Of a stretch of DNA of 64,000 nt, positions 1 through 64,000 are shown piece after piece. The DNA comes from Spirochaetota bacterium (GTDB lineage Bacteria > Spirochaetota > UBA4802 > UBA5368). The stretch spans positions 1 to 64,000 of the forward strand of contig SCSX01000074.1 of the NCBI GenBank assembly GCA_004297825.1. Direction: 5' to 3'. The notes under the pieces were generated by a model. It was not told the origin of the DNA and did no database searches. It saw nothing but the letters and a program-made list of their open reading frames with translations. Numbering within the stretch: position 1 is the stretch's first letter; every line of letters starts with the position of its first letter. The position numbers and the translations under genes are program-made.

Positions 1-1
1 C

Positions 2-1963
2 GAAGTAGGTGCTGTGGTCGCGGCGGAGACCGAAGAGATCGCCGAGGAAGCCCTGAAGCTTATCGCCGTGGAATGGGAAGTTCTCCCTTTCGTGCTTGAT
101 CCCGTTGAAGCCATGAAACCCGGCGCCCCGATCATTCATCCCGAGATTACCAAAACCAACATTTTGCCCAAAGAGTCCGTCGGGGGAGACGATATCTTCG
201 TGAACAGGGGCGATATCGATAAATCGTTCGCGGAAGCGGACGTGATTGTTGAAGACATATCGATCCACCATAATGCCACGCAGGCCTCCCTTGATAACTG
301 GTGCTGCCTGGTGGATTGGACCAAAGACAAATTGACGCTTCGTTCGAATTCCTACGAAACCGATCAATCGAGAATGCACATCAGCCAGATGCTGGGTCTT
401 CCGGTTCATAAAGTCAGGGTGATAAGCTCCTACGTGGGCGGTCAATTCGGCCGCGGGGATACGGGGGATCAGCCCTTTTTCCTTTTCACGGCGCTCCTGT
501 CGAAAAAGACCGGGTGTCCCGTAAAATTCAAGCATACCCGCAGGGAAAGCTTTCACGATTCACGCCAGCCGGCAATTTATACGGGAAAGCTGGGGGCAAA
601 AAGGGACGGGACGATAACCTCGATGTATTTCAAATCAATCGGGAACGCCGGGGCCTACGCCGACCATACGATGTTTGCGTTGAAATTCGCTCCCACGGAA
701 ATTACCGAAGTCGCCTTCGCGCACATACCGAATATCAAAATGGAATCGTACGGAGTGTATACGAATAAACTTCCCGCCTGCATGATGAGGGGCGTCGGCA
801 ACTCCCAGTTCAATTTGATTTTTGGACATGTCGTGGACATGCTTGCCGAAAAACTGGGGATGGACCCGATAGACCTCGCGATCAAGAACTTTGGACATGA
901 GTGGGGGTCCCGGCCCGATAAAAGCCTGGTCGCGGTATTGACCGCGGGAGCCGAAAAAATCGGCTGGCGTGAAAAGCGCCGCAAGCCCGGGGCCGATAAG
1001 GGCGCTCGAAAGCGCGGGGTCGGGTTTTCTTTTCATCCGGCCTGGCATGCCGAATGGCAGGAAACGCGCAGGGGGGAAATACAGGTCGGTATAACGCTAA
1101 ATACCGACTGTACCGTGATACTTGAAGCGCCCACCGTCGAAACGGGTACCGGCTCGAATACCTGCAATGTACTGGGCTGCGCCGAGGCATTGGGCTTTCT
1201 TGGCATCGCATTAGACGATATCCACTGGTCCCATGTCGTGGATACCGAAACAAGCATGAAGGATTGCGTACAGACGGATAGTGCGGTTTCCTACCTGCAG
1301 TCCGAAGTCATTGCTCACGCGGCAAAGGATTTGAAAAACCGTCTTATCGAAAAAGCCGCCATCGTCATGAATCAAAAGGCGGAAGATCTGGATATTGCCG
1401 ACGGGCGCGTGGTTTCAAAAGGGTTGGGCGGCATGACGGTCAGGGAATTGATGAATCATGGCGATCTGACTCCCCTGGTCATTCGAAAAAGCAAGGTTCC
1501 CAACACCGAAAAAACAGGGGTGCCCTACATTGCCACGTTCTCGGAGGTTGAGGTCGATACCGATACGGGAAAAGTCGATATCATCAGGATTGTCGTTGTT
1601 AACGACTGCGGGACCGTCATGTTCGCCTCTGGGGCCGAAGCGCAGCAAATCGGCGGCCAGTGCATTGGGGTCGGCGAGACGTTGACCGAGGAAATCATAT
1701 ACGACCGGGAAACAGGCATCCCCCTTAATTTCAACTGGATCGATTACAAAATCCCGACGATGGCCGATATGCCGGACATAGATCCGGTATTACTCGAGGT
1801 ATGGAAGGGCGCGGGAGAGTACGGCGCCTGTGGAATCGGGGAGGGCACCGTGACCTGCACGCCGCGATCCGTTCTGAACGCCATTTATAACGCCATCGGG
1901 GTCAGAATCAATGATATCCCTGTCAAGCCCGAGAAAGTTCTCAAAGCCCTGGGAAAGGCGTGA
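2..1963 (+). CDS. Molybdenum hydroxylase large (Moco-binding) subunit, 5' partial
   Basis: Large subunit of a xanthine dehydrogenase/aldehyde oxidase-family enzyme, which hydroxylates a substrate with water at a molybdopterin centre and passes electrons through FeS and FAD. The reading frame is open to the left edge and the first visible residues (VGAVVAAETEEIAEEAL) match the end of the family's N-terminal a/b-hammerhead domain, so the true start lies upstream; the GTG at 14 is not the start. Moco-domain landmarks are visible: GGQFGRGD near residue 145, MRGVGNSQ near 260, GTGSNTCNVLGCAEALG near 380 and a C-terminal GACGIGEG whose Glu matches the catalytic base. The FAD subunit begins 9 bases downstream. 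The substrate cannot be told. The [2Fe-2S] subunit is not in view and may lie upstream. Confidence 0.9.
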   Translation, partial: EVGAVVAAETEEIAEEALKLIAVEWEVLPFVLDPVEAMKPGAPIIHPEITKTNILPKESVGGDDIFVNRGDIDKSFAEADVIVEDISIHHNATQASLDNWCCLVDWTKDKLTLRSNSYETDQSRMHISQMLGLPVHKVRVISSYVGGQFGRGDTGDQPFFLFTALLSKKTGCPVKFKHTRRESFHDSRQPAIYTGKLGAKRDGTITSMYFKSIGNAGAYADHTMFALKFAPTEITEVAFAHIPNIKMESYGVYTNKLPACMMRGVGNSQFNLIFGHVVDMLAEKLGMDPIDLAIKNFGHEWGSRPDKSLVAVLTAGAEKIGWREKRRKPGADKGARKRGVGFSFHPAWHAEWQETRRGEIQVGITLNTDCTVILEAPTVETGTGSNTCNVLGCAEALGFLGIALDDIHWSHVVDTETSMKDCVQTDSAVSYLQSEVIAHAAKDLKNRLIEKAAIVMNQKAEDLDIADGRVVSKGLGGMTVRELMNHGDLTPLVIRKSKVPNTEKTGVPYIATFSEVEVDTDTGKVDIIRIVVVNDCGTVMFASGAEAQQIGGQCIGVGETLTEEIIYDRETGIPLNFNWIDYKIPTMADMPDIDPVLLEVWKGAGEYGACGIGEGTVTCTPRSVLNAIYNAIGVRINDIPVKPEKVLKALGKA

Positions 1964-1972
1964 GGTGTATTC

Positions 1973-4339
1973 ATGAAGAAATTCAAGTATATCGCGGCAA
2001 GCTCCCTCAAACAGGCGGAATCCGCCTTGTCGAACACCGGGAAGGATAAACCCGCAAAACTGCTGGCGGGTGGTACCGACCTGCTCGGCGTTCTCAAGGA
2101 TAAAGTTCATCCGGAAAGTCCCGGGACGATCGTTGATATTAAAAGCGTCCCGGAACTGAGCTATATTCGCAGCGACGGGAAAGGCCTTCGAATCGGCGCC
2201 ATGACCAGGCTTCAGGAGATTGCATCAAGTGAAGAGATCAAGGAGAACTACAGGCTGCTGGCGCTGGCGGCCCGTTCCGTAGCCTCGCCGCAGATAAGAA
2301 ACATGGCGACCCTGGGCGGTAATATCTGCCAGGAGCCGCGATGCTGGTATTATCGCGCCCCGGATAACCGGTTCCATTGCCTGAGAAAAGGCGGCACCAA
2401 GTGCAGCGCGGTGCTCGGAGAAAACCGGTACCATTCGATATTCGGCGGCATCTGGGCGGGTTCTCCCTCGTGCACGCACACGTGCCCTGGCAATGTTGAA
2501 ATACCGGAATATATGCGCGCGATGAGATCCGGTGAAACACGCGCGGCTGCAACAACAGTACTCTTGAATAATCCCATGCCTGCATTGACGGGGAGGGTGT
2601 GTCCTCATTATTGCGAATCGGCATGTAACCGGGGTGGGTTTGACGAATCGGTTTCCATCCGGAATGTCGAACGTTTCCTGGGAGATTACATTCTCGCTCA
2701 TTCGGCACAATTCATGAAGTCTCCCCAAAAGCAATCGGCGAAATCCGTCGCGATCGTCGGATCGGGGCCCGCAGGACTTTCGGCGGCCTACTACCTGAGG
2801 GTCCGGGGATATAAAGTAACGGTGTTCGATAAGATGCCGGAGGCCGGAGGAATGCTCACCTACTGTATTCCCGGCTATCGTCTGCCAAAAGATGTGGTGA
2901 GAAAGCAGATCAAGGCTTATGAAAAAATGGGCATAAAATTTGTGCTGAATGCCCGCATAGGTGAAAAAGGATTAACGCTGCGCGATCTCAGGAATAAATT
3001 CAACAGCGTTTTCCTAGCGACGGGAACCTGGGAGCAGAAATCTCTTCGGCTGGAAAAATCGGACCTGCTCACTTCCGGAATGGAATTTCTAACCCATATA
3101 GAGCGGAACAGGCAGCACTATGCCGGCAGTACTGTTCTTGTTATTGGCGGAGGCAATGTCGCGATCGATGTCGCCATCAGCGCACTGCGAATCGGCGCGA
3201 GGGAAGTTACGATGGTCTGCCTCGAGGATAGAAAGACAATGCCCGCTTTTCCAGAAGAAATCGATCAGGCCCTTCATGAAGGCGTCAAGGTCATGAATTC
3301 TCTGGGACCCCATAAGATAATGGAATCAAACGGCCGGTTAACCGGCATAGAATTCGCTGCGTGTACGCGAGTTTTCGATGAACAGGGACGTTTTAATCCC
3401 GAGTTCGACATGTCAAAGAGCACAATCGTGCAGGCTGATAAAATCATTCTCGCCATCGGTCAATCCGCGGAACTGGCCTATGCCGGTAAATCGATCAAAC
3501 TTGATCGGGGACTGATCAAAATACACCCGGAAACCGCCGCTACAAGCATGGCCGGGGTGTTCGCGGGCGGCGATGCGACAAGCGGTCCTTCATCCGTCAT
3601 TGCAGCCGCCGCCTCGGGACGAAGAGCCGCGACGTCCATCGATGCCTTTCTCTCCGGCGGGAAAAACAAAACCGGCCCAGTCGAAAAAACGGTTTACCGG
3701 GATGGATTCCTGGAAACGAACAACCGTTGCTATGACAGGACCGAGAGGGTTAAGCCTGAATGCGTTCAGACTTCGTGTAAAAGCCTCGATGCGGAAGATA
3801 CCTCCACTTTGGACAGCCAATCCGTGGATTCCGAGATTCAGCGCTGTTTGAATTGCGGGTGCGTGGCCGTGAACGCCTCGGATATTGCCCCCGCGCTCAT
3901 CGCACTTGACGCGGTTATCAGAACGACGAAAAAGAAAGTCAACGCGGAGGATTTCTTTTCAATCGGGAAGGCCCTGGATTCCGATGAGATTGTAACCGAG
4001 ATCGAAATTCCGGCCCAAAGAAAAAAGAATTCACAGCACTATATCAAGTTCAGGATCAGAAACTCAATGGATTTTCCCATCGTGAGCCTGGCTTCCGTAT
4101 TGAGTTCCGATAAGGGCGTGTTTACGCGGACAAAGATCATTCTAAACGCGATTGCGCCCATTCCCCTGAGAATGACCGCCGTCGAAAAATATTTAACAGG
4201 GAAAGAGGCAACGGAAGCGGTGGCCCAGGAGGCCGGAGAGATAGCGGCCCGGGACGCCAAGCCGCTATCCGGGAACAAATATAAAATTCAGATCATGAAG
4301 GCATTGATCAAGAAAGCCATTCTTGAAGCAGGCGACTGA
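1973..4339 (+). CDS. Molybdenum hydroxylase FAD subunit with an internal GltD-like FAD/NAD(P) oxidoreductase domain
   Basis: Residues 1-160 are the N-terminal half of a CO dehydrogenase/xanthine dehydrogenase FAD subunit (AGGTDLL near 32, ATLGGN near 112, CWYYR near 124, KCSAVLGENRYH near 143). The family fold is then interrupted. Residues about 165-620 form a glutamate-synthase-small-subunit-like module with two Cys clusters (CTHTCPGN near 167; VCPHYCESACNR near 209), a FAD motif GSGPAG near 263 and an NAD(P) motif VIGGGNVAIDVA near 390. The first domain resumes at CGCVAVNASDIAPALIALDA near 625 and runs through the C-terminal FAD-subunit domain. The length is more than twice that of a normal FAD subunit (about 290). 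I infer that the insert couples the enzyme to NAD(P)(H) or ferredoxin. It is co-transcribed with the large subunit. A conventional split in two genes is excluded because the frame is continuous. Confidence 0.88.
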   Translation: MKKFKYIAASSLKQAESALSNTGKDKPAKLLAGGTDLLGVLKDKVHPESPGTIVDIKSVPELSYIRSDGKGLRIGAMTRLQEIASSEEIKENYRLLALAARSVASPQIRNMATLGGNICQEPRCWYYRAPDNRFHCLRKGGTKCSAVLGENRYHSIFGGIWAGSPSCTHTCPGNVEIPEYMRAMRSGETRAAATTVLLNNPMPALTGRVCPHYCESACNRGGFDESVSIRNVERFLGDYILAHSAQFMKSPQKQSAKSVAIVGSGPAGLSAAYYLRVRGYKVTVFDKMPEAGGMLTYCIPGYRLPKDVVRKQIKAYEKMGIKFVLNARIGEKGLTLRDLRNKFNSVFLATGTWEQKSLRLEKSDLLTSGMEFLTHIERNRQHYAGSTVLVIGGGNVAIDVAISALRIGAREVTMVCLEDRKTMPAFPEEIDQALHEGVKVMNSLGPHKIMESNGRLTGIEFAACTRVFDEQGRFNPEFDMSKSTIVQADKIILAIGQSAELAYAGKSIKLDRGLIKIHPETAATSMAGVFAGGDATSGPSSVIAAAASGRRAATSIDAFLSGGKNKTGPVEKTVYRDGFLETNNRCYDRTERVKPECVQTSCKSLDAEDTSTLDSQSVDSEIQRCLNCGCVAVNASDIAPALIALDAVIRTTKKKVNAEDFFSIGKALDSDEIVTEIEIPAQRKKNSQHYIKFRIRNSMDFPIVSLASVLSSDKGVFTRTKIILNAIAPIPLRMTAVEKYLTGKEATEAVAQEAGEIAARDAKPLSGNKYKIQIMKALIKKAILEAGD

Positions 4340-4369
4340 TTATGACTCACTTGTCCATTCCGTGCGGAT

Positions 4370-4440
4370 AACAGCGAGCTGAATCAGATTCATGGGGCGA
4401 AATAACATGTCACGATAGAAAATATCGCTGACTCGCTGTT
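4370..4440. repeat. Widely spaced inverted repeat after the molybdenum hydroxylase operon
   Basis: AACAGCGAG (4370-4378) and CTCGCTGTT (4432-4440) are perfect 9-base complements separated by 53 bases, 30 bases after the FAD-subunit stop. No U-tract follows, so this is not a classical terminator. It may fold in the 3' end of the mRNA. The rest of the gap to 4568 is AT-rich with no gene seen. Confidence 0.4.
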
Positions 4441-4568
4441 GGTAAATAACTAAACCAGTTTAATTATTACTATTACAAGAATAACGACTACTAAAAGACC
4501 TATGATACCCATATAAACTCCTGAAGTTGTAAATTATATTATAAAATAATATACAGACCTGGTAATTG

Positions 4569-5690
4569 TCAACTTCTAAAAATGACCCTCTCGTTTTTTA
4601 ACAGATGTCGGCTTATTACCAACAAGAAAAATGAATAAACCATGGTAACGGAAATAGAAACAATTATAAATAAAACTTCATGTCGATTGAAAATAGCGGA
4701 ACGGATTAAATACGCCAAGTTCAACACCGGCACGAGAAGATAGAGCGTATTGATCGTAAATGGATCGCTGGCAACAAGGCCGCTGGATAAGGCCGAACAC
4801 AGAATAATCACGGGGAGAGTCAGGATCGTTCCCTCCCTGATCGATTTCGCATACAGGCCGATAACCATTCCCGCGGTGGAAAAAAGTATAATTGAAAAAA
4901 AAGTCATGATAAAAATCAGGGCAATATTTGTTATTCCGCAATACTCAAGCAATGATATCCCCCCGGTAATTCCGGGATAAAATTGCGAGCTTACGATCAA
5001 GCCGGCAAGCAGCGATACGATGGCCGTGAGCCCGATTACCGACGCGGCAAGTACTTTCCCCATTATGATCGTCAGATGAGAAATATTGCAGCTCAATAGA
5101 ATCTCAATAGTCGAGCGTTCCTTCTCGCCCGAGCTCATGTCAATTACGCTGGACATCGTCGAAGATGCGGCAAACACCATGAGTAAAACGGGCAATAGAA
5201 GCGAAAGGGTCAAAAGGGTTTTGTTCTCTTTCTCGCTGCGTATTGCTGAAAAGGTGATCAACGGATTCCCTGCCGCGGCCCCCGGCCCGTTAAAATGTGA
5301 TTTGAATAAATTCTCTATTTTAACGAATGCAAGCGCCGAGCCCCTCCTTGCCGGATCATAATGAATTATAATGGACAGATACTTTCCGTCGGATTTTGTC
5401 GTAACAATATGGAGATCGGCGTTACCGTGTGCAATCGTTTTTGAAGGGGATTCCGGATCTATAAATTGAGTATTACCGAATGATTCCAGGATCATGTTCT
5501 TTAAATGAGTTTCATCCCCGGAGATGATTATCCGCGCCGGTTCTTTAAATTCCTCGCCGGATGTAGTCTGCGATGTTAAAAATAAAAGCAGGGGAACGAT
5601 AATCGCAGGCAAAAGAATCGCCGCGGCAATCGTGCGCTTGTCGCGTATCTGGTCGAGTATTTCCTTGCGGATGATTACCGTAAATTTCAT
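4569..5690 (-). CDS. ABC-2 family permease (NatB-like)
   Basis: Membrane subunit of an ABC exporter. The N-terminus has the typical cytosolic helix of ABC-2/NatB permeases (KEILDQIRDKRTI) followed by a first transmembrane segment near residues 22-40 and a large external loop (about 41-160). At least five further hydrophobic segments follow, with the family signature around SSGEKERSTIEILLSC near 190. The length of 373 suits the NatB/YhaP group, which exports Na+ or small molecules, although the substrate cannot be inferred. Its start follows the ATPase stop by one base, so the two are translationally coupled. Confidence 0.87.
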   Translation of the reverse strand: MKFTVIIRKEILDQIRDKRTIAAAILLPAIIVPLLLFLTSQTTSGEEFKEPARIIISGDETHLKNMILESFGNTQFIDPESPSKTIAHGNADLHIVTTKSDGKYLSIIIHYDPARRGSALAFVKIENLFKSHFNGPGAAAGNPLITFSAIRSEKENKTLLTLSLLLPVLLMVFAASSTMSSVIDMSSGEKERSTIEILLSCNISHLTIIMGKVLAASVIGLTAIVSLLAGLIVSSQFYPGITGGISLLEYCGITNIALIFIMTFFSIILFSTAGMVIGLYAKSIREGTILTLPVIILCSALSSGLVASDPFTINTLYLLVPVLNLAYLIRSAIFNRHEVLFIIVSISVTMVYSFFLLVISRHLLKNERVIFRS

Positions 5691-5691
5691 A

Positions 5692-6402
5692 TTACTCTTT
5701 AATGTAAAATGTCAGATCTTTCCCATGCTCGGACAGGTAGGATTCAACTTTTTTATCGCAATTGATTTTCCCTTTATGTATAACGATGATTCTATCGGCG
5801 CAGGTGAAGATCTCGTCGGCGTTGTGGCTCGAGAATAAAACCGTTTTACCGTTCTCCTTTTGCTTCAGTATGATCCGTTTGACCGCGTTGCCGGCGATTA
5901 TATCAAGACCCGTTGAAGGTTCATCGAGTATGACGAATTCGGGATCCGTGATCAGGGTCCTGGCGATCGCGGTCCTCTGTTTCATTCCCCTGGAAAATGT
6001 GGAGACTCTATCGTTCAGAAAATCAGAAAGCGAGAGTTCGCCGGCAAGCGTTTCAAGCATTCCGCGGTACGATGATTTACTTATTCCGTTGAGCGCCGCA
6101 TGGTATATGATATTCTCCCGCGCGCTGAGACGGTCGTAAAGTGAGCCTTCGCCGGAAAAAAGCGTACTCGTTTTACCCCTGAGGTATTCCGGGGATTCGT
6201 TGTAATGCATGTTGTCAAGGGTGATGGATCCCCTGTCGGGTTTCAGGATCATCGATAAAATTCTGATCAACGTCGTTTTCCCCGCGCCATTCTCCCCCAC
6301 CAGCGCGACAGCCTCTCCTTTATTTATAGAAAAAGATATATCCGAGAGAACCATCCCTTTTTTCAGGGGAAAACTTTTGCAAATGTCGGTTACGTGCAGC
6401 AT
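5692..6402 (-). CDS. ABC transporter ATP-binding protein (NatA-like)
   Basis: Nucleotide-binding subunit pairing with the downstream permease. Visible motifs are Walker A GENGAGKTTL near residue 34, a signature loop read as STFSRGMKQRTA, Walker B FVILDEPSTGLD and the switch His in SSHNADEI. The chosen ATG (6402) begins MLHVTDICKSFPL, the normal start of this family, with a GGAG 14 bases upstream. An upstream in-frame start at 6537 would add about 45 residues with no family similarity and lower GC. The product of 236 residues is a standard length. Nothing in the sequence identifies the cargo. Confidence 0.87.
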   Translation of the reverse strand: MLHVTDICKSFPLKKGMVLSDISFSINKGEAVALVGENGAGKTTLIRILSMILKPDRGSITLDNMHYNESPEYLRGKTSTLFSGEGSLYDRLSARENIIYHAALNGISKSSYRGMLETLAGELSLSDFLNDRVSTFSRGMKQRTAIARTLITDPEFVILDEPSTGLDIIAGNAVKRIILKQKENGKTVLFSSHNADEIFTCADRIIVIHKGKINCDKKVESYLSEHGKDLTFYIKE

Positions 6403-6588
6403 GGGGATATAAACCGCTCCAAGTATGATTTGATCAATAAAATTATGGATAAAGCAATTGGCTTGTAATTTACAAACACTATTTGTATTAGTAATAGAAT
6501 TCAACTCGAAATATTGCGCCGGACCAGATATCTTCAATGGAATAAGGATCTAAAATAGATTAACGAATTTACTAATAGACGGGACTTT

Positions 6589-7056
6589 ATGCAGATACTA
6601 ATCGACGCCGATGCGACACCGGTCGTAATAAAAGAAATACTCTTCAAGGCCGCTGAACGGAATAGAATACCGCTAATCCTTGTGGCGAATCAGCCCATGA
6701 AATCTCCCGAATCTCAATTCATATCATCAATCATCGTTGCCGCGGGACCGGATGAGGCCGATGACCGAATAGCCGAAATTGCCCGGCCGGGAGACCTGGT
6801 AATCACCGCGGATATACCGTTGGCCGACCGTGTGGTGACGCGGGGGGCATTCGCGCTTAATCCACGGGGAGAATTCTATACCAGGGAAAATATAAAAGAG
6901 CGACTTGCCATGCGCGACTTGATGGACGATCTCAGGAGCAGCGGCATCAGTACGGGGAATCAGGCGGCATTCTCAAGTCGCGACCGGCAGAAATTCGCGA
7001 ACCAGCTTGACCGGTTTCTTACAAAACACAAAAAAAGCACGGATGCCGATGACTAA
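6589..7056 (+). CDS. yaiI: YaiI/YqxD family protein (DUF188, PIN-like)
   Basis: Complete 155-residue member of the widespread UPF0178 family. The start MQILIDADATPVV carries the conserved acidic DAD motif of the PIN-like nuclease fold, and the conserved block DLVITADIPLADRVV lies near residues 70-85. NPRGEFYT and the C-terminal basic helix also match the family. The biochemical role is unknown; a nuclease activity is inferred from fold only. It overlaps the start of the following peptidase gene by 14 bases, so the two are probably co-transcribed. It is divergent from the ABC transporter genes, sharing the gap 6403-6588. Confidence 0.85.
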   Translation: MQILIDADATPVVIKEILFKAAERNRIPLILVANQPMKSPESQFISSIIVAAGPDEADDRIAEIARPGDLVITADIPLADRVVTRGAFALNPRGEFYTRENIKERLAMRDLMDDLRSSGISTGNQAAFSSRDRQKFANQLDRFLTKHKKSTDADD

Positions 7057-8020
7057 AAAACACATATTTGCTTTGTATGCCATCCTTCTTCTCATGTTTT
7101 CCGGCACCTGGATACATGCGGTGTTGAAGGATGACCGCGCACCCATTCACACGGTCGCCGATGCCCACGCGCAACCCGGGGGCGTGATCTCATTGGTATG
7201 CTCCGCGCCGCCCGCCAGACAGCTTAGCCCGATCCTCAACCAGTCGAGCGCGTATCCCGGCGACTGCATAAGCCTGTATATCGCGCACGCGAAAGGGCCC
7301 GGTCAATTTTCCGTGTCCGCGCCGTTTTATGAAAAGCCGCTCACCTTTTACCCGTACCGGGACGGGTATGCAGGCCTGGTGCCGATATACGCCTGGCTGA
7401 AACCGGGCGATTACCAGATCAGGGTGAAGGACCTGGTCGCGAATACCGAAACGTCATTGTCCGTAAAGATATTGCCCAAGACCTTCGATGTTCAGTATCT
7501 ATGGGTTGCCGAAACCACCGCGGCGATACTTAGCGATGAAAACACGGCGAAGGACCAGGCCTATTTTGACGCCGCGAGGGCCAATCCGATTCGCGAGAAG
7601 CTGTGGGATGGGCCGTTCGTTCAGCCGGCCCAGGGAACAATCACGACCTCGTACAATTCCATGCGCTATACGAACGGCAATCCCGTTCCCACCCGCCACC
7701 TCGCGATCGATATCGGTAACGCCGAGGGAACGCCCGTGATGGCCGCCAATAACGGGAAGGTCGTCCTGGCCAGGAAGCTAATCGTGCCCGGGAATACCGT
7801 GGTCATCGACCACGGTATGGGAATATTCACGTCTTCCGTGCACCTGAGCGAAATTGTCGTGGAAGAGGGCAGGCGTGTCGCGAAAGGCGATATGATCGGA
7901 AAGATGGGCTCGACGGGCTACGCCGCGGGTGCGCACCTTCACTTCGCGGTCTGGAAGGAGGGCACGTTTATCAATCCAAACTTCCTGTTCGTGACTGATC
8001 CTGTTGCCTACTCAGAATGA
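7043..8020 (+). CDS. M23-family metallopeptidase, secreted or membrane-anchored
   Basis: LytM-type peptidase likely acting on peptidoglycan in the periplasm. From the ATG at 7043 the product has a short basic N-terminus and a hydrophobic signal segment (HIFALYAILLLMFSGTW). Next come an all-beta region and a C-terminal M23 domain (about residues 190-315) with the zinc motifs HLAID and HLHF intact, plus the conserved GTPVMAANNGKV and GSTGYAAGAHLHF blocks. An ATG at 7049 is equally possible; an in-frame ATG at 7007 would put 12 polar residues before the signal segment and lies deeper in yaiI. Intact zinc ligands argue for an active enzyme rather than a scaffold. Confidence 0.88.
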   Translation: MPMTKKHIFALYAILLLMFSGTWIHAVLKDDRAPIHTVADAHAQPGGVISLVCSAPPARQLSPILNQSSAYPGDCISLYIAHAKGPGQFSVSAPFYEKPLTFYPYRDGYAGLVPIYAWLKPGDYQIRVKDLVANTETSLSVKILPKTFDVQYLWVAETTAAILSDENTAKDQAYFDAARANPIREKLWDGPFVQPAQGTITTSYNSMRYTNGNPVPTRHLAIDIGNAEGTPVMAANNGKVVLARKLIVPGNTVVIDHGMGIFTSSVHLSEIVVEEGRRVAKGDMIGKMGSTGYAAGAHLHFAVWKEGTFINPNFLFVTDPVAYSE

Positions 8021-8057
8021 TAGCAGTGATACCGGGAAAACCGCCCCAGATATACTG

Positions 8058-8121
8058 AACCGCGAATGCACGCGAATAGACGCGAATATCGTCCATATCA
8101 AATATTTAATTCGCGTTCATT
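8058..8121. repeat. Dispersed 10-base-periodic repeat, partial copy
   Basis: Three head-to-tail 10-mers begin with CGCGAAT or a close variant at 8061, 8071 and 8081. They are followed at 8109-8121 by the complementary ATTCGCGTTCATT. A fuller palindromic copy of the same element is at 43244-43318. The element lies between two convergent genes and has no coding potential. The right arm here is cut short relative to the other copy. Confidence 0.65.
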
Positions 8122-8168
8122 AGATCGGTGTGTGAAAGGCGGTGCCTGCGCGCACGTGCGTCCGCGCG

Positions 8169-8951
8169 TCAATCCCTGTTCATCCCCCCCAGGCAGTGCA
8201 TGAAAATCCCCGCGGCGACCCCCACGTTGAGCGAATCGGTGTGAGACTCTATGGGTATCGTCAGTTCCTTGTCGCATAGCGCGCGCCACTGCGCGGAGAG
8301 GCCGGTCGCCTCGTTCCCGAAGACGAGCGCGTGCCTGCGGGCCGGCGCGAACCCATGAAGGGGGGTGGCCGATTCGGAAAGCACCGTGCCGTACAGCGCG
8401 AAACCGTTCCGCTTCAGGAAGGCGCAATCGAGCGCCTCGTCGCCCATGTCCGCGAGAAGCATTTTGAAGGGGGCGCCCATGGAGGCCTTGAGCGCCATGC
8501 GGCTAAGGGGATCGCAGCATTGGGGTCCGATAATGAGGCCTCCGTAGCCGAACGCCGCAGCCGTGCGCATGATGCTCCCCAGGTTCGCGGGGGAGCCGAT
8601 ATCGGGACAGATGACAACTTTTTCGATGGACGGATTGTCCTCCACGCACGAGCACACCGTGCGGGAGGAGGGCCGCCGGGATGCGGCCATCACACCCCGG
8701 TGGAAGCGGAATCCTGCCAGGGCCTCCATTTCGGCGTCGCTTTTCACCAGGAGAGGAACGTTCCCTCCCGCGCGCGCGGCATATTCATCGGCCATCCGCG
8801 CGCCGGCGAGCACGCAGAGGACCTCCCAGCCGGAGGCGAGCATCCGGTCCACCAGGAGCCGGCCCTCGGCGATTACGATTCCTTCCCGCCGGAGGTCGCG
8901 GTCCTTAAGCCCCGCGAACAATCCCGCATCAATGACGGTCTTCCGGCGCAT
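8169..8951 (-). CDS. SpoU/TrmH-family RNA 2'-O-methyltransferase
   Basis: Methylates the ribose of tRNA or rRNA using S-adenosylmethionine through a trefoil-knot fold. The C-terminal half shows the three SpoU motifs: SPANLGSIMRTAAAFG near residue 119, LVFGNEATGLS near 205 and IPIESHTDSLNVGVAAGIF near 230. The N-terminal 100 residues resemble the substrate-binding domain of the family. The start at ATG 8951 has GGAG nine bases upstream; a TTG at 8969 is possible but weaker. Its exact RNA target cannot be assigned. It is a single gene convergent with the M23 peptidase. Confidence 0.88.
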   Translation of the reverse strand: MRRKTVIDAGLFAGLKDRDLRREGIVIAEGRLLVDRMLASGWEVLCVLAGARMADEYAARAGGNVPLLVKSDAEMEALAGFRFHRGVMAASRRPSSRTVCSCVEDNPSIEKVVICPDIGSPANLGSIMRTAAAFGYGGLIIGPQCCDPLSRMALKASMGAPFKMLLADMGDEALDCAFLKRNGFALYGTVLSESATPLHGFAPARRHALVFGNEATGLSAQWRALCDKELTIPIESHTDSLNVGVAAGIFMHCLGGMNRD

Positions 8952-9201
8952 CAGCGCCCGCTCCGACAATTTCCGTATTTGAGCACGATTATCTCCCTGC
9001 CTGCGATTTCATTTTCCGACGGTGCCGGTCGTACGCCCGACCCGACCATGCGGGGACGATAGCACGGGGGCGCCGTCGCGTCAAGAGAAGGGGAATGTCC
9101 GGGCGCATTTCGAAAAAGTTCATTGTGCGGACACCAGCATTTATGCTTGATATTTTCGAAGTAAACCGGCCGTAGTTAGGGCATGGGGGAGGGGGCAATC
9201 C

Positions 9202-10284
9202 ATGCATATATTTTCTTCTGTAGTAAAACGAAGGAATTCATGTAGTGCAGGCACGATTCTGCTCACGGTCATCATTACCCTCTCACTCATCATGCCGACC
9301 GGGAGCCTTTTCTCGCGGCAGGTTTCAACGCCGAACAAAACCGCCGAAGAATCCCTGCGTCAGAAGCTTGGTTTTATTCCCACCAGCGATCAATTGACCC
9401 CAAGGAGCGGAATACCGGCATCCCTCAACATCGAAGACCAGCCCATGCCGCCCCTGGCGCTGCCATCGGTGAGCCGTTCGGAGCATTACCGTGTAAGCGC
9501 GGCGGAGCATATCAATAAGAACAAAGGATTTCTAACCGAGGATGGCTACGCAATGCTGCCGCACGCCGAGCTCAAGGATGCCCTGCTGGGAAAGGATACG
9601 AGCATGCATTTCGGTATTATCCGTTATGACATTATAAATTTGCGGGGTACGTATCGGTATCCGAAATACTATAAGGATGACTACCACGAATTTTACCTGG
9701 AAAGCCATATCATGGGGTTTCCGCACACCTCGATTTATGGAATGGAAAGTCCTTTCACCATCGCCTACCGCTCGAGAGGCCAGATAATAGCCATTTTTAT
9801 CGAACCGCAACGGTCCCGCACAGTGCTCCTGGCGGAAAATACAGGCGGCGCAAGTATGATGGTCCTGGAGAGAAAATGGAGCGACGGTGTTTTTCAAAAA
9901 AAAGCCAACCTTGTGCCGTTCGCGCGTCAAATCCCGGAGGATTTTCAAACCATCGCAGGAATTGAGATCAGTAAAAAAACGACCCTTTCGAAATTTCCGG
10001 AAGGGACATTGAAACTGAACAAGATGGCGGGAGATTACGAAACAATGGCATTCAAGCCCGCCGCGCGCGGCTGGTGCCTGCATCGAACGGATAAATCCTC
10101 CTTCGTGATCATGGAATGCGATTCGAGCATGTTTTCTCCTTCGATCGTGTACCTGGCAAGCGGATTGGATATGGCCGAGGTATTTTCCGAACAAAGAACC
10201 GTTACGGTGAGCGGTGTTTTCCCGACCTTTATAACCGGGTGGCTGCAGAATGAAAGTTATTCCATCCAGGTGAATGCAGATTGA
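9202..10284 (+). CDS. Exported protein of unknown function
   Basis: A 360-residue protein with a basic N-terminus and a hydrophobic segment (about residues 18-36, GTILLTVIITLSLIMPTG) typical of a Sec signal peptide. The ATG at 9202 is preceded by a strong GGAGGGGG. The mature part has mixed alpha/beta composition, a Pro-rich stretch near 70-85 and only two Cys (about 291 and 304). I recognise no family. Base composition is lower in GC than in the neighbouring metabolic genes. It stands alone before the two-component genes, so its role cannot be inferred from context. Confidence 0.7.
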   Translation: MHIFSSVVKRRNSCSAGTILLTVIITLSLIMPTGSLFSRQVSTPNKTAEESLRQKLGFIPTSDQLTPRSGIPASLNIEDQPMPPLALPSVSRSEHYRVSAAEHINKNKGFLTEDGYAMLPHAELKDALLGKDTSMHFGIIRYDIINLRGTYRYPKYYKDDYHEFYLESHIMGFPHTSIYGMESPFTIAYRSRGQIIAIFIEPQRSRTVLLAENTGGASMMVLERKWSDGVFQKKANLVPFARQIPEDFQTIAGIEISKKTTLSKFPEGTLKLNKMAGDYETMAFKPAARGWCLHRTDKSSFVIMECDSSMFSPSIVYLASGLDMAEVFSEQRTVTVSGVFPTFITGWLQNESYSIQVNAD

Positions 10285-10334
10285 AACTCAATTACGCGCG
10301 ATTTCATGCTCGAAACGTGTCAGCCAAAATCAAC

Positions 10335-10362
10335 TTGACATGGAACACTTTTTTCATATGTT
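10335..10362 (+). promoter_or_regulatory. Sigma70-like promoter before the sensor kinase
   Basis: TTGACA (10335-10340), a 16-base spacer and TATGTT (10357-10362). The predicted transcription start falls almost on the GTG start codon at 10369, which has no ribosome-binding site, so a leaderless transcript is possible. Confidence 0.45.
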
Positions 10363-10368
10363 TCAATT

Positions 10369-11490
10369 GTGAAAGGGCAAACCAGGAAAGAAAAATCCTT
10401 CGATAACGCTGAGTTGATCCAGGCGCGCAAAAAGGTCGCCGAAATGGAGGCCCTGAAGGCGTCCATCCTGGAGGCAATCCCCAACGCCGTCATCGGTTTG
10501 CAGGATCGGCAGATTATCTTCGTCAACGACGGCGTCAAGTCGGTATTCGGGTGGACGTCGGAAGAGCTGATCGGCAAGAGCACGCGCCTCTTGTACCGGT
10601 CGGAGCAGGACTACATACGAATCGCCGGGCTCATCTATTCGATTTTAGAAACGCACCCCAGCGTAAGCATCGACTTTCCCTGCGTGCGCAAGGACGGTAC
10701 GTTCATCGAATGCATGGTCAGGGCCGCGCGGATCGGCACGCAATTGAAAGAACGGCAGGTGGTCATCACCTACGAAAATATTACGGACCGCAAGCGGGCG
10801 GAACGCGAGCTTGAACACTCGCAGCGTCAGTTGAGGAAATTATCGGCGCACCTGCAATCGATTTACGAGAAGGAAAGGGCCCGTATAGCCCGTGAGCTCC
10901 ACGATGAGCTGGGCCAACTGCTCACGGCGCTCAATACCGAAATCGTCATGCTCAAGAATAAAATTCCCGCGCGACAGAAGACCCTGGCGGAACGGACGGA
11001 GAGAATGTCATCCCTCGTCGACCTGACCATGCAGTCGGTGAAGCAGATTTACATGGGACTGCGGCCCGGTATGCTCGATCATCTTGGCTTGACGGCGGCG
11101 ATCTCCTGGCAGGCCCAGGAGTTTTCAAAACGCACCGGCATTCCCTGCACCGTGTCGTTCAGCCATGAAGAAATCACGCTGGATCCGGATTTGACCACGA
11201 CCATATTCCGAATATTCCAGGAGGCGCTCACCAACGTGCATCGTCATGCCGAGGCCACGAAGGTGACCGGGTCCCTGAAGGTGACCGACGACAATCTTGA
11301 ATTCGTCGTCAAGGATAACGGAAAAGGAATTGTTGAGAGACAGATGCGAAAAGCGGATTCGTTCGGTCTCCTGGGAATCCAGGAACGGGTCTACCATTGG
11401 GGAGGGCAGGTGGCTATCGTCGGAAAGAAGGGCAGGGGCACCGCCCTATCGATCGTCATACCCCTCCGGAAGACCGGGACGGCGTCATGA
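10369..11490 (+). CDS. PAS-domain NarX/DegS-type sensor histidine kinase
   Basis: Cytosolic sensor kinase with no transmembrane segment. A PAS domain (about residues 27-140) starts ILEAIPNAVIGLQDRQ. A coiled coil follows, then a HisKA_3 dimerisation domain with phosphoacceptor His in RIARELHDELGQ near 182, and a HATPase domain with the N-box EALTNVHRHAEA, DNGKGI and GLLGIQERV. Its stop overlaps the response-regulator start (ATGA), so they form a coupled pair. Start choice is uncertain: GTG 10369 gives the full PAS N-terminus but lacks a Shine-Dalgarno. The PAS ligand is not identifiable; redox or small-molecule sensing in the cytoplasm is likely. Confidence 0.88.
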   Translation: MKGQTRKEKSFDNAELIQARKKVAEMEALKASILEAIPNAVIGLQDRQIIFVNDGVKSVFGWTSEELIGKSTRLLYRSEQDYIRIAGLIYSILETHPSVSIDFPCVRKDGTFIECMVRAARIGTQLKERQVVITYENITDRKRAERELEHSQRQLRKLSAHLQSIYEKERARIARELHDELGQLLTALNTEIVMLKNKIPARQKTLAERTERMSSLVDLTMQSVKQIYMGLRPGMLDHLGLTAAISWQAQEFSKRTGIPCTVSFSHEEITLDPDLTTTIFRIFQEALTNVHRHAEATKVTGSLKVTDDNLEFVVKDNGKGIVERQMRKADSFGLLGIQERVYHWGGQVAIVGKKGRGTALSIVIPLRKTGTAS

Positions 11491-12131
11491 TAGGGAAAAA
11501 AATCAGAATTCTCTTTGCTGACGACCATCCCATCGTCCGCGCGGGCTTCAAACAGGTATTATCGGACACCCCCGACCTGGTCGTGGAGGATGAGGCGGAG
11601 GACGGGCGGGACGTTCTCGAATACGTGAAAAAGAAAAAATACGATATCGTTCTCCTGGACATTTCCATGCCCGGGAAGAACGGCATGGAAACGCTCAAGG
11701 AATTGAAAGCGGGTTACCCGCGGCTTCCCGTCCTCATTCTCAGCATGTATCCCGAGGAACAGTACGCGATCAGGGCCCTCAGGGCGGGGGCGTCGGGATA
11801 TCTCACGAAGGCAAGCGCGCCTACCGAGCTCATTTTGGCTATCCGGAAGCTCGCCCAAGGGGGACGCTACATAAGCGAATCGCTGGCGGAGAACCTGGCC
11901 AACTACCTTGACGTGGACATGACGAAATCCCTCCATGAAACCCTCTCCGACCGCGAATACCAGGTCATGCAGCTTATCGCGTCGGGGAAAACCGTTTCGG
12001 AAATTGCCAGGGGCCTCAACCTGAGCGTGAAGACCATCAGCACGTACCGCACGCACGTGCTGCAAAAAATGAAGCTGAAAAACAATGCGGAAATTACGCT
12101 GTACGCGGTCCACAACAAACTCGTGGAGTGA
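11487..12131 (+). CDS. NarL/FixJ-family response regulator
   Basis: Partner of the upstream kinase. The REC domain (residues 1-125) has the acidic pair in FADDHP, the phosphorylated Asp in IVLLDISMPG near 56 and the conserved Lys in LTKAS. A LuxR-type helix-turn-helix (about 148-212) follows, with LSDREYQVMQLIASG and LNLSVKTISTYRTHVLQKM. The ATG at 11487 overlaps the kinase stop codon; a start further upstream at 11397 would lie inside the kinase and add residues foreign to the family. It is expected to bind DNA as a dimer when phosphorylated. Its target promoters are unknown. Confidence 0.92.
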   Translation: MIGKKIRILFADDHPIVRAGFKQVLSDTPDLVVEDEAEDGRDVLEYVKKKKYDIVLLDISMPGKNGMETLKELKAGYPRLPVLILSMYPEEQYAIRALRAGASGYLTKASAPTELILAIRKLAQGGRYISESLAENLANYLDVDMTKSLHETLSDREYQVMQLIASGKTVSEIARGLNLSVKTISTYRTHVLQKMKLKNNAEITLYAVHNKLVE

Positions 12132-12161
12132 CCATGGAATTTAACTCGCCGATAGGCATGC

Positions 12162-12932
12162 TCAGCGGCCTATGATAGTACGCTCCGGATCGATCTCCTC
12201 CCGTAGTATCCTGAGCTCCATGACCGTGGGCGGCTTCGTCGTGAATACCTTACGCGCTTTCAGCAGCTCGAACCCGCAGTTGTTCTGAACGTCGTCGAAC
12301 GTGCAGCCCGGGTTGATGGATATCACCCTCATGCGCTTGCTTTCCTGTTCGAAATCCATGACGGCCATGTCGGTAATGACGCGATAGGGTCCGCAGTCCG
12401 CGGGCAATCCCGAGGCCGCACGCGAATCTCCTCCGTCCAGCCATCCCGGCGCAGTGATGAAATCCAGCGTGGGCACGAACCGGCTTTTTTCCTGGACGGA
12501 CATGATGATCGTGCGCCAGCACAGGGACGCGAAATCGTTGGAGCCGCCGCTGCCCGGCAGGCGGACGGCGGGTTTCCGGTAATCGCTCCCCAGCATGGTG
12601 GAGTTGATATTACCGTACAGATCGATCTGCGCGCCGCCCAGGATCGCGTAGTCGACCATTCCCCGGCTGCACGCCTGCATGACCTCGAACATCGTACCGG
12701 CCCTCACGGCCTTGTGGAACGTGCGGGAATCGCCCACCGAAACCGGCATCTCGGGTATGAGCGGATCGATGCCGCCCGATTCGAACATGATGACCAGATG
12801 GGGTGCGAGGGTTTTTTGCGCCAGCATGGCGGCTGCGCAGGGCGCCCCCGAGCCGATACCCGCCGTGCGCCCGTTGCCGAGCTCGCGCGCCGCGACGCAT
12901 ATCATGAGCTCCATGATATTATAATTCTTCAC
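12162..12932 (-). CDS. CoA-transferase beta subunit (glutaconate/IpdB-like)
   Basis: Beta subunit of a heteromeric class I CoA-transferase, which moves CoA between an acyl-CoA and a carboxylate. The catalytic Glu sits in VIMFESGGIDP near residue 50, as in GctB. The blocks GIGSGAPCAAAMLA, GGAQIDLYGNIN and GSGGSNDFASL also match the family. The start is GTG 12932, supported by AAGGAGGGG five bases upstream; it overlaps the alpha-subunit stop by 14 bases, indicating translational coupling. In IpdAB-type relatives the enzyme opens rings of steroid intermediates by hydrolysis rather than transferring CoA, so the exact reaction is open. Confidence 0.85.
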   Translation of the reverse strand: MKNYNIMELMICVAARELGNGRTAGIGSGAPCAAAMLAQKTLAPHLVIMFESGGIDPLIPEMPVSVGDSRTFHKAVRAGTMFEVMQACSRGMVDYAILGGAQIDLYGNINSTMLGSDYRKPAVRLPGSGGSNDFASLCWRTIIMSVQEKSRFVPTLDFITAPGWLDGGDSRAASGLPADCGPYRVITDMAVMDFEQESKRMRVISINPGCTFDDVQNNCGFELLKARKVFTTKPPTVMELRILREEIDPERTIIGR

Positions 12933-13929
12933 GGATCCCCTCCTTGTGGAGCATCAGTTCCCGTGCCCGGAGTTCCTTGATCCTGCCGATGCCGCCGGCA
13001 AGCTCGATATACGCCGCGTGGTCGGGACAATCGTGGATGATGCGTTTCAGGAACGACGCGAATGCGGCCGGATCGCCCTGCGCCGTAAGCCATTCCTTCA
13101 GGTGCGCTTCATCCGAATAGTACTCGCCGGGCATCCCTGTGGGATACGCCCCGTACGGAACCTCGCATACCGCATCCACGAGATAATAGGGGATCGATGT
13201 AAGGGCCGGATCGCTCCTGATCTCTTCGGTGGGGATAAGGCGTTCAGTGGTGATGATCAGCTTCCTGCTGGCCCCGGCCAGGTCGTCGTCCGATATCGTG
13301 ATTCCACGGATCCGGCAATTCCCGTAAATGTCTGCCTCGTGTACATGGATGACGGATACGTCGGGGTAGAGCGCGGGTTGCAGCACGAGCCTTTTCCCGG
13401 TAAACGGGCACGTTACGACTTTGGCCCCCGATTGGCGAAGGGTATCCGTGCCCAGCATGTTCCGCGTCGGCAGAAACGGTATTCCCATGGCCGCGGCCTT
13501 GAGGCGCGCCGCCAGGCTGAAGTTGGTCCATTCGCATATCCTGACGCGCCCGCTTTCCATGTACGCACGGGCGCACGGGCTCATGCCGCGCGTTTCCAGC
13601 CCGATTATAGAGGCGATGTCCACCCGGTCGAAGACCTCCCCCGTTGCGAGTATCTGGAAATCGTGGGTCGACGTGTGACCGGCGAACCCCATGTTTTTTC
13701 TTCCCTGGCGCACGATCTCCTGGCAGGCCGCGACCGGCGTGCGATTCGTGCCGAATCCGCCCATGGCCAGGTAGTCCCCGTCGTGAACGAATTTTTCCAC
13801 GGCCTCTTTCAGGCTCATAAGCTTGTTCGCCTTCATCCGGGATTTCGAACGGAAATATGCGCGCGCCTCGTCCGGATCGGGATTCATAAACAGCGGTCCC
13901 AGGGTTTGGGCTGTACTATCCGCAATCAT
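12919..13929 (-). CDS. CoA-transferase alpha subunit (glutaconate/IpdA-like)
   Basis: Alpha subunit partnering the downstream beta subunit. The family start is seen at MSLKEAVEKFVHDGDYLAMGGFG (split here only for description) around residues 38-60. The central block LPTRNMLGTD and the C-terminal half VIHVHEADIYGNCRIRG are also typical. The ATG at 13929 has AAGGAG nine bases upstream. The first about 35 residues (MIADSTAQTLGPLF...) are longer than in many homologues. It is the fourth structural gene of a minus-strand operon that also contains a single-chain CoA-transferase, suggesting two distinct carboxylate substrates. Confidence 0.85.
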   Translation of the reverse strand: MIADSTAQTLGPLFMNPDPDEARAYFRSKSRMKANKLMSLKEAVEKFVHDGDYLAMGGFGTNRTPVAACQEIVRQGRKNMGFAGHTSTHDFQILATGEVFDRVDIASIIGLETRGMSPCARAYMESGRVRICEWTNFSLAARLKAAAMGIPFLPTRNMLGTDTLRQSGAKVVTCPFTGKRLVLQPALYPDVSVIHVHEADIYGNCRIRGITISDDDLAGASRKLIITTERLIPTEEIRSDPALTSIPYYLVDAVCEVPYGAYPTGMPGEYYSDEAHLKEWLTAQGDPAAFASFLKRIIHDCPDHAAYIELAGGIGRIKELRARELMLHKEGIREEL

Positions 13930-13954
13930 GTTCAGGTCTCCTTGTCGAACGTCC

Positions 13955-15535
13955 TCATGATGCCCGGTCTTTTTTCCCGGGAGCGATTTCCTCGCGGATT
14001 CCCATGGGGCCTTCGAGGAATATCCTGGGATCCATGGGCCGCAGGTCGGAGGCCACGCGGGGCTCGAAATCCATCTGATCGAGAACGTCCCTTCTCAGGT
14101 CGATCCCGGGCGCGATCTCAATGAGGGTCACGCCTTCTTTCCGTAATTCGAATACGGCCCGCTCGGTGACATACAGGACCCGTTGGCCGATCTCGCGCGC
14201 ATAGTCCCCGCTGAACGTGATCTGTTCCACGTGGTCGATGAACTTCTTGTCCCGGCCTTCCTTGACGACGGTCATCTGTCCGTTTTTCACGGCCACCTCC
14301 GCGCCGACCGTTAACGTGCCAATGAAGACCACCGTCTTCGCGTTCTGGGTGATGTTGATGAATCCTCCGCACCCGGCCAGCCTTGTGCCGAATCGGCTCA
14401 CGTTCAGGTTTCCGTGCCGGTCGGCCTGCGCCATGCCCAGGAAGGCCATATCGAGCCCCCCGCCGTCGTAGAAGTCGAACATGTAGGGCTGGTCAATGAT
14501 CGCCTGTGGGTTGGACGACGCGCCGAAGCTGAGTCCCCGCGCCGGTACACCGCCTATCGGTCCGGATTCCACGGTAAGCGTGAAGAGATCGAGCATGTTT
14601 TCCTCGGCGGCCACGGCGGCGATCCCGTCGGCCATTCCGATCCCCAGGTTCACGATGGCGTTCGGCATGAGCTCCATGGCCGACCGGCGGCTGATGATTT
14701 TCCGCGTCGTGAACGCCATGGGTTCCATCTGGTGGACAGGAACGTACACCTCGCCGGAGTAGGCGGGATTGTACTGTTCGAGAAACGTCTGCCAGTGGTT
14801 TTCCGGTCTGGCGACGACGACGGCGTCGACGAATATTCCCGGGATCCTCACGTCCAAAGGCCGGAAGCGGCCGTTTTCGGAGATCCGCTCCACCTGGGCG
14901 ATCACGATGCCGCCGGAATTACGCACTGCCTGCGCCATCGAAAGCATCTCGAGCGAGGTGCTCTCTTTTTCCATTCTGATATTTCCCTGTAAATCCGACG
15001 TCGTACCGCGCACGAGGGCGACGTTTATGGGGAACGCCTTGTAGAAAAGGCGCTCCCTGCCGCCCAGCTCGATGAGCTCCACCAGTTCCTCGGTCGTGCG
15101 GGCGTTCACCTTCCCGCCGTCCAGGCGCGGATCGACGAACGTCTTGAGACCGGTATGCGTGATGAACCCCAGGCGCCCCCCCGCGATTTCCCGGAACAGG
15201 CACGATATGGCGCCCTGGGGAAAGTTGTACGCCTCGATCTTGTTTTCCAATGCCATACGGCCGAGCTTGGGGGCGAGGTTCCAGTATCCCTCGATGACCC
15301 GCTTTATCAGGCCCTCGTGTGCCAGGTGGTTGAGTCCCTTCTCTTTTCCGTCTCCCTGCCCGGCGGCCCCGACTATGGTGAGATTTCTCGGCCGCCCTTT
15401 TTCTAAAAACATTCTCTCCAGCGAGGAGGTCAGCTCTTCGGGATGGGCATTGCCGACGAATCCGCCTATGGCCACCGTATCGCCGTCCCTGATCAGTGCG
15501 AGTGCGTCTTCGACGCTCATGATCTTGCCGGACAT
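13955..15535 (-). CDS. Single-chain acyl-CoA:carboxylate CoA-transferase (Pct/YdiF-like)
   Basis: A 526-residue CoA-transferase with alpha and beta halves fused, as in propionate CoA-transferase. The alpha half begins [21 protein letters not shown] and the beta half begins near [22 protein letters not shown]. The catalytic Glu is in TVESGPIGG (about residue 323). The start at ATG 15535 is preceded by GGAGA eight bases upstream; the ATG at 15550 has no ribosome-binding site. The chosen start leaves five bases between the upstream stop and this gene. It likely activates or deactivates short-chain acids at the cost of acetyl-CoA; the true acid is unknown. Confidence 0.88.
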
Positions 15536-15539
15536 CGCG

Positions 15540-16487
15540 CTATTCTCCATAGATGAGTTTTATAAGCTCGAAAAGCTTGTCGTCGCGCCACTGCACGAAA
15601 TCCTTGAAGCTGCGGCCCTTCATCTCGTCCTTGATCCCGTCGATGAGTTTTTCCTTCATGGGCTCGGTGATGTAGTTCCAGGTGGTCAACTCCTCCCAGA
15701 TGGCCTTGAAGGTCGTATTGCCGATACCGTCGATGAAGTGACCCACGCCCCCGTCCTCGCCGCCCCCGAGGTGGTAGATCATGTGCGAGCCCATGAGGGC
15801 ATACCGGATCCCGGGACCCGCGTACAGTGCCTTGTCCACGTCCTCGACGCTGGCCACGCCGTTTTCCACGAGATCGATCGCCTCCCGCCAGAGGGCGACG
15901 GCCAGGCGGTTGCCGATAAACCCGGGAACCTCCTTCTTGACCAGGACCGGGATTTTCCCCAGGTGCTCCATGAACGCGATCGATGTATCGACAGTCGCCT
16001 TCGAGGTATCCTTGCCGGGCACGATCTCGATAAGGGGAATGAGATGGGGCGGGTTCCACGGATGGGTGATGACGCACCGGTCCTTGTGCGCGACGGCCTT
16101 CTGTATCTCGGTCATGGAGAGGCCCGAGGAGCTGCTACCGATAATCGTTGCCGGCGGCGCACAGCGGTCCATCTCCTCGAAGATGGGTTTCTTTATGGCA
16201 TAGGTTTCACCGGTGCACTCCTCGATGAAGTCCGCGTCATGGACCGCCTCCGCGATTTCGGGAACGAACCTGACGCGCTTCATGGCCCGGTCGCGATCCT
16301 CCACGGTCATTACGCCCTTTCCCACGAAAAAATCGAGATTGGAACATATCTGCCGATATCCCTTGTCCCTGGTCTCGGGCCGTCTCGAATACGCTGTCAC
16401 CTCGTACCCCTTCTGGGCGAAGAGGGAGCCCCACGCCGCCCCGATCACGCCGGTACCGATGACCGCAACCTTCCTGATCCCGTCCAT
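15540..16487 (-). CDS. 3-hydroxyacyl-CoA dehydrogenase-family NAD-dependent dehydrogenase (lambda-crystallin/carnitine dehydrogenase-like)
   Basis: An NAD-binding Rossmann domain ([12 protein letters not shown] at residues 9-20) is followed by a short all-alpha C-terminal domain. The catalytic His lies in [18 protein letters not shown] near 140, and SSSSGLS replaces the usual substrate-loop sequence. This combination is typical of carnitine 3-dehydrogenase and L-gulonate (lambda-crystallin-like) dehydrogenases rather than of the classical 3-hydroxybutyryl-CoA enzyme at 48568. The ATG has AGGAG eight bases upstream. I infer oxidation of a 3-hydroxy acid or its CoA ester feeding the adjacent CoA-transferases. 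Substrate specificity is not determinable. Confidence 0.8.
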
Positions 16488-16507
16488 TATATCAACTCCT
16501 TGTACGC

Positions 16508-16831
16508 CTAGCCGGCCTGCCGTTTATTTTCCTTCTTGTCGGAAATATGCTTCGCCCCGGCGGTACGCACGATGACGCTTTTCGCCTTTCGGGCAACGGG
16601 TTTCCGGCCGTCTTCGGTGTCGGGAACGTTGTAGTGGGCCCCCCACGGATTGACCGCCGGGTCTTCCTTGCATGCCGGGCAGAAATACCGGGCGCTCAGG
16701 TCTTCGGCGCCGGAGCCCCATATCTCGAGCTTGCAACAATCCCTGCATAAGGGCGCACCGCAATGGTCGCATTCGGTTTTTGCATCCGTTTTTCCGCATA
16801 CTGAGCAGCGTTCGTTCTTGTCGGCTTTCAT
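16508..16831 (-). CDS. Small zinc-finger-like protein
   Basis: A 107-residue protein whose first 60 residues carry four Cys pairs: CSVC, CDHC, CRDC(C) and CPAC. The arrangement looks like a B-box or treble-clef zinc-binding domain with two metal sites. The C-terminal half is basic and probably disordered. AAGGAG lies eight bases before the ATG. It is the first gene of the minus-strand CoA-transferase operon, 20 bases upstream of the dehydrogenase. No function can be assigned; candidates are protein interaction or nucleic-acid binding. Confidence 0.7.
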   Translation of the reverse strand: MKADKNERCSVCGKTDAKTECDHCGAPLCRDCCKLEIWGSGAEDLSARYFCPACKEDPAVNPWGAHYNVPDTEDGRKPVARKAKSVIVRTAGAKHISDKKENKRQAG

Positions 16832-17050
16832 CGTCTCGCTCCTTGAGTTAGTCTTTGCTCTACGATGGAAAGCTATTGATTGGCGGTATTTTCCGCAATC
16901 CGTCCGTGTCCGATACGGCCGTGGGACGGGAATGGAAATTTTTTACGGTAAAACGTACGGATAGGCATAGGTGTTTGTCCTATGGCGGGGGGAATTATTC
17001 ACATGAAGGGCGCCCTGGGTACGGGCATTATTTTACAACGGCTGTATACC

Positions 17051-17695
17051 CTACTGCTGGAGCCTGCCCAGGTCGATGATCTCGACCCCGGAGGAAACCA
17101 TATCGCGTATAACGCGTCCCAGGAACCTCATGTAGCTTTTCAGCTCCTCGGGGCTCTTGTCGGGGTAGTTCCTGAAGGTGATGAGGATGCCGCTCAGGGC
17201 GGCGAAGAGCGCGTGTGAAAAGACACGGACGTTGCCCTCCGGCTTCACCTTTTTAAACACGATGTCGAACCGGTCGAATATCTGGCGCTCCGTCGTCTTT
17301 ATGCGCTCAAGGAGCTCCGGTTTAAGGCTGCCCTCGAGCATGAAATTGACCAGCATCTTGAAATACAGGTCGTTGCCCGTGAGAAAATTTATAAAACCCT
17401 CCACCAGGCGGTCCAGGCTCGCGACGCCCTCGTACCGGTCGAGCTCCAGGGCGTCCAGCACCTCGATGATCCGCGCGGCGTTCTGGAGAAAGGCCTCCAC
17501 GAAGAGCGCCTGCTGGTCGGGGAAGTAGCGGTAGATGAGCGCCGGGGAGATGGACGCCTCGTGGGCGATGTCGCGGATGTGAACCTCATGGAAGGGCTTG
17601 GAGGCGAACACGCGCTCGGCCGCGGAGACGATGATCTCCCTGCGGGCCTGCCGCTCCTGCTCTTTCAGATGCGAGAAGGATTTTCGTGGATTCAT
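17051..17695 (-). CDS. TetR-family transcriptional regulator
   Basis: The N-terminal DNA-binding domain (about residues 15-62) reads REIIVSAAERVFASKPF, then HIRDIAHEASISPALIYRYFPDQQALFVEAF, the TetR helix-turn-helix. The ligand-binding C-terminal half is alpha-helical and unassigned. GGAG lies eight bases upstream of the ATG. It sits downstream of the acyl-CoA synthetase gene and near a control region (19703-19986) with two TetR-like palindromes. By analogy with FadR/FatR-type TetR regulators it is a candidate acyl-CoA-responsive repressor of the flanking fatty-acid genes. That link is inference. Confidence 0.88.
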   Translation of the reverse strand: MNPRKSFSHLKEQERQARREIIVSAAERVFASKPFHEVHIRDIAHEASISPALIYRYFPDQQALFVEAFLQNAARIIEVLDALELDRYEGVASLDRLVEGFINFLTGNDLYFKMLVNFMLEGSLKPELLERIKTTERQIFDRFDIVFKKVKPEGNVRVFSHALFAALSGILITFRNYPDKSPEELKSYMRFLGRVIRDMVSSGVEIIDLGRLQQ

Positions 17696-17863
17696 CGCGT
17701 CCGGCTCCGTTTCCCCGGGGAAGTCCCGGGGGTACCTGTCTTAATCGTAATTTTCAGCGCGGCCCCGTTCGAATAATACCGAACGCGCGCCGAATTGCAA
17801 GAGTCTCGCCGGGCGCGCCTCCGTGTCAAGAAAATACTCGTACTCATTCCGGGTAAATTCGCC

Positions 17864-17884
17864 GTGCGTCCGGACCGGACGCAC
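17864..17884. terminator. GC-rich hairpin between acyl-CoA synthetase and tetR
   Basis: GTGCGTCCG (17864-17872) and CGGACGCAC (17876-17884) form a perfect 9-base-pair stem with a 3-base loop, 24 bases after the synthetase stop on the minus strand. No clear U-run follows, so it may be a pause or mRNA-end structure rather than a strong intrinsic terminator. Confidence 0.45.
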
Positions 17885-17908
17885 GCGCGTATTTCCGGGC
17901 AAAACCGA

Positions 17909-19702
17909 TCAACGAGCATAGAGCCCCTCGATATCGGCGGCGTACTTTTCCAGCACCTTCTTCCTTTTCAGCTTGAACGATTGCGTAAGCAGGCCGTTCT
18001 CGACCGAGAAGCCCTCGTTCAGCACGAGGATATCTCTGGGAATTTCGTACGATCCGAACCGTTTCTCGAGCTGGGTGCGTATCTCGTTGATCAAAAGAGT
18101 TTTCACCTCGGCGCTTTGGGCGAGAAGGGCGGGGTCGGCGGCGAGGTTGCGGGCCGCGGCGAATCCCTTGAGCGCCTCGAAGTCGGGGAGCACCAGGCAC
18201 ATGGTATGGGGCCTGTTGAGCCCGCAGATCATAGCGTATTCGATGTACCTGCTGAGCACGATCTCGGCTTCCATAGAGGCGGAGAACACGTACTTACCGT
18301 TTTCCAGCTTGAAGGATTCCTTGATCCTGCCGGTAATGTAAAGGAAGCCGTCGTCGTCGATGAAGGCCATGTCCCCGGTGCGAAGCCCCCCGTCGTCGGT
18401 CATGACCTCCCTGGTGGCCTGGGGCTTGTTGTGGTATCCCTGCATCACGTTGGGACCGTACACGATGAGCTCGCCCTCGCGCCCGTCGCCGTCGGTCACC
18501 GAGGTGTCGATCACGAGCCTCACCTTGTCGAATGCCTTCCCGCAGCTTCCTATGCGGTTATAATCGGGCGTGTTGGTGGAGATGCCCGGCGAGGCCTCGG
18601 TCATGCCCAGCGCCTCGTAGAGGGGCACCCCGGCATCGTTGAAGAATTCCGCGATGGCGGGGTTGATCGCCGCGCTCCCGGTAAGGGCAATGGTTAATCG
18701 GCCCCCGAACTTATCCCTTATCTTGGAAAAGACGAGCCTGTCGGCTATCCTGAATTTCAAATTCGTCGCGACACTCGATTTGCCGGCGCGCGCGAGCTCC
18801 CTGCGTTTCTTCCCGCTGTTGACCCCCATCCGGAACAAGGCCAGCGGCAGTCCCCCCTGTTCGTTCATCCGCGCGTGAATTGCGTCGTATACCCTATAGA
18901 ATACCCGGGGGACCGATACGAGCAGCGAGGGACGCACCTTCGCCAGGTCGTTCACGATCGTTGCCGGACTTTCGGCGAGCCCACAGGAGCCGCCGATGCG
19001 CATCACGGTGTGGAGCTCGCAGACCTGTCCGTAGGAATGCGCCCAGGGCAGGAAGGAAAGCGTGCGGGTCCGCTCGTCGAGCATGTGGAAATGCTTGAGG
19101 ATCGCGTGGATGTTGCTGGTGATATTGCCGTGCGAGAGGAGCACGCCCTTGGGATCGCCCGTAGTGCCCGACGTATAGATGAGGCCCGCGATATCCTGGG
19201 CGCCTGGCCGCACGGCGGGGAAGGTGTGCATGCTCCCCGTTTTTTCAAGCTCCGTCATTGAATCCATGCCTTCCCCTTCGATGACGACGATGTGCTTAAG
19301 ATCGCCCCCGTCCCGGAGCAGGTGCTTTACCTTTTCATAGATCTCGCGCTTCGATACCAGCAGGAGCTTCGTGTTGCTGTCGCGTATGATGTATTCCCAG
19401 GTGGCGACAAGCTCTGCCTCGTACATGGTCACGTAGCGCGCGGCGAGGCCGTAGGTAGCGTAACAGGCGACCGCCCATTCGATGGAATTGTTGGAGATGA
19501 TGCCTATCGTGTCCCCCTTCCCGATCCCCAGCCTCGCGAAGCCCCCCCGGAGGTTGTCGATCCGGTCACCCACCTGCCGGTAGGTGTGCCACCGGTATTC
19601 TCCGCCCGCGTCCTTCGCGCCGAACCATTCCCGTTCTCCAAACCTCGCAACGCTCTCCTCCAGCATCTCGACAAGATTGTCCGGCTTATCCAATTGATAC
19701 AT
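17909..19702 (-). CDS. Long-chain fatty acid-CoA ligase (AMP-forming)
   Basis: ANL-superfamily ligase that activates fatty acids to acyl-CoA through an acyl-adenylate. Motifs include the P-loop LIYTSGTTGDPKGVLLSH near residue 170, YEALGMTEASPGIS near 365, the A8 region TGRIKESFKLENGKYV near 455, and the C-terminal Lys region FKLKRKKVLEKY. The length of 597 and the FAAL/FACL-like insertion around 245-300 match long-chain ligases. The gene is divergent from the dienoyl-CoA reductase operon and shares the control region 19703-19986. It is likely the entry enzyme for fatty acids used by that operon. Confidence 0.9.
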   Translation of the reverse strand: MYQLDKPDNLVEMLEESVARFGEREWFGAKDAGGEYRWHTYRQVGDRIDNLRGGFARLGIGKGDTIGIISNNSIEWAVACYATYGLAARYVTMYEAELVATWEYIIRDSNTKLLLVSKREIYEKVKHLLRDGGDLKHIVVIEGEGMDSMTELEKTGSMHTFPAVRPGAQDIAGLIYTSGTTGDPKGVLLSHGNITSNIHAILKHFHMLDERTRTLSFLPWAHSYGQVCELHTVMRIGGSCGLAESPATIVNDLAKVRPSLLVSVPRVFYRVYDAIHARMNEQGGLPLALFRMGVNSGKKRRELARAGKSSVATNLKFRIADRLVFSKIRDKFGGRLTIALTGSAAINPAIAEFFNDAGVPLYEALGMTEASPGISTNTPDYNRIGSCGKAFDKVRLVIDTSVTDGDGREGELIVYGPNVMQGYHNKPQATREVMTDDGGLRTGDMAFIDDDGFLYITGRIKESFKLENGKYVFSASMEAEIVLSRYIEYAMICGLNRPHTMCLVLPDFEALKGFAAARNLAADPALLAQSAEVKTLLINEIRTQLEKRFGSYEIPRDILVLNEGFSVENGLLTQSFKLKRKKVLEKYAADIEGLYAR

Positions 19703-19757
19703 ATCGCCCCCGGTTTGATTGATTTATCGTTTATAATTGTGAATTATGTATATCTAA

Positions 19758-19772
19758 GTAAATAATGTTTAC
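19758..19772. promoter_or_regulatory. Candidate operator 1 (TetR-like palindrome)
   Basis: GTAAATAATGTTTAC, a 15-base palindrome with one arm mismatch, 55 bases upstream of the acyl-CoA synthetase start. It differs from the second copy at 19848 by one base. Binding by the TetR protein at 17051 is inferred. Confidence 0.6.
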
Positions 19773-19828
19773 TAACATGCTCCTGTCAAGAAATAATTGG
19801 ATTACCGTCCAACTAATTTGAAAAAGCA

Positions 19829-19856
19829 TTGACAAAAAATTAGACTAGTAAACAAT
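19829..19856 (+). promoter_or_regulatory. Promoter of the dienoyl-CoA reductase operon
   Basis: TTGACA (19829-19834), a 16-base spacer and AACAAT (19851-19856), which matches the -10 consensus at four positions. The -10 lies inside the palindrome at 19848-19862, an arrangement expected for repression by occlusion. Confidence 0.45.
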
Positions 19857-19862
19857 GTTTAC
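19848..19862. promoter_or_regulatory. Candidate operator 2 (perfect palindrome)
   Basis: GTAAACAATGTTTAC has perfect 6-base arms around a 3-base centre. It overlaps the predicted -10 of the plus-strand operon. A weaker third half-like copy, GTAAATAAGGTTAAT, begins at 19867. The spacing between copies 1 and 2 is 90 bases. Confidence 0.65.
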
Positions 19863-19986
19863 ATAAGTAAATAAGGTTAATGAATTGTCCGGTAACGGTC
19901 AACCAAAGACCGAGAATGACCAGTTTTTCATCGCGTTCGATACTCTGATGTTCTACTATCTATAACCACGATTACGGGGTACGACC

Positions 19987-22014
19987 ATGTACGACAACCT
20001 TTTCAGCCCCATCAAGATTAACAGCCTCGAAATCAAGAATAGAATCGTATTTCCCGCCCTCGGGCTGCTGTTTTCACTGGACGGAAAGCTGAATGAGCGA
20101 CACCTGCATTTCTACACGGAAAGGGCGCGCGGGGGAACGGGTATCGTTACCGTGGGTCCAGTGGGCGTGGGAGAGATGGCGGTGGGGATCGCGTCTCCCG
20201 GCCTGGACAGCGACGATGCGATTCCCGCGTTCACGGAACTGGCGACCTCCGTCAGGAAGGCCGGCGCGCGGGCATGGCTCCAGCTCTATCACGGCGGACG
20301 CTACGTGAGACCCATCCAGATCGGGGGAGAGAAGGCGGTGGCGCCGTCGGCGGTGTATTCGTCGTACACGAAGGCGACCCCGCGTGAATTGACCATCGAC
20401 GAGATACACCGTGTCCAGGAGGCCTTCGTACGCACCGCGGAGAGGGCCCGGGAGGCCGGGTTCGACGGCGTGGAGATAATCGGCTCGGCGGGCTACCTGG
20501 TGACGCAGTTTCTCTCGCCCCTCACGAACTTGAGGAAGGACGAGTACGGCGGGAGTTTCGAGAACCGCACGCGCTTCGTGCGCGAAATGATCGCATCGAT
20601 GCGCGCGCGGCTGGGAACGGGCTACCCCATAACGGTGCGCATGGCGGGCAACGACTTTGTCCCCGGCAGCAACACGGATCGCGAGACGCCGGCGTTCGCG
20701 CGCATGTACGAGGAGGCCGGGATAGACGCCCTTAACGTCACCGGGGGCTGGCATGAAGCCCGGGTGCCGCAGATGGCAATGGAGCTTCCGCGCGGCGGGT
20801 TCGCCTACCTCGCGCGCACCATCAAGGACGCGGTTTCCATCCCCGTGATGGCGTCCAACCGCATCACCGACCCGGACACGGCCGAAAGAATCCTCCGGGA
20901 CGACATGGCGCACATGGTCAACCTGGGCCGCGTGCTCCTCGCGGACCCGTACTGGCCGGAGAAGGCGCAGTCGGGTCGCGTGAGGGAGATCATCCCGTGC
21001 ATCTCCTGCCTGCAGGGCTGCATGGACGAGCTCTTCGAGGTGCGTCACGTGCGATGCCTCGTCAACGCGCGCACGAGCTTCGAGGGGGAGAGGCGCATCG
21101 TGAAGACGAAGACTCCCCGTCGCGTGATGGTGGTCGGGGCGGGACCGGGCGGGCTCGAGGCGGCCATGAGGGCCGCCGAGGCCGGTCACCGGGTGGAGCT
21201 CTTCGACAGGGCCGGGCGCACCGGGGGACAGCTCTGGATCGCGGGGATGCCTCCGCACAAGCGCGAGATATGGGAGCTCGTGAAGTACTATGATACGATG
21301 CTCGGGAAACACGGCGTGGAAGTGAACCTTGGCGCCGAGGTCGGTATCGACCTTATAAAGGAAAGAAAACCGGATTACGTGATCATCGCGGAGGGTGCCG
21401 AGCCGCTCATGCCCCCCATCGAAGGGATACAGGCCCCGCCGGTACTCACCGCGTGGGACGTGTTGAAGAACGATCCTAAGATCGGGCGCAGGGTCGCCGT
21501 GATAGGCGGGGGAGCCGTGGGTATGGAGACCGCGCTTTTCCTGGCGGTGAAGGGAACGATTACCGACGAGGGGCTGGGATTCCTCTTCCGTTACGAGGCC
21601 GCGGACGCCGCGCGGCTCAAGGAGCTGGTCTTCAGGGGAACCAAGGAGGTCACGATCTTCGAAATGCTCCCCAGGGCGGGAAAGGGCGTCGGTAAGTCGT
21701 CCATCTGGATACTCATGGAGAATCTGAGAAAATACGGCGTGAAACTCGTCACCGGGGCGAAGGTCATCTCGGTGTCCGACGGCACGGTGGAGTTCGAGCG
21801 GGAGGGCGTCCTCCAGAGCCTCGAGTTCGACGCCGTCGTCAATGCGGCGGGCTCGCGGCCGGTGAAAAAGCTTGCGGACGCGGTCGCGAAGGCGGGAATC
21901 CCGCACGCCGTGGTGGGCGACGGGAAAAAGATAGGCCAGATCATGGACGCGATCCACGACGGCTACCTCGCCGTGACCGAAATGGAGAGCAGGGCGGAGG
22001 CGCACAGCCGTTAG
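19987..22014 (+). CDS. fadH: 2,4-dienoyl-CoA reductase / NADH:flavin oxidoreductase
   Basis: A three-part flavoenzyme of the FadH/trimethylamine dehydrogenase type. Residues 1-340 form an old-yellow-enzyme TIM barrel that binds FMN (NRIVFPALG, LQLYHGGRY, FLSPLTNLRKDEYGGS). CISCLQGCMDELF and the downstream Cys near 336-358 are [4Fe-4S] ligands. The C-terminal 290 residues bind FAD and NAD(P)H (MVVGAGPGGLEAA near 381; AVIGGGAVGMETALFLA near 503). It reduces conjugated dienoyl-CoA or related enoates so that beta-oxidation can continue. It is first in a plus-strand run with acyl-CoA dehydrogenases and ETF. The annotation to dienoyl-CoA rests on context; other enoates are possible. Confidence 0.87.
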   Translation: MYDNLFSPIKINSLEIKNRIVFPALGLLFSLDGKLNERHLHFYTERARGGTGIVTVGPVGVGEMAVGIASPGLDSDDAIPAFTELATSVRKAGARAWLQLYHGGRYVRPIQIGGEKAVAPSAVYSSYTKATPRELTIDEIHRVQEAFVRTAERAREAGFDGVEIIGSAGYLVTQFLSPLTNLRKDEYGGSFENRTRFVREMIASMRARLGTGYPITVRMAGNDFVPGSNTDRETPAFARMYEEAGIDALNVTGGWHEARVPQMAMELPRGGFAYLARTIKDAVSIPVMASNRITDPDTAERILRDDMAHMVNLGRVLLADPYWPEKAQSGRVREIIPCISCLQGCMDELFEVRHVRCLVNARTSFEGERRIVKTKTPRRVMVVGAGPGGLEAAMRAAEAGHRVELFDRAGRTGGQLWIAGMPPHKREIWELVKYYDTMLGKHGVEVNLGAEVGIDLIKERKPDYVIIAEGAEPLMPPIEGIQAPPVLTAWDVLKNDPKIGRRVAVIGGGAVGMETALFLAVKGTITDEGLGFLFRYEAADAARLKELVFRGTKEVTIFEMLPRAGKGVGKSSIWILMENLRKYGVKLVTGAKVISVSDGTVEFEREGVLQSLEFDAVVNAAGSRPVKKLADAVAKAGIPHAVVGDGKKIGQIMDAIHDGYLAVTEMESRAEAHSR

Positions 22015-22050
22015 ACGGAATAATCTGCAACAGAAAACCGGGAGGGAACC

Positions 22051-23217
22051 ATGGATTTCGAGCTGAGCGAGGAACAGCAGCGGCTGCACGACACGGTGTT
22101 CGCATTCGCGAAAAAGGAATGGGAGCCCAGGACCCTTGAGATAGACGCCTCGCACCGGTTTCCCGCGTGGCTCTGGGCGCGGATGCGGGAGCTTGGCTGG
22201 TGCGGCCTCATGGTCCCCGCCGAGTACGGCGGCACGGGGCTGGGACTGCTCGATACCTGCATCATGATCCAGGCGGCGACCCAGGCGGGGGGCGATATCG
22301 GGAGTTGCCTGGCATGGGGCACGCACCTGTCTATCGGCACCATACCCATAGTCCTGTGCGGCAGCGAGGCGCAAAAGAAAAAATACCTGCCCCGCATCGC
22401 GAGCGGCGAATGGATGAGCTGCTTCTGCCTCACCGAGCCCGGTGTGGGCTCCAACGCGGCGGGCGTGGAGCTCAAGGCAGAGAGGCGCGGCGACCACTAT
22501 GTGCTGAACGGGACGAAGACCTTCATCACCAACGCGAGCGTCGCGGACGTGGGCATCGTGATCGCGACGACCGACAAGAGCAAAAGGGCCGCGGGGGTGA
22601 GCGCCTTCATCGTGGACATGAAATCCCCCGGCATCACCGTGAGCGCGCCCTTTGACAAGATCGGCAATCGCGGGTCCGAGACCTGCGAGGTGGGCTTCGC
22701 CGATACGCTTGTCCCCGTGGAGAACCGCCTCCTGAACGAGGGAGACGGGTTCATGCAGGTCGGCGTGAAGACGCTGGAATACGAACGCACCTGCCTCACG
22801 GCGATCTGGACGGGGAACATAGGGTACAACATCGCGCTCTCGGTGAAATACGCCGGGGAGCGCCAGCAGTTCGGCAACCCCATCCTCCTCTACGCGCAGA
22901 TACGCGACCGCATCGCGCAGATGCAGATCGACTACGACATCTCCAAGCTCATGATGTACCGGGCAGCCTCGAAGAAAGACTCGGGGACGCCCGCGCCCCT
23001 GGAGGCCACGGAGTACAAGGTGTTCACGGGGCAGGCGAGCGTGAGGAGCGCCCTGGAGGCGATCCAGATCCACGGCGGTTACGGACTCATGACCGAGTAC
23101 AAGGTCGAGCGCTCGCTGCGCGACGCGAAACTGGGACAGATAGGCGCGGGGACGGAACAGATGCTGCTGGAGCTCATTACGAGGCTCGTCACGGGAACCC
23201 GGTCGAAGACCATTTAA
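22051..23217 (+). CDS. Acyl-CoA dehydrogenase, isovaleryl/long-chain-type active site
   Basis: FAD enzyme of 388 residues that oxidises an acyl-CoA to the 2-enoyl-CoA and hands electrons to ETF. Family blocks are CLTEPGVGSNAAG near 129 and a C-terminal IQIHGGYGLMTEYKVER. The usual catalytic Glu of the EGT motif is replaced: the sequence reads IGAGTEQM. A Glu is instead present in TLEYERTC near 244, the position used by isovaleryl-CoA and long-chain dehydrogenases. It precedes a second dehydrogenase by 27 bases, so a heteromeric enzyme is possible. Confidence 0.9.
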   Translation: MDFELSEEQQRLHDTVFAFAKKEWEPRTLEIDASHRFPAWLWARMRELGWCGLMVPAEYGGTGLGLLDTCIMIQAATQAGGDIGSCLAWGTHLSIGTIPIVLCGSEAQKKKYLPRIASGEWMSCFCLTEPGVGSNAAGVELKAERRGDHYVLNGTKTFITNASVADVGIVIATTDKSKRAAGVSAFIVDMKSPGITVSAPFDKIGNRGSETCEVGFADTLVPVENRLLNEGDGFMQVGVKTLEYERTCLTAIWTGNIGYNIALSVKYAGERQQFGNPILLYAQIRDRIAQMQIDYDISKLMMYRAASKKDSGTPAPLEATEYKVFTGQASVRSALEAIQIHGGYGLMTEYKVERSLRDAKLGQIGAGTEQMLLELITRLVTGTRSKTI

Positions 23218-23244
23218 CGTAGAACTGAATTCGGGAGAAGAACG

Positions 23245-24387
23245 ATGGACCTATTTTTCAGCAAGGAAGAACAGCTCATCCAGAAGGCCGCGCGCGAGTT
23301 CGGCGAACAGGTTATCGCGCCGGTAGCGGACCAGATCGACCGGGAGAACAAGATACCGAAAGAGGTGATGGAGGGGCTTGCGGAGCTGGGCATGTTCGGC
23401 ATCCAGTTTCCGGAGGAGTTCGGCGGGAGCGGGGCGGGGCACCTGTGCTACATGCTCGCGCTCGAGGAGCTCTCGAAGGCGGCTCCGGGGGTGGGCGCGA
23501 CCATTTCGGTCAATTCCGTCCCGCTCGCGGTGATCCAGGCCTTTGGCACGCCGGAGCAGAAGGCGAAGTACATGCGCGACGGTGTGACGGGAAAGAAGAT
23601 ATACTCCTTCGCGTTCACCGAGCCGGGCACGGGCTCTGACCCCAAGCAGCTCACCACGATGGCGGTGAAGGACGGCGATCATTACGTAATCAACGGGACG
23701 AAGCGCTTCATCACCAATGCCGGCTTCGAGGGGACCATGGTGGTGATCGCGAAGGAGGAAGAGAGCGGGAAGGCGACCGCGTTCATCCTGGACAAGTTCT
23801 GCGAGGGCTACTCGGTCTCGAAACCGTGGGACAAGATCGCGGCGCACGGCGGCGAGCTGTACGACGTGTACTTCAACAACGTGCGTGTGCACAGGGAAAA
23901 CATGCTCGGATCCGTGGGCGACGGGCTGTGGGTGCTCAAGATCGCCATGGTCTACGGGAAGCTGGGCCTGGTGGCGCTCTTCCTGGGCGTCGCCGCCGCG
24001 GCGTACGAGGAGGGCGTGAGGTACGCAAAGGAAAAGACGCACCGGGGCGTATCCATTGCCGAGAAGTTCGAGCACGTGAAGATCGCGGTTTCCGAGATGA
24101 CCATGAAGATGCAGGCCTCGCGGCTGTACGCCTACTACCTGGGGCACGCGGCGGACCACCTGAAAGATCCCATGGAGCTCGTGAAAGAGGCGGCCCTCGC
24201 CAAGGTATTCGTCGCCGAGACCGGGATCGAGGTGTGCAAGCTCGCCATGGGTATCCACGGCTCGTACGGCTTGCAGCGGGAATATCGCATATCGCGCCTC
24301 TGGAGCGACGTGATTTTCGGTCCCCAGGTCGAGGGTACGGCGCCGCTGCTGAAGATACTCGCGGCGGGCGTAATACTGGGGAAATGA
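23245..24387 (+). CDS. Acyl-CoA dehydrogenase, short/medium-chain-type active site
   Basis: A 380-residue FAD dehydrogenase with FTEPGTGSDPKQL near residue 130. The canonical catalytic Glu is kept in PQVEGTAPLL near the C-terminus. RLWSDVIFG replaces the more usual RDA motif. The ribosome-binding site GGGAG precedes the ATG. It is the second member of the pair with the gene at 22051 and is followed by the ETF:quinone oxidoreductase. The two complementary active-site types suggest either successive substrates of different branching or two subunits of one enzyme. The chain-length preference is not determinable. Confidence 0.9.
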   Translation: MDLFFSKEEQLIQKAAREFGEQVIAPVADQIDRENKIPKEVMEGLAELGMFGIQFPEEFGGSGAGHLCYMLALEELSKAAPGVGATISVNSVPLAVIQAFGTPEQKAKYMRDGVTGKKIYSFAFTEPGTGSDPKQLTTMAVKDGDHYVINGTKRFITNAGFEGTMVVIAKEEESGKATAFILDKFCEGYSVSKPWDKIAAHGGELYDVYFNNVRVHRENMLGSVGDGLWVLKIAMVYGKLGLVALFLGVAAAAYEEGVRYAKEKTHRGVSIAEKFEHVKIAVSEMTMKMQASRLYAYYLGHAADHLKDPMELVKEAALAKVFVAETGIEVCKLAMGIHGSYGLQREYRISRLWSDVIFGPQVEGTAPLLKILAAGVILGK

Positions 24388-24419
24388 GCGTTCGGGGCAA
24401 TCGGGGGCACGGGTAACCA

Positions 24420-25703
24420 ATGGAATCGTTCGACGCAATTATAGTCGGCGCGGGGCTCTCGGGGCTTTCCGCCGCATACGCGCTCGCGAAGGAGGGGCTC
24501 GATGTGCTGGTCCTGGAACGGGGCGATTATCCAGGGGCGAAAAACGTAAGCGGGGGGAGGCTCTATCTGAACCCCGTGCGGGAGCTTTTCCCGGATTTAT
24601 GGGAGAAGGCGCCGTTCGAGCGGCACATCGCGCACGAGGAATTCTGCCTCATGGACCGCGCGCGCGCGGTCACGGTGCGCTACGAGGGTGCGGAGCTGGA
24701 TGAGAAGCCGCAGTCCTTCAGCGTGCTTCGCGCGAAACTGGATCGCTGGCTCGCGAAGGAAGCGCAGGGGCACGGCGCCGCAATCGTATGCAAGACAAGG
24801 GTCGACGGGCTCATCATGGAGAACGGCCGTGTCGCGGGTATCCGCGCCGGTGGGGACGAATTGAGAAGCGCCGTCGTGATCGCCTGCGACGGGGCCCTTT
24901 CCCGCATCGCGCAGGGTGCGGGCCTTGCCGGAGCGCACGCGCCTAAACATTTCGCGACCGGCTACAAGGAAGTGATCGAGATGGACCGGGGCGTGATCGA
25001 GGACCGGTTTAATCTCGAGGGGGACCAGGGAACGGCGCGCCTCTACCTGGGGGACCCCACGGCCGGGCGGTTGGGCGGGGGATTCATTTATACGAACAAA
25101 GAGAGCCTGAGCATAGGCGTGGTCGCGGGAATCGACGCGATGACCGGGAGCGAACCCGCGTGCGGCGCGGCGGCGCTCCTGGACGCATTCAAGAAGCGTC
25201 CCGAGGTCGCGCGGCTCCTGCGCGGCGGGGAAACGGTGGAGTATTCCTCGCACGTGATCCCCGAGGGCGGGCTCGCCGGGATGCCGCGCCTGTTCGGCGA
25301 CGGCATCCTCGTGGCGGGGGACGCGGCGGGGCTCGCGATGAACCTGGGGATCACGGTGCGCGGCATGGAGTACGCCCTGGCTTCCGGCTATTACGCGGCC
25401 CGGACAGTGATCGAAGCGAAAAAGACCGAGGACTTTGGCGTATCGGCGCTCGCGCGCTACCCGCGTATGCTTGCCGAAAGCTTCGTGATGAAGGATTTCA
25501 CGGCGTTCAAAAACGCTCCCCGCGTACTCGATAATCCCCGGTTTTTTTCCCGTTATCCGCAATTGGCTGGCGGGCTTCTCCGCGATCTGTACGAGGTGCC
25601 CGCGGGCGTGAAGGAGCGGCTGTACAAAACGGCGCGTCGCCACTTCACGGTAAAGGAAATGTTCGCGATGGCGCGCGACCTCGCGGGGGTGAGAAAGGTA
25701 TGA
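24420..25703 (+). CDS. fixC: Electron-transfer flavoprotein:quinone oxidoreductase (FixC-like)
   Basis: FAD protein of the FixC/ETF-QO family that passes electrons from ETF to the quinone pool at the inner membrane. The dinucleotide-binding motif GAGLSGLSAAYALAKEGL lies at residues 10-27, followed by GAKNVSGGRLY typical of FixC. The second FAD block reads GDGILVAGDAAGLAMNLG near 290. No iron-sulfur domain is fused; that role goes to the adjacent FixX, whose start overlaps this stop by four bases. The set fixC-fixX-etfB-etfA directly after acyl-CoA dehydrogenases argues for respiratory disposal of beta-oxidation electrons. Confidence 0.9.
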   Translation: MESFDAIIVGAGLSGLSAAYALAKEGLDVLVLERGDYPGAKNVSGGRLYLNPVRELFPDLWEKAPFERHIAHEEFCLMDRARAVTVRYEGAELDEKPQSFSVLRAKLDRWLAKEAQGHGAAIVCKTRVDGLIMENGRVAGIRAGGDELRSAVVIACDGALSRIAQGAGLAGAHAPKHFATGYKEVIEMDRGVIEDRFNLEGDQGTARLYLGDPTAGRLGGGFIYTNKESLSIGVVAGIDAMTGSEPACGAAALLDAFKKRPEVARLLRGGETVEYSSHVIPEGGLAGMPRLFGDGILVAGDAAGLAMNLGITVRGMEYALASGYYAARTVIEAKKTEDFGVSALARYPRMLAESFVMKDFTAFKNAPRVLDNPRFFSRYPQLAGGLLRDLYEVPAGVKERLYKTARRHFTVKEMFAMARDLAGVRKV

Positions 25704-25984
25704 GCGGCGAAACGGGCATGAAGGAAAAGCTGGGGCGCAACGTCTTCAAAGAGGCGCGCGAACCGCACATACGCATTCGCGCGGGTATGGAAAACAGCCC
25801 CGTGCTGAAAAAGGCCGTTGCGATCTGTCCGGCCGAACTCTACCGGGAGAACGCCGACGGCTCCGTAGGTTTGAGCCTGGACGGATGCCTCGAATGCGGC
25901 AGCTGCCTCATCGCGTGCGACGGGGACGCGCTCGAATGGGCGTACCCGGAGGGGGGTGCCGGGGTGCAGTACCGGTTCGGGTGA
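25700..25984 (+). CDS. fixX: FixX-like ferredoxin, partner of FixC
   Basis: A 94-residue ferredoxin-like protein with AICPAELY near residue 36 and a cluster CLECGSCLIAC near 62 that can bind one [4Fe-4S]. This is the usual FixX pattern in which the protein supplies the FeS domain of a split ETF-quinone oxidoreductase. Its ATG overlaps the FixC stop (ATGA). It is followed by a 63-base gap and then etfB. Confidence 0.88.
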   Translation: MSGETGMKEKLGRNVFKEAREPHIRIRAGMENSPVLKKAVAICPAELYRENADGSVGLSLDGCLECGSCLIACDGDALEWAYPEGGAGVQYRFG

Positions 25985-26047
25985 AAAAATAGCGTTATGC
26001 GCCATGGAACGGTGCGCGCCTGAAAAATCGAACGGAGGGTTCATGCC

Positions 26048-26806
26048 GTGAACATAGCAGTGGCGATGAAGGAGATACCGGAGCCCGCGCAAGTGCGCAT
26101 CCGCGACAGGAAGCCCGTCTTTGAGGGCGCCCCCCTGACGCTGGGGCCCCTTGAAAAAAACGCGCTCGAGGCGGGACGCGCGCTCAAAGAGGCGGCGGGC
26201 GGAAAACTCGTGATCGTATCGGCGGGCCCGCACACGTTTGAGGACACCGTGACGGAAGGTCTCGCCATGGGGGCCGACGAGGCGTACCTCGCTCAGGACG
26301 ACCGGCTCTCGGGAATCGAGAGCGCGTCGAGCGCGGAGCTGATCGCCTCGCTCGTGAAAAAGATCGGGGACGTGGGACTTGTTCTCTTTGGCGAGGGGAG
26401 CGGCGACAATTATTCCGGCCAGGTGGGGCCGCGGGTCGCGCAGATTCTGGGCATGCCCCTCGCGGCGTACGCGACGGGGATCGAGCTGGACGGATCGAGC
26501 GTGCGCGTCACCTGTTCGCTGGAAGACAGCTTCGAGGTCGTAGAGCTTGAGCTTCCCGCGGTGGTGACGGTGATGTCCGGGATCAACGAGCCGCGCATCC
26601 CGTCCGTGATGGAAATCCTGAAGGCCGGGAAGAAACCGAAAACGACGTTCACGCCGGATGAACTGGGCGTGAAGCTTCTCGTGCCCGCGCTCGTCGCGAC
26701 GCGCAGCAACCTCGCGCCCGTGAGCGACCGGAAGCAGGTACAGGTGAAAACCGCCGAAGAGCTGCTGGGCGTGCTCAGGGCCGGCGGCGTGCTGGGGAGG
26801 GACTGA
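26048..26806 (+). CDS. etfB: Electron-transfer flavoprotein beta subunit
   Basis: The AMP-binding subunit of ETF, 252 residues. The start MNIAVAMKEIPEPAQVRI and the block LVLFGEGSGDNYSGQVGPRVAQILGMP (recognisable between residues 110 and 140) are typical, as is VTVMSGINEPRIPSVMEILKA near 180-200. A GTG start at 26048 is preceded by GGAGGG at a good distance; the nearby ATGCCGTGA is out of frame. It is directly joined to etfA. Downstream of the two acyl-CoA dehydrogenases it serves as their common electron acceptor. Confidence 0.92.
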   Translation: MNIAVAMKEIPEPAQVRIRDRKPVFEGAPLTLGPLEKNALEAGRALKEAAGGKLVIVSAGPHTFEDTVTEGLAMGADEAYLAQDDRLSGIESASSAELIASLVKKIGDVGLVLFGEGSGDNYSGQVGPRVAQILGMPLAAYATGIELDGSSVRVTCSLEDSFEVVELELPAVVTVMSGINEPRIPSVMEILKAGKKPKTTFTPDELGVKLLVPALVATRSNLAPVSDRKQVQVKTAEELLGVLRAGGVLGRD

Positions 26807-27736
26807 ATGAAATCGATACTCTGTTACAGTGATTCACCCGAGAGGGCGCTCGAGCTCCTGGAGTCGGCGCGCGCGCTGACCGGGGACGCGGCCTCGTCGG
26901 TCGCGATAAACGATGAAGACCTCGCCACGGCGCTGTGCGCGCGCGGTTCGCGTGTGTACCGGGTGCGCGACGAGAAATTAATATTCGCGGACCACGCGGG
27001 GATCGCGCGAGTAGTCGGGCAGGCCGCACGCGCGGCGGGGGCGTCCATCGTGATGCTTGCCTCGGACCGCAGGGGAAAGCCGCTCGCGGGCATGCTCGCG
27101 CAGGCGATGGGCGCGGGATGCCTCACCGACGTGCGTACGATGCGCGGCGCGGACGGTGCGATCGTGTGCGAGCGCATGAGCCTGGGCGGCGCCACGATCG
27201 CCGAGCAGGAGATTCCCGGTCCCGCCAAGGTGATCGCGCTCGTACCCCGTGCGTACGCTGCCGCGGCCGAAGCGCCGGGCGGCGAGATTATCGATCTCGA
27301 GACGCAACCCGGCCCGTCGAAGGTAACCCTCGTGGAGACGCGCGCGAAGGAAAAAGACGGCGCAGACATAGAGGGGGCCGATACGCTGGTCGCCGTGGGG
27401 ATGGGGCTCAAGAACCGGGAAGACCTGTCCCTCGTCCAGTCGCTTGCCCACGCGCTGGGGGCGGCGACCGGCTGCTCGAAGCCGCTCGCGACCGACCGCA
27501 AATGGATGCCGGAGGACAGGATCATAGGGCTTTCCGGAAAAAAATGCGCGCCGAACCTCGCGTTCCTGGTGGGCGTATCGGCCCAGGTCCAGTTCGCGGC
27601 GGGAATACGCGACGCCGGGACGATCGTGTCGATCAACACGGACGAGAACGCGCCCAGCGCGAAGATGGCGGACTATTTCATCATCGGGGACCTGTACCGG
27701 ATCGTCCCCGAGCTGGTCGCGAAGCTTAAGGCCTGA
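26807..27736 (+). CDS. etfA: Electron-transfer flavoprotein alpha subunit
   Basis: The FAD-binding subunit of ETF, 309 residues. The N-terminal domain is divergent. The C-terminal FAD domain begins near residue 195 with LVAVGMGLKNREDL and continues through KWMPEDRIIGLSGKKCAPNLAF to INTDENAPSAKMADYFIIGDLYRIVPEL. The usual GISGAIQH segment reads GVSAQVQFAAG, so the His that normally follows Gln near the flavin is Phe. It starts at the base after the etfB stop. A modified flavin environment may tune the redox potential, but this is inference. Confidence 0.9.
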   Translation: MKSILCYSDSPERALELLESARALTGDAASSVAINDEDLATALCARGSRVYRVRDEKLIFADHAGIARVVGQAARAAGASIVMLASDRRGKPLAGMLAQAMGAGCLTDVRTMRGADGAIVCERMSLGGATIAEQEIPGPAKVIALVPRAYAAAAEAPGGEIIDLETQPGPSKVTLVETRAKEKDGADIEGADTLVAVGMGLKNREDLSLVQSLAHALGAATGCSKPLATDRKWMPEDRIIGLSGKKCAPNLAFLVGVSAQVQFAAGIRDAGTIVSINTDENAPSAKMADYFIIGDLYRIVPELVAKLKA

Positions 27737-27738
27737 CC

Positions 27739-27763
27739 AGCCGCTCCTGCGGGAGAGGCGGCT
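27739..27763 (+). terminator. Bulged hairpin after etfA
   Basis: AGCCGCTCC (27739-27747) can pair with GGAGAGGCGGCT (27752-27763) with a small bulge, starting three bases after the etfA stop. There is no U-tract, so attenuation or mRNA processing is as likely as termination. The rest of the gap to 27874 holds only the ribosome-binding site AGGAGG. Confidence 0.35.
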
Positions 27764-27874
27764 TATGGCCGGGCAAAAAATGCAGTGCGCACAACGGCAC
27801 ACCGGTATGGGCCGAAATCGTCTATCGAAGGGATCTCGGGTTTTGGAAATTAAATCAAGGCAGGAGGAACGGTA

Positions 27875-29020
27875 ATGGGTAAAAGGGCGGCGATCTGCGC
27901 CGTGGCGCAGATCAAGAATCAGCCGGAGTACCCGCAGATGCGTTTTCAGAACATGCTGCTGGAATGCTTCGAGTCAATCATGGAGCAGACGAAGGTGACC
28001 TTCGACATGGACAAGGGCATCCGCAACATCATCACCTGCTCCGACGACGTGTTCGACGCGCGCACGATATCGGACAACGGCGTGACGGACGTGGTGGGCG
28101 CCCATTTCCGCGGCGAGGAAAAGATGGCGCAGGAAAGCATCAACGGCCTGGGCTACGCGATGGCGTGCATCCTGTCCGGGCACGACGACGTAATCCTCTT
28201 CATGGGACACTGCAAGGAGTCCCAGTCCGAAAGCCGCCGCATGTGCACGAATCTCGCCTATGATCCGTTCTACTGCAGGCCGCTGGGAATGGACTTCCAG
28301 AACGCGGACGCGCTGCAGGCGGGGGAATACATGGACAAGGCCGGGATCACCGAGGCGCAGCTCGCGAAGATCGTGGTGCGCGCGCGGAAGAACGCGAAGA
28401 AGAATCCCTACGCCCGCGCAAACGAGTCCGTGGACGAGAAGGCGGTGATGTCATCGCCCATGATCTGCGATCCCCTGCGCGCCCTGCATTATTACCCGGT
28501 CACCGACTGGGCATACGGGATGCTCATCGCGAGTGAGGAACGCGCGAAGGAATTTACCAAGAATCCCGTGTGGATGACGGGCTTCGGGTCCTGCATGGAC
28601 GAGTATTTCATGGGCGACCGCGATCTTGCGTCGAACTTCCCGCTTAAAAATGCCGCCGCGCGCGCATATGCGAAGGCCGGCGTGAAAGATCCGAAAAAGG
28701 ACATCCAGCTTTTTGAGCTCTCGGACCATGCGGCCTACCAGCTTCCGCTGTGGGCGGAGGGTGTGGGAATCGCCGGCGATGGAAAGGGCGGCGCGTGGAT
28801 TGACGAAGGGGGACCGGACAAATTCAACGTCAACCTTTCGGGAGGGCACCTGAACGGGAACCCGCTGCTCCTGGGAGGGGCCGCGAGGGCGATCGAGTGT
28901 TTCCTGCAACTGCGCGGCGAAGCGGGTGAGCGCCAGGTGAAGGGCGTGAAGCGCGCGCTCGCACAGGCTGCATACGGCGGCGCCGGCCAGCACCAGGCGG
29001 TGCTCATCATGGAGAGCTAG
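27875..29020 (+). CDS. Thiolase-fold protein lacking the thiolase Cys and His (SCP-x/Ltp-like), paralogue 1
   Basis: A 381-residue member of the archaeal-type thiolase/lipid-transfer family. The C-terminal family block NLSGGHLNGNPLLLGGAARA is present, but the catalytic GHP is GNP. The nucleophile region reads MAQESINGLGYAM with no Cys at the expected place. It is therefore unlikely to be an ordinary ketothiolase. Relatives such as actinobacterial Ltp2 are aldolases that work with a DUF35 partner; two DUF35-containing proteins are encoded downstream. It begins after AGGAGG, 12 bases before the second paralogue. Confidence 0.8.
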   Translation: MGKRAAICAVAQIKNQPEYPQMRFQNMLLECFESIMEQTKVTFDMDKGIRNIITCSDDVFDARTISDNGVTDVVGAHFRGEEKMAQESINGLGYAMACILSGHDDVILFMGHCKESQSESRRMCTNLAYDPFYCRPLGMDFQNADALQAGEYMDKAGITEAQLAKIVVRARKNAKKNPYARANESVDEKAVMSSPMICDPLRALHYYPVTDWAYGMLIASEERAKEFTKNPVWMTGFGSCMDEYFMGDRDLASNFPLKNAAARAYAKAGVKDPKKDIQLFELSDHAAYQLPLWAEGVGIAGDGKGGAWIDEGGPDKFNVNLSGGHLNGNPLLLGGAARAIECFLQLRGEAGERQVKGVKRALAQAAYGGAGQHQAVLIMES

Positions 29021-29032
29021 GGAGGACGGAAC

Positions 29033-30241
29033 ATGGCACACGGAAAGAAGAACAGAAACGTCGGGATAATAGGCATAGGGCAGACCAGGCATTCCAGCCA
29101 CCGCGAGGATGTCAACCAGCCCGAGATGATACACGAAGCGATAGCCGCGGCGCTCAAGGACGCCGGTCTCACGATGAAGGACGTCGATTGCATCGTGCAC
29201 GGCAACATGGAGCTCTTCGAGATGATACACCAGCCCGATCTCTGGCACACGCTGGGGACCGGCGCCGGGGGCAAGGATACGTTTCGCTTAACGACCGGAG
29301 GCACGGTGGGCATCACCCTCGCGTGCGCGTCGGACAACCTGGTCGCAAGCGGCATGTACGACATCGTTATGGCGATCGGCTTCGAGAAGCTGCAGGAGGG
29401 CCACACCACCGGCGGCATCACGAATATGGCGGACCCTTTGTGGTTTCGGAACCTTCAGACGGGCGCCCTCACGGGCTCGAAGGCGTACGACCTCATCTAT
29501 GAGTTCGGCGAGGAGCGCGCGAAGAAGGTGTCCATGACCTACCGCATCATCATGGACAAGCACGCGGGCCTCAACCCGAACGCGCACCGCTCGTTCGGCC
29601 TCGATTTCGCGCAGGCGGATGACCTCATCAAGAACTCGCCCAAGCTGGTAGGTGACCTCAAGCTCATCGAGATGTGCTCGCAGTCGGACGGCGCTTGCGC
29701 GGTGATCTTCGCATGCGAAAAGAGGGCGAAGGAGCTTTCGAAGAAGCCTGTATGGGTGCGCGACCATATTACCGTACACCGCGAAGAGGTTTTTAACATC
29801 TTCGGCTACGACGATAAATATCCGGCGGCCCAGACACAGCGCTTTGCCGCCGAGAACCTGTACACGCGCAACGGGATCACGAAGCCGCTCGAGTATTTCG
29901 ACGTGTTCGAGATGTACGACCCGGCATCGTGGTGGGGCGTCGACTGGTTCCGCGACTTCATGCTTCTCAAGGGCGACGAGGCCGTGAAGCTCGTCGAGGA
30001 CCACGAGATCATGATCGGCGGGAAAATGCCGGTCAATCCCTCGGGAGGAGTGATCGCATCGAATCCGATCGGCGCGACGGCGCTTTTAAGGATGGCCGAG
30101 GCGGCCCTCCAGGTACGCGGCGACGCGGGGGCGCACCAGATACCGAAGCCCGTGAAGCACGCGCTCGCGTCCGGGTTCGGGGGCACGATGTGGACCGTGC
30201 TCATGATGCTCGAGAAGGAACTCAACTGGCAGGAGGCGTAA
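29033..30241 (+). CDS. Thiolase-fold protein lacking the thiolase Cys and His (SCP-x/Ltp-like), paralogue 2
   Basis: A 402-residue paralogue of the preceding gene. Family landmarks are VGIIGIGQT at the N-terminus, CSQSDGACAVIFACE near 215 and VNPSGGVIASNPIGATALLRMAE near 335. The nucleophile segment is FRLTTGGTVGITLA with Thr or Gly where a thiolase has Cys, and GHP is replaced by SNP. Several Tyr and Trp residues (EMYDPASWWGVDW) lie near the would-be active site. The stop is one base before the SCP2-DUF35 gene. I infer an aldolase-like or CoA-binding subunit of a multi-protein complex. Confidence 0.8.
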   Translation: MAHGKKNRNVGIIGIGQTRHSSHREDVNQPEMIHEAIAAALKDAGLTMKDVDCIVHGNMELFEMIHQPDLWHTLGTGAGGKDTFRLTTGGTVGITLACASDNLVASGMYDIVMAIGFEKLQEGHTTGGITNMADPLWFRNLQTGALTGSKAYDLIYEFGEERAKKVSMTYRIIMDKHAGLNPNAHRSFGLDFAQADDLIKNSPKLVGDLKLIEMCSQSDGACAVIFACEKRAKELSKKPVWVRDHITVHREEVFNIFGYDDKYPAAQTQRFAAENLYTRNGITKPLEYFDVFEMYDPASWWGVDWFRDFMLLKGDEAVKLVEDHEIMIGGKMPVNPSGGVIASNPIGATALLRMAEAALQVRGDAGAHQIPKPVKHALASGFGGTMWTVLMMLEKELNWQEA

Positions 30242-30242
30242 G

Positions 30243-31430
30243 ATGGCGGAATACTGGGGAGTAACGGTAGATAATATTTTCGATACGATGCAGGAGCGTT
30301 TCCGGCCCGAAGGCGCGAAGGGCGTGGACGCCGTGTTCGGCTACGACATAGGCGGCGCGGGAAAGTGGAAGCTCACGGTGAAGGACGGGGCGATGAGGCT
30401 CGAGAAGGCGAATGATCTCTCGGGATGCGTCTCGTCCATGGTCTCGGACGCGGAGAGCTTCGTGGGCGTGAACATAGGCAAGGTGGACGCGGCGAGCGCA
30501 TTCACCGGCGGCAAGATCAAGGTGGAGGGGGACCTGGGCGCGTTCGGTAAAACGGGCAAGCTGTTTCGAAAGTACACTCCCCCCAAGAAGGAGATGTCGG
30601 TGAAGGATTACCTCGCGGACATGTTCGGCACCGTGGTGGCGCGCTTCAAGCCGGATGCGGCGGCGGGAGTAGACTACGTCTATGGCTTCGACCTTGGCGG
30701 CACGGACGGCGGAAAGTGGACGGTGTTCATCAAGGACCGGAAATGCACGCTGGTGACCGGCCTCCAGGGGAAGACCTCGGTCACGCTCGAGTTCGGCGAG
30801 GCGAAGGATTACGTCGACATGATACTGGGAAAGATCGACGCCAACAGCCTGCTTGCGGCCGGGCGCGGCGCGGCGATCGGCGATATCAACATCGCGCTCA
30901 AGTGGGGCCAGTATTTCGAGAAATACGCGGACCCGATGGCGACCGGCGAGCCCGAGCAGGAGCTCCTGATGCTCAAGAAAACAATATCGGTCAACCAGAC
31001 GTTCGTAACCGGTCCTGTCATGGGAAAGTTCCTGAACGCGCTCAAGGAGAAGAAGATCATCACCAATCGCTGCCCCAAGTGCGGTCGCATGCATTTTCCG
31101 GCGCGCGAGGTGTGCGCGGAGTGCCGCGTGCGCGCGGAGGAATGGGTCGAGGTGGGCCCCAAGGGCCAGGTGCGCTACATGGAGTACGTGTACTATTCGA
31201 GCCCCGACCCGCTCACCGGCGAATCGAGGGAAACGCCGTACGGTATGATCATGGTGCGCCTGGACGGCTGCAGGGGGAACGATCTCTTCATGCATCTGAT
31301 CCGGAGCGATCAGATCGACCGCATCCAGGGCGGGCGCAACGAAAAATCCGGCACCAGGGTCAGGCCCGTGTGGAACGAGCACCGGGTCGGCAGCATTTTC
31401 GACATCAAGTATTTCGAGATAGATGAGTGA
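30243..31430 (+). CDS. SCP2-SCP2-DUF35 fusion protein
   Basis: Three domains in 395 residues. Residues about 6-115 and 119-228 are two sterol-carrier-protein-2 domains, each with the VDxVxGxDxGG pattern and a G(K/R)-rich end. Residues about 265-395 form a DUF35 domain with a zinc ribbon (Cys 277, 280, 291, 294) and an OB-fold. SCP2 domains bind lipids or acyl-CoA, and DUF35 domains dock on thiolase-fold partners to shuttle acyl-CoA. It lies between two thiolase-fold genes and another DUF35 protein, and is probably the substrate-presenting subunit of their complex. The fusion of both carrier types is uncommon in my experience. Confidence 0.82.
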   Translation: MAEYWGVTVDNIFDTMQERFRPEGAKGVDAVFGYDIGGAGKWKLTVKDGAMRLEKANDLSGCVSSMVSDAESFVGVNIGKVDAASAFTGGKIKVEGDLGAFGKTGKLFRKYTPPKKEMSVKDYLADMFGTVVARFKPDAAAGVDYVYGFDLGGTDGGKWTVFIKDRKCTLVTGLQGKTSVTLEFGEAKDYVDMILGKIDANSLLAAGRGAAIGDINIALKWGQYFEKYADPMATGEPEQELLMLKKTISVNQTFVTGPVMGKFLNALKEKKIITNRCPKCGRMHFPAREVCAECRVRAEEWVEVGPKGQVRYMEYVYYSSPDPLTGESRETPYGMIMVRLDGCRGNDLFMHLIRSDQIDRIQGGRNEKSGTRVRPVWNEHRVGSIFDIKYFEIDE

Positions 31431-31440
31431 GGAGGGACAG

Positions 31441-32865
31441 ATGAGCACGAAAAACACCGACAAGGACAGTTTCGCCGTTCAAGGGAAACTCGCGCTCCCC
31501 TACACCTACTTCGCCGGGAGGGTGGGAAGCAAGTTTCTCACCACCATCCGGGACCAGAAGAAGATTATGGGAACGAAGTGCCCCACGTGCGGAAAGGTGT
31601 ATCTGCCCCCGCGGCAGGTCTGCCAGAAGGACTTTACGGACATCCGCAACAACTGGGTGGACGTAGGAAGCTCCGGTACGGTCGTGAACTTCACGGTCGT
31701 GCGCTACGAGGACCGGCATCTCGCACGCAAGCCCCCGTATGTGATCGCGATGATAAAGCTCGATGGGGCCGATACACCCATGGCGCACATACTGGACGGG
31801 CTTAAGCCCGAGGACGTGAAGAAGGGCATGCGCGTGGAAGCCGTCTTCGCCGAAAAGACGACGACGACGATCCTGGACATCGACCACTTCAAGCCCGAGG
31901 CGGAAAGGGCGAAAACCGGCTGGCGGCCCAAAGCCGCGCGCAAGCCTTACGTACCCGAACCCGAATCCGGGATCGAGGATAAGAGAAGGGGAGGAAAACC
32001 CGACATGTCGAAACCGGTGATAATCTGCGCGGCGCTCGCGGGCGCGGCAACCATGAAGAATCAGACCCCGGCGGTGCCCTACACCCCGTCGGAATTCGCG
32101 GAAGACGCGTACAAGTGCTGGAAGGCCGGCGCGGCCATGGTCCACGTACATGCGCGCGAGGACAACGGCATGCCCACGCACGATCACGAGCGCATCCGTA
32201 CGACGCACGACGCCATCAAACAGCGCTGTCCCGAGCTCATCGTGAACCTGAGCTCGGCTGTGGGCATGGGCAAGACCGCCGAACAGCGCATCTCCCAGAT
32301 CGTCGCGGTGAAGCCCGAGATGGCATCGCTCAATACCAACACGATGAACTTCAGCCTCCTAGACCGCAAGAGCGGCAAGATCTTCATCGACTTCGTGTTC
32401 GAGAACACCTTCACGATGCTGCAGGACTTCGGGAAGGCTATGGAGGAGAACGGCGTGAAGCCCGAGATCGAGGTCTACGACATGGGCGGGCTGGATAACA
32501 CGATGCTGATCGCGAAGCAGGGCTTTTTCACCAATCCCATGAATTTCAACTTCGTGTGGGGCGTCGCGGGCGGGCAGGCCTTCAGGGTCGAGACCTTCGT
32601 CGCGCTCATGAACGCGCTTCCGGCAAAGGCGAACTTCACGACATGCGGCGTGGGTCTGGACCAGTTTCCGGCGATCATGCAGTCGGGGATCCTGGGCGGA
32701 CACATGCGCGTGGGACTGGAGGACAACATCCGTATGCCCGACGGCGAGCTCGCGAAAGGAAGCTGGGAGCAAGTCGAGGTCGCGGTGCACGCGGCCGAGT
32801 GCCTGGGACGCGGCGTCGCGACGCCGGACGAGGCGCGTGCGATCATGGGTATTCATAAACGGTAG
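31441..32865 (+). CDS. DUF35 - beta-keto acid cleavage enzyme (BKACE) fusion
   Basis: A single frame of 474 residues. Residues 20-165 are a DUF35 domain whose zinc ribbon keeps only three Cys (47, 50, 61), with Asp 64 at the fourth place. After a basic, Pro-rich linker, residues 189-474 are a full BKACE (DUF849) domain beginning MSKPVIICAALAGAATMKN. Its zinc ligands are intact (His 235 and His 237 in HVHAR; Glu 427 in VGLEDN). BKACE enzymes condense a beta-keto acid with acetyl-CoA to give acetoacetate and a shorter acyl-CoA. The start at ATG 31441 has GGAGG seven bases upstream and is preferred to ATG 31423. An internal GGGAGG and ATG at 32005 could also yield free BKACE. Confidence 0.85.
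   Translation: MSTKNTDKDSFAVQGKLALPYTYFAGRVGSKFLTTIRDQKKIMGTKCPTCGKVYLPPRQVCQKDFTDIRNNWVDVGSSGTVVNFTVVRYEDRHLARKPPYVIAMIKLDGADTPMAHILDGLKPEDVKKGMRVEAVFAEKTTTTILDIDHFKPEAERAKTGWRPKAARKPYVPEPESGIEDKRRGGKPDMSKPVIICAALAGAATMKNQTPAVPYTPSEFAEDAYKCWKAGAAMVHVHAREDNGMPTHDHERIRTTHDAIKQRCPELIVNLSSAVGMGKTAEQRISQIVAVKPEMASLNTNTMNFSLLDRKSGKIFIDFVFENTFTMLQDFGKAMEENGVKPEIEVYDMGGLDNTMLIAKQGFFTNPMNFNFVWGVAGGQAFRVETFVALMNALPAKANFTTCGVGLDQFPAIMQSGILGGHMRVGLEDNIRMPDGELAKGSWEQVEVAVHAAECLGRGVATPDEARAIMGIHKR
31989..32007 (+). promoter_or_regulatory. Internal ribosome-binding site and ATG at the BKACE domain border
   Basis: GGGGAGG is followed after nine bases by the in-frame ATG at 32005, which starts exactly where free-standing BKACE proteins start. 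It may direct synthesis of a separate 286-residue BKACE, or be a relic of two formerly separate genes. Confidence 0.5.
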
Positions 32866-32888
32866 AGACGGGCCGCCGGGCCGTCTCT
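32864..32888 (+). terminator. Hairpin 1 after the BKACE fusion
   Basis: AGAGACGG (32864-32871) pairs with CCGTCTCT (32881-32888) around a 9-base loop. It begins at the last bases of the stop codon. No U-run follows directly. Confidence 0.5.
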
Positions 32889-32892
32889 CTCA

Positions 32893-32914
32893 GGGGCGGG
32901 CGTGCGCCCGCCCC
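32893..32914 (+). terminator. Hairpin 2 after the BKACE fusion
   Basis: GGGGCGGGCG (32893-32902) and CGCCCGCCCC (32905-32914) are perfect complements, giving a very stable stem four bases after hairpin 1. Together they mark a probable transcript boundary or a stabilised 3' end before the second dehydrogenase pair. Confidence 0.5.
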
Positions 32915-32934
32915 GTACGTTGTGACGCGTAAAA

Positions 32935-32948
32935 GGAAATATATTTCC
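32935..32948. promoter_or_regulatory. Palindrome before acyl-CoA dehydrogenase 3
   Basis: GGAAATATATTTCC is a perfect 14-base palindrome, 20 bases before the ATG at 32968 and next to the ribosome-binding site. It could be an operator; no regulator is linked to it. Confidence 0.35.
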
Positions 32949-32967
32949 GATCGAAACGGAGGTTCGT

Positions 32968-34119
32968 ATGGAGTTCGGATTTACTGAAGAGCAAATGATG
33001 TTCAGGGAGTCGGTGTATCGGTACGCCAAGAAAGAAATAGTGCCGCTCGTGGAGGAGGCCGACCTCAAGTCGGAATTTTCCATGGAGGTGTGGAAGAAGC
33101 TCGGGGCGATGGGGCTCCTGGGCCTTCCCTTTCCCGAGGAGCTGGGCGGTTCCGGCGCCGACGTCGTGACCTGCTGCCTCTCGGCCGAGGCGCTGGGGCA
33201 CGCGGGCGTCGACCAGGGGCACCTGCTCGCGCTGGGCGCGCACACCTACCTGTGCGCCGACACCATCTACAAGCACGCCACGAAGGCGCAGAACGAGAAG
33301 TACATCCCGAAGCTCGCGAGCGGCGAATGGATCGGCTGCATGGGGCTCACGGAGCCGGGTGCGGGAAGCGACGCGGCGTCCATGTCGACCACCGCGGAAA
33401 AGAAGGGCGACCGCTGGATACTGAACGGGTCCAAGACCTTCATCACAAACGCGCCGGTATGCGACGTGTGCGTCGTCTACGCGACGATCGACAAAAAATT
33501 GAAGCACGGGGGCATCACGGCATTCATCGTGGATCGCGGGACCCCGGGATTTTCCACGGGTCAGCCCTTCCACAAGATGGGCGTGCGCGCGTCCGCGACC
33601 TCCGAGGTCTTCCTGGACAACTGCGAGATCCCGGAGGAAAACCTGCTGGGTGAGGTTGGCAAGGGATTCGAGTACACGCACGAAACGCTCTCCTGGGACC
33701 GGAGCGCGCTGCTCGCGCCGTTTATAGGCACGCTCCAATTCTCGATCGAGGAGTGCGCGCGCTATTCGCAGGAGCGCGTGCAGTTCAACAAGCCCATAGG
33801 CTCCTTCCAGGCGATCCAGCACAAGCTCGCCGACATGAAGATCGTCAAGGAGGCCGCGCGCATGACCGTCTACCGCGTCGCCCACGACAAGGACTCGGGC
33901 AAGCCCCTGAACCACCTGCATACTTCCATCGCGAAGGCGCTCGTGGGCGACTGGGGTACGAAGGCGGCAAGCGAGGCGGTGCAGATATTCGGCGGATACG
34001 GCTTCATCCACGAGTACCCGGTGGAGCGCTTTCTCCGGGACGCGAAGATCGCGCAGATCGGCGGGGGCACCTCCGAGGTGCAGCGCTTCATCATCTCGCG
34101 GATACTGAGCTTCTTCTAG
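32968..34119 (+). CDS. Acyl-CoA dehydrogenase with non-canonical catalytic base
   Basis: A 383-residue FAD-dependent dehydrogenase (MGLTEPGAGSDAASM near residue 130; IFGGYGFIHEYPVERFLRDAKI near the C-terminus). The canonical EGT Glu is Gly (IGGGTSEVQ), and at the alternative base position the sequence is LSWDRSAL with Asp instead of Glu near 244. An acyl-CoA dehydrogenase with Asp as base, or one that acts only as a structural subunit, is possible. It is paired with a canonical dehydrogenase 49 bases downstream, repeating the arrangement at 22051-24387. Confidence 0.9.
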   Translation: MEFGFTEEQMMFRESVYRYAKKEIVPLVEEADLKSEFSMEVWKKLGAMGLLGLPFPEELGGSGADVVTCCLSAEALGHAGVDQGHLLALGAHTYLCADTIYKHATKAQNEKYIPKLASGEWIGCMGLTEPGAGSDAASMSTTAEKKGDRWILNGSKTFITNAPVCDVCVVYATIDKKLKHGGITAFIVDRGTPGFSTGQPFHKMGVRASATSEVFLDNCEIPEENLLGEVGKGFEYTHETLSWDRSALLAPFIGTLQFSIEECARYSQERVQFNKPIGSFQAIQHKLADMKIVKEAARMTVYRVAHDKDSGKPLNHLHTSIAKALVGDWGTKAASEAVQIFGGYGFIHEYPVERFLRDAKIAQIGGGTSEVQRFIISRILSFF

Positions 34120-34168
34120 CCGATACGTCTTGCGGGGAAACGCACAATCCAGACAGGAGAACGACACC

Positions 34169-35341
34169 ATGAACTACGATCTTACGCCGGAACAGATTGC
34201 GATAAAGGAAACCTTCTCGAAATTCTGTACGAAGGAAATCGAACCGAACGCACAGGTACTCGATACTGCCGCGCACGGCGATGTCGAAACGCTTATTAGA
34301 GCAAACATAAAAAAGCTCGCGGGGATCGGGTATCCCGGCATGATGCACGAGGAAAAATTCGGCGGCACAAACCTGGACCTCATAAGCCAGATGATCGCCG
34401 GGGAAGAGGTCGCGAAGGCGTGCGCCTCGACGTTCCTCTCCTGCGGGGCATCGGCCGGGTTGTTCGGCATACCCATACGGCTTTTCGGGACCGATACGCA
34501 CAAGGATAAGTATTTACCCGGCCTCGTCAAGGGGGACCTTGTGGGGTGCTTCGGCCTTACGGAGCCGGAGGCCGGGAGCGACGCGGCCGCCATCAAGACG
34601 AGCGCGGAAAAGAAGGGGGACCGATACGTCCTCAACGGGGTGAAGACCTTCATCACGAACGCGCCCATCGCCGACGCCGCCCTCATCTTCGCCTACACCG
34701 ACAGGGCCAAGGGACCCGGTGCGGGCGTGACCTGCTTCATAGTTGATAAAACCACGAAGGGATTTTCCACGGGCAAGCCCTTCGAAAAGATGGGCTTCCG
34801 CGGCTCGCCCACGGGAGAGATATTCCTGAATGACTGCGAGGTCCCGGAAAGCGCCGTCCTGGGCGAGGTCGGGAAGGGCTTCATCCAGGCGATGCAGACG
34901 CTCGAGTACGGGCGTATCGGCATGGCGACGGTGTGCCTGGGCATCGCGACGCGCTGCCTCGAGCTCGCCAACGCGTACTCGAAGGAGCGCAAGGCGTTCG
35001 GCAAGCCCATCAACCGCTACCAGGAGGTTTCCTTCAAGCTTGCCGACATGATGATACTTTCGGACGTGGCGCGCCTGCTCATCTACCAGGCGGCGTGGGC
35101 CAAGGAGAACGGGAGCGCCGAATCGGCCGTGCTCGCATCGGTCGCGAAGGTGTGGGCCTCGGAATCGGCGACGCAGAGCTCCAGCCTCGCGGTGCAGGTG
35201 TTCGGCGGGTACGGGTACATGAAGGAGTTCCCGGTCGAGCGGCTGTACCGTGACGCGAAACTGGGCGAGATCGGCGAAGGCACCTCGGAGATTCAGAGGG
35301 TGCTCATCGCGAAGGACCTTATGCGCCGGTACGCTTCGTAG
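34169..35341 (+). CDS. Acyl-CoA dehydrogenase, canonical active site
   Basis: A 390-residue dehydrogenase, starting MNYDLTPEQIAIKETF at ATG 34169 with GGAG upstream. An earlier in-frame start at 34130 would add 13 non-family residues. CFGLTEPEAGSDAAAIKT near 132 is the FAD-binding block and IGEGTSEIQRVLIA keeps the catalytic Glu. VFGGYGYMKEFPVERLYRDAKL is also classic. It closes the plus-strand run that began at 19987 and is followed by a strong hairpin. It oxidises a saturated short- to medium-chain or branched acyl-CoA; the exact substrate is unknown. Confidence 0.92.
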   Translation: MNYDLTPEQIAIKETFSKFCTKEIEPNAQVLDTAAHGDVETLIRANIKKLAGIGYPGMMHEEKFGGTNLDLISQMIAGEEVAKACASTFLSCGASAGLFGIPIRLFGTDTHKDKYLPGLVKGDLVGCFGLTEPEAGSDAAAIKTSAEKKGDRYVLNGVKTFITNAPIADAALIFAYTDRAKGPGAGVTCFIVDKTTKGFSTGKPFEKMGFRGSPTGEIFLNDCEVPESAVLGEVGKGFIQAMQTLEYGRIGMATVCLGIATRCLELANAYSKERKAFGKPINRYQEVSFKLADMMILSDVARLLIYQAAWAKENGSAESAVLASVAKVWASESATQSSSLAVQVFGGYGYMKEFPVERLYRDAKLGEIGEGTSEIQRVLIAKDLMRRYAS

Positions 35342-35346
35342 AAGGG

Positions 35347-35384
35347 CGCGCAACGGAACCGTTTTCCGGGGGCTCCGTTGCGCG
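35347..35384. terminator. Long hairpin at the convergent operon border
   Basis: CGCGCAACGGA (35347-35357) pairs perfectly with TCCGTTGCGCG (35374-35384), six bases after the dehydrogenase stop. It is the likely end of the plus-strand operon, though the tail is not U-rich. The rest of the gap to 35464 shows no gene. Confidence 0.6.
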
Positions 35385-35464
35385 GAACTTGCGTATCGGC
35401 CCCCATGCCATTGATAGGGGGCGCCGATTATAATCACGCGATTATCCCGGTGTGCGAACCTGAC

Positions 35465-35965
35465 TCAGGCCTTGTCCGCCAGCGGATTGACGAAACCCGT
35501 CGGAACGGCGCGGACCTGCCAGGTCCCGTGCACGAGCGCGACGACCTCGCCGCCCGTGCCGACCAGTTCCAGGTCCATGATGAGGTCGCATTTTCCCTGC
35601 GCGACGACCACCGCCTCGATCTCCCTCACGCGCTCCGGCGACAGCGACGCATCGAGCGTGATGTCGCTCGTGACGGGCCGCCGGTACCGGATGGTCATCT
35701 CCTTTACAATAGGGAAATAGCGGGTGAGATCGAAACAGGCGCCGAATATGGCCCCGCCCGCCACCTCCCCCAGGGTGAAAATACAGCCCGCGTACATGGT
35801 GCCGATATGGTTGATATTGCCATCGAGCGGCATCATGAGTCGCACGTGGTTTTCCCGGCAGACGAGAAACTTCATCCCCATATTCCGCACGGCGTTTATT
35901 CCCGTTTCGACATAGGCCGCGAAGTCCCGAAAGCGCTCATCGATCATGGGCAGTTCTGATTGCAT
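35465..35965 (-). CDS. Hotdog-fold acyl-CoA thioesterase (DUF4442-like)
   Basis: A 166-residue single hotdog domain. The conserved helix region reads GNINHIGTMYAGCIFTLGEVAGGAIF near residues 50-75, followed by the strand-rich half FPIVKEMTIRYRRPVTSD. This resembles the PaaI/DUF4442 thioesterase group, which releases CoA from acyl-CoA and can act as housekeeping or salvage. It lies 30 bases downstream of the acyl-CoA ligase gene on the same strand and so is its probable operon partner. The substrate is unknown. Confidence 0.78.
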   Translation of the reverse strand: MQSELPMIDERFRDFAAYVETGINAVRNMGMKFLVCRENHVRLMMPLDGNINHIGTMYAGCIFTLGEVAGGAIFGACFDLTRYFPIVKEMTIRYRRPVTSDITLDASLSPERVREIEAVVVAQGKCDLIMDLELVGTGGEVVALVHGTWQVRAVPTGFVNPLADKA

Positions 35966-35995
35966 GGTTCCTCTCTTTCCATGTGGTTCGGATTC

Positions 35996-37540
35996 TTATC
36001 CGGTTTTCTTCATCGCCTTGTCCTTGTACTCGTCGCGGAGCTTGTACTTGAGCACCTTGCCTGAAACGTTGCGCGGAAGCGCGGGGATGATCTCCAGCAG
36101 GCGGGGGATCTTGTAATCGGCGATGCGCGACTTGAGGAATCCCTTGAGATCCTCGAGGCTCATGGTTTCCTTCTGCTTGAGCACGACCACCGCCATGACC
36201 GTTTCCCCCCAGCTCGGGTGCGGGATGCCGATTATCACGGCCTCCTGGACCTTCGGGTTCTCGTAGATGGCGTCCTCGACCTCCTTGCTGTATACGTTCT
36301 CCCCGCCGGTGATTATCATGTCCTTCTTGCGATCCACCAGGGTAATGTACCCCTCGTCGTCCATGACGCCCAGGTCCCCGGAATACACCCAGCCGTCCTT
36401 GATCGCAGCTTGTGTCGCCTCCGGATTCTTGTAATACCCCTTCATCGTAGTCTCACCCTTGACCGCCAGCTCGCCCACGACACCAGGCGTGGTGATCGTT
36501 TCGCCGCTCGCGCCCACAAGGCGCGATTCCATGTTCACCACGTACTTGCCCCCGGCGCCCGCCTTGCGCACCTGGTCCTCCGGGAGAAGCGCGATCCCGC
36601 CGGGCCCCGCCTCCGTGTATCCGCACAGGCAGAAGAAATTCGTCGATTTGAATTTCTGCATCATGGCCTTCACGGCCTCGGCGGCCATGGGCGCCGCCCC
36701 GTAACCATAAAAGCGAACCCCCGACAGGTCAAAGCTGTCGAACTCCGGGACCATCATCATGAAGGAGTACATCACGGGCGCACCAAAAAACTGGCTGATC
36801 TTCTCATTCTGGATGAGCGACAGCACCGGCCCCGGCACGAAATCGCGTACGATGACGTGGGTCGCCCCCAGGTACGTGCCCGGGTTAAGGTACAGGTTCA
36901 GCTCCGCGGAATGAAAGAGCGGGGCGCTGTGAAGGATGCGGTCCCTTGGATTGAGACCCACGAGCGTGGCCATGGAGGTTGTGAGCATCATCTGGTTGTG
37001 GTGCGTGAGCACCGCCCCCTTGGGCCGCCCCGTCGTTCCCGATGTATAGATGATCTCGCTTTCGTCGAATTCGTCCACGGGTATGCCGGGCTCTCCCTTT
37101 CCGCCCGTCGCCATTGCCTCCCCGAGGGGAACGAAATCGGGAAAGGCGCCGGGTCCGGCCGAATAGTAACCCTTAACCCCGGGAAGCCGGGGCTTCATCT
37201 CCCTGACCGCGGGCTCGAAAATATCGTCAAAGATCACCGCCGTGGAATCGCTGTTGCCGAAGATGTATTCGGCCTCGGGGGGAGCGATCCGGAAATTGAC
37301 TGGGACCGCGACGCCGCCCGCCTTCACGATTCCGTAAAACGCGAATACGAAATTATCGGTGTTGAACATCCACATCGAGACCTTGTCCCCCTTTTTAAGG
37401 CCCTTTCCTATAAGCGTGTTCGAAACCGCGTTCACCCTCTCGTTTACTTCTTTCCAGGTATAGCGGTTTCCTTCGTAGACTACGCCCTCTTTCTCGGGAA
37501 CCGTTCGTGCGTTACGTGCTACCAATCCGCCCAGATCCAT
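35996..37540 (-). CDS. Acyl-CoA synthetase (AMP-forming, medium/long-chain type)
   Basis: ANL-superfamily ligase of 514 residues starting MDLGGLVARNARTVPEKEG. GGAGG lies upstream of the ATG at 37540; a TTG at 37555 is less likely. The P-loop reads IIYTSGTTGRPKGAVLTHHN near 160. The A5 region contains LCGYTEAGPGG, and the hinge and C-terminal Lys regions read DRKKDMIITGGENVYSKEVED and NVSGKVLKYKLRDEY. The length and the last motif suit a FadD13/medium-chain-like enzyme that can also use aromatic or steroid-like acids. It is co-transcribed with the thioesterase. Substrate range cannot be determined from sequence. Confidence 0.9.
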   Translation of the reverse strand: MDLGGLVARNARTVPEKEGVVYEGNRYTWKEVNERVNAVSNTLIGKGLKKGDKVSMWMFNTDNFVFAFYGIVKAGGVAVPVNFRIAPPEAEYIFGNSDSTAVIFDDIFEPAVREMKPRLPGVKGYYSAGPGAFPDFVPLGEAMATGGKGEPGIPVDEFDESEIIYTSGTTGRPKGAVLTHHNQMMLTTSMATLVGLNPRDRILHSAPLFHSAELNLYLNPGTYLGATHVIVRDFVPGPVLSLIQNEKISQFFGAPVMYSFMMMVPEFDSFDLSGVRFYGYGAAPMAAEAVKAMMQKFKSTNFFCLCGYTEAGPGGIALLPEDQVRKAGAGGKYVVNMESRLVGASGETITTPGVVGELAVKGETTMKGYYKNPEATQAAIKDGWVYSGDLGVMDDEGYITLVDRKKDMIITGGENVYSKEVEDAIYENPKVQEAVIIGIPHPSWGETVMAVVVLKQKETMSLEDLKGFLKSRIADYKIPRLLEIIPALPRNVSGKVLKYKLRDEYKDKAMKKTG

Positions 37541-37718
37541 GGGAAGCCTCCTCAAAAATGTATGGTGATTGCAGGGATTAACGCATCGGAGGGGGAGGAG
37601 GTCGATAAAAGCCGGCGAGATGGGCTCGGAAACGCTGGCAGAGATGATTATAATCCCTTTTTATGTGATAATATGGTAAAATTGTTGTAAGTCAAATAAA
37701 ATTTTAATTTCCGCCGTC

Positions 37719-37747
37719 TTGACATGCGTTCCTCGATGTGCAATATT
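37719..37747 (+). promoter_or_regulatory. Promoter upstream of the LysM gene
   Basis: TTGACA (37719-37724), a 17-base spacer and AATATT (37742-37747). The region 37640-37770 is distinctly AT-rich. A TATAAT-like string also occurs a little downstream. The rest of the gap 37541-37785 contains no gene. Confidence 0.45.
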
Positions 37748-37785
37748 ACATGTATAATTATATAAAATCTGGGGGTAAGTAAACC

Positions 37786-38640
37786 ATGGCGTATTATAAG
37801 AAGATAAAAGGTAAAGATTATGACGGAAACCTCCTCAAGATCGCGGACGCGGCGGTAAAGGGAAAGGGAGACGGCAGAATATCCCTGAAGGAAGCGAAAC
37901 GGATTCTTGCGACGGTCAAGGACTCTGAAGAGTACACGGGCGTCGAAAAGACGACCATGAGCTATATCCGGGACAATTACAAATTCACCGAAGAGGCTAA
38001 TTCGTGGTTCCGCACGGAGATCCGAAAGTGGGCCGCGAAGAAGGGGAAGGGCTCTCCCGCCAGAAAGACCGCATCGCCCGCGAAGGCCGCCCCCGCCGCC
38101 AAGGGCAGGGCCGAACGCACCCCCGCGCCCGCTTCCCGCAGGGAAACCGGCATGCCGTTGAGGGAAACACCCCTGCTGCCCGCGCCGGAAAGAAAAGCGC
38201 CTCCGCCCGGCGAAGGTGATGGAATAAAACGGTTTTTCCTGGCGGCAGTACTGGTAATCGCGGCCGTGGCGGCCATATTTCTGATAAAGCCGCTTAAAAA
38301 CCTGTTCTTCGGTCCCACCCCCGAGATCCCCCGGAGCGGCGAGAGGAGCCGCGTGGAAGAGCAGAAGGTTCCGGAAATCGCGAAGCCCGCGGAAATGAAA
38401 CAGGAAGTCCCCGCGGAAAAACCGGCTGCCCCTGTGGAGAAACCAGCGGCCGTGGAAGAGAAAAACATCTACGTGGTGAAGGAAAAGGACACGCTGATTA
38501 AAATCAGCGAAGAGATCACGGGGGATTACAGGAACTGGGAGAAGATATTCGACGCGAACAGGGACACCGTCCAGAGCCCCGTGCTCATCTTCGTAGGGCA
38601 GCGGCTGCGGATACCGGAGGGCATGACCCGGAACAGATAA
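37786..38640 (+). CDS. Membrane-anchored LysM-domain protein
   Basis: A 284-residue protein in three parts. Residues 1-88 form a conserved globular domain (MAYYKKIKGKDYDGNLL, GKGDGRISLKEAKRIL, TTMSYIRDNYKFTEEANSWF). A low-complexity Pro/Ala/Lys stretch follows, then one transmembrane segment (about 146-167, RFFLAAVLVIAAVAAIFLI). The C-terminal part has an Ala/Glu/Lys/Pro linker and a single LysM domain near 232-280 (YVVKEKDTLIKISEEITGD), which binds peptidoglycan. I infer a cytosolic N-domain tethered to the cell wall through LysM, so a cell-envelope or division scaffold. The N-domain function is unknown. Confidence 0.82.
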   Translation: MAYYKKIKGKDYDGNLLKIADAAVKGKGDGRISLKEAKRILATVKDSEEYTGVEKTTMSYIRDNYKFTEEANSWFRTEIRKWAAKKGKGSPARKTASPAKAAPAAKGRAERTPAPASRRETGMPLRETPLLPAPERKAPPPGEGDGIKRFFLAAVLVIAAVAAIFLIKPLKNLFFGPTPEIPRSGERSRVEEQKVPEIAKPAEMKQEVPAEKPAAPVEKPAAVEEKNIYVVKEKDTLIKISEEITGDYRNWEKIFDANRDTVQSPVLIFVGQRLRIPEGMTRNR

Positions 38641-38678
38641 GAAAACAAGACGAGACCGGCCCCATACCGGTCAGGAAG

Positions 38679-38716
38679 GCCCGTATTCTGTAGCACATGA
38701 TGCGGGCGTTTTTTTT
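38679..38716 (+). terminator. Rho-independent terminator after the LysM gene
   Basis: GCCCGTAT (38679-38686) pairs with ATGCGGGC (38700-38707) with one G-U pair, followed by GTTTTTTTT. A smaller hairpin, GACCGG/CCGGTC, lies just upstream at 38654-38672. Confidence 0.75.
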
Positions 38717-38766
38717 GACTCGCGCATTGCAGGGGATAAACCCGGCAAAAGCGGGTCCGTCAATCC

Positions 38767-41103
38767 ATGGAAGAGGACATGCAGAAAACAAGGGTGCTTA
38801 TAGTCGATGACGAGCTGATAATCGGAAACAGCATCGCTTCCATCCTCCAGAACCGCGGGTATGAAACCGCGGGACCGGTGCCCAGCGGGCGGCGCGCGCT
38901 TGAGCTTATCGCCGGGGAACGCCCCGACGTGGTCCTCATGGACCTGCATCTCGAGGGCGACCTTGACGGGGTCGAGACGACCGCCCTTATCAACGAGAGA
39001 TTCGGGATTCCCGTGGTTTTCGTGACCGCGTACTCGGATGACGCGACGCTCGCACGATTGAACAAGGTGATATCGTACGGTTATGTAATGAAGCCGTTCC
39101 AGGGATCCGAAATAATTTCCAATATCGAGCTCGCCCTCGTCAAGCACCAGATGGAGATCAGGCTGAGCGAGAGCGAGTCGAAATACAGGACCCTGTTCGA
39201 AAATTCGAAGGACGCGATCTACATCCGGAGGATCGACGGGAGCCTTCTCGATTTCAACAAATCTACGCTCGAATTGTTCGGTTACTCCCGGGAAGAATTC
39301 AGCGCCATGAACGCGGCCGACGTGTACGTCAACAAGGAGGATCGAATTCGACTGCAGGAGATACTTCTGCAAAACGGATTCGTGAAGGATTTCGAGATTT
39401 CGCTGCGCCGCAAGGACGGGTCCATCCTCTCCTGCCTGGTTACTTCTACGCTTCTCAGGGACGCACACGGTAATCCCGCGTTCATCCAGGGTTCCCTTCG
39501 CGATATCACCGAGAGAAAAGCCCTCGAGTCCGCTCTTCAGCAGAGCCTGTCGAAGTTTCAGACATTCTTCGACAATATTATCGATCCCGTATATATTCAC
39601 GATCTGGGTGGGAAAATTGTCGAGGTAAACGCGGCCGCGTACAAGCAGCTCGGCTACGAAAAGGACGAATTGCTCGGGTCGTCGATCTCCGCGCTTACAG
39701 CCCCGGAGTCGGCGGGACTTGTAGAACTTCAGCTCAAGGAACTCGGCGAGGAAGGCCGTAGTAAATTCGAATCGATCCATATCGCGAAGGACGGCCGTAG
39801 AATCCCCATGGAGGTAAACACCAGGATAATCGATTATCATGGCCGGCCGATGGCGATGCGAATCAGCCATGACATCACGGAACGCGAGTACGCGATGGGG
39901 CAAGTCAAAACGACTCATGCGGAGATCGCGCATATCCTTAACGCCATCACCTCGATTCTCATCGGGGTTTCACTCAAGGATGTCGTAACCCACTGGAATC
40001 CGGCCGCCGCGGCGGCATTCGACCTGCCAAAGGCGGCGGTAATCGGGTGGAAGTTCGGCGAGATTCAGATCGATTGGGACTGGGGCAGGGTATATGAGGG
40101 CATCTCGGATTGCATACTCCAGGAACGCTCGGTGAGACTCAAAGATCTTACGTTCAAGGACAGGGCGGGTAACGCGAGGATTCTCGGGGTGACCATCAGC
40201 CCCATCAAGGACGCGAATGATTTGTTGAGGGGGTTCATAATTTTCGGCGCCGATATCACGGATAGAAGGATCATGGAGTCGCAGCTCGCGCACGCGCAAA
40301 AAATGGAATCCATAGGGCAGCTTGCCGCGGGCATCGCGCACGAGATCAATTCGCCGCTCCAGTATATCCGCGATAATCTCTCCTTTCTGCGGGACTCCTT
40401 CGGGGACCTCATGAAGATTTTCGGCGCGTACGATCAAATGGAAAAAACGCTCTCCGGGATGCCGGGGTGCGCGGGGGATGCCGATTCGGCCCGAGCGAGC
40501 ATCGCGCATATCGACCGCGCGTACGTATCCGCGGAGATTCCCAAAGCGGTGCAGGAATCGATCGATGGGATCGAGCGGGTCGTCTCGATCATCAAATCGA
40601 TGAAAGAGTTTTCTCACCCGGGCACGACGGAGAAGACCATGACCGATATCAACCGGTCGATCGAAAGCACCGTCACGATCTCACGGAACGAATGGAAATA
40701 TATTGCCGATCTTGAAACCGACCTGGAGCCCGGCCTGCCCGCGGTGCCGCTGATCGCGGGCGAGTTTAACCAGGTGTTGTTGAACATAATAATAAACGCG
40801 GCACATGCGATCGAGGAAAAAGCCGGGAACGGGGGTGCGGGAAAGGGGACCATTCGCATTACGACCCGGCGCGCCGGCGGCGAAGTGGAAATCAGGATTT
40901 CGGATACCGGGGCTGGCATTCCGGAATCCATCCGCTCTAAGGTATTCGATCCATTTTTCACTACGAAGGAAGTAGGCAAGGGAACCGGCCAGGGTCTCTC
41001 CATCGCGTACGCGGTGGTGGTAAAAAAACACGGCGGCACGCTCACCTTTGACTCGGAAAAGGGGAAAGGCACCACGTTCGTCATCCGGATGCCGATATCC
41101 TGA
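38767..41103 (+). CDS. REC-PAS-PAS-PAS hybrid sensor histidine kinase
   Basis: Soluble multi-domain kinase of 778 residues. An N-terminal receiver domain (7-125) has the phospho-Asp in VVLMDLHLEG and Lys in VMKPF. Three PAS domains follow (about 140-250, 262-385, 393-505; the second and third start FQTFFDNIIDPVYIH and ILNAITSILIGVSLKD). The HisKA domain has the phosphoacceptor His in QLAAGIAHEINSPLQYI, and a HATPase domain follows with NIIINAAHAIEE, DTGAGIPESI and GTGQGLSIAYAVV. The N-terminal REC makes it a downstream element of a phosphorelay. The next gene is a REC-HD protein, a likely partner. Ligands are unknown. Confidence 0.9.
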   Translation: MEEDMQKTRVLIVDDELIIGNSIASILQNRGYETAGPVPSGRRALELIAGERPDVVLMDLHLEGDLDGVETTALINERFGIPVVFVTAYSDDATLARLNKVISYGYVMKPFQGSEIISNIELALVKHQMEIRLSESESKYRTLFENSKDAIYIRRIDGSLLDFNKSTLELFGYSREEFSAMNAADVYVNKEDRIRLQEILLQNGFVKDFEISLRRKDGSILSCLVTSTLLRDAHGNPAFIQGSLRDITERKALESALQQSLSKFQTFFDNIIDPVYIHDLGGKIVEVNAAAYKQLGYEKDELLGSSISALTAPESAGLVELQLKELGEEGRSKFESIHIAKDGRRIPMEVNTRIIDYHGRPMAMRISHDITEREYAMGQVKTTHAEIAHILNAITSILIGVSLKDVVTHWNPAAAAAFDLPKAAVIGWKFGEIQIDWDWGRVYEGISDCILQERSVRLKDLTFKDRAGNARILGVTISPIKDANDLLRGFIIFGADITDRRIMESQLAHAQKMESIGQLAAGIAHEINSPLQYIRDNLSFLRDSFGDLMKIFGAYDQMEKTLSGMPGCAGDADSARASIAHIDRAYVSAEIPKAVQESIDGIERVVSIIKSMKEFSHPGTTEKTMTDINRSIESTVTISRNEWKYIADLETDLEPGLPAVPLIAGEFNQVLLNIIINAAHAIEEKAGNGGAGKGTIRITTRRAGGEVEIRISDTGAGIPESIRSKVFDPFFTTKEVGKGTGQGLSIAYAVVVKKHGGTLTFDSEKGKGTTFVIRMPIS

Positions 41104-41236
41104 GGGAAGGGTGATCTTCCATGACTTTAATGAGAGAATTTCCGGTATCGATTGAAGGGGATGGCGATATCGAGTGAGACGCGAAAAAATGGGACGGACC
41201 AACCGTCCAATCTAATAAAATCGTGAAGGATTTGCT

Positions 41237-42373
41237 ATGGAAGAGAAGGTGCTGTTCGTGGACGACGACGCTAATCTGCTTTCATCCTACCAGCGCTCGC
41301 TGCGGAAGGAAATCAACATCGAAACCGCGCTCGGCGGGAAGGCGGCGATCGAGGCCATAAAGAAACTGGGACCGTTTGCGGTTATCGTATCCGATTTCCG
41401 TATGCCGGAAATGGACGGCATTCAATTTCTCGCCCTTGCCAGGGGGATCGCCCCCCGCAGCGTGCGCATAATGCTCACAGGGTACGCTGATCTTCAAACG
41501 GCGATCGATGCGGTGAACCAGGGAAATATCTTCAGGCTTCTTACGAAGCCCTGCCCCCCGGAAACGCTCGCGCTCGTACTCACCGCAGGAATCGAGCAAT
41601 ACCGCCTTGTCATGGCCGAAAAGGACATCCTGGAAAGGACGCTCAGCGGCGGCATCAAGGTGCTCACCGATATCCTTTCGCTCGTGAATCCCCGGGCTTT
41701 CAGCCATGCCGCCCGTGTGCGACGCATTGTGAAACAACTCGCGGGCCACCTGGGTCTCGATAATACGTGGCAGCTCGAGATCGCCGCGATGCTCTCCCAG
41801 CTCGGATGCGTGACGATCCCCGATGAGATACTCGCCAAGGTTTTTACCGGAAAGTCGCTCAATGAAACGGAATCGAAGATGTACCAGGGTTACGCTAAGG
41901 CGGGGGCCTCGCTCATCGCCAATATTCCCCGCCTCGAGAAAATCGCGCAGATCATCGCGAACCAGGAGCAGCGGTACGATGGGTCGGGGGGAGAGGGTCC
42001 CAAGGGGAACGACATCCCGCTTGAATCGAGAATTCTAAAAGTAGCGCTCGATCACGATATTCTGGTCATGGCCGGATTGGACAGCGGGCTTGCCCTTGTG
42101 GAGATTCATAAAAAGGGAGCATGGTACGATCCCGGCGCAGTTACCGCGCTTGAAAAGCTCATTACCGTGGAAACAGGCTATGCCGTACGCGAGGTCGGCA
42201 TCGACGAGCTGTCGACGAGCATGATTATTGCAGAGGACATCATTGACGAGAACGGGCTCCTTCTGGTCGCAAAAGGGCAGGAGGTCACTGCTTCGATGCG
42301 GCTGCGCCTCGTAAATTTCAGGAAAAGCATGGATGTGAAAAGTTCGATTAAAGTGATACTACTGAAAGAATAA
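41237..42373 (+). CDS. REC-HD(-GYP-like) response regulator with degenerate HD motif
   Basis: REC domain (1-120) with VDDD, the phospho-Asp in VIVSDFRMPEMDG and Lys in LLTKPC, joined to an HD-GYP-like domain (about 140-290) and a C-terminal region of unknown type. In active c-di-GMP phosphodiesterases the core reads HDIGKIGIPD; here it is SQLGCVTIPDE, so the HD pair is lost. The GYP-side block NQEQRYDGSGGEGPKGNDIPLESRI is recognisable but its HHE is replaced. Enzymatic turnover is therefore doubtful, and a c-di-GMP-sensing or scaffold role is possible. It lies 133 bases after the hybrid kinase. Confidence 0.85.
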   Translation: MEEKVLFVDDDANLLSSYQRSLRKEINIETALGGKAAIEAIKKLGPFAVIVSDFRMPEMDGIQFLALARGIAPRSVRIMLTGYADLQTAIDAVNQGNIFRLLTKPCPPETLALVLTAGIEQYRLVMAEKDILERTLSGGIKVLTDILSLVNPRAFSHAARVRRIVKQLAGHLGLDNTWQLEIAAMLSQLGCVTIPDEILAKVFTGKSLNETESKMYQGYAKAGASLIANIPRLEKIAQIIANQEQRYDGSGGEGPKGNDIPLESRILKVALDHDILVMAGLDSGLALVEIHKKGAWYDPGAVTALEKLITVETGYAVREVGIDELSTSMIIAEDIIDENGLLLVAKGQEVTASMRLRLVNFRKSMDVKSSIKVILLKE

Positions 42374-42494
42374 TACACGGATCAATCCCACTCCCGCGGG
42401 AAGGTAAATGTGCTGAACGAATATTGTTACGCACACTGCCGGTGCATTGTCCGTTATGACGCGGGAATACGCTTGACATTGTTTTTCAATAAGG

Positions 42495-42512
42495 ATAACG
42501 GTCGTTTATTAA
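42495..42512. promoter_or_regulatory. Candidate operator before tetR (copy A)
   Basis: ATAACGGTCGTTTATTAA matches the copy before the enoyl-CoA hydratase (43379-43396) at 14 of 18 positions. It lies 17 bases after a TTGACA (42473-42478) and 110 bases before the tetR start, a position suited to autoregulation. The surrounding gap 42374-42622 contains no gene. Confidence 0.5.
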
Positions 42513-42622
42513 CCAGAATATACAAGCGATGACGGTGCCGTCGGAAAAGGAATGCGGTCAGGTTCCATTTCCGATACAACCGGCCTTCCGGGTGCGCTTA
42601 TACGGGGCGGCGAGAATCTTTG

Positions 42623-43231
42623 ATGACTGAGAACAGGGTGAACAAGACCCAGAAGGCGCTTATCATCTCGAAATCGAGCAGTCTTTTCTGGGAAAAGGGC
42701 TACGCCGAGACCAGCATGAAGGACATCGCGGGTGAATGCGGTTTCCGGCCCGCCAACATCTACAATTTTTTCGAGAACAAGGAATCCATCCTTTTCGAGA
42801 TTCTTTACGATGAAATGATGGAAATCCTGGGCCCCATCCGGAGCCTGGAAGACGACGAGACCATACCCCCCCCACAGGCCATGCGGCTGGTGATCGAAAA
42901 CCACCTCAAGCTCACCCTGGGCGAAAAAATGAACTCCAAGCTTTTATTCGATGCCGGTCTGAAAAATCTTTCGCCCGCGAACAGGAAAAAGATCATCACG
43001 CTGCGCGACGAGTACGACCGCATATCGGTCAAGATAATCGAAAGGGGAATAAGGACGGGGGTATTCAGGAAGACGGACGCGAAGATGGCAGTATACAGCA
43101 TCGCCTCCATGATCGCGCGATCGAGGATATGGTTCAACCCGCAGGGTAAACATACCGTCGATGAAATCATCGATTTCATATGCGCGTTCGCCCTGAACGG
43201 CCTTGGTGCCAAATCAAATGGAAATTTGTAA
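42623..43231 (+). CDS. TetR-family transcriptional regulator
   Basis: A 202-residue regulator. The DNA-binding domain (about 8-55) reads TQKALIISKSSSLFWEKGYAETSMKDIAGECGFRPANIYNFFENKESIL, in the class of FadR/AcnR-like TetR proteins that often sense acyl-CoA or xenobiotics. The C-terminal helical domain is unassigned. ATG 42623 is chosen; a TTG at 42620 is less likely. It heads, or is read just before, the enoyl-CoA hydratase operon, and an 18-base motif occurs both before it and before that operon, so it may repress both. This regulation is inferred. Confidence 0.88.
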   Translation: MTENRVNKTQKALIISKSSSLFWEKGYAETSMKDIAGECGFRPANIYNFFENKESILFEILYDEMMEILGPIRSLEDDETIPPPQAMRLVIENHLKLTLGEKMNSKLLFDAGLKNLSPANRKKIITLRDEYDRISVKIIERGIRTGVFRKTDAKMAVYSIASMIARSRIWFNPQGKHTVDEIIDFICAFALNGLGAKSNGNL

Positions 43232-43243
43232 GGAAGAAGGAGT

Positions 43244-43318
43244 AACCGCAAATGCACGCGAATAAACGCTAATATCTGCAATTTAATGATTCGCGTTCAT
43301 TCGCGTCAATTCGCGGTT
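43244..43318. repeat. Dispersed palindromic repeat, full copy
   Basis: Left arm from 43244: AACCGCAAATGCACGCGAAT and two further 10-base units. Right arm: ATTCGCGTTCATTCGCGTCA from 43289 onward, ending GCGGTT at 43318. Each arm is built of three 10-base units, and the arms are imperfect complements (AACCGC and GCGGTT pair at the tips). The element has no open reading frame, sits 12 bases after tetR and is related to 8058-8121. It resembles mobile palindromic repeats but I know no exact family name. Confidence 0.7.
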
Positions 43319-43378
43319 CCATGCGCTTAAATGAGCCGGATTAATATTTATGCGAGATATTTTTTTTGATTGTAATGG

Positions 43379-43396
43379 TTAATGGTCATTCATTAA
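43379..43396. promoter_or_regulatory. Candidate operator before the enoyl-CoA hydratase (copy B)
   Basis: TTAATGGTCATTCATTAA has perfect 6-base arms (TTAATG/CATTAA) around GTCATT. It is 20 bases upstream of the hydratase start at 43417. It shares 14 of 18 positions with the motif before tetR. Confidence 0.55.
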
Positions 43397-43416
43397 TATG
43401 TCCCCGGTAAGGCCGG

Positions 43417-44217
43417 ATGAACCGAATCCAGCGGGAGGACCGAAATTTGAATTTCCAATTAAGCACGCTTACGATCGAAAACGGACTTGCGCATTTCATG
43501 CTGAACCGCCCCAAGGTGCTGAACGCGCTCAACCTCGCACTCGTCGGGGAGCTGCGCGAGGCGCTCGATCTTGTCAGGAAATCGGCGGAGGCGCGCGTGG
43601 TCATAATCTCGGGAAGCGCCGGCAATTTCGCGGCGGGCGCCGACATCACCGGGATGGTTGACCAGTCCCCGATCGAGGCCGGCGATATGACCTTCAACGC
43701 GGTATTCAATGCAATAGAGGATTTCCCCCTTCCGGTCATAGCGGCGATCGCGGGGTACGCGCTGGGCGGGGGACTGGAGTTGGCGATGGCGTGCGACATG
43801 CGTATCTGCGGCCGGGACGCGAAATTGGGGCTGCCGGAGATCAAGCTGGGGATTTTTCCGGGGGCGGGCGGTACGCAGCGCCTTCCACGGCTGGTCGGGG
43901 CCGGGCGGGCGAAGGAAATGATCTTCCTGGGGGAATTTATCGACGCCCAGACGGCGCTTGCGTACGGTCTCTGCAATCGCGTGGCGGACGGGGACCCGGT
44001 CGAGGAGGCGGTTCGTATCGCGAAAAAACTGATCGAGCGATCGCCGGTCGCGCTCAGGTACGCCAAGGGGGTCGTCAATTACGGGAGCGCGCTGGACCTG
44101 CGCGCCGGGATCGCGCACGAAGAAAAGGTGTGGGCCGGGCTTTTTTCCACACAGGACCAGAAGGAAGGCATGAAGGCGTTCATCGAAAAACGAAAACCGA
44201 ATTTCACGGGCAGGTAG
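43417..44217 (+). CDS. Enoyl-CoA hydratase/isomerase family protein (crotonase fold)
   Basis: Crotonase-fold protein of 266 residues that hydrates 2-enoyl-CoA to 3-hydroxyacyl-CoA, or isomerises it. The oxyanion-hole blocks are AGNFAAGADITGM near 71 and IAGYALGGGLELAMACD near 110, and the two catalytic Glu positions read GLPEIKLGIFPGAGGTQRL (both Glu-like sites present). The start is uncertain: ATG 43417 has a weak ribosome-binding site, whereas a TTG at 43447 has GGGAGG eight bases upstream and would give a typical family N-terminus. It opens a plus-strand operon together with the long acyl-CoA dehydrogenase. Confidence 0.88.
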   Translation: MNRIQREDRNLNFQLSTLTIENGLAHFMLNRPKVLNALNLALVGELREALDLVRKSAEARVVIISGSAGNFAAGADITGMVDQSPIEAGDMTFNAVFNAIEDFPLPVIAAIAGYALGGGLELAMACDMRICGRDAKLGLPEIKLGIFPGAGGTQRLPRLVGAGRAKEMIFLGEFIDAQTALAYGLCNRVADGDPVEEAVRIAKKLIERSPVALRYAKGVVNYGSALDLRAGIAHEEKVWAGLFSTQDQKEGMKAFIEKRKPNFTGR

Positions 44218-44305
44218 GGGTGCGGCATTGAACGACGTGGTGATCGTGGCGAGGGAATGGGCACCGCCGCGGTGCTGGAAATAAATTAACCGTGGAGAGA
44301 GCGAC

Positions 44306-46165
44306 ATGGCACGCAATGTACTGGTGGATTCAAGGGACACGCGCTTCGTATTGTTCGAGATGCTGGGCGCAGAGGGACTCGCGGCGTATGAAAAATATGC
44401 ATGCCTGGACAGGGACGCCTTCGAGGCGACGCTCGACCTGGCCGAATTGATCGCCGTGGAACGGGTATACCCCGCGAACGCGCTCGCGGATAAAAACGGG
44501 GCGCGCTACGACGCGGCGACGAAACAGGTGTCCGTGCCGGAATCCTTCCATGACGCGATGAAGTATTTCAACGAGTCCGGGTTCACCGGGCTCGCCGCCG
44601 ATCCCGAATGGGGCGGCATGGGCATGCCCGAGGCGATAAGCCGCGCGGTCATGGAATACTTTTTCGGCGCGAGCATTTCCTTCACGATGTACGTGTCGCT
44701 CTCGGTGGGGGCGGCGAATCTCGTGAAAAATTTCGCGCCCGAAAACATGAAGAAGCTCTACCTCGAAAAGATGGTGTCCGGGCGCTGGGGCGGGACCATG
44801 TGCCTCACCGAGCCCGACGCGGGCAGCGACGTGGGGGCGCTCAAGACGAAGGCGGTACGGATGGCGGACGGAAGCTATCGCATAACGGGACAGAAGATAT
44901 TCATCTCTTCCGGCGAGAACGACCTGTATGAAAACATCGTCCACCCGGTGCTGGCGCGGATAGAGGGCGATCCGGTCGGGACGAAGGGTATTTCCATATT
45001 TCTGGTTCCCAAGTTTTTCGCGAACGAGGACGGGTCTATCGGCGCGCGCAACGACGTGGCGTGTTCGGGGATAGAGCACAAGATGGGGATCAAGGGATCG
45101 GCGACGTGCACGCTCTCGTTTGGCGATAACGGCGCCTGTACGGGCTACCTGATGGGCGGGGAGCGCCAGGGCATGAAGATCATGTTCCAGATGATGAACG
45201 AAGCGCGCCTGGACGTCGCGCTCCAGGGTCTCGCGGTCTCGAGTGCGGCGTACATGCACGCGGTGGGTTACGCGCGCACCAGGGTGCAGGGTGCGGACCC
45301 CCTCCGGAAGGGAGGCGTATCGGCCCCCATCGTGTGTCATCCCGATGTGCGGCGCATGCTGCTCTGGATGAAATCGCACGTCGAGGCGATGCGGGCGCTC
45401 ACGCTGCTCACCGCGTATTCTTCCGACGTCGCGCACGCGGAGACGGGCGAGAGGGCGCGCGAGGCGAGGGCGCTCCTGGATTTCCTGATCCCCGTGTGCA
45501 AGGCGGGGAACACCGATCTCGCGTGGCTCGTGACCGCGGAGGCGATCCAGGTCTACGGCGGCTACGGCTATTGCACCGATTACCCGGTGGAGCAGCTCGC
45601 GCGCGATTCGAAGATCCTTTCGATCTACGAGGGGACAAACGGCATCCAGTCCCTGGACCTCACGATGCGCAAGCTCCTCATGGACCCCGGCATGTATAAC
45701 TATTCCGTTTTCCGGAAGCGTGTCGCCGAAACGATCGCGCGGGCGAAGGATACGGAAGGGGGCCGATACGCGGGGTCGGTCGAAAAGGCGCTGGAGCGCC
45801 TGGACGCGGCGATAGGCGTGCTCGCCGGGTACCGCGATGCGGGAAACATGGCGGCGGTCCTCGCCGCGGCCACGCCCATGCTGCAGGCGGTCAGGATGCT
45901 CAGCCACGCGTGGATGCACCTATGGTCCCTTTCACTGTGCGCGCCCAGGCTCAGGGAGCTGTCGGGAGGCCTTGAAGGCGAAAAGCTCGCGGCGTTCGCC
46001 GCCGATAACGCCGAGGCCGCGTATTATTACGGGAAGGTGCTCTCGGCACGCTTCTTCCTGGAGACCGAGCTCCATAAATACTTCGGGCTCATGGACGCGG
46101 TGACCTCGGGGGAGAGCGCCGTCGCGGAATCGTTCGCGGACATCTTCACGGGGGCGCCGGAGTGA
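44306..46165 (+). CDS. Long acyl-CoA dehydrogenase (DmdC-like, about 620 residues)
   Basis: A large FAD dehydrogenase of the 3-methylmercaptopropionyl-CoA dehydrogenase group. MCLTEPDAGSDVGALKT near residue 170, GIKGSATCTLSFGD near 260 and QVYGGYGYCTDYPVEQLARDSKI near 415 define the fold. IYEGTNGIQSLDL keeps the catalytic Glu. A C-terminal extension of about 170 residues is characteristic of this long class. It acts on an acyl-CoA to give an enoyl-CoA, ideally the substrate of the upstream hydratase. It precedes the patatin gene by four bases. The DMSP-specific reaction is not implied. Confidence 0.9.
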   Translation: MARNVLVDSRDTRFVLFEMLGAEGLAAYEKYACLDRDAFEATLDLAELIAVERVYPANALADKNGARYDAATKQVSVPESFHDAMKYFNESGFTGLAADPEWGGMGMPEAISRAVMEYFFGASISFTMYVSLSVGAANLVKNFAPENMKKLYLEKMVSGRWGGTMCLTEPDAGSDVGALKTKAVRMADGSYRITGQKIFISSGENDLYENIVHPVLARIEGDPVGTKGISIFLVPKFFANEDGSIGARNDVACSGIEHKMGIKGSATCTLSFGDNGACTGYLMGGERQGMKIMFQMMNEARLDVALQGLAVSSAAYMHAVGYARTRVQGADPLRKGGVSAPIVCHPDVRRMLLWMKSHVEAMRALTLLTAYSSDVAHAETGERAREARALLDFLIPVCKAGNTDLAWLVTAEAIQVYGGYGYCTDYPVEQLARDSKILSIYEGTNGIQSLDLTMRKLLMDPGMYNYSVFRKRVAETIARAKDTEGGRYAGSVEKALERLDAAIGVLAGYRDAGNMAAVLAAATPMLQAVRMLSHAWMHLWSLSLCAPRLRELSGGLEGEKLAAFAADNAEAAYYYGKVLSARFFLETELHKYFGLMDAVTSGESAVAESFADIFTGAPE

Positions 46166-46169
46166 CGGC

Positions 46170-47045
46170 ATGAAGAAACGCGCGGGGAAATGGGCGCTCG
46201 TCGTCGAGGGCGGCGGGATGCGCGGGGTGTTCGCCGCGGGCGTCCTGAACGCGTTCGGGAAGGCGGGCTTCGATCCCTTCGACCTGTATATCGGCGTGTC
46301 GGCCGGGGCGTGCAACCTTGCCTCGCACCTCGCGGGGCAGAACGACAGGAACTTCGACATCATCGAGCGCTATTCCTCAACAAAGCGCTTCATAAATCTC
46401 TTGAGGTTCGTGCGCGGCGGGCATCTAATGGACCTGGACTGGCTCTGGGACGTGACCATTCTGGAGTACCGGCTCGATCTTAAAAGGCTTTTCGGAACGC
46501 TGCACGCGCGGGAAAAGGAGTTCCTCGTCGCGGTCACATCGATGGATCGCGGTGAGGCCCTGTACCTGCGGCCGGACGAAACCACGCTGGAGCACGCGCT
46601 CAAGGTTTCGAGCGCCCTCCCGCTCCTGTACCGGGGAAACCTATTCGCGGACACGGAGCGCGCGGCCGACGGCGGTGTTGCCGATTCGATACCGGTACGG
46701 GAGGCGTACCGTCGCGGGGCGGGGAGGATCACCGTGATACGGACCCGCGCATCGGATTACCGCATGGCCGCCGGTCGCATGGAAAAATTGGGCTCGATGG
46801 CGTTCAGGAAGCACCCCCGCTTCGCGAAGGCGCTGGAAGAGCGCGCGGAGAATTACAACGCATCGGTCCGGTTCATAAACGATCCGCCGGTGGGCATCAT
46901 TATCGACGAGATCGCGCCTTTGCCGGGAGAGGGACCGGGCCGAGCGACGCGGGACATGCGCGTCCTTCGCCTCGCGTATCTGCGGGGAGTCGAGAGGGGA
47001 AGCGATTTTGTAAAAAATTACCACGCGGGGGAAAAAACGCGATGA
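46170..47045 (+). CDS. Patatin-like phospholipase
   Basis: A 291-residue cytosolic patatin. The oxyanion loop GGGMRGVFAAGVL lies near residue 13, the nucleophile Ser is in GVSAGACNLAS near 47, and the catalytic Asp is in AADGGVADSIPV near 170 (family DGG motif). It belongs to the RssA/YjjU subset with an extra C-terminal domain. It is inferred to release fatty acids from membrane lipids or acyl esters. Its ATG follows the dehydrogenase stop by four bases and its stop overlaps the next gene by four bases, so it is integral to the operon. Confidence 0.87.
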   Translation: MKKRAGKWALVVEGGGMRGVFAAGVLNAFGKAGFDPFDLYIGVSAGACNLASHLAGQNDRNFDIIERYSSTKRFINLLRFVRGGHLMDLDWLWDVTILEYRLDLKRLFGTLHAREKEFLVAVTSMDRGEALYLRPDETTLEHALKVSSALPLLYRGNLFADTERAADGGVADSIPVREAYRRGAGRITVIRTRASDYRMAAGRMEKLGSMAFRKHPRFAKALEERAENYNASVRFINDPPVGIIIDEIAPLPGEGPGRATRDMRVLRLAYLRGVERGSDFVKNYHAGEKTR

Positions 47046-48508
47046 AGACACCGCAGGAGTATATCGAGAGCCTGAGAAAACTGGACCTGGTCGTGTACAT
47101 GTTCGGGAAGAGGGTTGAGAACGTGGTGGACGATCCCATTATACGGCCGTCGCTCAACGCCGTGGCGCTCACCTACGCGCTCGCGCGCAACCCGAAGTAC
47201 GAGGACATCATGACCGCGACCTCGCACCTCACCGGGAAGAAGATTAACCGTTTCACGCACATACACCGGAGCGTGGATGACCTGGTCAGGAAGAGCAAGA
47301 TGGGAAGGCTCATGGGCGCGCAGACCGGCTGCTGCTTCCAGCGTTGCGTGGGCATGGACGCGATGAACGCGCTCTCCATGACCACCTTCGATATCGACGC
47401 GAAATACGGCACGAACTACAACACGCGCTTCCTGGATTTCCTGCGCTACGTCCAGGACGAGGACCTCGTCTGCGACGGCGCGATGACCGACCCCAAGGGC
47501 GACCGCTCCCTGCCGCCGCACAAGCAGGCGGACCCGGACCTCTTTCTCCGCGTGGTCGAGGAGCGGAAGGACGGGATCGTCGTCAAGGGCGCGAAGGCGC
47601 ACCAGACCGGGGCTGTGAACTCGCACGAGGTGATCGTGATGCCCACGATTGCGATGCGCGAGGAGGACCGCGACTACGCGATCGCCTTCGCCGTGCCCAG
47701 CGACACGAAGGGCATCACCTACATCATGGGGCGCCAGTCCTGCGACACGCGCAAGCTCGAAGCCGGGAAGATCGACCGCGGGAACGCCGGGTTCGGCGGG
47801 CACGAGGCGCTCATCGTGTTCGACGACGTGTTCGTGCCCTGGGAGCGCGTGTTCATGTACAGGGAGCACGATTTCTCCGGCCAGCTCGTCGAGCAGTTCG
47901 CGTCGTACCATCGCCAGAGCTACGCCTGCAAGGTGGGCGTGGGCGACGTGCTCATAGGCGCGACCCAGACAGCGGCCGAGTACAACGGCGCGCACAAGGC
48001 GTCGCACGTGAAAGACAAGATCATCGAGATGAACCAATTGAATGAGACGCTCTACTGCGGCTGCATCGCGTGCGCTTCGGAGGGGCACTGCGAGCCGTCG
48101 GGCACGTACTACGTGAACACGCTCCTCGCGAACGTCCACAAGCAGAACATAACGCGCTTCCCCTACGAGATCGCGCGCCTCGCGCAGGATATCGCCGGCG
48201 GCCTCATGGTCACCTGTCCCTCGGAGGACGACCTCGAATCGCCCGAGGTGGGCCGCTGGGTGAAAAAATATTTCCAGGCGGCGCCGGGCGTTCCCACCGA
48301 GCACCGCATCCGGATCCTCAGGCTTCTGGAAAACATCACGATGGGGAGCGCCGCCGTCGGGTATCTCACGGAGTCTATGCACGGCGCGGGCTCGCCGCAG
48401 GCGCAGCGCATCATGATCGCGCGGCTTGTCAACATGAAGGAAAAGCAGAAACTCTCGAAGCGTCTCGCGGGCATCGTCGAGGACGGGGACATGGACGGAA
48501 AGGAATAG
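47042..48508 (+). CDS. abfD: 4-hydroxybutyryl-CoA dehydratase / vinylacetyl-CoA isomerase
   Basis: A 488-residue FAD and [4Fe-4S] protein that dehydrates 4-hydroxybutyryl-CoA to crotonyl-CoA. Family blocks are CVGMDAMNAL, GAMTDPKGDRSLPP, GAKAHQTGAVNSHE, ITRFPYEIARLAQDIAGGLM and TESMHGAGSPQAQRIMIAR. Cluster ligands Cys 98 and Cys 102 are kept, and HRQSYACK (290-297) holds the expected His, Tyr, Cys and Lys, though with one residue fewer between Tyr and Cys than I recall in the Clostridium aminobutyricum enzyme. It shares four bases with the patatin stop. Context with hydratase and 3-hydroxybutyryl-CoA dehydrogenase fits entry at crotonyl-CoA. Confidence 0.9.
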   Translation: MKTPQEYIESLRKLDLVVYMFGKRVENVVDDPIIRPSLNAVALTYALARNPKYEDIMTATSHLTGKKINRFTHIHRSVDDLVRKSKMGRLMGAQTGCCFQRCVGMDAMNALSMTTFDIDAKYGTNYNTRFLDFLRYVQDEDLVCDGAMTDPKGDRSLPPHKQADPDLFLRVVEERKDGIVVKGAKAHQTGAVNSHEVIVMPTIAMREEDRDYAIAFAVPSDTKGITYIMGRQSCDTRKLEAGKIDRGNAGFGGHEALIVFDDVFVPWERVFMYREHDFSGQLVEQFASYHRQSYACKVGVGDVLIGATQTAAEYNGAHKASHVKDKIIEMNQLNETLYCGCIACASEGHCEPSGTYYVNTLLANVHKQNITRFPYEIARLAQDIAGGLMVTCPSEDDLESPEVGRWVKKYFQAAPGVPTEHRIRILRLLENITMGSAAVGYLTESMHGAGSPQAQRIMIARLVNMKEKQKLSKRLAGIVEDGDMDGKE

Positions 48509-48567
48509 GGGCGGGGGGCCGATAGCCAAACCTGCCGGAAAATTTACTACGGGGTAGGGAAGACGCA

Positions 48568-49446
48568 ATGGACATCAAGGACATCAAAAGCATCGCGGTG
48601 ATTGGCGCCGGGAACATGGGGCACCAGATCGCCACACTGTGCGCCCTGAACGGTTTCAGGACGACGTGCACCGACACGAGCGCCGATGCGCTCGCGAAGG
48701 CGGAATCGTTTTTCGACACGTACCTTGCCGGACGGGTGCAGAAGGGCAAGCTCACGGAGTCACAGGCCGCGAAGGCGCGCGGAAACGCCCGGTTCACCCG
48801 GGAATTGCCCCAGGCCGTTAAGGACGCCGACTACGTGATCGAGGCCGCGGTGGAGACGCTCGCCATTAAAAGAAAAATCTTCGCCGATATCGACACGCAT
48901 GCGCCGGCCCACGCCATTCTCGCGACGAACAGCTCGCGCATAGTGAGCTCGCGTATCGCGGACGCGACGGGGCGTCCCTCGAAGGTATGCAACCTGCATT
49001 TTTTCAATCCCGCGCTCGTGATGAAACTCGTGGAGGTGGTGCGCGGGCCGCACTGCGCGCCGGACACGGTGGATGTCTCGTTCGAGCTGTGCAAAAAGCT
49101 CGGGAAGATTCCGGTGCTTCTCGAAAAGGAAGTGGACGGCTTTCTCCTCAACCGGATGCTGGGCGCCCTCCTGAAAGAAGCCCTGTGGCTCAATGACATG
49201 GGCATCGCCTCGCCCGAAGACATCGACAAGGCGTGCGTGCACGGCGCCGGGTATCCCATGGGACCGTTCAGGCTCATGGACCTCACCGGAATCGACCTCG
49301 AGTACTTTATCCGTATGGAGGCATTCAAGAATACAGGGGACAGGGCCGAGCTTCCCTCTCCCGGCGTGGTGAAGCGCTACCTTCAGGGCGATCACGGCGA
49401 GAAGACGGGCAGGGGCTGGTACGAATACGCGCAGGATAAGAAATGA
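48568..49446 (+). CDS. hbd: 3-hydroxybutyryl-CoA dehydrogenase
   Basis: A 292-residue NAD-dependent dehydrogenase that oxidises 3-hydroxyacyl-CoA to acetoacetyl-CoA or reverses it. The NAD motif VIGAGNMGHQIATL lies near residue 11. Catalytic His is in NLHFFNPALVMKLVEVV near 140, and NSSRIVSS matches the substrate loop. The C-terminal domain contains PMGPFRLMDLTGIDL. It follows abfD and likely works on crotonyl-CoA-derived 3-hydroxybutyryl-CoA. It is the classical short-chain enzyme, unlike the lambda-crystallin-like dehydrogenase at 15540. Confidence 0.9.
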   Translation: MDIKDIKSIAVIGAGNMGHQIATLCALNGFRTTCTDTSADALAKAESFFDTYLAGRVQKGKLTESQAAKARGNARFTRELPQAVKDADYVIEAAVETLAIKRKIFADIDTHAPAHAILATNSSRIVSSRIADATGRPSKVCNLHFFNPALVMKLVEVVRGPHCAPDTVDVSFELCKKLGKIPVLLEKEVDGFLLNRMLGALLKEALWLNDMGIASPEDIDKACVHGAGYPMGPFRLMDLTGIDLEYFIRMEAFKNTGDRAELPSPGVVKRYLQGDHGEKTGRGWYEYAQDKK

Positions 49447-49485
49447 AAGGGTTGGCGAGTAATTATTTTTTGGAGGAAAAGATTA

Positions 49486-50655
49486 ATGAACGACCATATA
49501 CCACGATCTAAAGATGACGATTACGCGGCGCCCATCATACGCGCGCGCCAGGAATTCGTGAAGGAAAAGACCGGCGCGGCGTTCAAGCACGTGGACAAGT
49601 ACTCGATCGACCCGGGGACGCTCCGCGGCAATGTCGAGAGCTTCCTGGGAACGGCCCAGGTTCCCCTGGGCCTCGCGGGGCCTCTCCTCGTGGACGGCGA
49701 ATACGCGCAGGGCGAGTTCTACGTGCCCATGGCCACCACAGAGGGGACCCTCGTGGCGAGCTACAACCGCGGGATGAAGCTGGCACACGCCTGCGGCGGG
49801 GTACGGACCACGATCGTCGATGACGCCATGAACAGGGCACCGGTATTCATGTTCGACGACGCGCGTGAAGCGAAGAAGTTCAACGCGTGGCTGGATGAGA
49901 ACTATGAGGCGATCAAGCGCGAGGCGGAGAAGACCACCTCCGTCGGGAAGCTGAAGGGACTGGAGCGCTACGCTGTGGGCAAGCTCTTCTTCGTGAGGTT
50001 CAACTTCACCACGGGCGACGCCGCGGGACAGAACATGGTGGGGAAGGCGACATTCGCGGCATGCGAATGGATCAGGGCTTCGTACCCGGCCGTCCGGCAT
50101 TACAATCTTTCGGGCAATATCGACACCGACAAGAAGACATCGTTCATCAACACCCTGAACACGCGCGGGAAGCGCGTCATCGCCGAGATAAACCTGCGCG
50201 CGGACCTCATCTCCGGGCTTGCGAAATTCCCGGCGGGCGAGCTTCTCCGGCAGCGCAACATCACCAACACCGGCGCCATCCTCGCGGGCTCGAACAACAA
50301 CGGCATGCACTCCGCGAACGGGATCACGGCCGTGTTCATCGCGACCGGGCAGGACGCGGCAAACGTCGCGGAATCCTCGGCGGCGCTCGTGTACTCCGAC
50401 CAGGCGCCGGGCGACAGCAGTTATTACTTTTCGATAACCATACCCTCCCTCATCGTCGGGACGTACGGGGGCGGGACGGGGCTGGCCACCCAGCGGGAGT
50501 GCCTGGAGATGCTGGGGTGCTACGGCGCCGGAAAGGTAAACAAGTTCGCGGAGATCGTTGCCGCGACGGTGCTCTGCGGCGAGCTCTCGTTGCTTTCAGC
50601 GGTACTGGCGGGAGACTGGGTGTCGAGCCACGAGAAGATGGGTCGCAACAGGTAG
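49486..50655 (+). CDS. HMG-CoA reductase, class I-like
   Basis: A 389-residue enzyme that reduces 3-hydroxy-3-methylglutaryl-CoA to mevalonate or the reverse. Catalytic residues in order are Glu in MATTEGTLVASYN (about 86), Lys in NIDTDKKTS (about 215), Asp in IATGQDAANVAE (about 288) and His in SSHEKMGRNR at the end. VPLGLAGPLLVDG near 60 is the typical substrate-binding block. No mevalonate kinase is near, so either the mevalonate pathway is elsewhere or the enzyme serves acyl-CoA metabolism. GGAGG precedes the ATG. It sits between the 3-hydroxybutyryl-CoA dehydrogenase and a ligase in the same operon. Confidence 0.88.
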   Translation: MNDHIPRSKDDDYAAPIIRARQEFVKEKTGAAFKHVDKYSIDPGTLRGNVESFLGTAQVPLGLAGPLLVDGEYAQGEFYVPMATTEGTLVASYNRGMKLAHACGGVRTTIVDDAMNRAPVFMFDDAREAKKFNAWLDENYEAIKREAEKTTSVGKLKGLERYAVGKLFFVRFNFTTGDAAGQNMVGKATFAACEWIRASYPAVRHYNLSGNIDTDKKTSFINTLNTRGKRVIAEINLRADLISGLAKFPAGELLRQRNITNTGAILAGSNNNGMHSANGITAVFIATGQDAANVAESSAALVYSDQAPGDSSYYFSITIPSLIVGTYGGGTGLATQRECLEMLGCYGAGKVNKFAEIVAATVLCGELSLLSAVLAGDWVSSHEKMGRNR

Positions 50656-50794
50656 GAGGCGAATCGGCGCCCGAAAATGCCGGAAGGGGGCGATGCACGG
50701 CACGCTCCCTTCCGGGGATCGGCGGCATGACGCTGCCGCGCCTGGATTTTACACTATGCACAGTTGGTTCCATGAAATAAACAGGAGGAAAACG

Positions 50795-52474
50795 ATGACC
50801 AAGAGAGCACTGTATTCCGAAAAACCCTGGCTGGCTCATTATGACAAGGGCGTTCCGGCCGCTGTCAACTACCGGGACGAGACCCTGGTGGATTTTCTCG
50901 ATTACGCGGCCAAAAACTTCACCGACAGGGACGCGTTCATCTCCCAGGGATACGCGATGACGTTCGGCGCGCTCAGGGACGCGGCGTACCGCTTCGCCGC
51001 GTGCCTCGCGGATTTCGGCGTGAAGAAGGGCGACAGCGTCGCGCTCCACCTGCCCAATCTCATCCAGACGGTGGCGGCCTATTATGGCATCCTGAAAATC
51101 GGGGCGCGCGCGGTCATGAACAACCCGCTCTATTCCGCGGGCGAGCTCGAGTACCAGTTCAACGATTCCGAGTCGAAGGTGCTCGTGACGCTCGATCTCT
51201 TCGCGAACGGCATGATCGACCTGCGACCGAAGACCGGGATCAGGCAGATCGTATATGTTTCCCTGAAGGATTATCTGCCCCCCGACGCCGATCCCTCGAA
51301 GGTCTTCGCGGCCGACCCGAAGGAGGCGGAAAACTTGTACCGGTGGACGGATATCATGAAGAAATATTCACCGACGCCGCCGACCGTTCCGATCTCGATG
51401 GACGACATCGCCATGCTCCAGTACACCGGCGGCACCACGGGCGTGTCGAAGGCGGCCGTGCTTACGCACGCGAACCTCTCGAAACAGATACAGCAGATCG
51501 ACGCATGGGATACCTCTATCGAACGCGGCGCGGTGTGCAAGATAACCGGGTTCCTGCCGTTCTTCCACGTGTACGGGCTCTCCACCGTGATGAACCTCAC
51601 GGTGTATTACGGATTTACCTGCTGCCTGTCCGGGCGTCCCACGCCTGAGGTCATCTACGATATTTTAAAAAAGTACAGGCCGGAGATAGTCGCGATGGTA
51701 CCCACCATGTTTATCGGGCTGCTCCAGCACCCGGAATTCGACGCGCTCGATCTGTCGTTCGTGAAGAGGATCGTGTCCGGCAGCGCGCCGCTCCCGGTGG
51801 AGGTCTTCAACGAGTTCGCAAACCGTTCCGGGGCGAAAATTTCAGAGGGATTCGGCATGACGGAAGCCTCGCCCGTGACCCACGCGAACCCGTTCGATGG
51901 AATACAGAAAACGGGCAGCATAGGCCTGCCGTACCCGGACACCGAGTGCCGCATCGTGGACCTCGATACCGGCGAGAAGGAGGTTCCCGCGGGCGAGCCC
52001 GGTGAGCTTATCATTCGCGGACCGCAGGTTATGCAGGGCTACTGGAAGAAGCCGGAAGAGACGAAGAACACAATCCGGAACGGATGGCTCTTTACCGGCG
52101 ATATCGCGACAATGGACGACGAGGGGTATTTTTATATCGTTGACCGCAAGAAGGATATGATACTCTCGGGCGGCTATAATGTGTACCCGCGGGATATCGA
52201 CGAAGTCCTCTTCGCCCATCCCAAGGTGATGGAGGCCTGCTCGATCGGCGTGCCGCATCCCTCGCGGGGAGAGCAGATCAAGGCCTTCGTCGTGCTCAAG
52301 GAGGGGGAATCGGCCACGGAGAAAGAGATCGTCGACTACTGCGCGACGAAGCTGGCCACGTACAAGCTCCCCACGCACGTCGAGTTCAGGAAGGAGCTCC
52401 CCAAGAGCACGGTGGGCAAGATCCTCCGGAAGGAGCTGCGCGCCGAGGAACTCAGGAAGGGGCACACCGCATAG
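50795..52474 (+). CDS. Long-chain fatty acid-CoA ligase (FadD-like)
   Basis: AMP-forming acyl-CoA ligase of 559 residues. The P-loop reads LQYTGGTTGVSKAAVLTH near residue 210. GFGMTEASPVTHANP near 350, DRKKDMILSGGYNVYPRDID near 450 and KSTVGKILRKELR near 540 are the A5, hinge and C-terminal Lys regions. The ATG at 50795 (MTKRALYSEKPW) has AGGAGG before it; an earlier in-frame ATG at 50558 would overlap the reductase gene. It is the last gene of the operon and is followed by a terminator. It supplies the acyl-CoA that the operon degrades or extends. Confidence 0.9.
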   Translation: MTKRALYSEKPWLAHYDKGVPAAVNYRDETLVDFLDYAAKNFTDRDAFISQGYAMTFGALRDAAYRFAACLADFGVKKGDSVALHLPNLIQTVAAYYGILKIGARAVMNNPLYSAGELEYQFNDSESKVLVTLDLFANGMIDLRPKTGIRQIVYVSLKDYLPPDADPSKVFAADPKEAENLYRWTDIMKKYSPTPPTVPISMDDIAMLQYTGGTTGVSKAAVLTHANLSKQIQQIDAWDTSIERGAVCKITGFLPFFHVYGLSTVMNLTVYYGFTCCLSGRPTPEVIYDILKKYRPEIVAMVPTMFIGLLQHPEFDALDLSFVKRIVSGSAPLPVEVFNEFANRSGAKISEGFGMTEASPVTHANPFDGIQKTGSIGLPYPDTECRIVDLDTGEKEVPAGEPGELIIRGPQVMQGYWKKPEETKNTIRNGWLFTGDIATMDDEGYFYIVDRKKDMILSGGYNVYPRDIDEVLFAHPKVMEACSIGVPHPSRGEQIKAFVVLKEGESATEKEIVDYCATKLATYKLPTHVEFRKELPKSTVGKILRKELRAEELRKGHTA

Positions 52475-52480
52475 CGTCGC

Positions 52481-52517
52481 GACGCATGCCCGGGCGTATG
52501 GTCTCCGGGCGTGCGTC
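52481..52517 (+). terminator. Hairpin after the acyl-CoA ligase
   Basis: GACGCATGCCCGG (52481-52493) pairs with CCGGGCGTGCGTC (52505-52517) with one G-U pair, followed by an AT-rich tail (ATTATATCGATATT). The remaining gap up to 52753 contains no other gene. Confidence 0.6.
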
Positions 52518-52753
52518 ATTATATCGATATTCCCGCATGAGCTTCATATTTCACGGGTACCCTCCCTTATTTCCGCATGATGGAATCAATTCCTGTTTTC
52601 AACTTCTTGGATAATAGTGCATCGCCGGGAGGGAATCGATAATCGCAATGGCCGAAATAATCGGGAACCCGGCATATTAGAGTTGAAAAATAAGCCTTAC
52701 GTCGTACACCATGAACTTGGAAGGAAAAGTCACACTATACGGAAGAACGCATC

Positions 52754-54763
52754 ATGCCAGCTTTGATGGAACAGGACCATACTAAAATAATCGACATCTT
52801 TAAGAAAACGGCGATCTTCTCGGGCTTGCCGGAGGCGGACCTCGAGATACTTGCAGGCCGCGCCGGTTTCTATGTCTACCGAAAGGGCGAACTGGTTTTT
52901 GAAAAAGGGAGCAAAAGCCGGAACCTGTTTATAATCTCAAGGGGCGAGGTCGCCATCACCAGCAGCTTCGACACGACCTCGCGCGAGAATGACCGCGGCA
53001 CGGGCCAGGCCATAGCCCGGTTTATCGCCGGTGAGATATTCGGCGAGTTCGAGTTTTTCGAAGAGGACACCCGCACCGCCTTCGCCCTGGCGGCGGAGGA
53101 GAGCACCCTTCTCGCGTTCCCGCGCGACGGCGAGGACCTGGACCACCTGTTCGACGAGTACGCGCACATCTTCGCGAAGGTCTACCACCGGCTCATCTCC
53201 GTGAACGCCGGGCGGCAGCGCCTCACGCACAAGCTCATAAGCGAAAAGACCGGGTGGATGGAGGAGCTCAAGAAGCAGATGTTCTTCGACAAGCTCACCG
53301 GGGTGTACAACCGCACGTACCTGGAGGACGAGCTCGCGAAGAACTTCTCGTTCCTGGGGGCCGCCTTCAGCCTGCTTGTCATCAAGCCCGACAATTTCAA
53401 GCTCATCAACGATACCTTTGGCCACGAGGCGGGCGACAGCGCGCTCCAGGCTATCTCCTCGAAGCTGCAGAGCCTGCTGCGCGAGCAGGATTTCGCCGTA
53501 CGGTATCGCGGCAACGAGTTCATCGTCGTGTTCCCGTCAACGCCCATAGACGAGGCCGCCGCCCTGGCCGCCAGATACCTTGAAGAGATGAACCGGTACG
53601 ATATCGGCCTCGCGATGAAGCGCGACAGCCTCTTCCAGAGCTTCAGCATCGGTGTCGCCGCCTACCCTGAGCACGAGAAGAGCATACTCGACCTGATCGA
53701 GAAGGCCTTCACCAAGGTGTTCGAGCAGCGCGAGGCGGGGGGAAACGGAGTGCGCGTCGCCAGCGCCGGCGAGGACGAGCTCAACAATTTCCTGCGGACG
53801 GTGGGGATACTCTCGAGCCTCAAGATGTCCGAGCTCCACCAGTTCGCGCAATACCTGGACCTTGTCCGCTACCAGAACGGGAACGTCATCTTCCGGGAAA
53901 AGGAAGACGGCAACGAGCTTTTCATCATTAAGGAAGGAAGCACCTCGGTGCGCATCCGGGTCCAGGACGGGAGCGAAAAGGAGATCGCGGTGCTTAAGGC
54001 CGGGGAGTTTTTCGGCGAGATGGCGATCTTCGAGAACGCCCCGCGCTCCGCGACCTGTCTCGCCGCCGAGGACTGCGAGATTTTGCGCCTGCACAAGGAC
54101 AATTTTTTCAGCCTCATGAAATCGTCCCCCCATACCGCGATCAACGTGATGAAGAACATGCTGAACAAGACCACGGACCGCCTCAACGCGAGCGGCCAGT
54201 TCATCATGCAGATGGTCAAATGGGGCGAGGACGCGTCGCTGCGCGCGGTGACCGATAAGCTCACGGGCGTATTCAACCGCCGCTACCTCGAGAGCGAGCT
54301 CGAGAACAGGTTCAACGCTGCCCGCCGGGACAACAAGGCGCTTTCCCTGGTTATGGCCGATATGGACTCCTTCCGCGAGGTAAACGAAGGTTACAGCCAC
54401 GAAGTGGGGGACCGCTACATTGTGGAGGTCGCAAAGGTCTTCAGGCAGGCGTTCCGCGAAACCGATATCGTGGCGCGCTACGGCGGCGACGAGTTCACGA
54501 TCCTCCTCCCCGACACCGACCTCCCGACCGCGATGGCGGTGAACGAGGAGGTCCGGAAGGCCGTCGAAAAGCTCGACTTTCTGAAAGACATCGAGGGACC
54601 CGACTTGCGCCTGTCCGTAAGCCTTGGGGTTGCGTGTTACCCGTCCACCTCGTCCACCAGCAAGGAGCTTACCGAGCAAGCCGACAAAGCGCTCTATGAG
54701 GCAAAGCACAAGGGCAAGAACAGGGTAGAGCACGCGCCCCTGGTCGAGAAAACCGGATCGTGA
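52754..54763 (+). CDS. Tandem cyclic-nucleotide-binding / GGDEF protein
   Basis: A 669-residue signalling protein made of two similar halves. Residues 10-145 are a cNMP-binding (CRP-like) domain, 180-330 a GGDEF domain whose signature is degenerate (RYRGNEF near 250), 345-470 a second cNMP-binding domain (FFGEMAIFENAPRSATC), and 505-660 a second GGDEF with an intact signature (RYGGDEF near 575). The second GGDEF is likely an active diguanylate cyclase; the first is probably regulatory. It is expected to be soluble, coupling cAMP-type signals to c-di-GMP. It stands alone after the ligase terminator. The degenerate half retains the fold. Confidence 0.88.
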   Translation: MPALMEQDHTKIIDIFKKTAIFSGLPEADLEILAGRAGFYVYRKGELVFEKGSKSRNLFIISRGEVAITSSFDTTSRENDRGTGQAIARFIAGEIFGEFEFFEEDTRTAFALAAEESTLLAFPRDGEDLDHLFDEYAHIFAKVYHRLISVNAGRQRLTHKLISEKTGWMEELKKQMFFDKLTGVYNRTYLEDELAKNFSFLGAAFSLLVIKPDNFKLINDTFGHEAGDSALQAISSKLQSLLREQDFAVRYRGNEFIVVFPSTPIDEAAALAARYLEEMNRYDIGLAMKRDSLFQSFSIGVAAYPEHEKSILDLIEKAFTKVFEQREAGGNGVRVASAGEDELNNFLRTVGILSSLKMSELHQFAQYLDLVRYQNGNVIFREKEDGNELFIIKEGSTSVRIRVQDGSEKEIAVLKAGEFFGEMAIFENAPRSATCLAAEDCEILRLHKDNFFSLMKSSPHTAINVMKNMLNKTTDRLNASGQFIMQMVKWGEDASLRAVTDKLTGVFNRRYLESELENRFNAARRDNKALSLVMADMDSFREVNEGYSHEVGDRYIVEVAKVFRQAFRETDIVARYGGDEFTILLPDTDLPTAMAVNEEVRKAVEKLDFLKDIEGPDLRLSVSLGVACYPSTSSTSKELTEQADKALYEAKHKGKNRVEHAPLVEKTGS

Positions 54764-54882
54764 ATTAAACTGGCGCTCCCGCCTGACCGCGCGCGCCCTT
54801 CCTGAACGCGCATCATGGCTCTTTTTGTCCAGCCCGCATTTTTCTCTTGCCTTAAAATCTATCAGACCCATCTCTTCCCTTC

Positions 54883-55785
54883 ATGGAAGCCTACCGGGGA
54901 ACGATACTTCTTCTCATCGCCGAGCTTTGTCTCACTCTATCCTCGGTATTTGGAAAGTCCGCGACAAACTTATCGCCTGTCTCAGGAACAGAACTGGCAT
55001 TTTTTCGTTACCTTATTGGGTTTGTAACCGTGTCCGGATATATGTATTATAAAAATGCTTCATTCCGTCCGAATAATACCCGGCTCGTATTATTGAGGGG
55101 TGTAACAAACACAGTAGCAGTCTTGCTTTTTTATACCGGGTTCCAGTACGGAACCGTGACGAACGCGAACATGCTGAACCTCACCTATCCCGTGTTCGTG
55201 TTCTTTTTTTCGCCGTTCATCAACGGCGAGAAGAGCCGGATGAAAAACCTGCTCTGGATCGGCGCGGCCCTTGCGGGGGTGTACCTGGTGGTGGTGCCGG
55301 ATTTCCAGGGGATCAATACCGGGGACGTGTTCGCGCTCGCGTCCGGGTTCGTTGCCGGGTTCGGCATCTGTTACCTGCGCGAGGCGCGCAAGTACGACGA
55401 CAGTGATATCATACTGTTCTACCTCATGGTGCCGGGGATGGTGATCACCTTCCTGATCATGCTCCCCTCGTTCATCATGCCGGAAGGGATGGCGCTCGTG
55501 TACGCGATACTCTCCGGAGCCGTGGCGGTAACCGGGCAGATGTTTCTCACCGTGGGATACCGTTACATCGAGGCCGCGACCGGTGCGATCGTCTCGGGGA
55601 GCCGTATACTGTTCGCGGGGATAATCGGCGTGACGTTCTTTGCGGACCCGCTTACGTGCAGGATACTGGCGGGGGCCGTGCTCATACTGGCGGCGCTTAT
55701 AGGCGTGAGTGGATTCCTGGAACGGCGGCGCAGGGGACCGGCAGGCGGAATACGCAACCCCATTCCCTACGATCCGGGGGTGTGA
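54883..55785 (+). CDS. EamA/DMT-superfamily transporter
   Basis: A 300-residue integral membrane protein with about ten hydrophobic segments in two repeats (for example LLLIAELCLTLSSVFG at 8-23 and ILAGAVLILAALIGVSGF near 265-282). It matches the EamA drug/metabolite exporter family. The substrate is unknown, though metabolites or amino acids are typical. The first 85 codons are less GC-rich than the rest, hinting at a mosaic origin. It ends convergently with, and overlaps by 19 bases, the next gene. Confidence 0.85.
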   Translation: MEAYRGTILLLIAELCLTLSSVFGKSATNLSPVSGTELAFFRYLIGFVTVSGYMYYKNASFRPNNTRLVLLRGVTNTVAVLLFYTGFQYGTVTNANMLNLTYPVFVFFFSPFINGEKSRMKNLLWIGAALAGVYLVVVPDFQGINTGDVFALASGFVAGFGICYLREARKYDDSDIILFYLMVPGMVITFLIMLPSFIMPEGMALVYAILSGAVAVTGQMFLTVGYRYIEAATGAIVSGSRILFAGIIGVTFFADPLTCRILAGAVLILAALIGVSGFLERRRRGPAGGIRNPIPYDPGV

Positions 55786-56243
55786 GCGGGCTTTTCGTCC
55801 TGCGACTGGCTGCCCATCCGCACGTTCTCCTCAATGCGCTCGCGCAGCCTTTCGGATAGAATAAGCAGGATATTTTTGAATAGCTTTGCCTGGATCGCGG
55901 GGTCCAGGGTTCCCAGCTTCGATTCGCTCACGGCAAGCAGGATCACGTCGCCGCTCGCCTCGGCGCTTGCCGAGCGCTTTTCCCCGGAAAGCGCGCCCAT
56001 CTCCCCGAAACACTCGCCCGACCTGATGATATCAATGGTTTTCCCTTCTTTCTTTACCACGACGGAGCCGTTCACGATAATGTACATCTCGGTGCCGCCC
56101 GAATCCTCCTTGAAGATCGTCTCCCCGCCCTTAAACGCCCGGCTGGTGCAGCACCTGAGGAGCTCACGCGTTTCGGCGTCATTGAACGTCTTGAAGAACC
56201 TGCTGCTCTCCATGAGAACTTTCAGCGCATTTTCGAGATCCAT
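55767..56243 (-). CDS. Small cyclic-nucleotide-binding protein
   Basis: A 158-residue single CRP-type cNMP-binding domain. It has GGTEMYIIVNGSVVV near 48 and the phosphate-binding cassette SGECFGEMGALSGEKRSASAEA near 72, in which Arg follows the GE motif as in cAMP-binding proteins. There is no DNA-binding or catalytic domain, so it is a possible regulatory subunit or sensor. It overlaps the transporter gene tail by 19 bases. Relation to the tandem CNBD-GGDEF protein is plausible by theme but not shown. Confidence 0.8.
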   Translation of the reverse strand: MDLENALKVLMESSRFFKTFNDAETRELLRCCTSRAFKGGETIFKEDSGGTEMYIIVNGSVVVKKEGKTIDIIRSGECFGEMGALSGEKRSASAEASGDVILLAVSESKLGTLDPAIQAKLFKNILLILSERLRERIEENVRMGSQSQDEKPAHTPGS

Positions 56244-56354
56244 GACACCCCCGCGGTGGGAGGCCCCGGCAGGGCCCCGGTATTAACCAAACAGTGGAAA
56301 CGTCCGATATTGTAGCGTAACGAAGCATGAAATTCAGGGAGAGAATTCCGGGCC

Positions 56355-56510
56355 ATGAAGATAAACGATTGCAGGCAGTGCGGATTTTTCGTGGAATCCA
56401 GGGCCGATTGCGCCCTCTGTATCCACGGTCATGACATGCAGCACCGCGTGATTTTCGAGGGGAGTGTGCTCTCCTGTCCAAAAGACGTCCGCAAGCGCTG
56501 GTGGAGTTAG
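56355..56510 (+). CDS. Very small Cys-rich protein
   Basis: A 51-residue frame starting MKINDCRQCGFFVESRADCALC, with two CxxC pairs (CRQC, CALC) and a further Cys at SCPKDVRKRWW. The four paired Cys fit one zinc site. A GGGAG lies upstream, but at about 13 bases. The coding call rests mainly on the conserved-looking zinc pattern and base composition. A small metal-binding or DNA-binding protein is possible. Not recognised as a named family. Confidence 0.5.
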   Translation: MKINDCRQCGFFVESRADCALCIHGHDMQHRVIFEGSVLSCPKDVRKRWWS

Positions 56511-56525
56511 GGAATCCACGCGGGG

Positions 56526-56702
56526 TCAGGCGGTCTTGTCTACGTTCTGGCCCTTCTTGAGAGATTCGGCGACGGCTTCCTTTATCACGTCACGCTGTAC
56601 GTATTTCTCTTCCCTGCTGATCTTGTCCCTGCTGTACTGCGTTGAATTCTCGACGGCGCCCGTATGCAATAGATCCGTCCCGGTGATAGATTTGATGTCC
56701 AT
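56526..56702 (-). CDS. Small protein of unknown function
   Basis: A 58-residue protein starting MDIKSITGTDLLHTGAVENS. It has a strong GGGAGGG six bases before the ATG at 56702. A possible upstream in-frame start at 56759 adds residues without support. The sequence is hydrophilic, without Cys or a transmembrane segment. No function can be given. It is one of several small genes in 56355-56702. Confidence 0.6.
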   Translation of the reverse strand: MDIKSITGTDLLHTGAVENSTQYSRDKISREEKYVQRDVIKEAVAESLKKGQNVDKTA

Positions 56703-56888
56703 ATATCCCTCCCTTGATATCGCCCGATTAAGTGTAAGGCCGCACGGCTCCCAAACCAAGCAAATTTTTTAAGGCTATGGTTTTTTTTGGGGGCCGATGC
56801 GCAAAAAGACCGGTTCCGGCAGCCTTCAGCGGATCGGCGCCGCTAAAGCCGGTTGACAGGCGAAACCGTGACCGATAATAATACCTCT

Positions 56889-57974
56889 ATGAAGAAGGGC
56901 TTCATCGTACCCGCGCTCCTCGGGCTCTGCATCTGGCTCGTCCCCGCCTGCGGCCCCCGCGCCGAGATGATGGGACCTTTCGGCGAGTCGCGCCGCGCGC
57001 TCGTTCTGGGTCAGGACGGGGTAACGTCCATCCCCTTCAATAATTACATCACCATGTGGACCTTTGGCGATACGCTTTTAGGCGACTGGAAGGGCTCGGT
57101 ATCCTCCGCGGCGACCTTTTCCGAGCGCGCAAACGTCCGTTCCATGATATCGAACTCGCTCGCCTTCACCCCCGCGCCCACCCCCGAGACGATCGCCGCG
57201 CTCCCGTTCACCTTCTACACCGATCGCGGGGAGGTGGCCCAGTTTATAAAGCTGCTGCCGCACGAGCGCCCGGAAACCGACCGGCTCTGGGCGGTCGATG
57301 GTGTTCGCATGGGTGACAAGGTTTACGTGTATTACCTGGCGATCAGGGTAGGATCCAGCGGGAAGCCGTTCGACTTCTCGATGCGCGCGGTGGGGCTGGC
57401 GTGCTGGGTCGTGCCGGAACAATGGCGTATCGGCGACCCCATTTCCTTCGTACGCCTCCCGGACCTGTTCCCGGGCGATTACCCGGCGTTCGGGGTGAGC
57501 GTTCTCGAAAAGGACGGCTACCTTTATACCGCTGGGCACTATACGGCGCCGGACCTGTCGAGCCCCGTGAAGATCGCGCGGGTCCGTCCCGAAAATATCG
57601 GAAATCCAGGGGCCTACGAGTTCCTGGGCAGGGGGGGCGCCTGGACCGGTGCAGTGCGTGAGGGCGTGCCGCTGCTGGGAGACGTGATGGGCGAGTGCTC
57701 GCTCTCCTGGAACGAATCCGCGGGGGAATACGTAATGGTTTACTGCCAGCTGTGGACGGGCAGGATCGTTCTTGTCAGGTTCGCCGACTTCGCGGGCGCC
57801 GAAAAGGCGCGCAAGGAGGTGGTCTACGAGCCGCCGCGGCTCACCGTAACGGGCCCGGAGCTCGCGGGATACTATTATTCAGGGAAAGAGGTCTATGCCG
57901 CAGGGGCGCAGATATTCGCGATCTTTATCCATCCCCTGGAATACCAGCCCTACCTGTTGAAGATAACGCTGTAG
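56889..57974 (+). CDS. Lipoprotein, DUF4185-like beta-propeller
   Basis: A 361-residue lipoprotein. The start MKKGFIVPALLGLCIWLVPACG contains a lipobox (LVPAC) with the acylated Cys near residue 21. The mature protein has repeating beta-rich motifs (MWTFGDTLLGDW, FTFYTDRGEVAQF, LSWNESAGEYVMVYC) like those in DUF4185/glycosyl-hydrolase-type propellers. I infer an outer-membrane or periplasmic lipoprotein that may bind carbohydrate. Start choice: ATG 56889 gives the signal directly; GTG 56868 would add seven polar residues. Function is unproven. Confidence 0.75.
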   Translation: MKKGFIVPALLGLCIWLVPACGPRAEMMGPFGESRRALVLGQDGVTSIPFNNYITMWTFGDTLLGDWKGSVSSAATFSERANVRSMISNSLAFTPAPTPETIAALPFTFYTDRGEVAQFIKLLPHERPETDRLWAVDGVRMGDKVYVYYLAIRVGSSGKPFDFSMRAVGLACWVVPEQWRIGDPISFVRLPDLFPGDYPAFGVSVLEKDGYLYTAGHYTAPDLSSPVKIARVRPENIGNPGAYEFLGRGGAWTGAVREGVPLLGDVMGECSLSWNESAGEYVMVYCQLWTGRIVLVRFADFAGAEKARKEVVYEPPRLTVTGPELAGYYYSGKEVYAAGAQIFAIFIHPLEYQPYLLKITL

Positions 57975-58002
57975 GCCGCGCCTGCGCGCGGTGCCATGCT
58001 CT

Positions 58003-58545
58003 TTAGCGCTTTTTCCCGCCTTTCTGCTTGAGCATGGTGCGGAGTATCTGTTCGCTCATGCAGATATAATCGTAGACCTTTTTGACCGACGGCGTTTCGC
58101 GGCTCGCGTCCAGGATGCGGATGGTCATATTGTGCTTGCGCCGGTAATGCTGGATGGCCGCGATGGTGGACTTGAAATGCTTCGCCAGCTCGAAGTCCTT
58201 CCTGATGTAGCGCCCCGCTTTGTCTTTTTTATTCAGCGCTATGAATTCCTTGATGGTTTCCTCGTCCCATACCGCCGCCCCGGTGCGCCCGCGCGAGTAA
58301 TCGTGGTCTATCCTGCGCTGGTAGTTCCGCTCCGGGCTTCCGTTCATCTTCTTTTCCTTCCAGTACGGGTTCCGGTTGCGGGCCCGCTGGATGTCCTCGA
58401 CCGAGTACCCGGTTTTGTCCATCCAGAGCCTGGCCATGTACGCCTTGCGGCCCGAGGGGAGCTTCGACTTGATGGAGTTTTCTATGTATTGTTCCGGGTT
58501 CTTCGACTGTAACAACTTTAATTCCTGCGCGCTGAGCTTTTCCAT
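58003..58545 (-). CDS. Basic protein of unknown function
   Basis: A 180-residue, Lys/Arg-rich soluble protein. The N-terminal third is MEKLSAQELKLLQSKNPEQYI followed by LPSGRKAYMARLWMDKTGYSVEDIQRARNRNPYW. The C-terminal third, KHFKSTIAAIQHYRRKH, looks like a helix-turn-helix-like helical pair. AGAGG precedes the ATG. I infer nucleic-acid binding from composition alone. It is convergent with the lipoprotein gene. No family name is recognised. Confidence 0.6.
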   Translation of the reverse strand: MEKLSAQELKLLQSKNPEQYIENSIKSKLPSGRKAYMARLWMDKTGYSVEDIQRARNRNPYWKEKKMNGSPERNYQRRIDHDYSRGRTGAAVWDEETIKEFIALNKKDKAGRYIRKDFELAKHFKSTIAAIQHYRRKHNMTIRILDASRETPSVKKVYDYICMSEQILRTMLKQKGGKKR

Positions 58546-58808
58546 TGAAGACCTCTCTTTATATTTTTTAGTAAAAACGAAATACCAGAATTGTCAATAA
58601 AAAACCCGTTCGCAGCTGCCATTTTTGGTAATGAAGAATCTCCCATAGATTTGCTGAATGCAATTCATCCGCGCGGGCGCCGGGTATCTGAAAGGCCGCG
58701 ATTCTTTTCTCTGCCGTGCATCTTTTTAGCACATGTGCGAGCCCCAAATGTTCGATTATAGTACTAGGGCGGCCTTATAAATTCAAATAATATTTTCGGT
58801 GCGGCATA

Positions 58809-60212
58809 ATGAAGCGACTTCTCATCATCGGGGCGGGCGAAGCGGGCGAAATGGTCGCCAAGGAGATCCTCGATAACGAACGCATTTCCGGGCGCTATGC
58901 GCTCGCGGGCTTCCTGGACGACGATCCGGCGAAGAAAAGCCTGCTCGGGCACCCCGTTATCGGCAGGATCGCCGATGCGCCCGCGGTTATCCGGGAGCGC
59001 GAGATAGCGGAAGTGATCATAGCCATTCCCTCCGGGAGCAGGGAAACGATCAATCGTATCGTCAACTCATTGGGCGGCGCCCAAGTAGGAATCAAGATCG
59101 TTCCCGGGCTTTTCGAGATCATCGAGGGCAGGGTAAGCTTCAGCCAGGTGCGCAGTATCGAGCCGGCCGACCTGCTGGGCCGCGAAGAGGTGGGTTTCGA
59201 GCTGGAAAAATTATCGGGCTATTACAGGGACAGCTCGGTGTTCGTCACCGGGGCGGGGGGGTCTATCGGGTCGGAGATATTCGCGCAGCTCCTGGACCTC
59301 CCGGTGCGCGAGGCGATCGCGTTTGGACACGGTGAAAACTCGATCCACGGCCTCATTACGCGCGCGGGGGTCGACCCGCGTTTCCGCTACGTGATCGGCG
59401 ACATACGGGACCAGGTGAAGGTGCGGCGTGAAATGGAGCGATTCAGGCCCGGTTTGGTCTTCCATGCCGCGGCGCACAAGCATCTTCCCCTAATGGAGGA
59501 GTACCCCGACGAGGCGGTGAAGAACAACATCCTGGGCACGTTCGCCTGCGCGCTCTCGGCGATCGAAACGGGGGTGCGCCGGTTCATCTTCGTATCCACG
59601 GACAAGGCGGTCAATCCCACCTCGGTCATGGGCGCCACCAAGCGCCTGGCGGAGCGGATCGTGATTTCACTCAATGCCGCGCAGTCGGGCACCTCCTTCG
59701 CGCTCACGCGCTTTGGCAATGTCCTTGGTTCCCGCGGGAGCGTGGTTCACATCTTTCGGTCGCAGATCGAGCGGGGAGGGCCCCTCACGGTGACCCATCC
59801 CGAGATGACGCGGTTTTTCATGTCCATACGCGAGGCGGCCCGGCTTGTGATCAAAGCGGCTTCACTTTCCGGGGGGAGCGTCTTCGTGCTCGAGATGGGG
59901 AAACCGGTCAAGATCGCCGATCTTGCGCGCGAGATGATACGCCTTCATGGATTCGACGAGGACGAGATACCCATCGTATTCACGGGGCTTCGTCCCGGTG
60001 AAAAGATGTACGAAGAGGTGCTCTCCGACAAGGAGGACCTCGCGAAGACCACGTATGACAAGCTTCTCGTTTCCACCCAGGACGAGCAGCCTCTTGGTTC
60101 GCGCGACCTGAGCGAAATGGTGCGGGAATTTGCCAACGCGGCGGAAAGGGGCGACCCGGGCGAGATCCGCCGGCTCCTGAAACGATTTGTACCGGAGTAC
60201 ACCGGTGCCTGA
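58809..60212 (+). CDS. Nucleotide-sugar 4,6-dehydratase (CapD/PglF-like, without membrane domain)
   Basis: SDR-type UDP-N-acetylglucosamine 4,6-dehydratase family. An N-terminal CoA-binding-like Rossmann domain (1-130, LIIGAGEAGEMVAKEIL) precedes the catalytic domain (145-460) with GAGGSIGSEI near 150, and VSTDKAVNPTSVMGATKRLAE, which has the Met-x3-Lys variant of the SDR Tyr-x3-Lys motif. Four transmembrane helices usual in WbpM/PglF are absent, so the protein is soluble. It starts the route to 4-keto-6-deoxy sugars. The aminotransferase gene overlaps its stop by eight bases. Confidence 0.88.
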   Translation: MKRLLIIGAGEAGEMVAKEILDNERISGRYALAGFLDDDPAKKSLLGHPVIGRIADAPAVIREREIAEVIIAIPSGSRETINRIVNSLGGAQVGIKIVPGLFEIIEGRVSFSQVRSIEPADLLGREEVGFELEKLSGYYRDSSVFVTGAGGSIGSEIFAQLLDLPVREAIAFGHGENSIHGLITRAGVDPRFRYVIGDIRDQVKVRREMERFRPGLVFHAAAHKHLPLMEEYPDEAVKNNILGTFACALSAIETGVRRFIFVSTDKAVNPTSVMGATKRLAERIVISLNAAQSGTSFALTRFGNVLGSRGSVVHIFRSQIERGGPLTVTHPEMTRFFMSIREAARLVIKAASLSGGSVFVLEMGKPVKIADLAREMIRLHGFDEDEIPIVFTGLRPGEKMYEEVLSDKEDLAKTTYDKLLVSTQDEQPLGSRDLSEMVREFANAAERGDPGEIRRLLKRFVPEYTGA

Positions 60213-61416
60213 GCTGAAACCGATACCCTTCTCCCCCCCCGACATCACCCAGGCCGAAATCGACGCGGTCGCGGAGGTAATGCGCAGCGGCTGGATCACC
60301 ACGGGACCCCGCGTCATGGAGTTCGAAAAGAAGATCGCCGAGTATTGCGGCACGCCCGGGGCGGTGTGCCTGAGCTCGGCGACCGCGGGGCTGGAGCTCG
60401 TCCTGCGTCTTCTCGACATAGGTCCGGGGGACGAGGTAATCACAACCCCCTGTACCTATGCAGCAACGGCGAACGTGATCCTCCACGTGGGTGCGCGTCC
60501 CGTGTTCGTGGATGTCGGCCGGGGAAGCTTTCTTATCGATCCGGATGCGGTCGCCGCGGCGGTCACGAAAAGAACAAAGGCCGTCATTCCCGTCGATTTC
60601 GGGGGCTGGCCGGCGGATTACCGGTCCATAGCCCTGGCGCTGGATTCCAGAAGAAAAAAGTACCGCCCGCGGAAGAATTCACTGCAATGCCTGTTCGACA
60701 GGCCCGCGGTGATCGCCGACGCGGCGCACTCTATCGGCGCGCGCTGCGGGGGGGGCATGTCGGGCAGTCTCGCGGATTTTTCGGTGTTTTCGTTTCATGC
60801 GGTGAAAAATTTGACTACGGCGGAAGGGGGCGCGGTTACGTTCGGGGGCGGTATCGGACCCCATGTCCCTGAAATGTCCCGGCAGCTCAAGCTGTTCTCG
60901 CTCCACGGGCAGAGCAAGGACGCGCTGGCAAAGCAGCGGGCGGGAGGCTGGCGCTACTCGATCGAACTTCCGGGGTATAAATGCAACATGACGGATATCC
61001 AGGCCGCCATGGGACTGGCGCAGCTTGAACGCTACGAGCGCGAGATACTGCCGGCGCGGCGGGAGATTTTCACGCTGTATAGGTCACTTCTCGGGGAAGA
61101 TACGCGGCTTTCCCTTCCCCTGGCGAACAAGGGCGAAATTGAAAGCTCGTGTCATCTTTACCCCGTCATCGTAAAGGGTGCGGATGAACAGCGCAGGGAC
61201 GCCGTCATAGAGCGCATGGCTGCGCAAGGCATCGCGTGCAACGTGCACTTTATCCCCGTCGTCATGCATCCCGCGTACACCCGCCTTGGCTACCGGATGG
61301 ACGATTATCCGCGCTGCTACGAAATGTTCCGCGCCGAGATAAGCCTCCCGGTGTATTCACGCCTCCTGCGTGAGGATGCGAGAAGGGTCGCGGAGACGCT
61401 GCGCGGCTGTCTCTAG
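60205..61416 (+). CDS. DegT/DnrJ/EryC1/StrS-family sugar aminotransferase
   Basis: PLP-dependent aminotransferase that converts the keto sugar made upstream to an amino sugar. The start is GTG 60205 (VPELKPIPFSPPDI) with GGAG eight bases upstream, overlapping the dehydratase stop; the TTG at 60187 is less likely. PLP-binding landmarks are YAATANVILHVGARPVFVD near 93 and SVFSFHAVKNLTTAEGGAV near 196 with the Schiff-base Lys. The protein is 403 residues, normal for the family. Together with the dehydratase it forms a two-gene amino-sugar unit, likely for surface glycans. Confidence 0.9.
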   Translation: MPELKPIPFSPPDITQAEIDAVAEVMRSGWITTGPRVMEFEKKIAEYCGTPGAVCLSSATAGLELVLRLLDIGPGDEVITTPCTYAATANVILHVGARPVFVDVGRGSFLIDPDAVAAAVTKRTKAVIPVDFGGWPADYRSIALALDSRRKKYRPRKNSLQCLFDRPAVIADAAHSIGARCGGGMSGSLADFSVFSFHAVKNLTTAEGGAVTFGGGIGPHVPEMSRQLKLFSLHGQSKDALAKQRAGGWRYSIELPGYKCNMTDIQAAMGLAQLERYEREILPARREIFTLYRSLLGEDTRLSLPLANKGEIESSCHLYPVIVKGADEQRRDAVIERMAAQGIACNVHFIPVVMHPAYTRLGYRMDDYPRCYEMFRAEISLPVYSRLLREDARRVAETLRGCL

Positions 61417-61427
61417 CGTTCGCTCGT

Positions 61428-62261
61428 TCATCGTTTTTCTCTCTCAAGTTCGAAATTTTTCAATATCTTCGCCTTGTTTCGAGAGCCCATCCGCTCGAGC
61501 GTGGGCCATACCGCGAGAACCAGGCGGGGCCATACGGTCACGATCCTGGAAAAGAATCCGGTCGACGCGGGAACGTATACTTCCGCTTTGCGCTTAACGA
61601 TGGCCCGGAGGACCGCGCGCGCGACATCGACGGGCTGCTGGGGCGCACTCAGGAAGGTGAGCGGGGAGCCGCCGTGCGCGGCCTCGTAGCGCAGCATGGG
61701 CGTATCGACCGAATCCGGAAAGACGGTCGCGACATGTATTTTATGGCGTTTGAGCTCCAGGTTGAGGGTCAGACCCAGGCCGCGCAGCGCGTATTTTGTG
61801 GCCGTGTAAACCGCGCTGTAGGTTTCGGGTACGATTCCGGCCATGGACGATATGGTAACGATGGCCCCGCCCTCCGATTCGCGGATGAAGGGCAGCGTTT
61901 CCCTGATCGCGATCATGGCGCCCACGAGGTTGACGCGCACCTGCAGTTCGATATCCGCGATGCGCGCCTCTTCGAATGGGCCGGGCACGATAATCCCCGC
62001 GGTATTGATAAGCATGTCGATGCGGCCGAGCTTCCTGCGCACCTTCCGCACCATCCCGGCGACGGCGGCGCTCCTGGTAATATCACACGGAATGATGAAA
62101 GGCTTATTTTTCAGATTTGCCGATGCGGCGCGAAGGCCCCGCAGGTTAATATCGGTGAGCGCGACCGTTACGCCCTGATCTTCAAGCAGGCCTGCGATCT
62201 CGCGGGCGATACCGCCCGCGCCTCCCGTTATAAGGGCGACCTTACCTTTAAGATAGTTCAT
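61428..62261 (-). CDS. Short-chain dehydrogenase/reductase
   Basis: Classical SDR of 277 residues. It has the NAD(P) motif TGGAGGIAREIA near 13, NTAGIIVPG near 85, and the catalytic Ser/Tyr/Lys in TISSMAG and YTATKYALRG near 135-155. A C-terminal extension of about 30 residues beyond the fold is present. GGAGG precedes the ATG. The substrate is unknown; lipid or hydroxyacyl substrates are common in this subgroup. It is convergent with the aminotransferase. Confidence 0.85.
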   Translation of the reverse strand: MNYLKGKVALITGGAGGIAREIAGLLEDQGVTVALTDINLRGLRAASANLKNKPFIIPCDITRSAAVAGMVRKVRRKLGRIDMLINTAGIIVPGPFEEARIADIELQVRVNLVGAMIAIRETLPFIRESEGGAIVTISSMAGIVPETYSAVYTATKYALRGLGLTLNLELKRHKIHVATVFPDSVDTPMLRYEAAHGGSPLTFLSAPQQPVDVARAVLRAIVKRKAEVYVPASTGFFSRIVTVWPRLVLAVWPTLERMGSRNKAKILKNFELEREKR

Positions 62262-62292
62262 GTCGTTTCCTCCGCGTGCGGGTCATGCTGTT

Positions 62293-62324
62293 GCGCGGCC
62301 GCCGGTTTTCCCGGACCGCCGCGC
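62293..62324 (-). promoter_or_regulatory. GC-rich hairpin in the SDR 5' region
   Basis: GCGCGGC (62293-62299) and GCCGCGC (62318-62324) are perfect complements flanking a GC-rich loop, 32 bases upstream of the SDR start. They may form a leader structure. The rest of 62262-62535 shows no other feature. Confidence 0.35.
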
Positions 62325-62535
62325 GTAAACCTGGAACAGGATAGGCGCCCGGGGGCTTTTTGTCAAGGTGAGGGGGCGGATATTCTTTCCCGCCGATATC
62401 CCGCGCTGTATAAACCGAGGCGCTCAAAAATCTGCGGCTCCAGCGAATCACCCGGGAAAATCATGGTATGCATTTTAGTGGACCTCGCGGCGTTTCCCGC
62501 ATACCATGGGAAATCCCCAGGGGGTGGTCAGGAGT

Positions 62536-63156
62536 ATGGAGCGGAAGAAAGCGAGGAAGCCGGGAGCGGTACGCTGGAATGTAGTGCCCATCGATCAGGC
62601 CCGCGAGGCGGATCGATGGATCGTCGCGCCCGCCCAGGGCAGGAATAAAGGCGCGGGGCGGGTGAAGGGATTCGCCCGTTTCAGGGGGAATTGTTTTTTC
62701 GACCGCGGCATACCCGGGGGTTTGTCAATTTTCATCTATCGCGCGGTAAAAAAACTCGGGATTACCGGGACCGCGCTCTTCTTTGCAAGGGGTGTCGTAA
62801 AAAAAGCGCACGGCGGCAGGGTGGCGGGAATATCGATACGCGAGCTTCCCTGGGGGACCGGGCTGCTTATCACGATACCCCGAGGGATACGCGGAACGGA
62901 GTTCCTCGATCTCCGGCTGGCCGATGCGGAATATAAATTCAGGCGCATCGAGCTTCTCGTCCTGGGGGCCCTCCTGCGCATCGCGCGACCGGCTGATTCT
63001 GCCGCGAAGTGCAGCGCCCGGGCGGTCCTTATACTCGCAAGGGGCTGGAAGGCGGCCGATAGCCCTTTACTGCCCCCAGTAAGCCATGTGCACACAAAGC
63101 AGGCCCGCCAGCCGGTGAAAAATAAAAAGCCCGGATATCGCTATCCGGGCTTTTGA
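62536..63156 (+). CDS. Hypothetical protein
   Basis: A frame of 206 residues from ATG 62536 (an ATG at 62506 is also in frame). The middle part, GIPGGLSIFIYRAVKKLGITGTALF then GRVAGISIRELPWGTGLLI, has the amino-acid balance and third-position bias of real coding sequence. The C-terminal part is basic and low complexity, and its last ten codons run through the terminator hairpin of the opposite cold-shock gene. No family is recognised. Whether the annotated stop is the natural one is uncertain. Confidence 0.45.
   Translation: MERKKARKPGAVRWNVVPIDQAREADRWIVAPAQGRNKGAGRVKGFARFRGNCFFDRGIPGGLSIFIYRAVKKLGITGTALFFARGVVKKAHGGRVAGISIRELPWGTGLLITIPRGIRGTEFLDLRLADAEYKFRRIELLVLGALLRIARPADSAAKCSARAVLILARGWKAADSPLLPPVSHVHTKQARQPVKNKKPGYRYPGF
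63125..63154 (-). terminator. Intrinsic terminator of the cold-shock gene
   Basis: AAAAGCCCGGATA (63125-63137) and TATCCGGGCTTTT (63142-63154) form a perfect 13-base-pair stem with a 4-base loop. On the minus strand the stem is followed by a T-rich tail. It could work in both directions. Confidence 0.85.
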
Positions 63157-63176
63157 GGGTTCAATTTAATATACAG

Positions 63177-63377
63177 TTATATTAAAGATACTTGGACCGC
63201 CCTGGGTCCCCTGTCGCTTTTTTCAATAGTGAACTGTACTTCGGCGCCTTCGGGAAGGGTTTTGAAGCCTTCACCTATGATGCTGGAGTGATGGACGAAA
63301 TAGTCGCGTCCGTCCGTTGCTGAGATGAAACCATACCCTTTCTGATCGTTGAACCACTTTACTTTGCCCTGAGACAT
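63177..63377 (-). CDS. Cold-shock domain protein (CspA family)
   Basis: A 66-residue single cold-shock domain that binds single-stranded RNA or DNA and acts as an RNA chaperone. The RNA-binding motifs KGYGFIS (RNP1) and DYFVHHS (RNP2) are intact, and the start MSQGKVKWFNDQ is typical. AGGAG lies eight bases before the ATG. A promoter at 63507-63534 implies a leader of about 120 bases, as in cold-regulated csp genes. It ends in an intrinsic terminator. Which cold-shock paralogue it is cannot be said. Confidence 0.95.
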   Translation of the reverse strand: MSQGKVKWFNDQKGYGFISATDGRDYFVHHSSIIGEGFKTLPEGAEVQFTIEKSDRGPRAVQVSLI

Positions 63378-63506
63378 GCTGTTTACTCCTGAGGTTTTAT
63401 GGGAGAGACTCCCTTATGGAAAAGTCAGAAACGCTGTAATGGAGGTTACCCGGGTGAGGCGAGGTACTACCACAAGAAGCTTTATTGAACTTATCCACGC
63501 AATGAC

Positions 63507-63534
63507 ATAGTAAATATAGCGCATAAATTGTCAA
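63507..63534 (-). promoter_or_regulatory. Promoter of the cold-shock gene
   Basis: On the minus strand, TTGACA (63534-63529), a 16-base spacer and TACTAT (63512-63507). The transcript would start near 63500 and carry a leader of about 120 bases. Confidence 0.6.
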
Positions 63535-63600
63535 TTCAAAAAAATATTACTCACTCATTTAGCACAAAAACATGGTATTTTTGACCGGAACCGGCGTTCT

Positions 63601-63656
63601 CCGGGTCTTCAGGTGAAGACCCGGCAGTGTATTCTTTCATAGAGGAGCGCCTCCTC
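63601..63656. ncRNA. Two adjacent hairpins, possible small RNA or regulatory structure
   Basis: CCGGGTCTTC (63601-63610) pairs with GAAGACCCGG (63615-63624); GAGGAG (63642-63647) pairs with CTCCTC (63651-63656). Neither belongs to a gene. No clear promoter for them was found, so a small RNA is only a possibility. Confidence 0.3.
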
Positions 63657-63735
63657 CAAGGGTTAGGCTGAAGCGAGGGTTGCTATTTCCTCATGGGCTT
63701 TTATAGATCAAGTAATTTAGTAATATCTGAAAAAC

Positions 63736-63764
63736 TTGACAATCGATTTGTGAGGCACTATTTT
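63736..63764 (+). promoter_or_regulatory. Promoter of the Tat-exported protein gene
   Basis: TTGACA (63736-63741), a 17-base spacer and TATTTT (63759-63764). Predicted start near 63771, about 115 bases before the ATG at 63886. Confidence 0.55.
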
Positions 63765-63801
63765 AATCATGCGTTGGATTAAATGCGTGTTTGTGAAAAT
63801 G

Positions 63802-63865
63802 CCGGTTCCAAGATAAATTCGGATACCGATCTGACGGATAAACCGGATGAAACCGGTGTTTTTTT
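63802..63865 (+). promoter_or_regulatory. Attenuator-like leader
   Basis: ACCGG (63842-63846) pairs with CCGGT (63853-63857), followed by GTTTTTTT (63858-63865), a short terminator-like hairpin inside the leader. An upstream CCGGTT (63802-63807) can pair with AACCGG (63841-63846) and would disrupt the hairpin, giving two exclusive folds. Confidence 0.4.
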
Positions 63866-63885
63866 GAAAGGACCGGAGACCTTTA

Positions 63886-64000
63886 ATGAAGATATCGAGA
63901 AGACGACTGTTGCTGCTGGCGGGTGCGGGTATCGTTGCGGCTGCCGTCGGCAGGGAGATCACGATGGCAAAAAAACGCTTCGAGGTGGAGAAGACGGACG
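63886..64000 (+). CDS. Tat-signal protein, 3' partial (possibly MsrB-like)
   Basis: The gene starts at ATG 63886 with GGAG seven bases upstream and is cut by the window end after 38 codons. The N-terminus MKISRRRLLLLAGAGIVAAAV carries a twin-arginine motif (SRRRLLL) and a hydrophobic stretch, so a folded, often cofactor-containing protein is exported to the periplasm. The last residues, KKRFEVEKTD, resemble the beginning of the peptide-methionine-(R)-S-oxide reductase domain (MsrB, often FxVxKTDEEW). That identification is a guess from ten residues. Confidence 0.6.
   Translation, partial: MKISRRRLLLLAGAGIVAAAVGREITMAKKRFEVEKTD

Follow-up and report, generated by a model that had tools for sequence, protein, structure and literature searches.

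The locus analysed here lies in a 64,000-nucleotide stretch (the window) of contig SCSX01000074.1 from an uncultured Spirochaetota bacterium (assembly GCA_004297825.1), where a DUF35 domain and a BKACE domain share one gene and a Shine-Dalgarno (SD) element followed by an ATG stands at the border between them. This arrangement raises the question of whether the gene is an artefact or recent accident, a fusion with one product, or a fusion whose internal start yields a second, shorter product. As the original prediction had described, both domains were found in one open frame at 31441-32865, DUF35 (zinc ribbon plus OB fold) coming first and a complete BKACE after it (Table 1). All three domains were matched in Pfam, including (i) zf-ChsH2 (PF12172) at 28.7 bits versus a cut-off of 23.2; (ii) OB_ChsH2_C (PF01796) at 53.1 bits versus 27.1; and (iii) BKACE (PF05853) at 307.5 bits versus 24.8 (1e-91, profile positions 1-274 of 274). 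The start at 31441 was preferred over an in-frame ATG at 31423: in 38 of the 40 fused copies, the ATG with the best ribosome-binding site lay 185-193 codons 5' of the internal Met. In a 28-row alignment of the fused proteins the mean column identity was 83% and the DUF35 part was strongly conserved. The structure model built from this alignment (mean pLDDT 69.8) displayed an OB domain rich in beta strands, a linker without structure around residues 155-188 and then a barrel in which strands and helices alternate; its top structure matches were Kce (2y7d) and other BKACE proteins, and next came DUF35 chains from the Ltp2-ChsH2 complex and from archaeal thiolase complexes.

Table 1. Positions of the fusion gene, its parts and the neighbouring genes discussed in the text (coordinates of the window).
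Feature	Position	Strand	Remarks
DUF35-BKACE fusion gene	31441..32865	+	474 aa; stop 32863-32865; frame open 31441-32862
DUF35 zinc ribbon	31579..31632	+	C47-x2-C50 ... C61-x2-D64; Asp replaces fourth Cys
DUF35 OB-fold domain (OB_ChsH2_C)	31654..31848	+	Pfam; model matches ChsH2 DUF35 6ok1 and archaeal DUF35 6esq
Linker, about 34 residues	31903..32004	+	sequence variable, length nearly constant, model confidence low
Internal Shine-Dalgarno element GGGGAGG	31988..31994	+	sequence; conservation across fused copies
Internal ATG (Met189), predicted second start; 286-aa product	32005..32007	+	ATG in 38/40 fused copies; SD outlier
BKACE domain	32005..32865	+	metal and active-site residues conserved; Pfam, alignment and structure matches
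Thl1, thiolase-fold protein	27875..29020	+	no catalytic Cys, no GHP His
Thl2, thiolase-fold protein	29033..30241	+	no catalytic Cys, no GHP His; YDP motif
SCP2-DUF35 fusion, directly upstream	30243..31430	+	all four ribbon Cys kept
Glutaconate-CoA-transferase-like pair	12162..13929	-	homologue of the pair 3' of the fusion in other genomes

A recent fusion by loss of a stop codon had been considered in the original prediction, with a stop hidden by a sequencing error as the main risk. Both were ruled out by the search for other DUF35-BKACE fusions that it had proposed: in the related genomes and GTDB species genomes searched, 40 distinct copies of the fusion were found, each with its frame unbroken, distributed over two phyla and reaching down to about 65-70% identity. 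The hosts were uncultured Spirochaetota as well as Syntrophales/Smithellaceae, including genomes named Smithella, and in the order of uncultured Spirochaetota to which the window belongs, 20 of 46 genomes had the fusion. It had also been allowed that the two genes might always be separate in relatives; this was the case only in other lineages, with DUF35 and BKACE genes separate but neighbouring in other deltaproteobacterial genomes and Anaerolineae, and with BKACE of the same subfamily, within the close clade of the BKACE tree, lacking a neighbouring DUF35 altogether in some other genomes. A tree of the BKACE domain placed 39 of the 40 fused copies in one clade of modest support (88/72) and left one copy (L053) unplaced; the fused copies may all have one origin. 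The Syntrophales copies were nested among the Spirochaetota copies, which suggests transfer between these groups. On comparative grounds the fusion is not recent; it is probably old and selected.

The junction sequence is aagagaaGGGGAGGaaaacccgacATG, with the ATG at 32005-32007 positioned 10 nt after GGAGG (31990-31994), a spacing that is slightly long in this GG form. Unfused BKACE relatives were found to start at the position of the internal ATG or a few residues before it, and to carry an SD at the equivalent place, in agreement with the claim that GGGGAGG and ATG stand where stand-alone BKACE proteins begin. The element was present under two junction peptides, GGKPDM and ERRKAM, with GGAGG read in different codon phases. 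When compared with synonymous recodings drawn from each gene's own codons, anti-SD pairing at the junction exceeded the recoding mean in 40 of 40 copies, 14 of which were individually below 0.05, with the reservation that the copies are related and non-independent, such that summed probabilities are not P-values. The first junction Gly was encoded by GGA or GGG in 26 of 26 copies and had the lowest codon entropy among 32 Gly columns; it was the only Gly column to be purine-ended throughout (column median 0.33). The second junction Gly, whose third base is outside the SD core, used all four codons, and the Arg-Arg form of the junction was AGG-AGG in 10 of 13 copies. The median SD energy of the junction Met was -11.9 kcal/mol (none of the 38 weaker than -9), a clear outlier among 51 conserved internal Met columns drawn from the fusion and the three genes upstream, for which the runner-up was -7.1 kcal/mol. 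In strength the junction SD equaled or exceeded that of the start of the fusion itself (median -9.3 kcal/mol) and that of separate BKACE genes, which was similar (median -9.7 kcal/mol). Furthermore, predicted mRNA openness had a median of 0.60 at the junction versus 0.44 in the remaining gene. Two fused copies, L007 and L008, had ATA instead of the internal ATG and a weaker SD (-8.4 and -10.0); the genomes of both were found to hold another fused copy with ATG. The SD and the start codon are conserved beyond the constraint of the peptide, and the comparison reveals an RNA-level constraint on the internal start. We conclude that this start is under selection and infer that it is used in translation. 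A gene with two products, one of the two options of the original prediction, is therefore well supported at the sequence level. The full-length product is under selection too: in 38 of 40 copies the two starts lie 185-193 codons apart, and neither a stop nor a frameshift interrupts the frame, despite a variable linker sequence.

Two explanations that dispense with one of the products were weighed against this evidence. If only a single product were made, the junction SD would be a remnant of the ancestral BKACE start or a pause site giving DUF35 time to fold before BKACE emerges; the equivalent start and SD of the unfused relatives and the two fused copies missing the internal ATG speak for this reading. 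At 65-75% protein identity, however, a useless element should decay, whereas 38 of 40 copies retain both the SD and the ATG, and the two change codon phase together; moreover, a pause site needs no ATG, and the SD is weak too where the ATG is lost. We therefore regard the single-product explanation as unlikely. Conversely, BKACE might act chiefly as the internal-start product, with the in-frame link to DUF35 a neutral accident. The conserved spacing of the starts within an open frame despite the variable linker, as well as the high conservation of DUF35, make such an accident improbable, even if the strong internal SD and the occurrence of same-subfamily BKACE without an adjacent DUF35 would be in line with it.

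The SCP2-DUF35 gene, which encodes SCP2 in two stretches plus DUF35, ends 10 nt before the fusion-gene start, and the order Thl1, Thl2, SCP2-DUF35, DUF35-BKACE was constant wherever the contig extended far enough. Within the Spirochaetota order, a Thl2 orthologue was detected in 19 of 20 fusion-bearing genomes and in 0 of 26 fusion-free genomes; the exception was a genome (G005) with a contig end 1 kb upstream of the fusion. Thiolase-fold genes are thus both linked to and co-occurring with DUF35-BKACE, as expected if its DUF35 is a docking subunit. Thl2 has an invariant Tyr-Asp-Pro at the position of the catalytic YDHF of Ltp2 and YDCY of Sal, both described as aldolases in PMC12329534. As a separate observation, Thl1 and Thl2 are strictly conserved members of the thiolase superfamily, although the nucleophilic Cys and the GHP His are absent from both. 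The window genome also carries a second fused copy (L111; G000:C8:6000-24000) in a paralogous cluster, together with a second DUF35-Thl-Thl-DUF35 set, a CoA-transferase pair, a ligase and dehydrogenases.

An acyl-CoA carrier role for DUF35, as assumed in the original prediction, was proposed in 2010 from the SSO2064 structure (PMC2954200); the same paper lists DUF35 fusions to SCP2, thiolase, Rossmann and hot-dog domains, with BKACE absent from the list. By contrast, PMC12329534 describes hydratase-fused DUF35 domains that dock the hydratase to a thiolase-fold aldolase (Sal-Shy and Ltp2-ChsH2), which fits the neighbourhood of the fusion better. Based on these known DUF35-thiolase complexes and on the thiolase-fold gene neighbourhood, DUF35 most likely docks BKACE onto a Thl1/Thl2 thiolase-fold complex. 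That DUF35 instead supplies acetyl-CoA to BKACE in cis is doubtful in spite of the acyl-CoA binding put forward for SSO2064, as BKACE relatives bind acetyl-CoA without DUF35 (according to the title of 9hnf), DUF35 docks to thiolase-fold partners in its solved complexes (PMC12329534), and thiolase-fold genes are always beside the fusion. The reported loss of the fourth ribbon Cys was confirmed for the window copy, which has Asp (CPTCGKVYLPPRQVCQKD), and most fused copies have three Cys plus Asp. However, the loss is not tied to fusion: Asp is likewise found in two unfused Myxococcota copies (L062 and L063), and all four Cys are kept in L009, L010, L011, L012, L019, and L053, which are six of the fused ones. 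The CtShy ribbon is Cys3His, which shows that the ligands of this site can change (PMC12329534), so that zinc may still be bound by the Asp-type ribbon.

The BKACE domain is expected to be catalytically active because its active-site residues are invariant: H235, H237, R423, E427, and D428 were the same in all 28 fused rows and align to the HLH and R..GFEDN motifs of Kce. The BKACE reaction converts a beta-keto acid and acetyl-CoA to an acyl-CoA and acetoacetate (PMC6365646). With 270.8 bits versus a cut-off of 382 for 3-keto-5-aminohexanoate cleavage enzyme (NF052387), the domain classifies as a BKACE but not as a member of this equivalog. The window BKACE has Ala at the position of a Kce Glu (E14 by count on the alignment), which has a role in amine binding in Kce; since Ala stands in its place, the Kce substrate is unlikely. 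Smithella propionate dismutation, which proceeds through 3-ketohexanoate (PMC10180298), was attractive as a pathway since the fusion occurs in Smithellaceae, but it was rejected as the core role, as only 6 of 20 genomes of the genus have the fusion.

We regard it as probable that the fusion is old, is under selection and gives two products, with DUF35 docking BKACE on Thl1/Thl2 and the internal start yielding free BKACE. The 474-aa protein would tether BKACE through DUF35 to Thl1/Thl2, encoded just upstream, on which the SCP2-DUF35 protein would also be docked; initiation at the internal SD and ATG would give BKACE alone, such that free and DUF35-bearing subunits would be produced together. 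Free BKACE could, by way of speculation, serve to form mixed oligomers with fewer docking arms. The enzyme would convert a beta-keto acid and acetyl-CoA to a shorter acyl-CoA and acetoacetate without ATP, and the acetoacetate could be reactivated by the glutaconate-CoA-transferase-like pair located 3' of the fusion in sister clusters. In many of these clusters the region 3' of the fusion holds a ligase, the CoA-transferase pair, a second DUF35-Thl-Thl-DUF35 set, and acyl-CoA dehydrogenases; in the window, genes for acyl-CoA dehydrogenase and ETF lie on either side of the fusion, with the transferase pair apart at 12162-13929. An IpdAB-type ring hydrolase was considered for this pair and rejected, with the B subunit matching glutaconate CoA-transferase at 7e-49 versus 3e-12 for IpdB-type chains. 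In the alignment the B subunit keeps the ESG Glu, which IpdB is without. Based on the better match and the retained Glu, a true CoA-transferase is likelier.

When compared with known systems, the parts of this locus are of known kinds, while the DUF35-BKACE combination and the conserved internal start were absent from the literature searched. No paper joining or naming both DUF35 and BKACE was found in these searches, consistent with the earlier remark that the link is undescribed; nor was anything found on Smithella with Kce, or on Smithella with thiolase/mutase. Among the closest known systems is ChsH2/Shy (MaoC-DUF35) with Ltp2/Sal, for which the text consulted of PMC12329534 likewise describes a pathway enzyme that bears a fused DUF35 as the dock for a thiolase-fold lyase, with a zinc ribbon that is variable there too (CtShy, Cys3His); the fused enzyme is a hydratase instead of BKACE, and that text reports no internal start. 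In another known DUF35-joined thiolase-fold complex, DUF35 is a separate protein and BKACE is absent. Kce/BKACE enzymes (2y7d, 3lot, and 9hnf) have the fold and the metal and active-site residues in common with the window protein but are stand-alone. The bifunctional 3-aminobutyryl-CoA ammonia lyase/Kce (NF052389) similarly has BKACE at the C terminus of a two-domain fusion; its N-terminal partner, however, is an enzyme, and the window protein scores 181 versus a cut-off of 725. Nested products by internal initiation are described for Cas11b, whose start lies inside a larger cas gene (PMC11899642); this protein is unrelated and its internal start was experimentally tested, whereas the DUF35-BKACE start is predicted.

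These results suggest that one gene would give tethered and free versions of an enzyme in uncultured anaerobic bacteria. The internal start, if used, would be a conserved case of one gene setting the ratio of the two; gene callers and databases would list the long protein only, and the short product would be missed. In addition, BKACE joins the enzymes linked to DUF35, and the arrangement predicts a testable multi-enzyme assembly in uncultured anaerobes.

Several further genes were also observed. A gene for a small PHP-domain protein was located just 5' of Thl1 in most second-type clusters (L042:6319-6888, L111:535-1092). In the window, the region 12162-16487 includes, besides the ESG-Glu transferase pair, another CoA-transferase as well as a gene that resembles those for 3-hydroxyacyl-CoA dehydrogenase. 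An old yellow enzyme-type NADH:flavin oxidoreductase with a pyridine-nucleotide reductase domain (19987-22014) heads the gene run toward the fusion. At 47042-48508 an HpaB-family protein is encoded, possibly 4-hydroxybutyryl-CoA-dehydratase-like, with enoyl-CoA hydratase and 3-hydroxyacyl-CoA dehydrogenase genes nearby.
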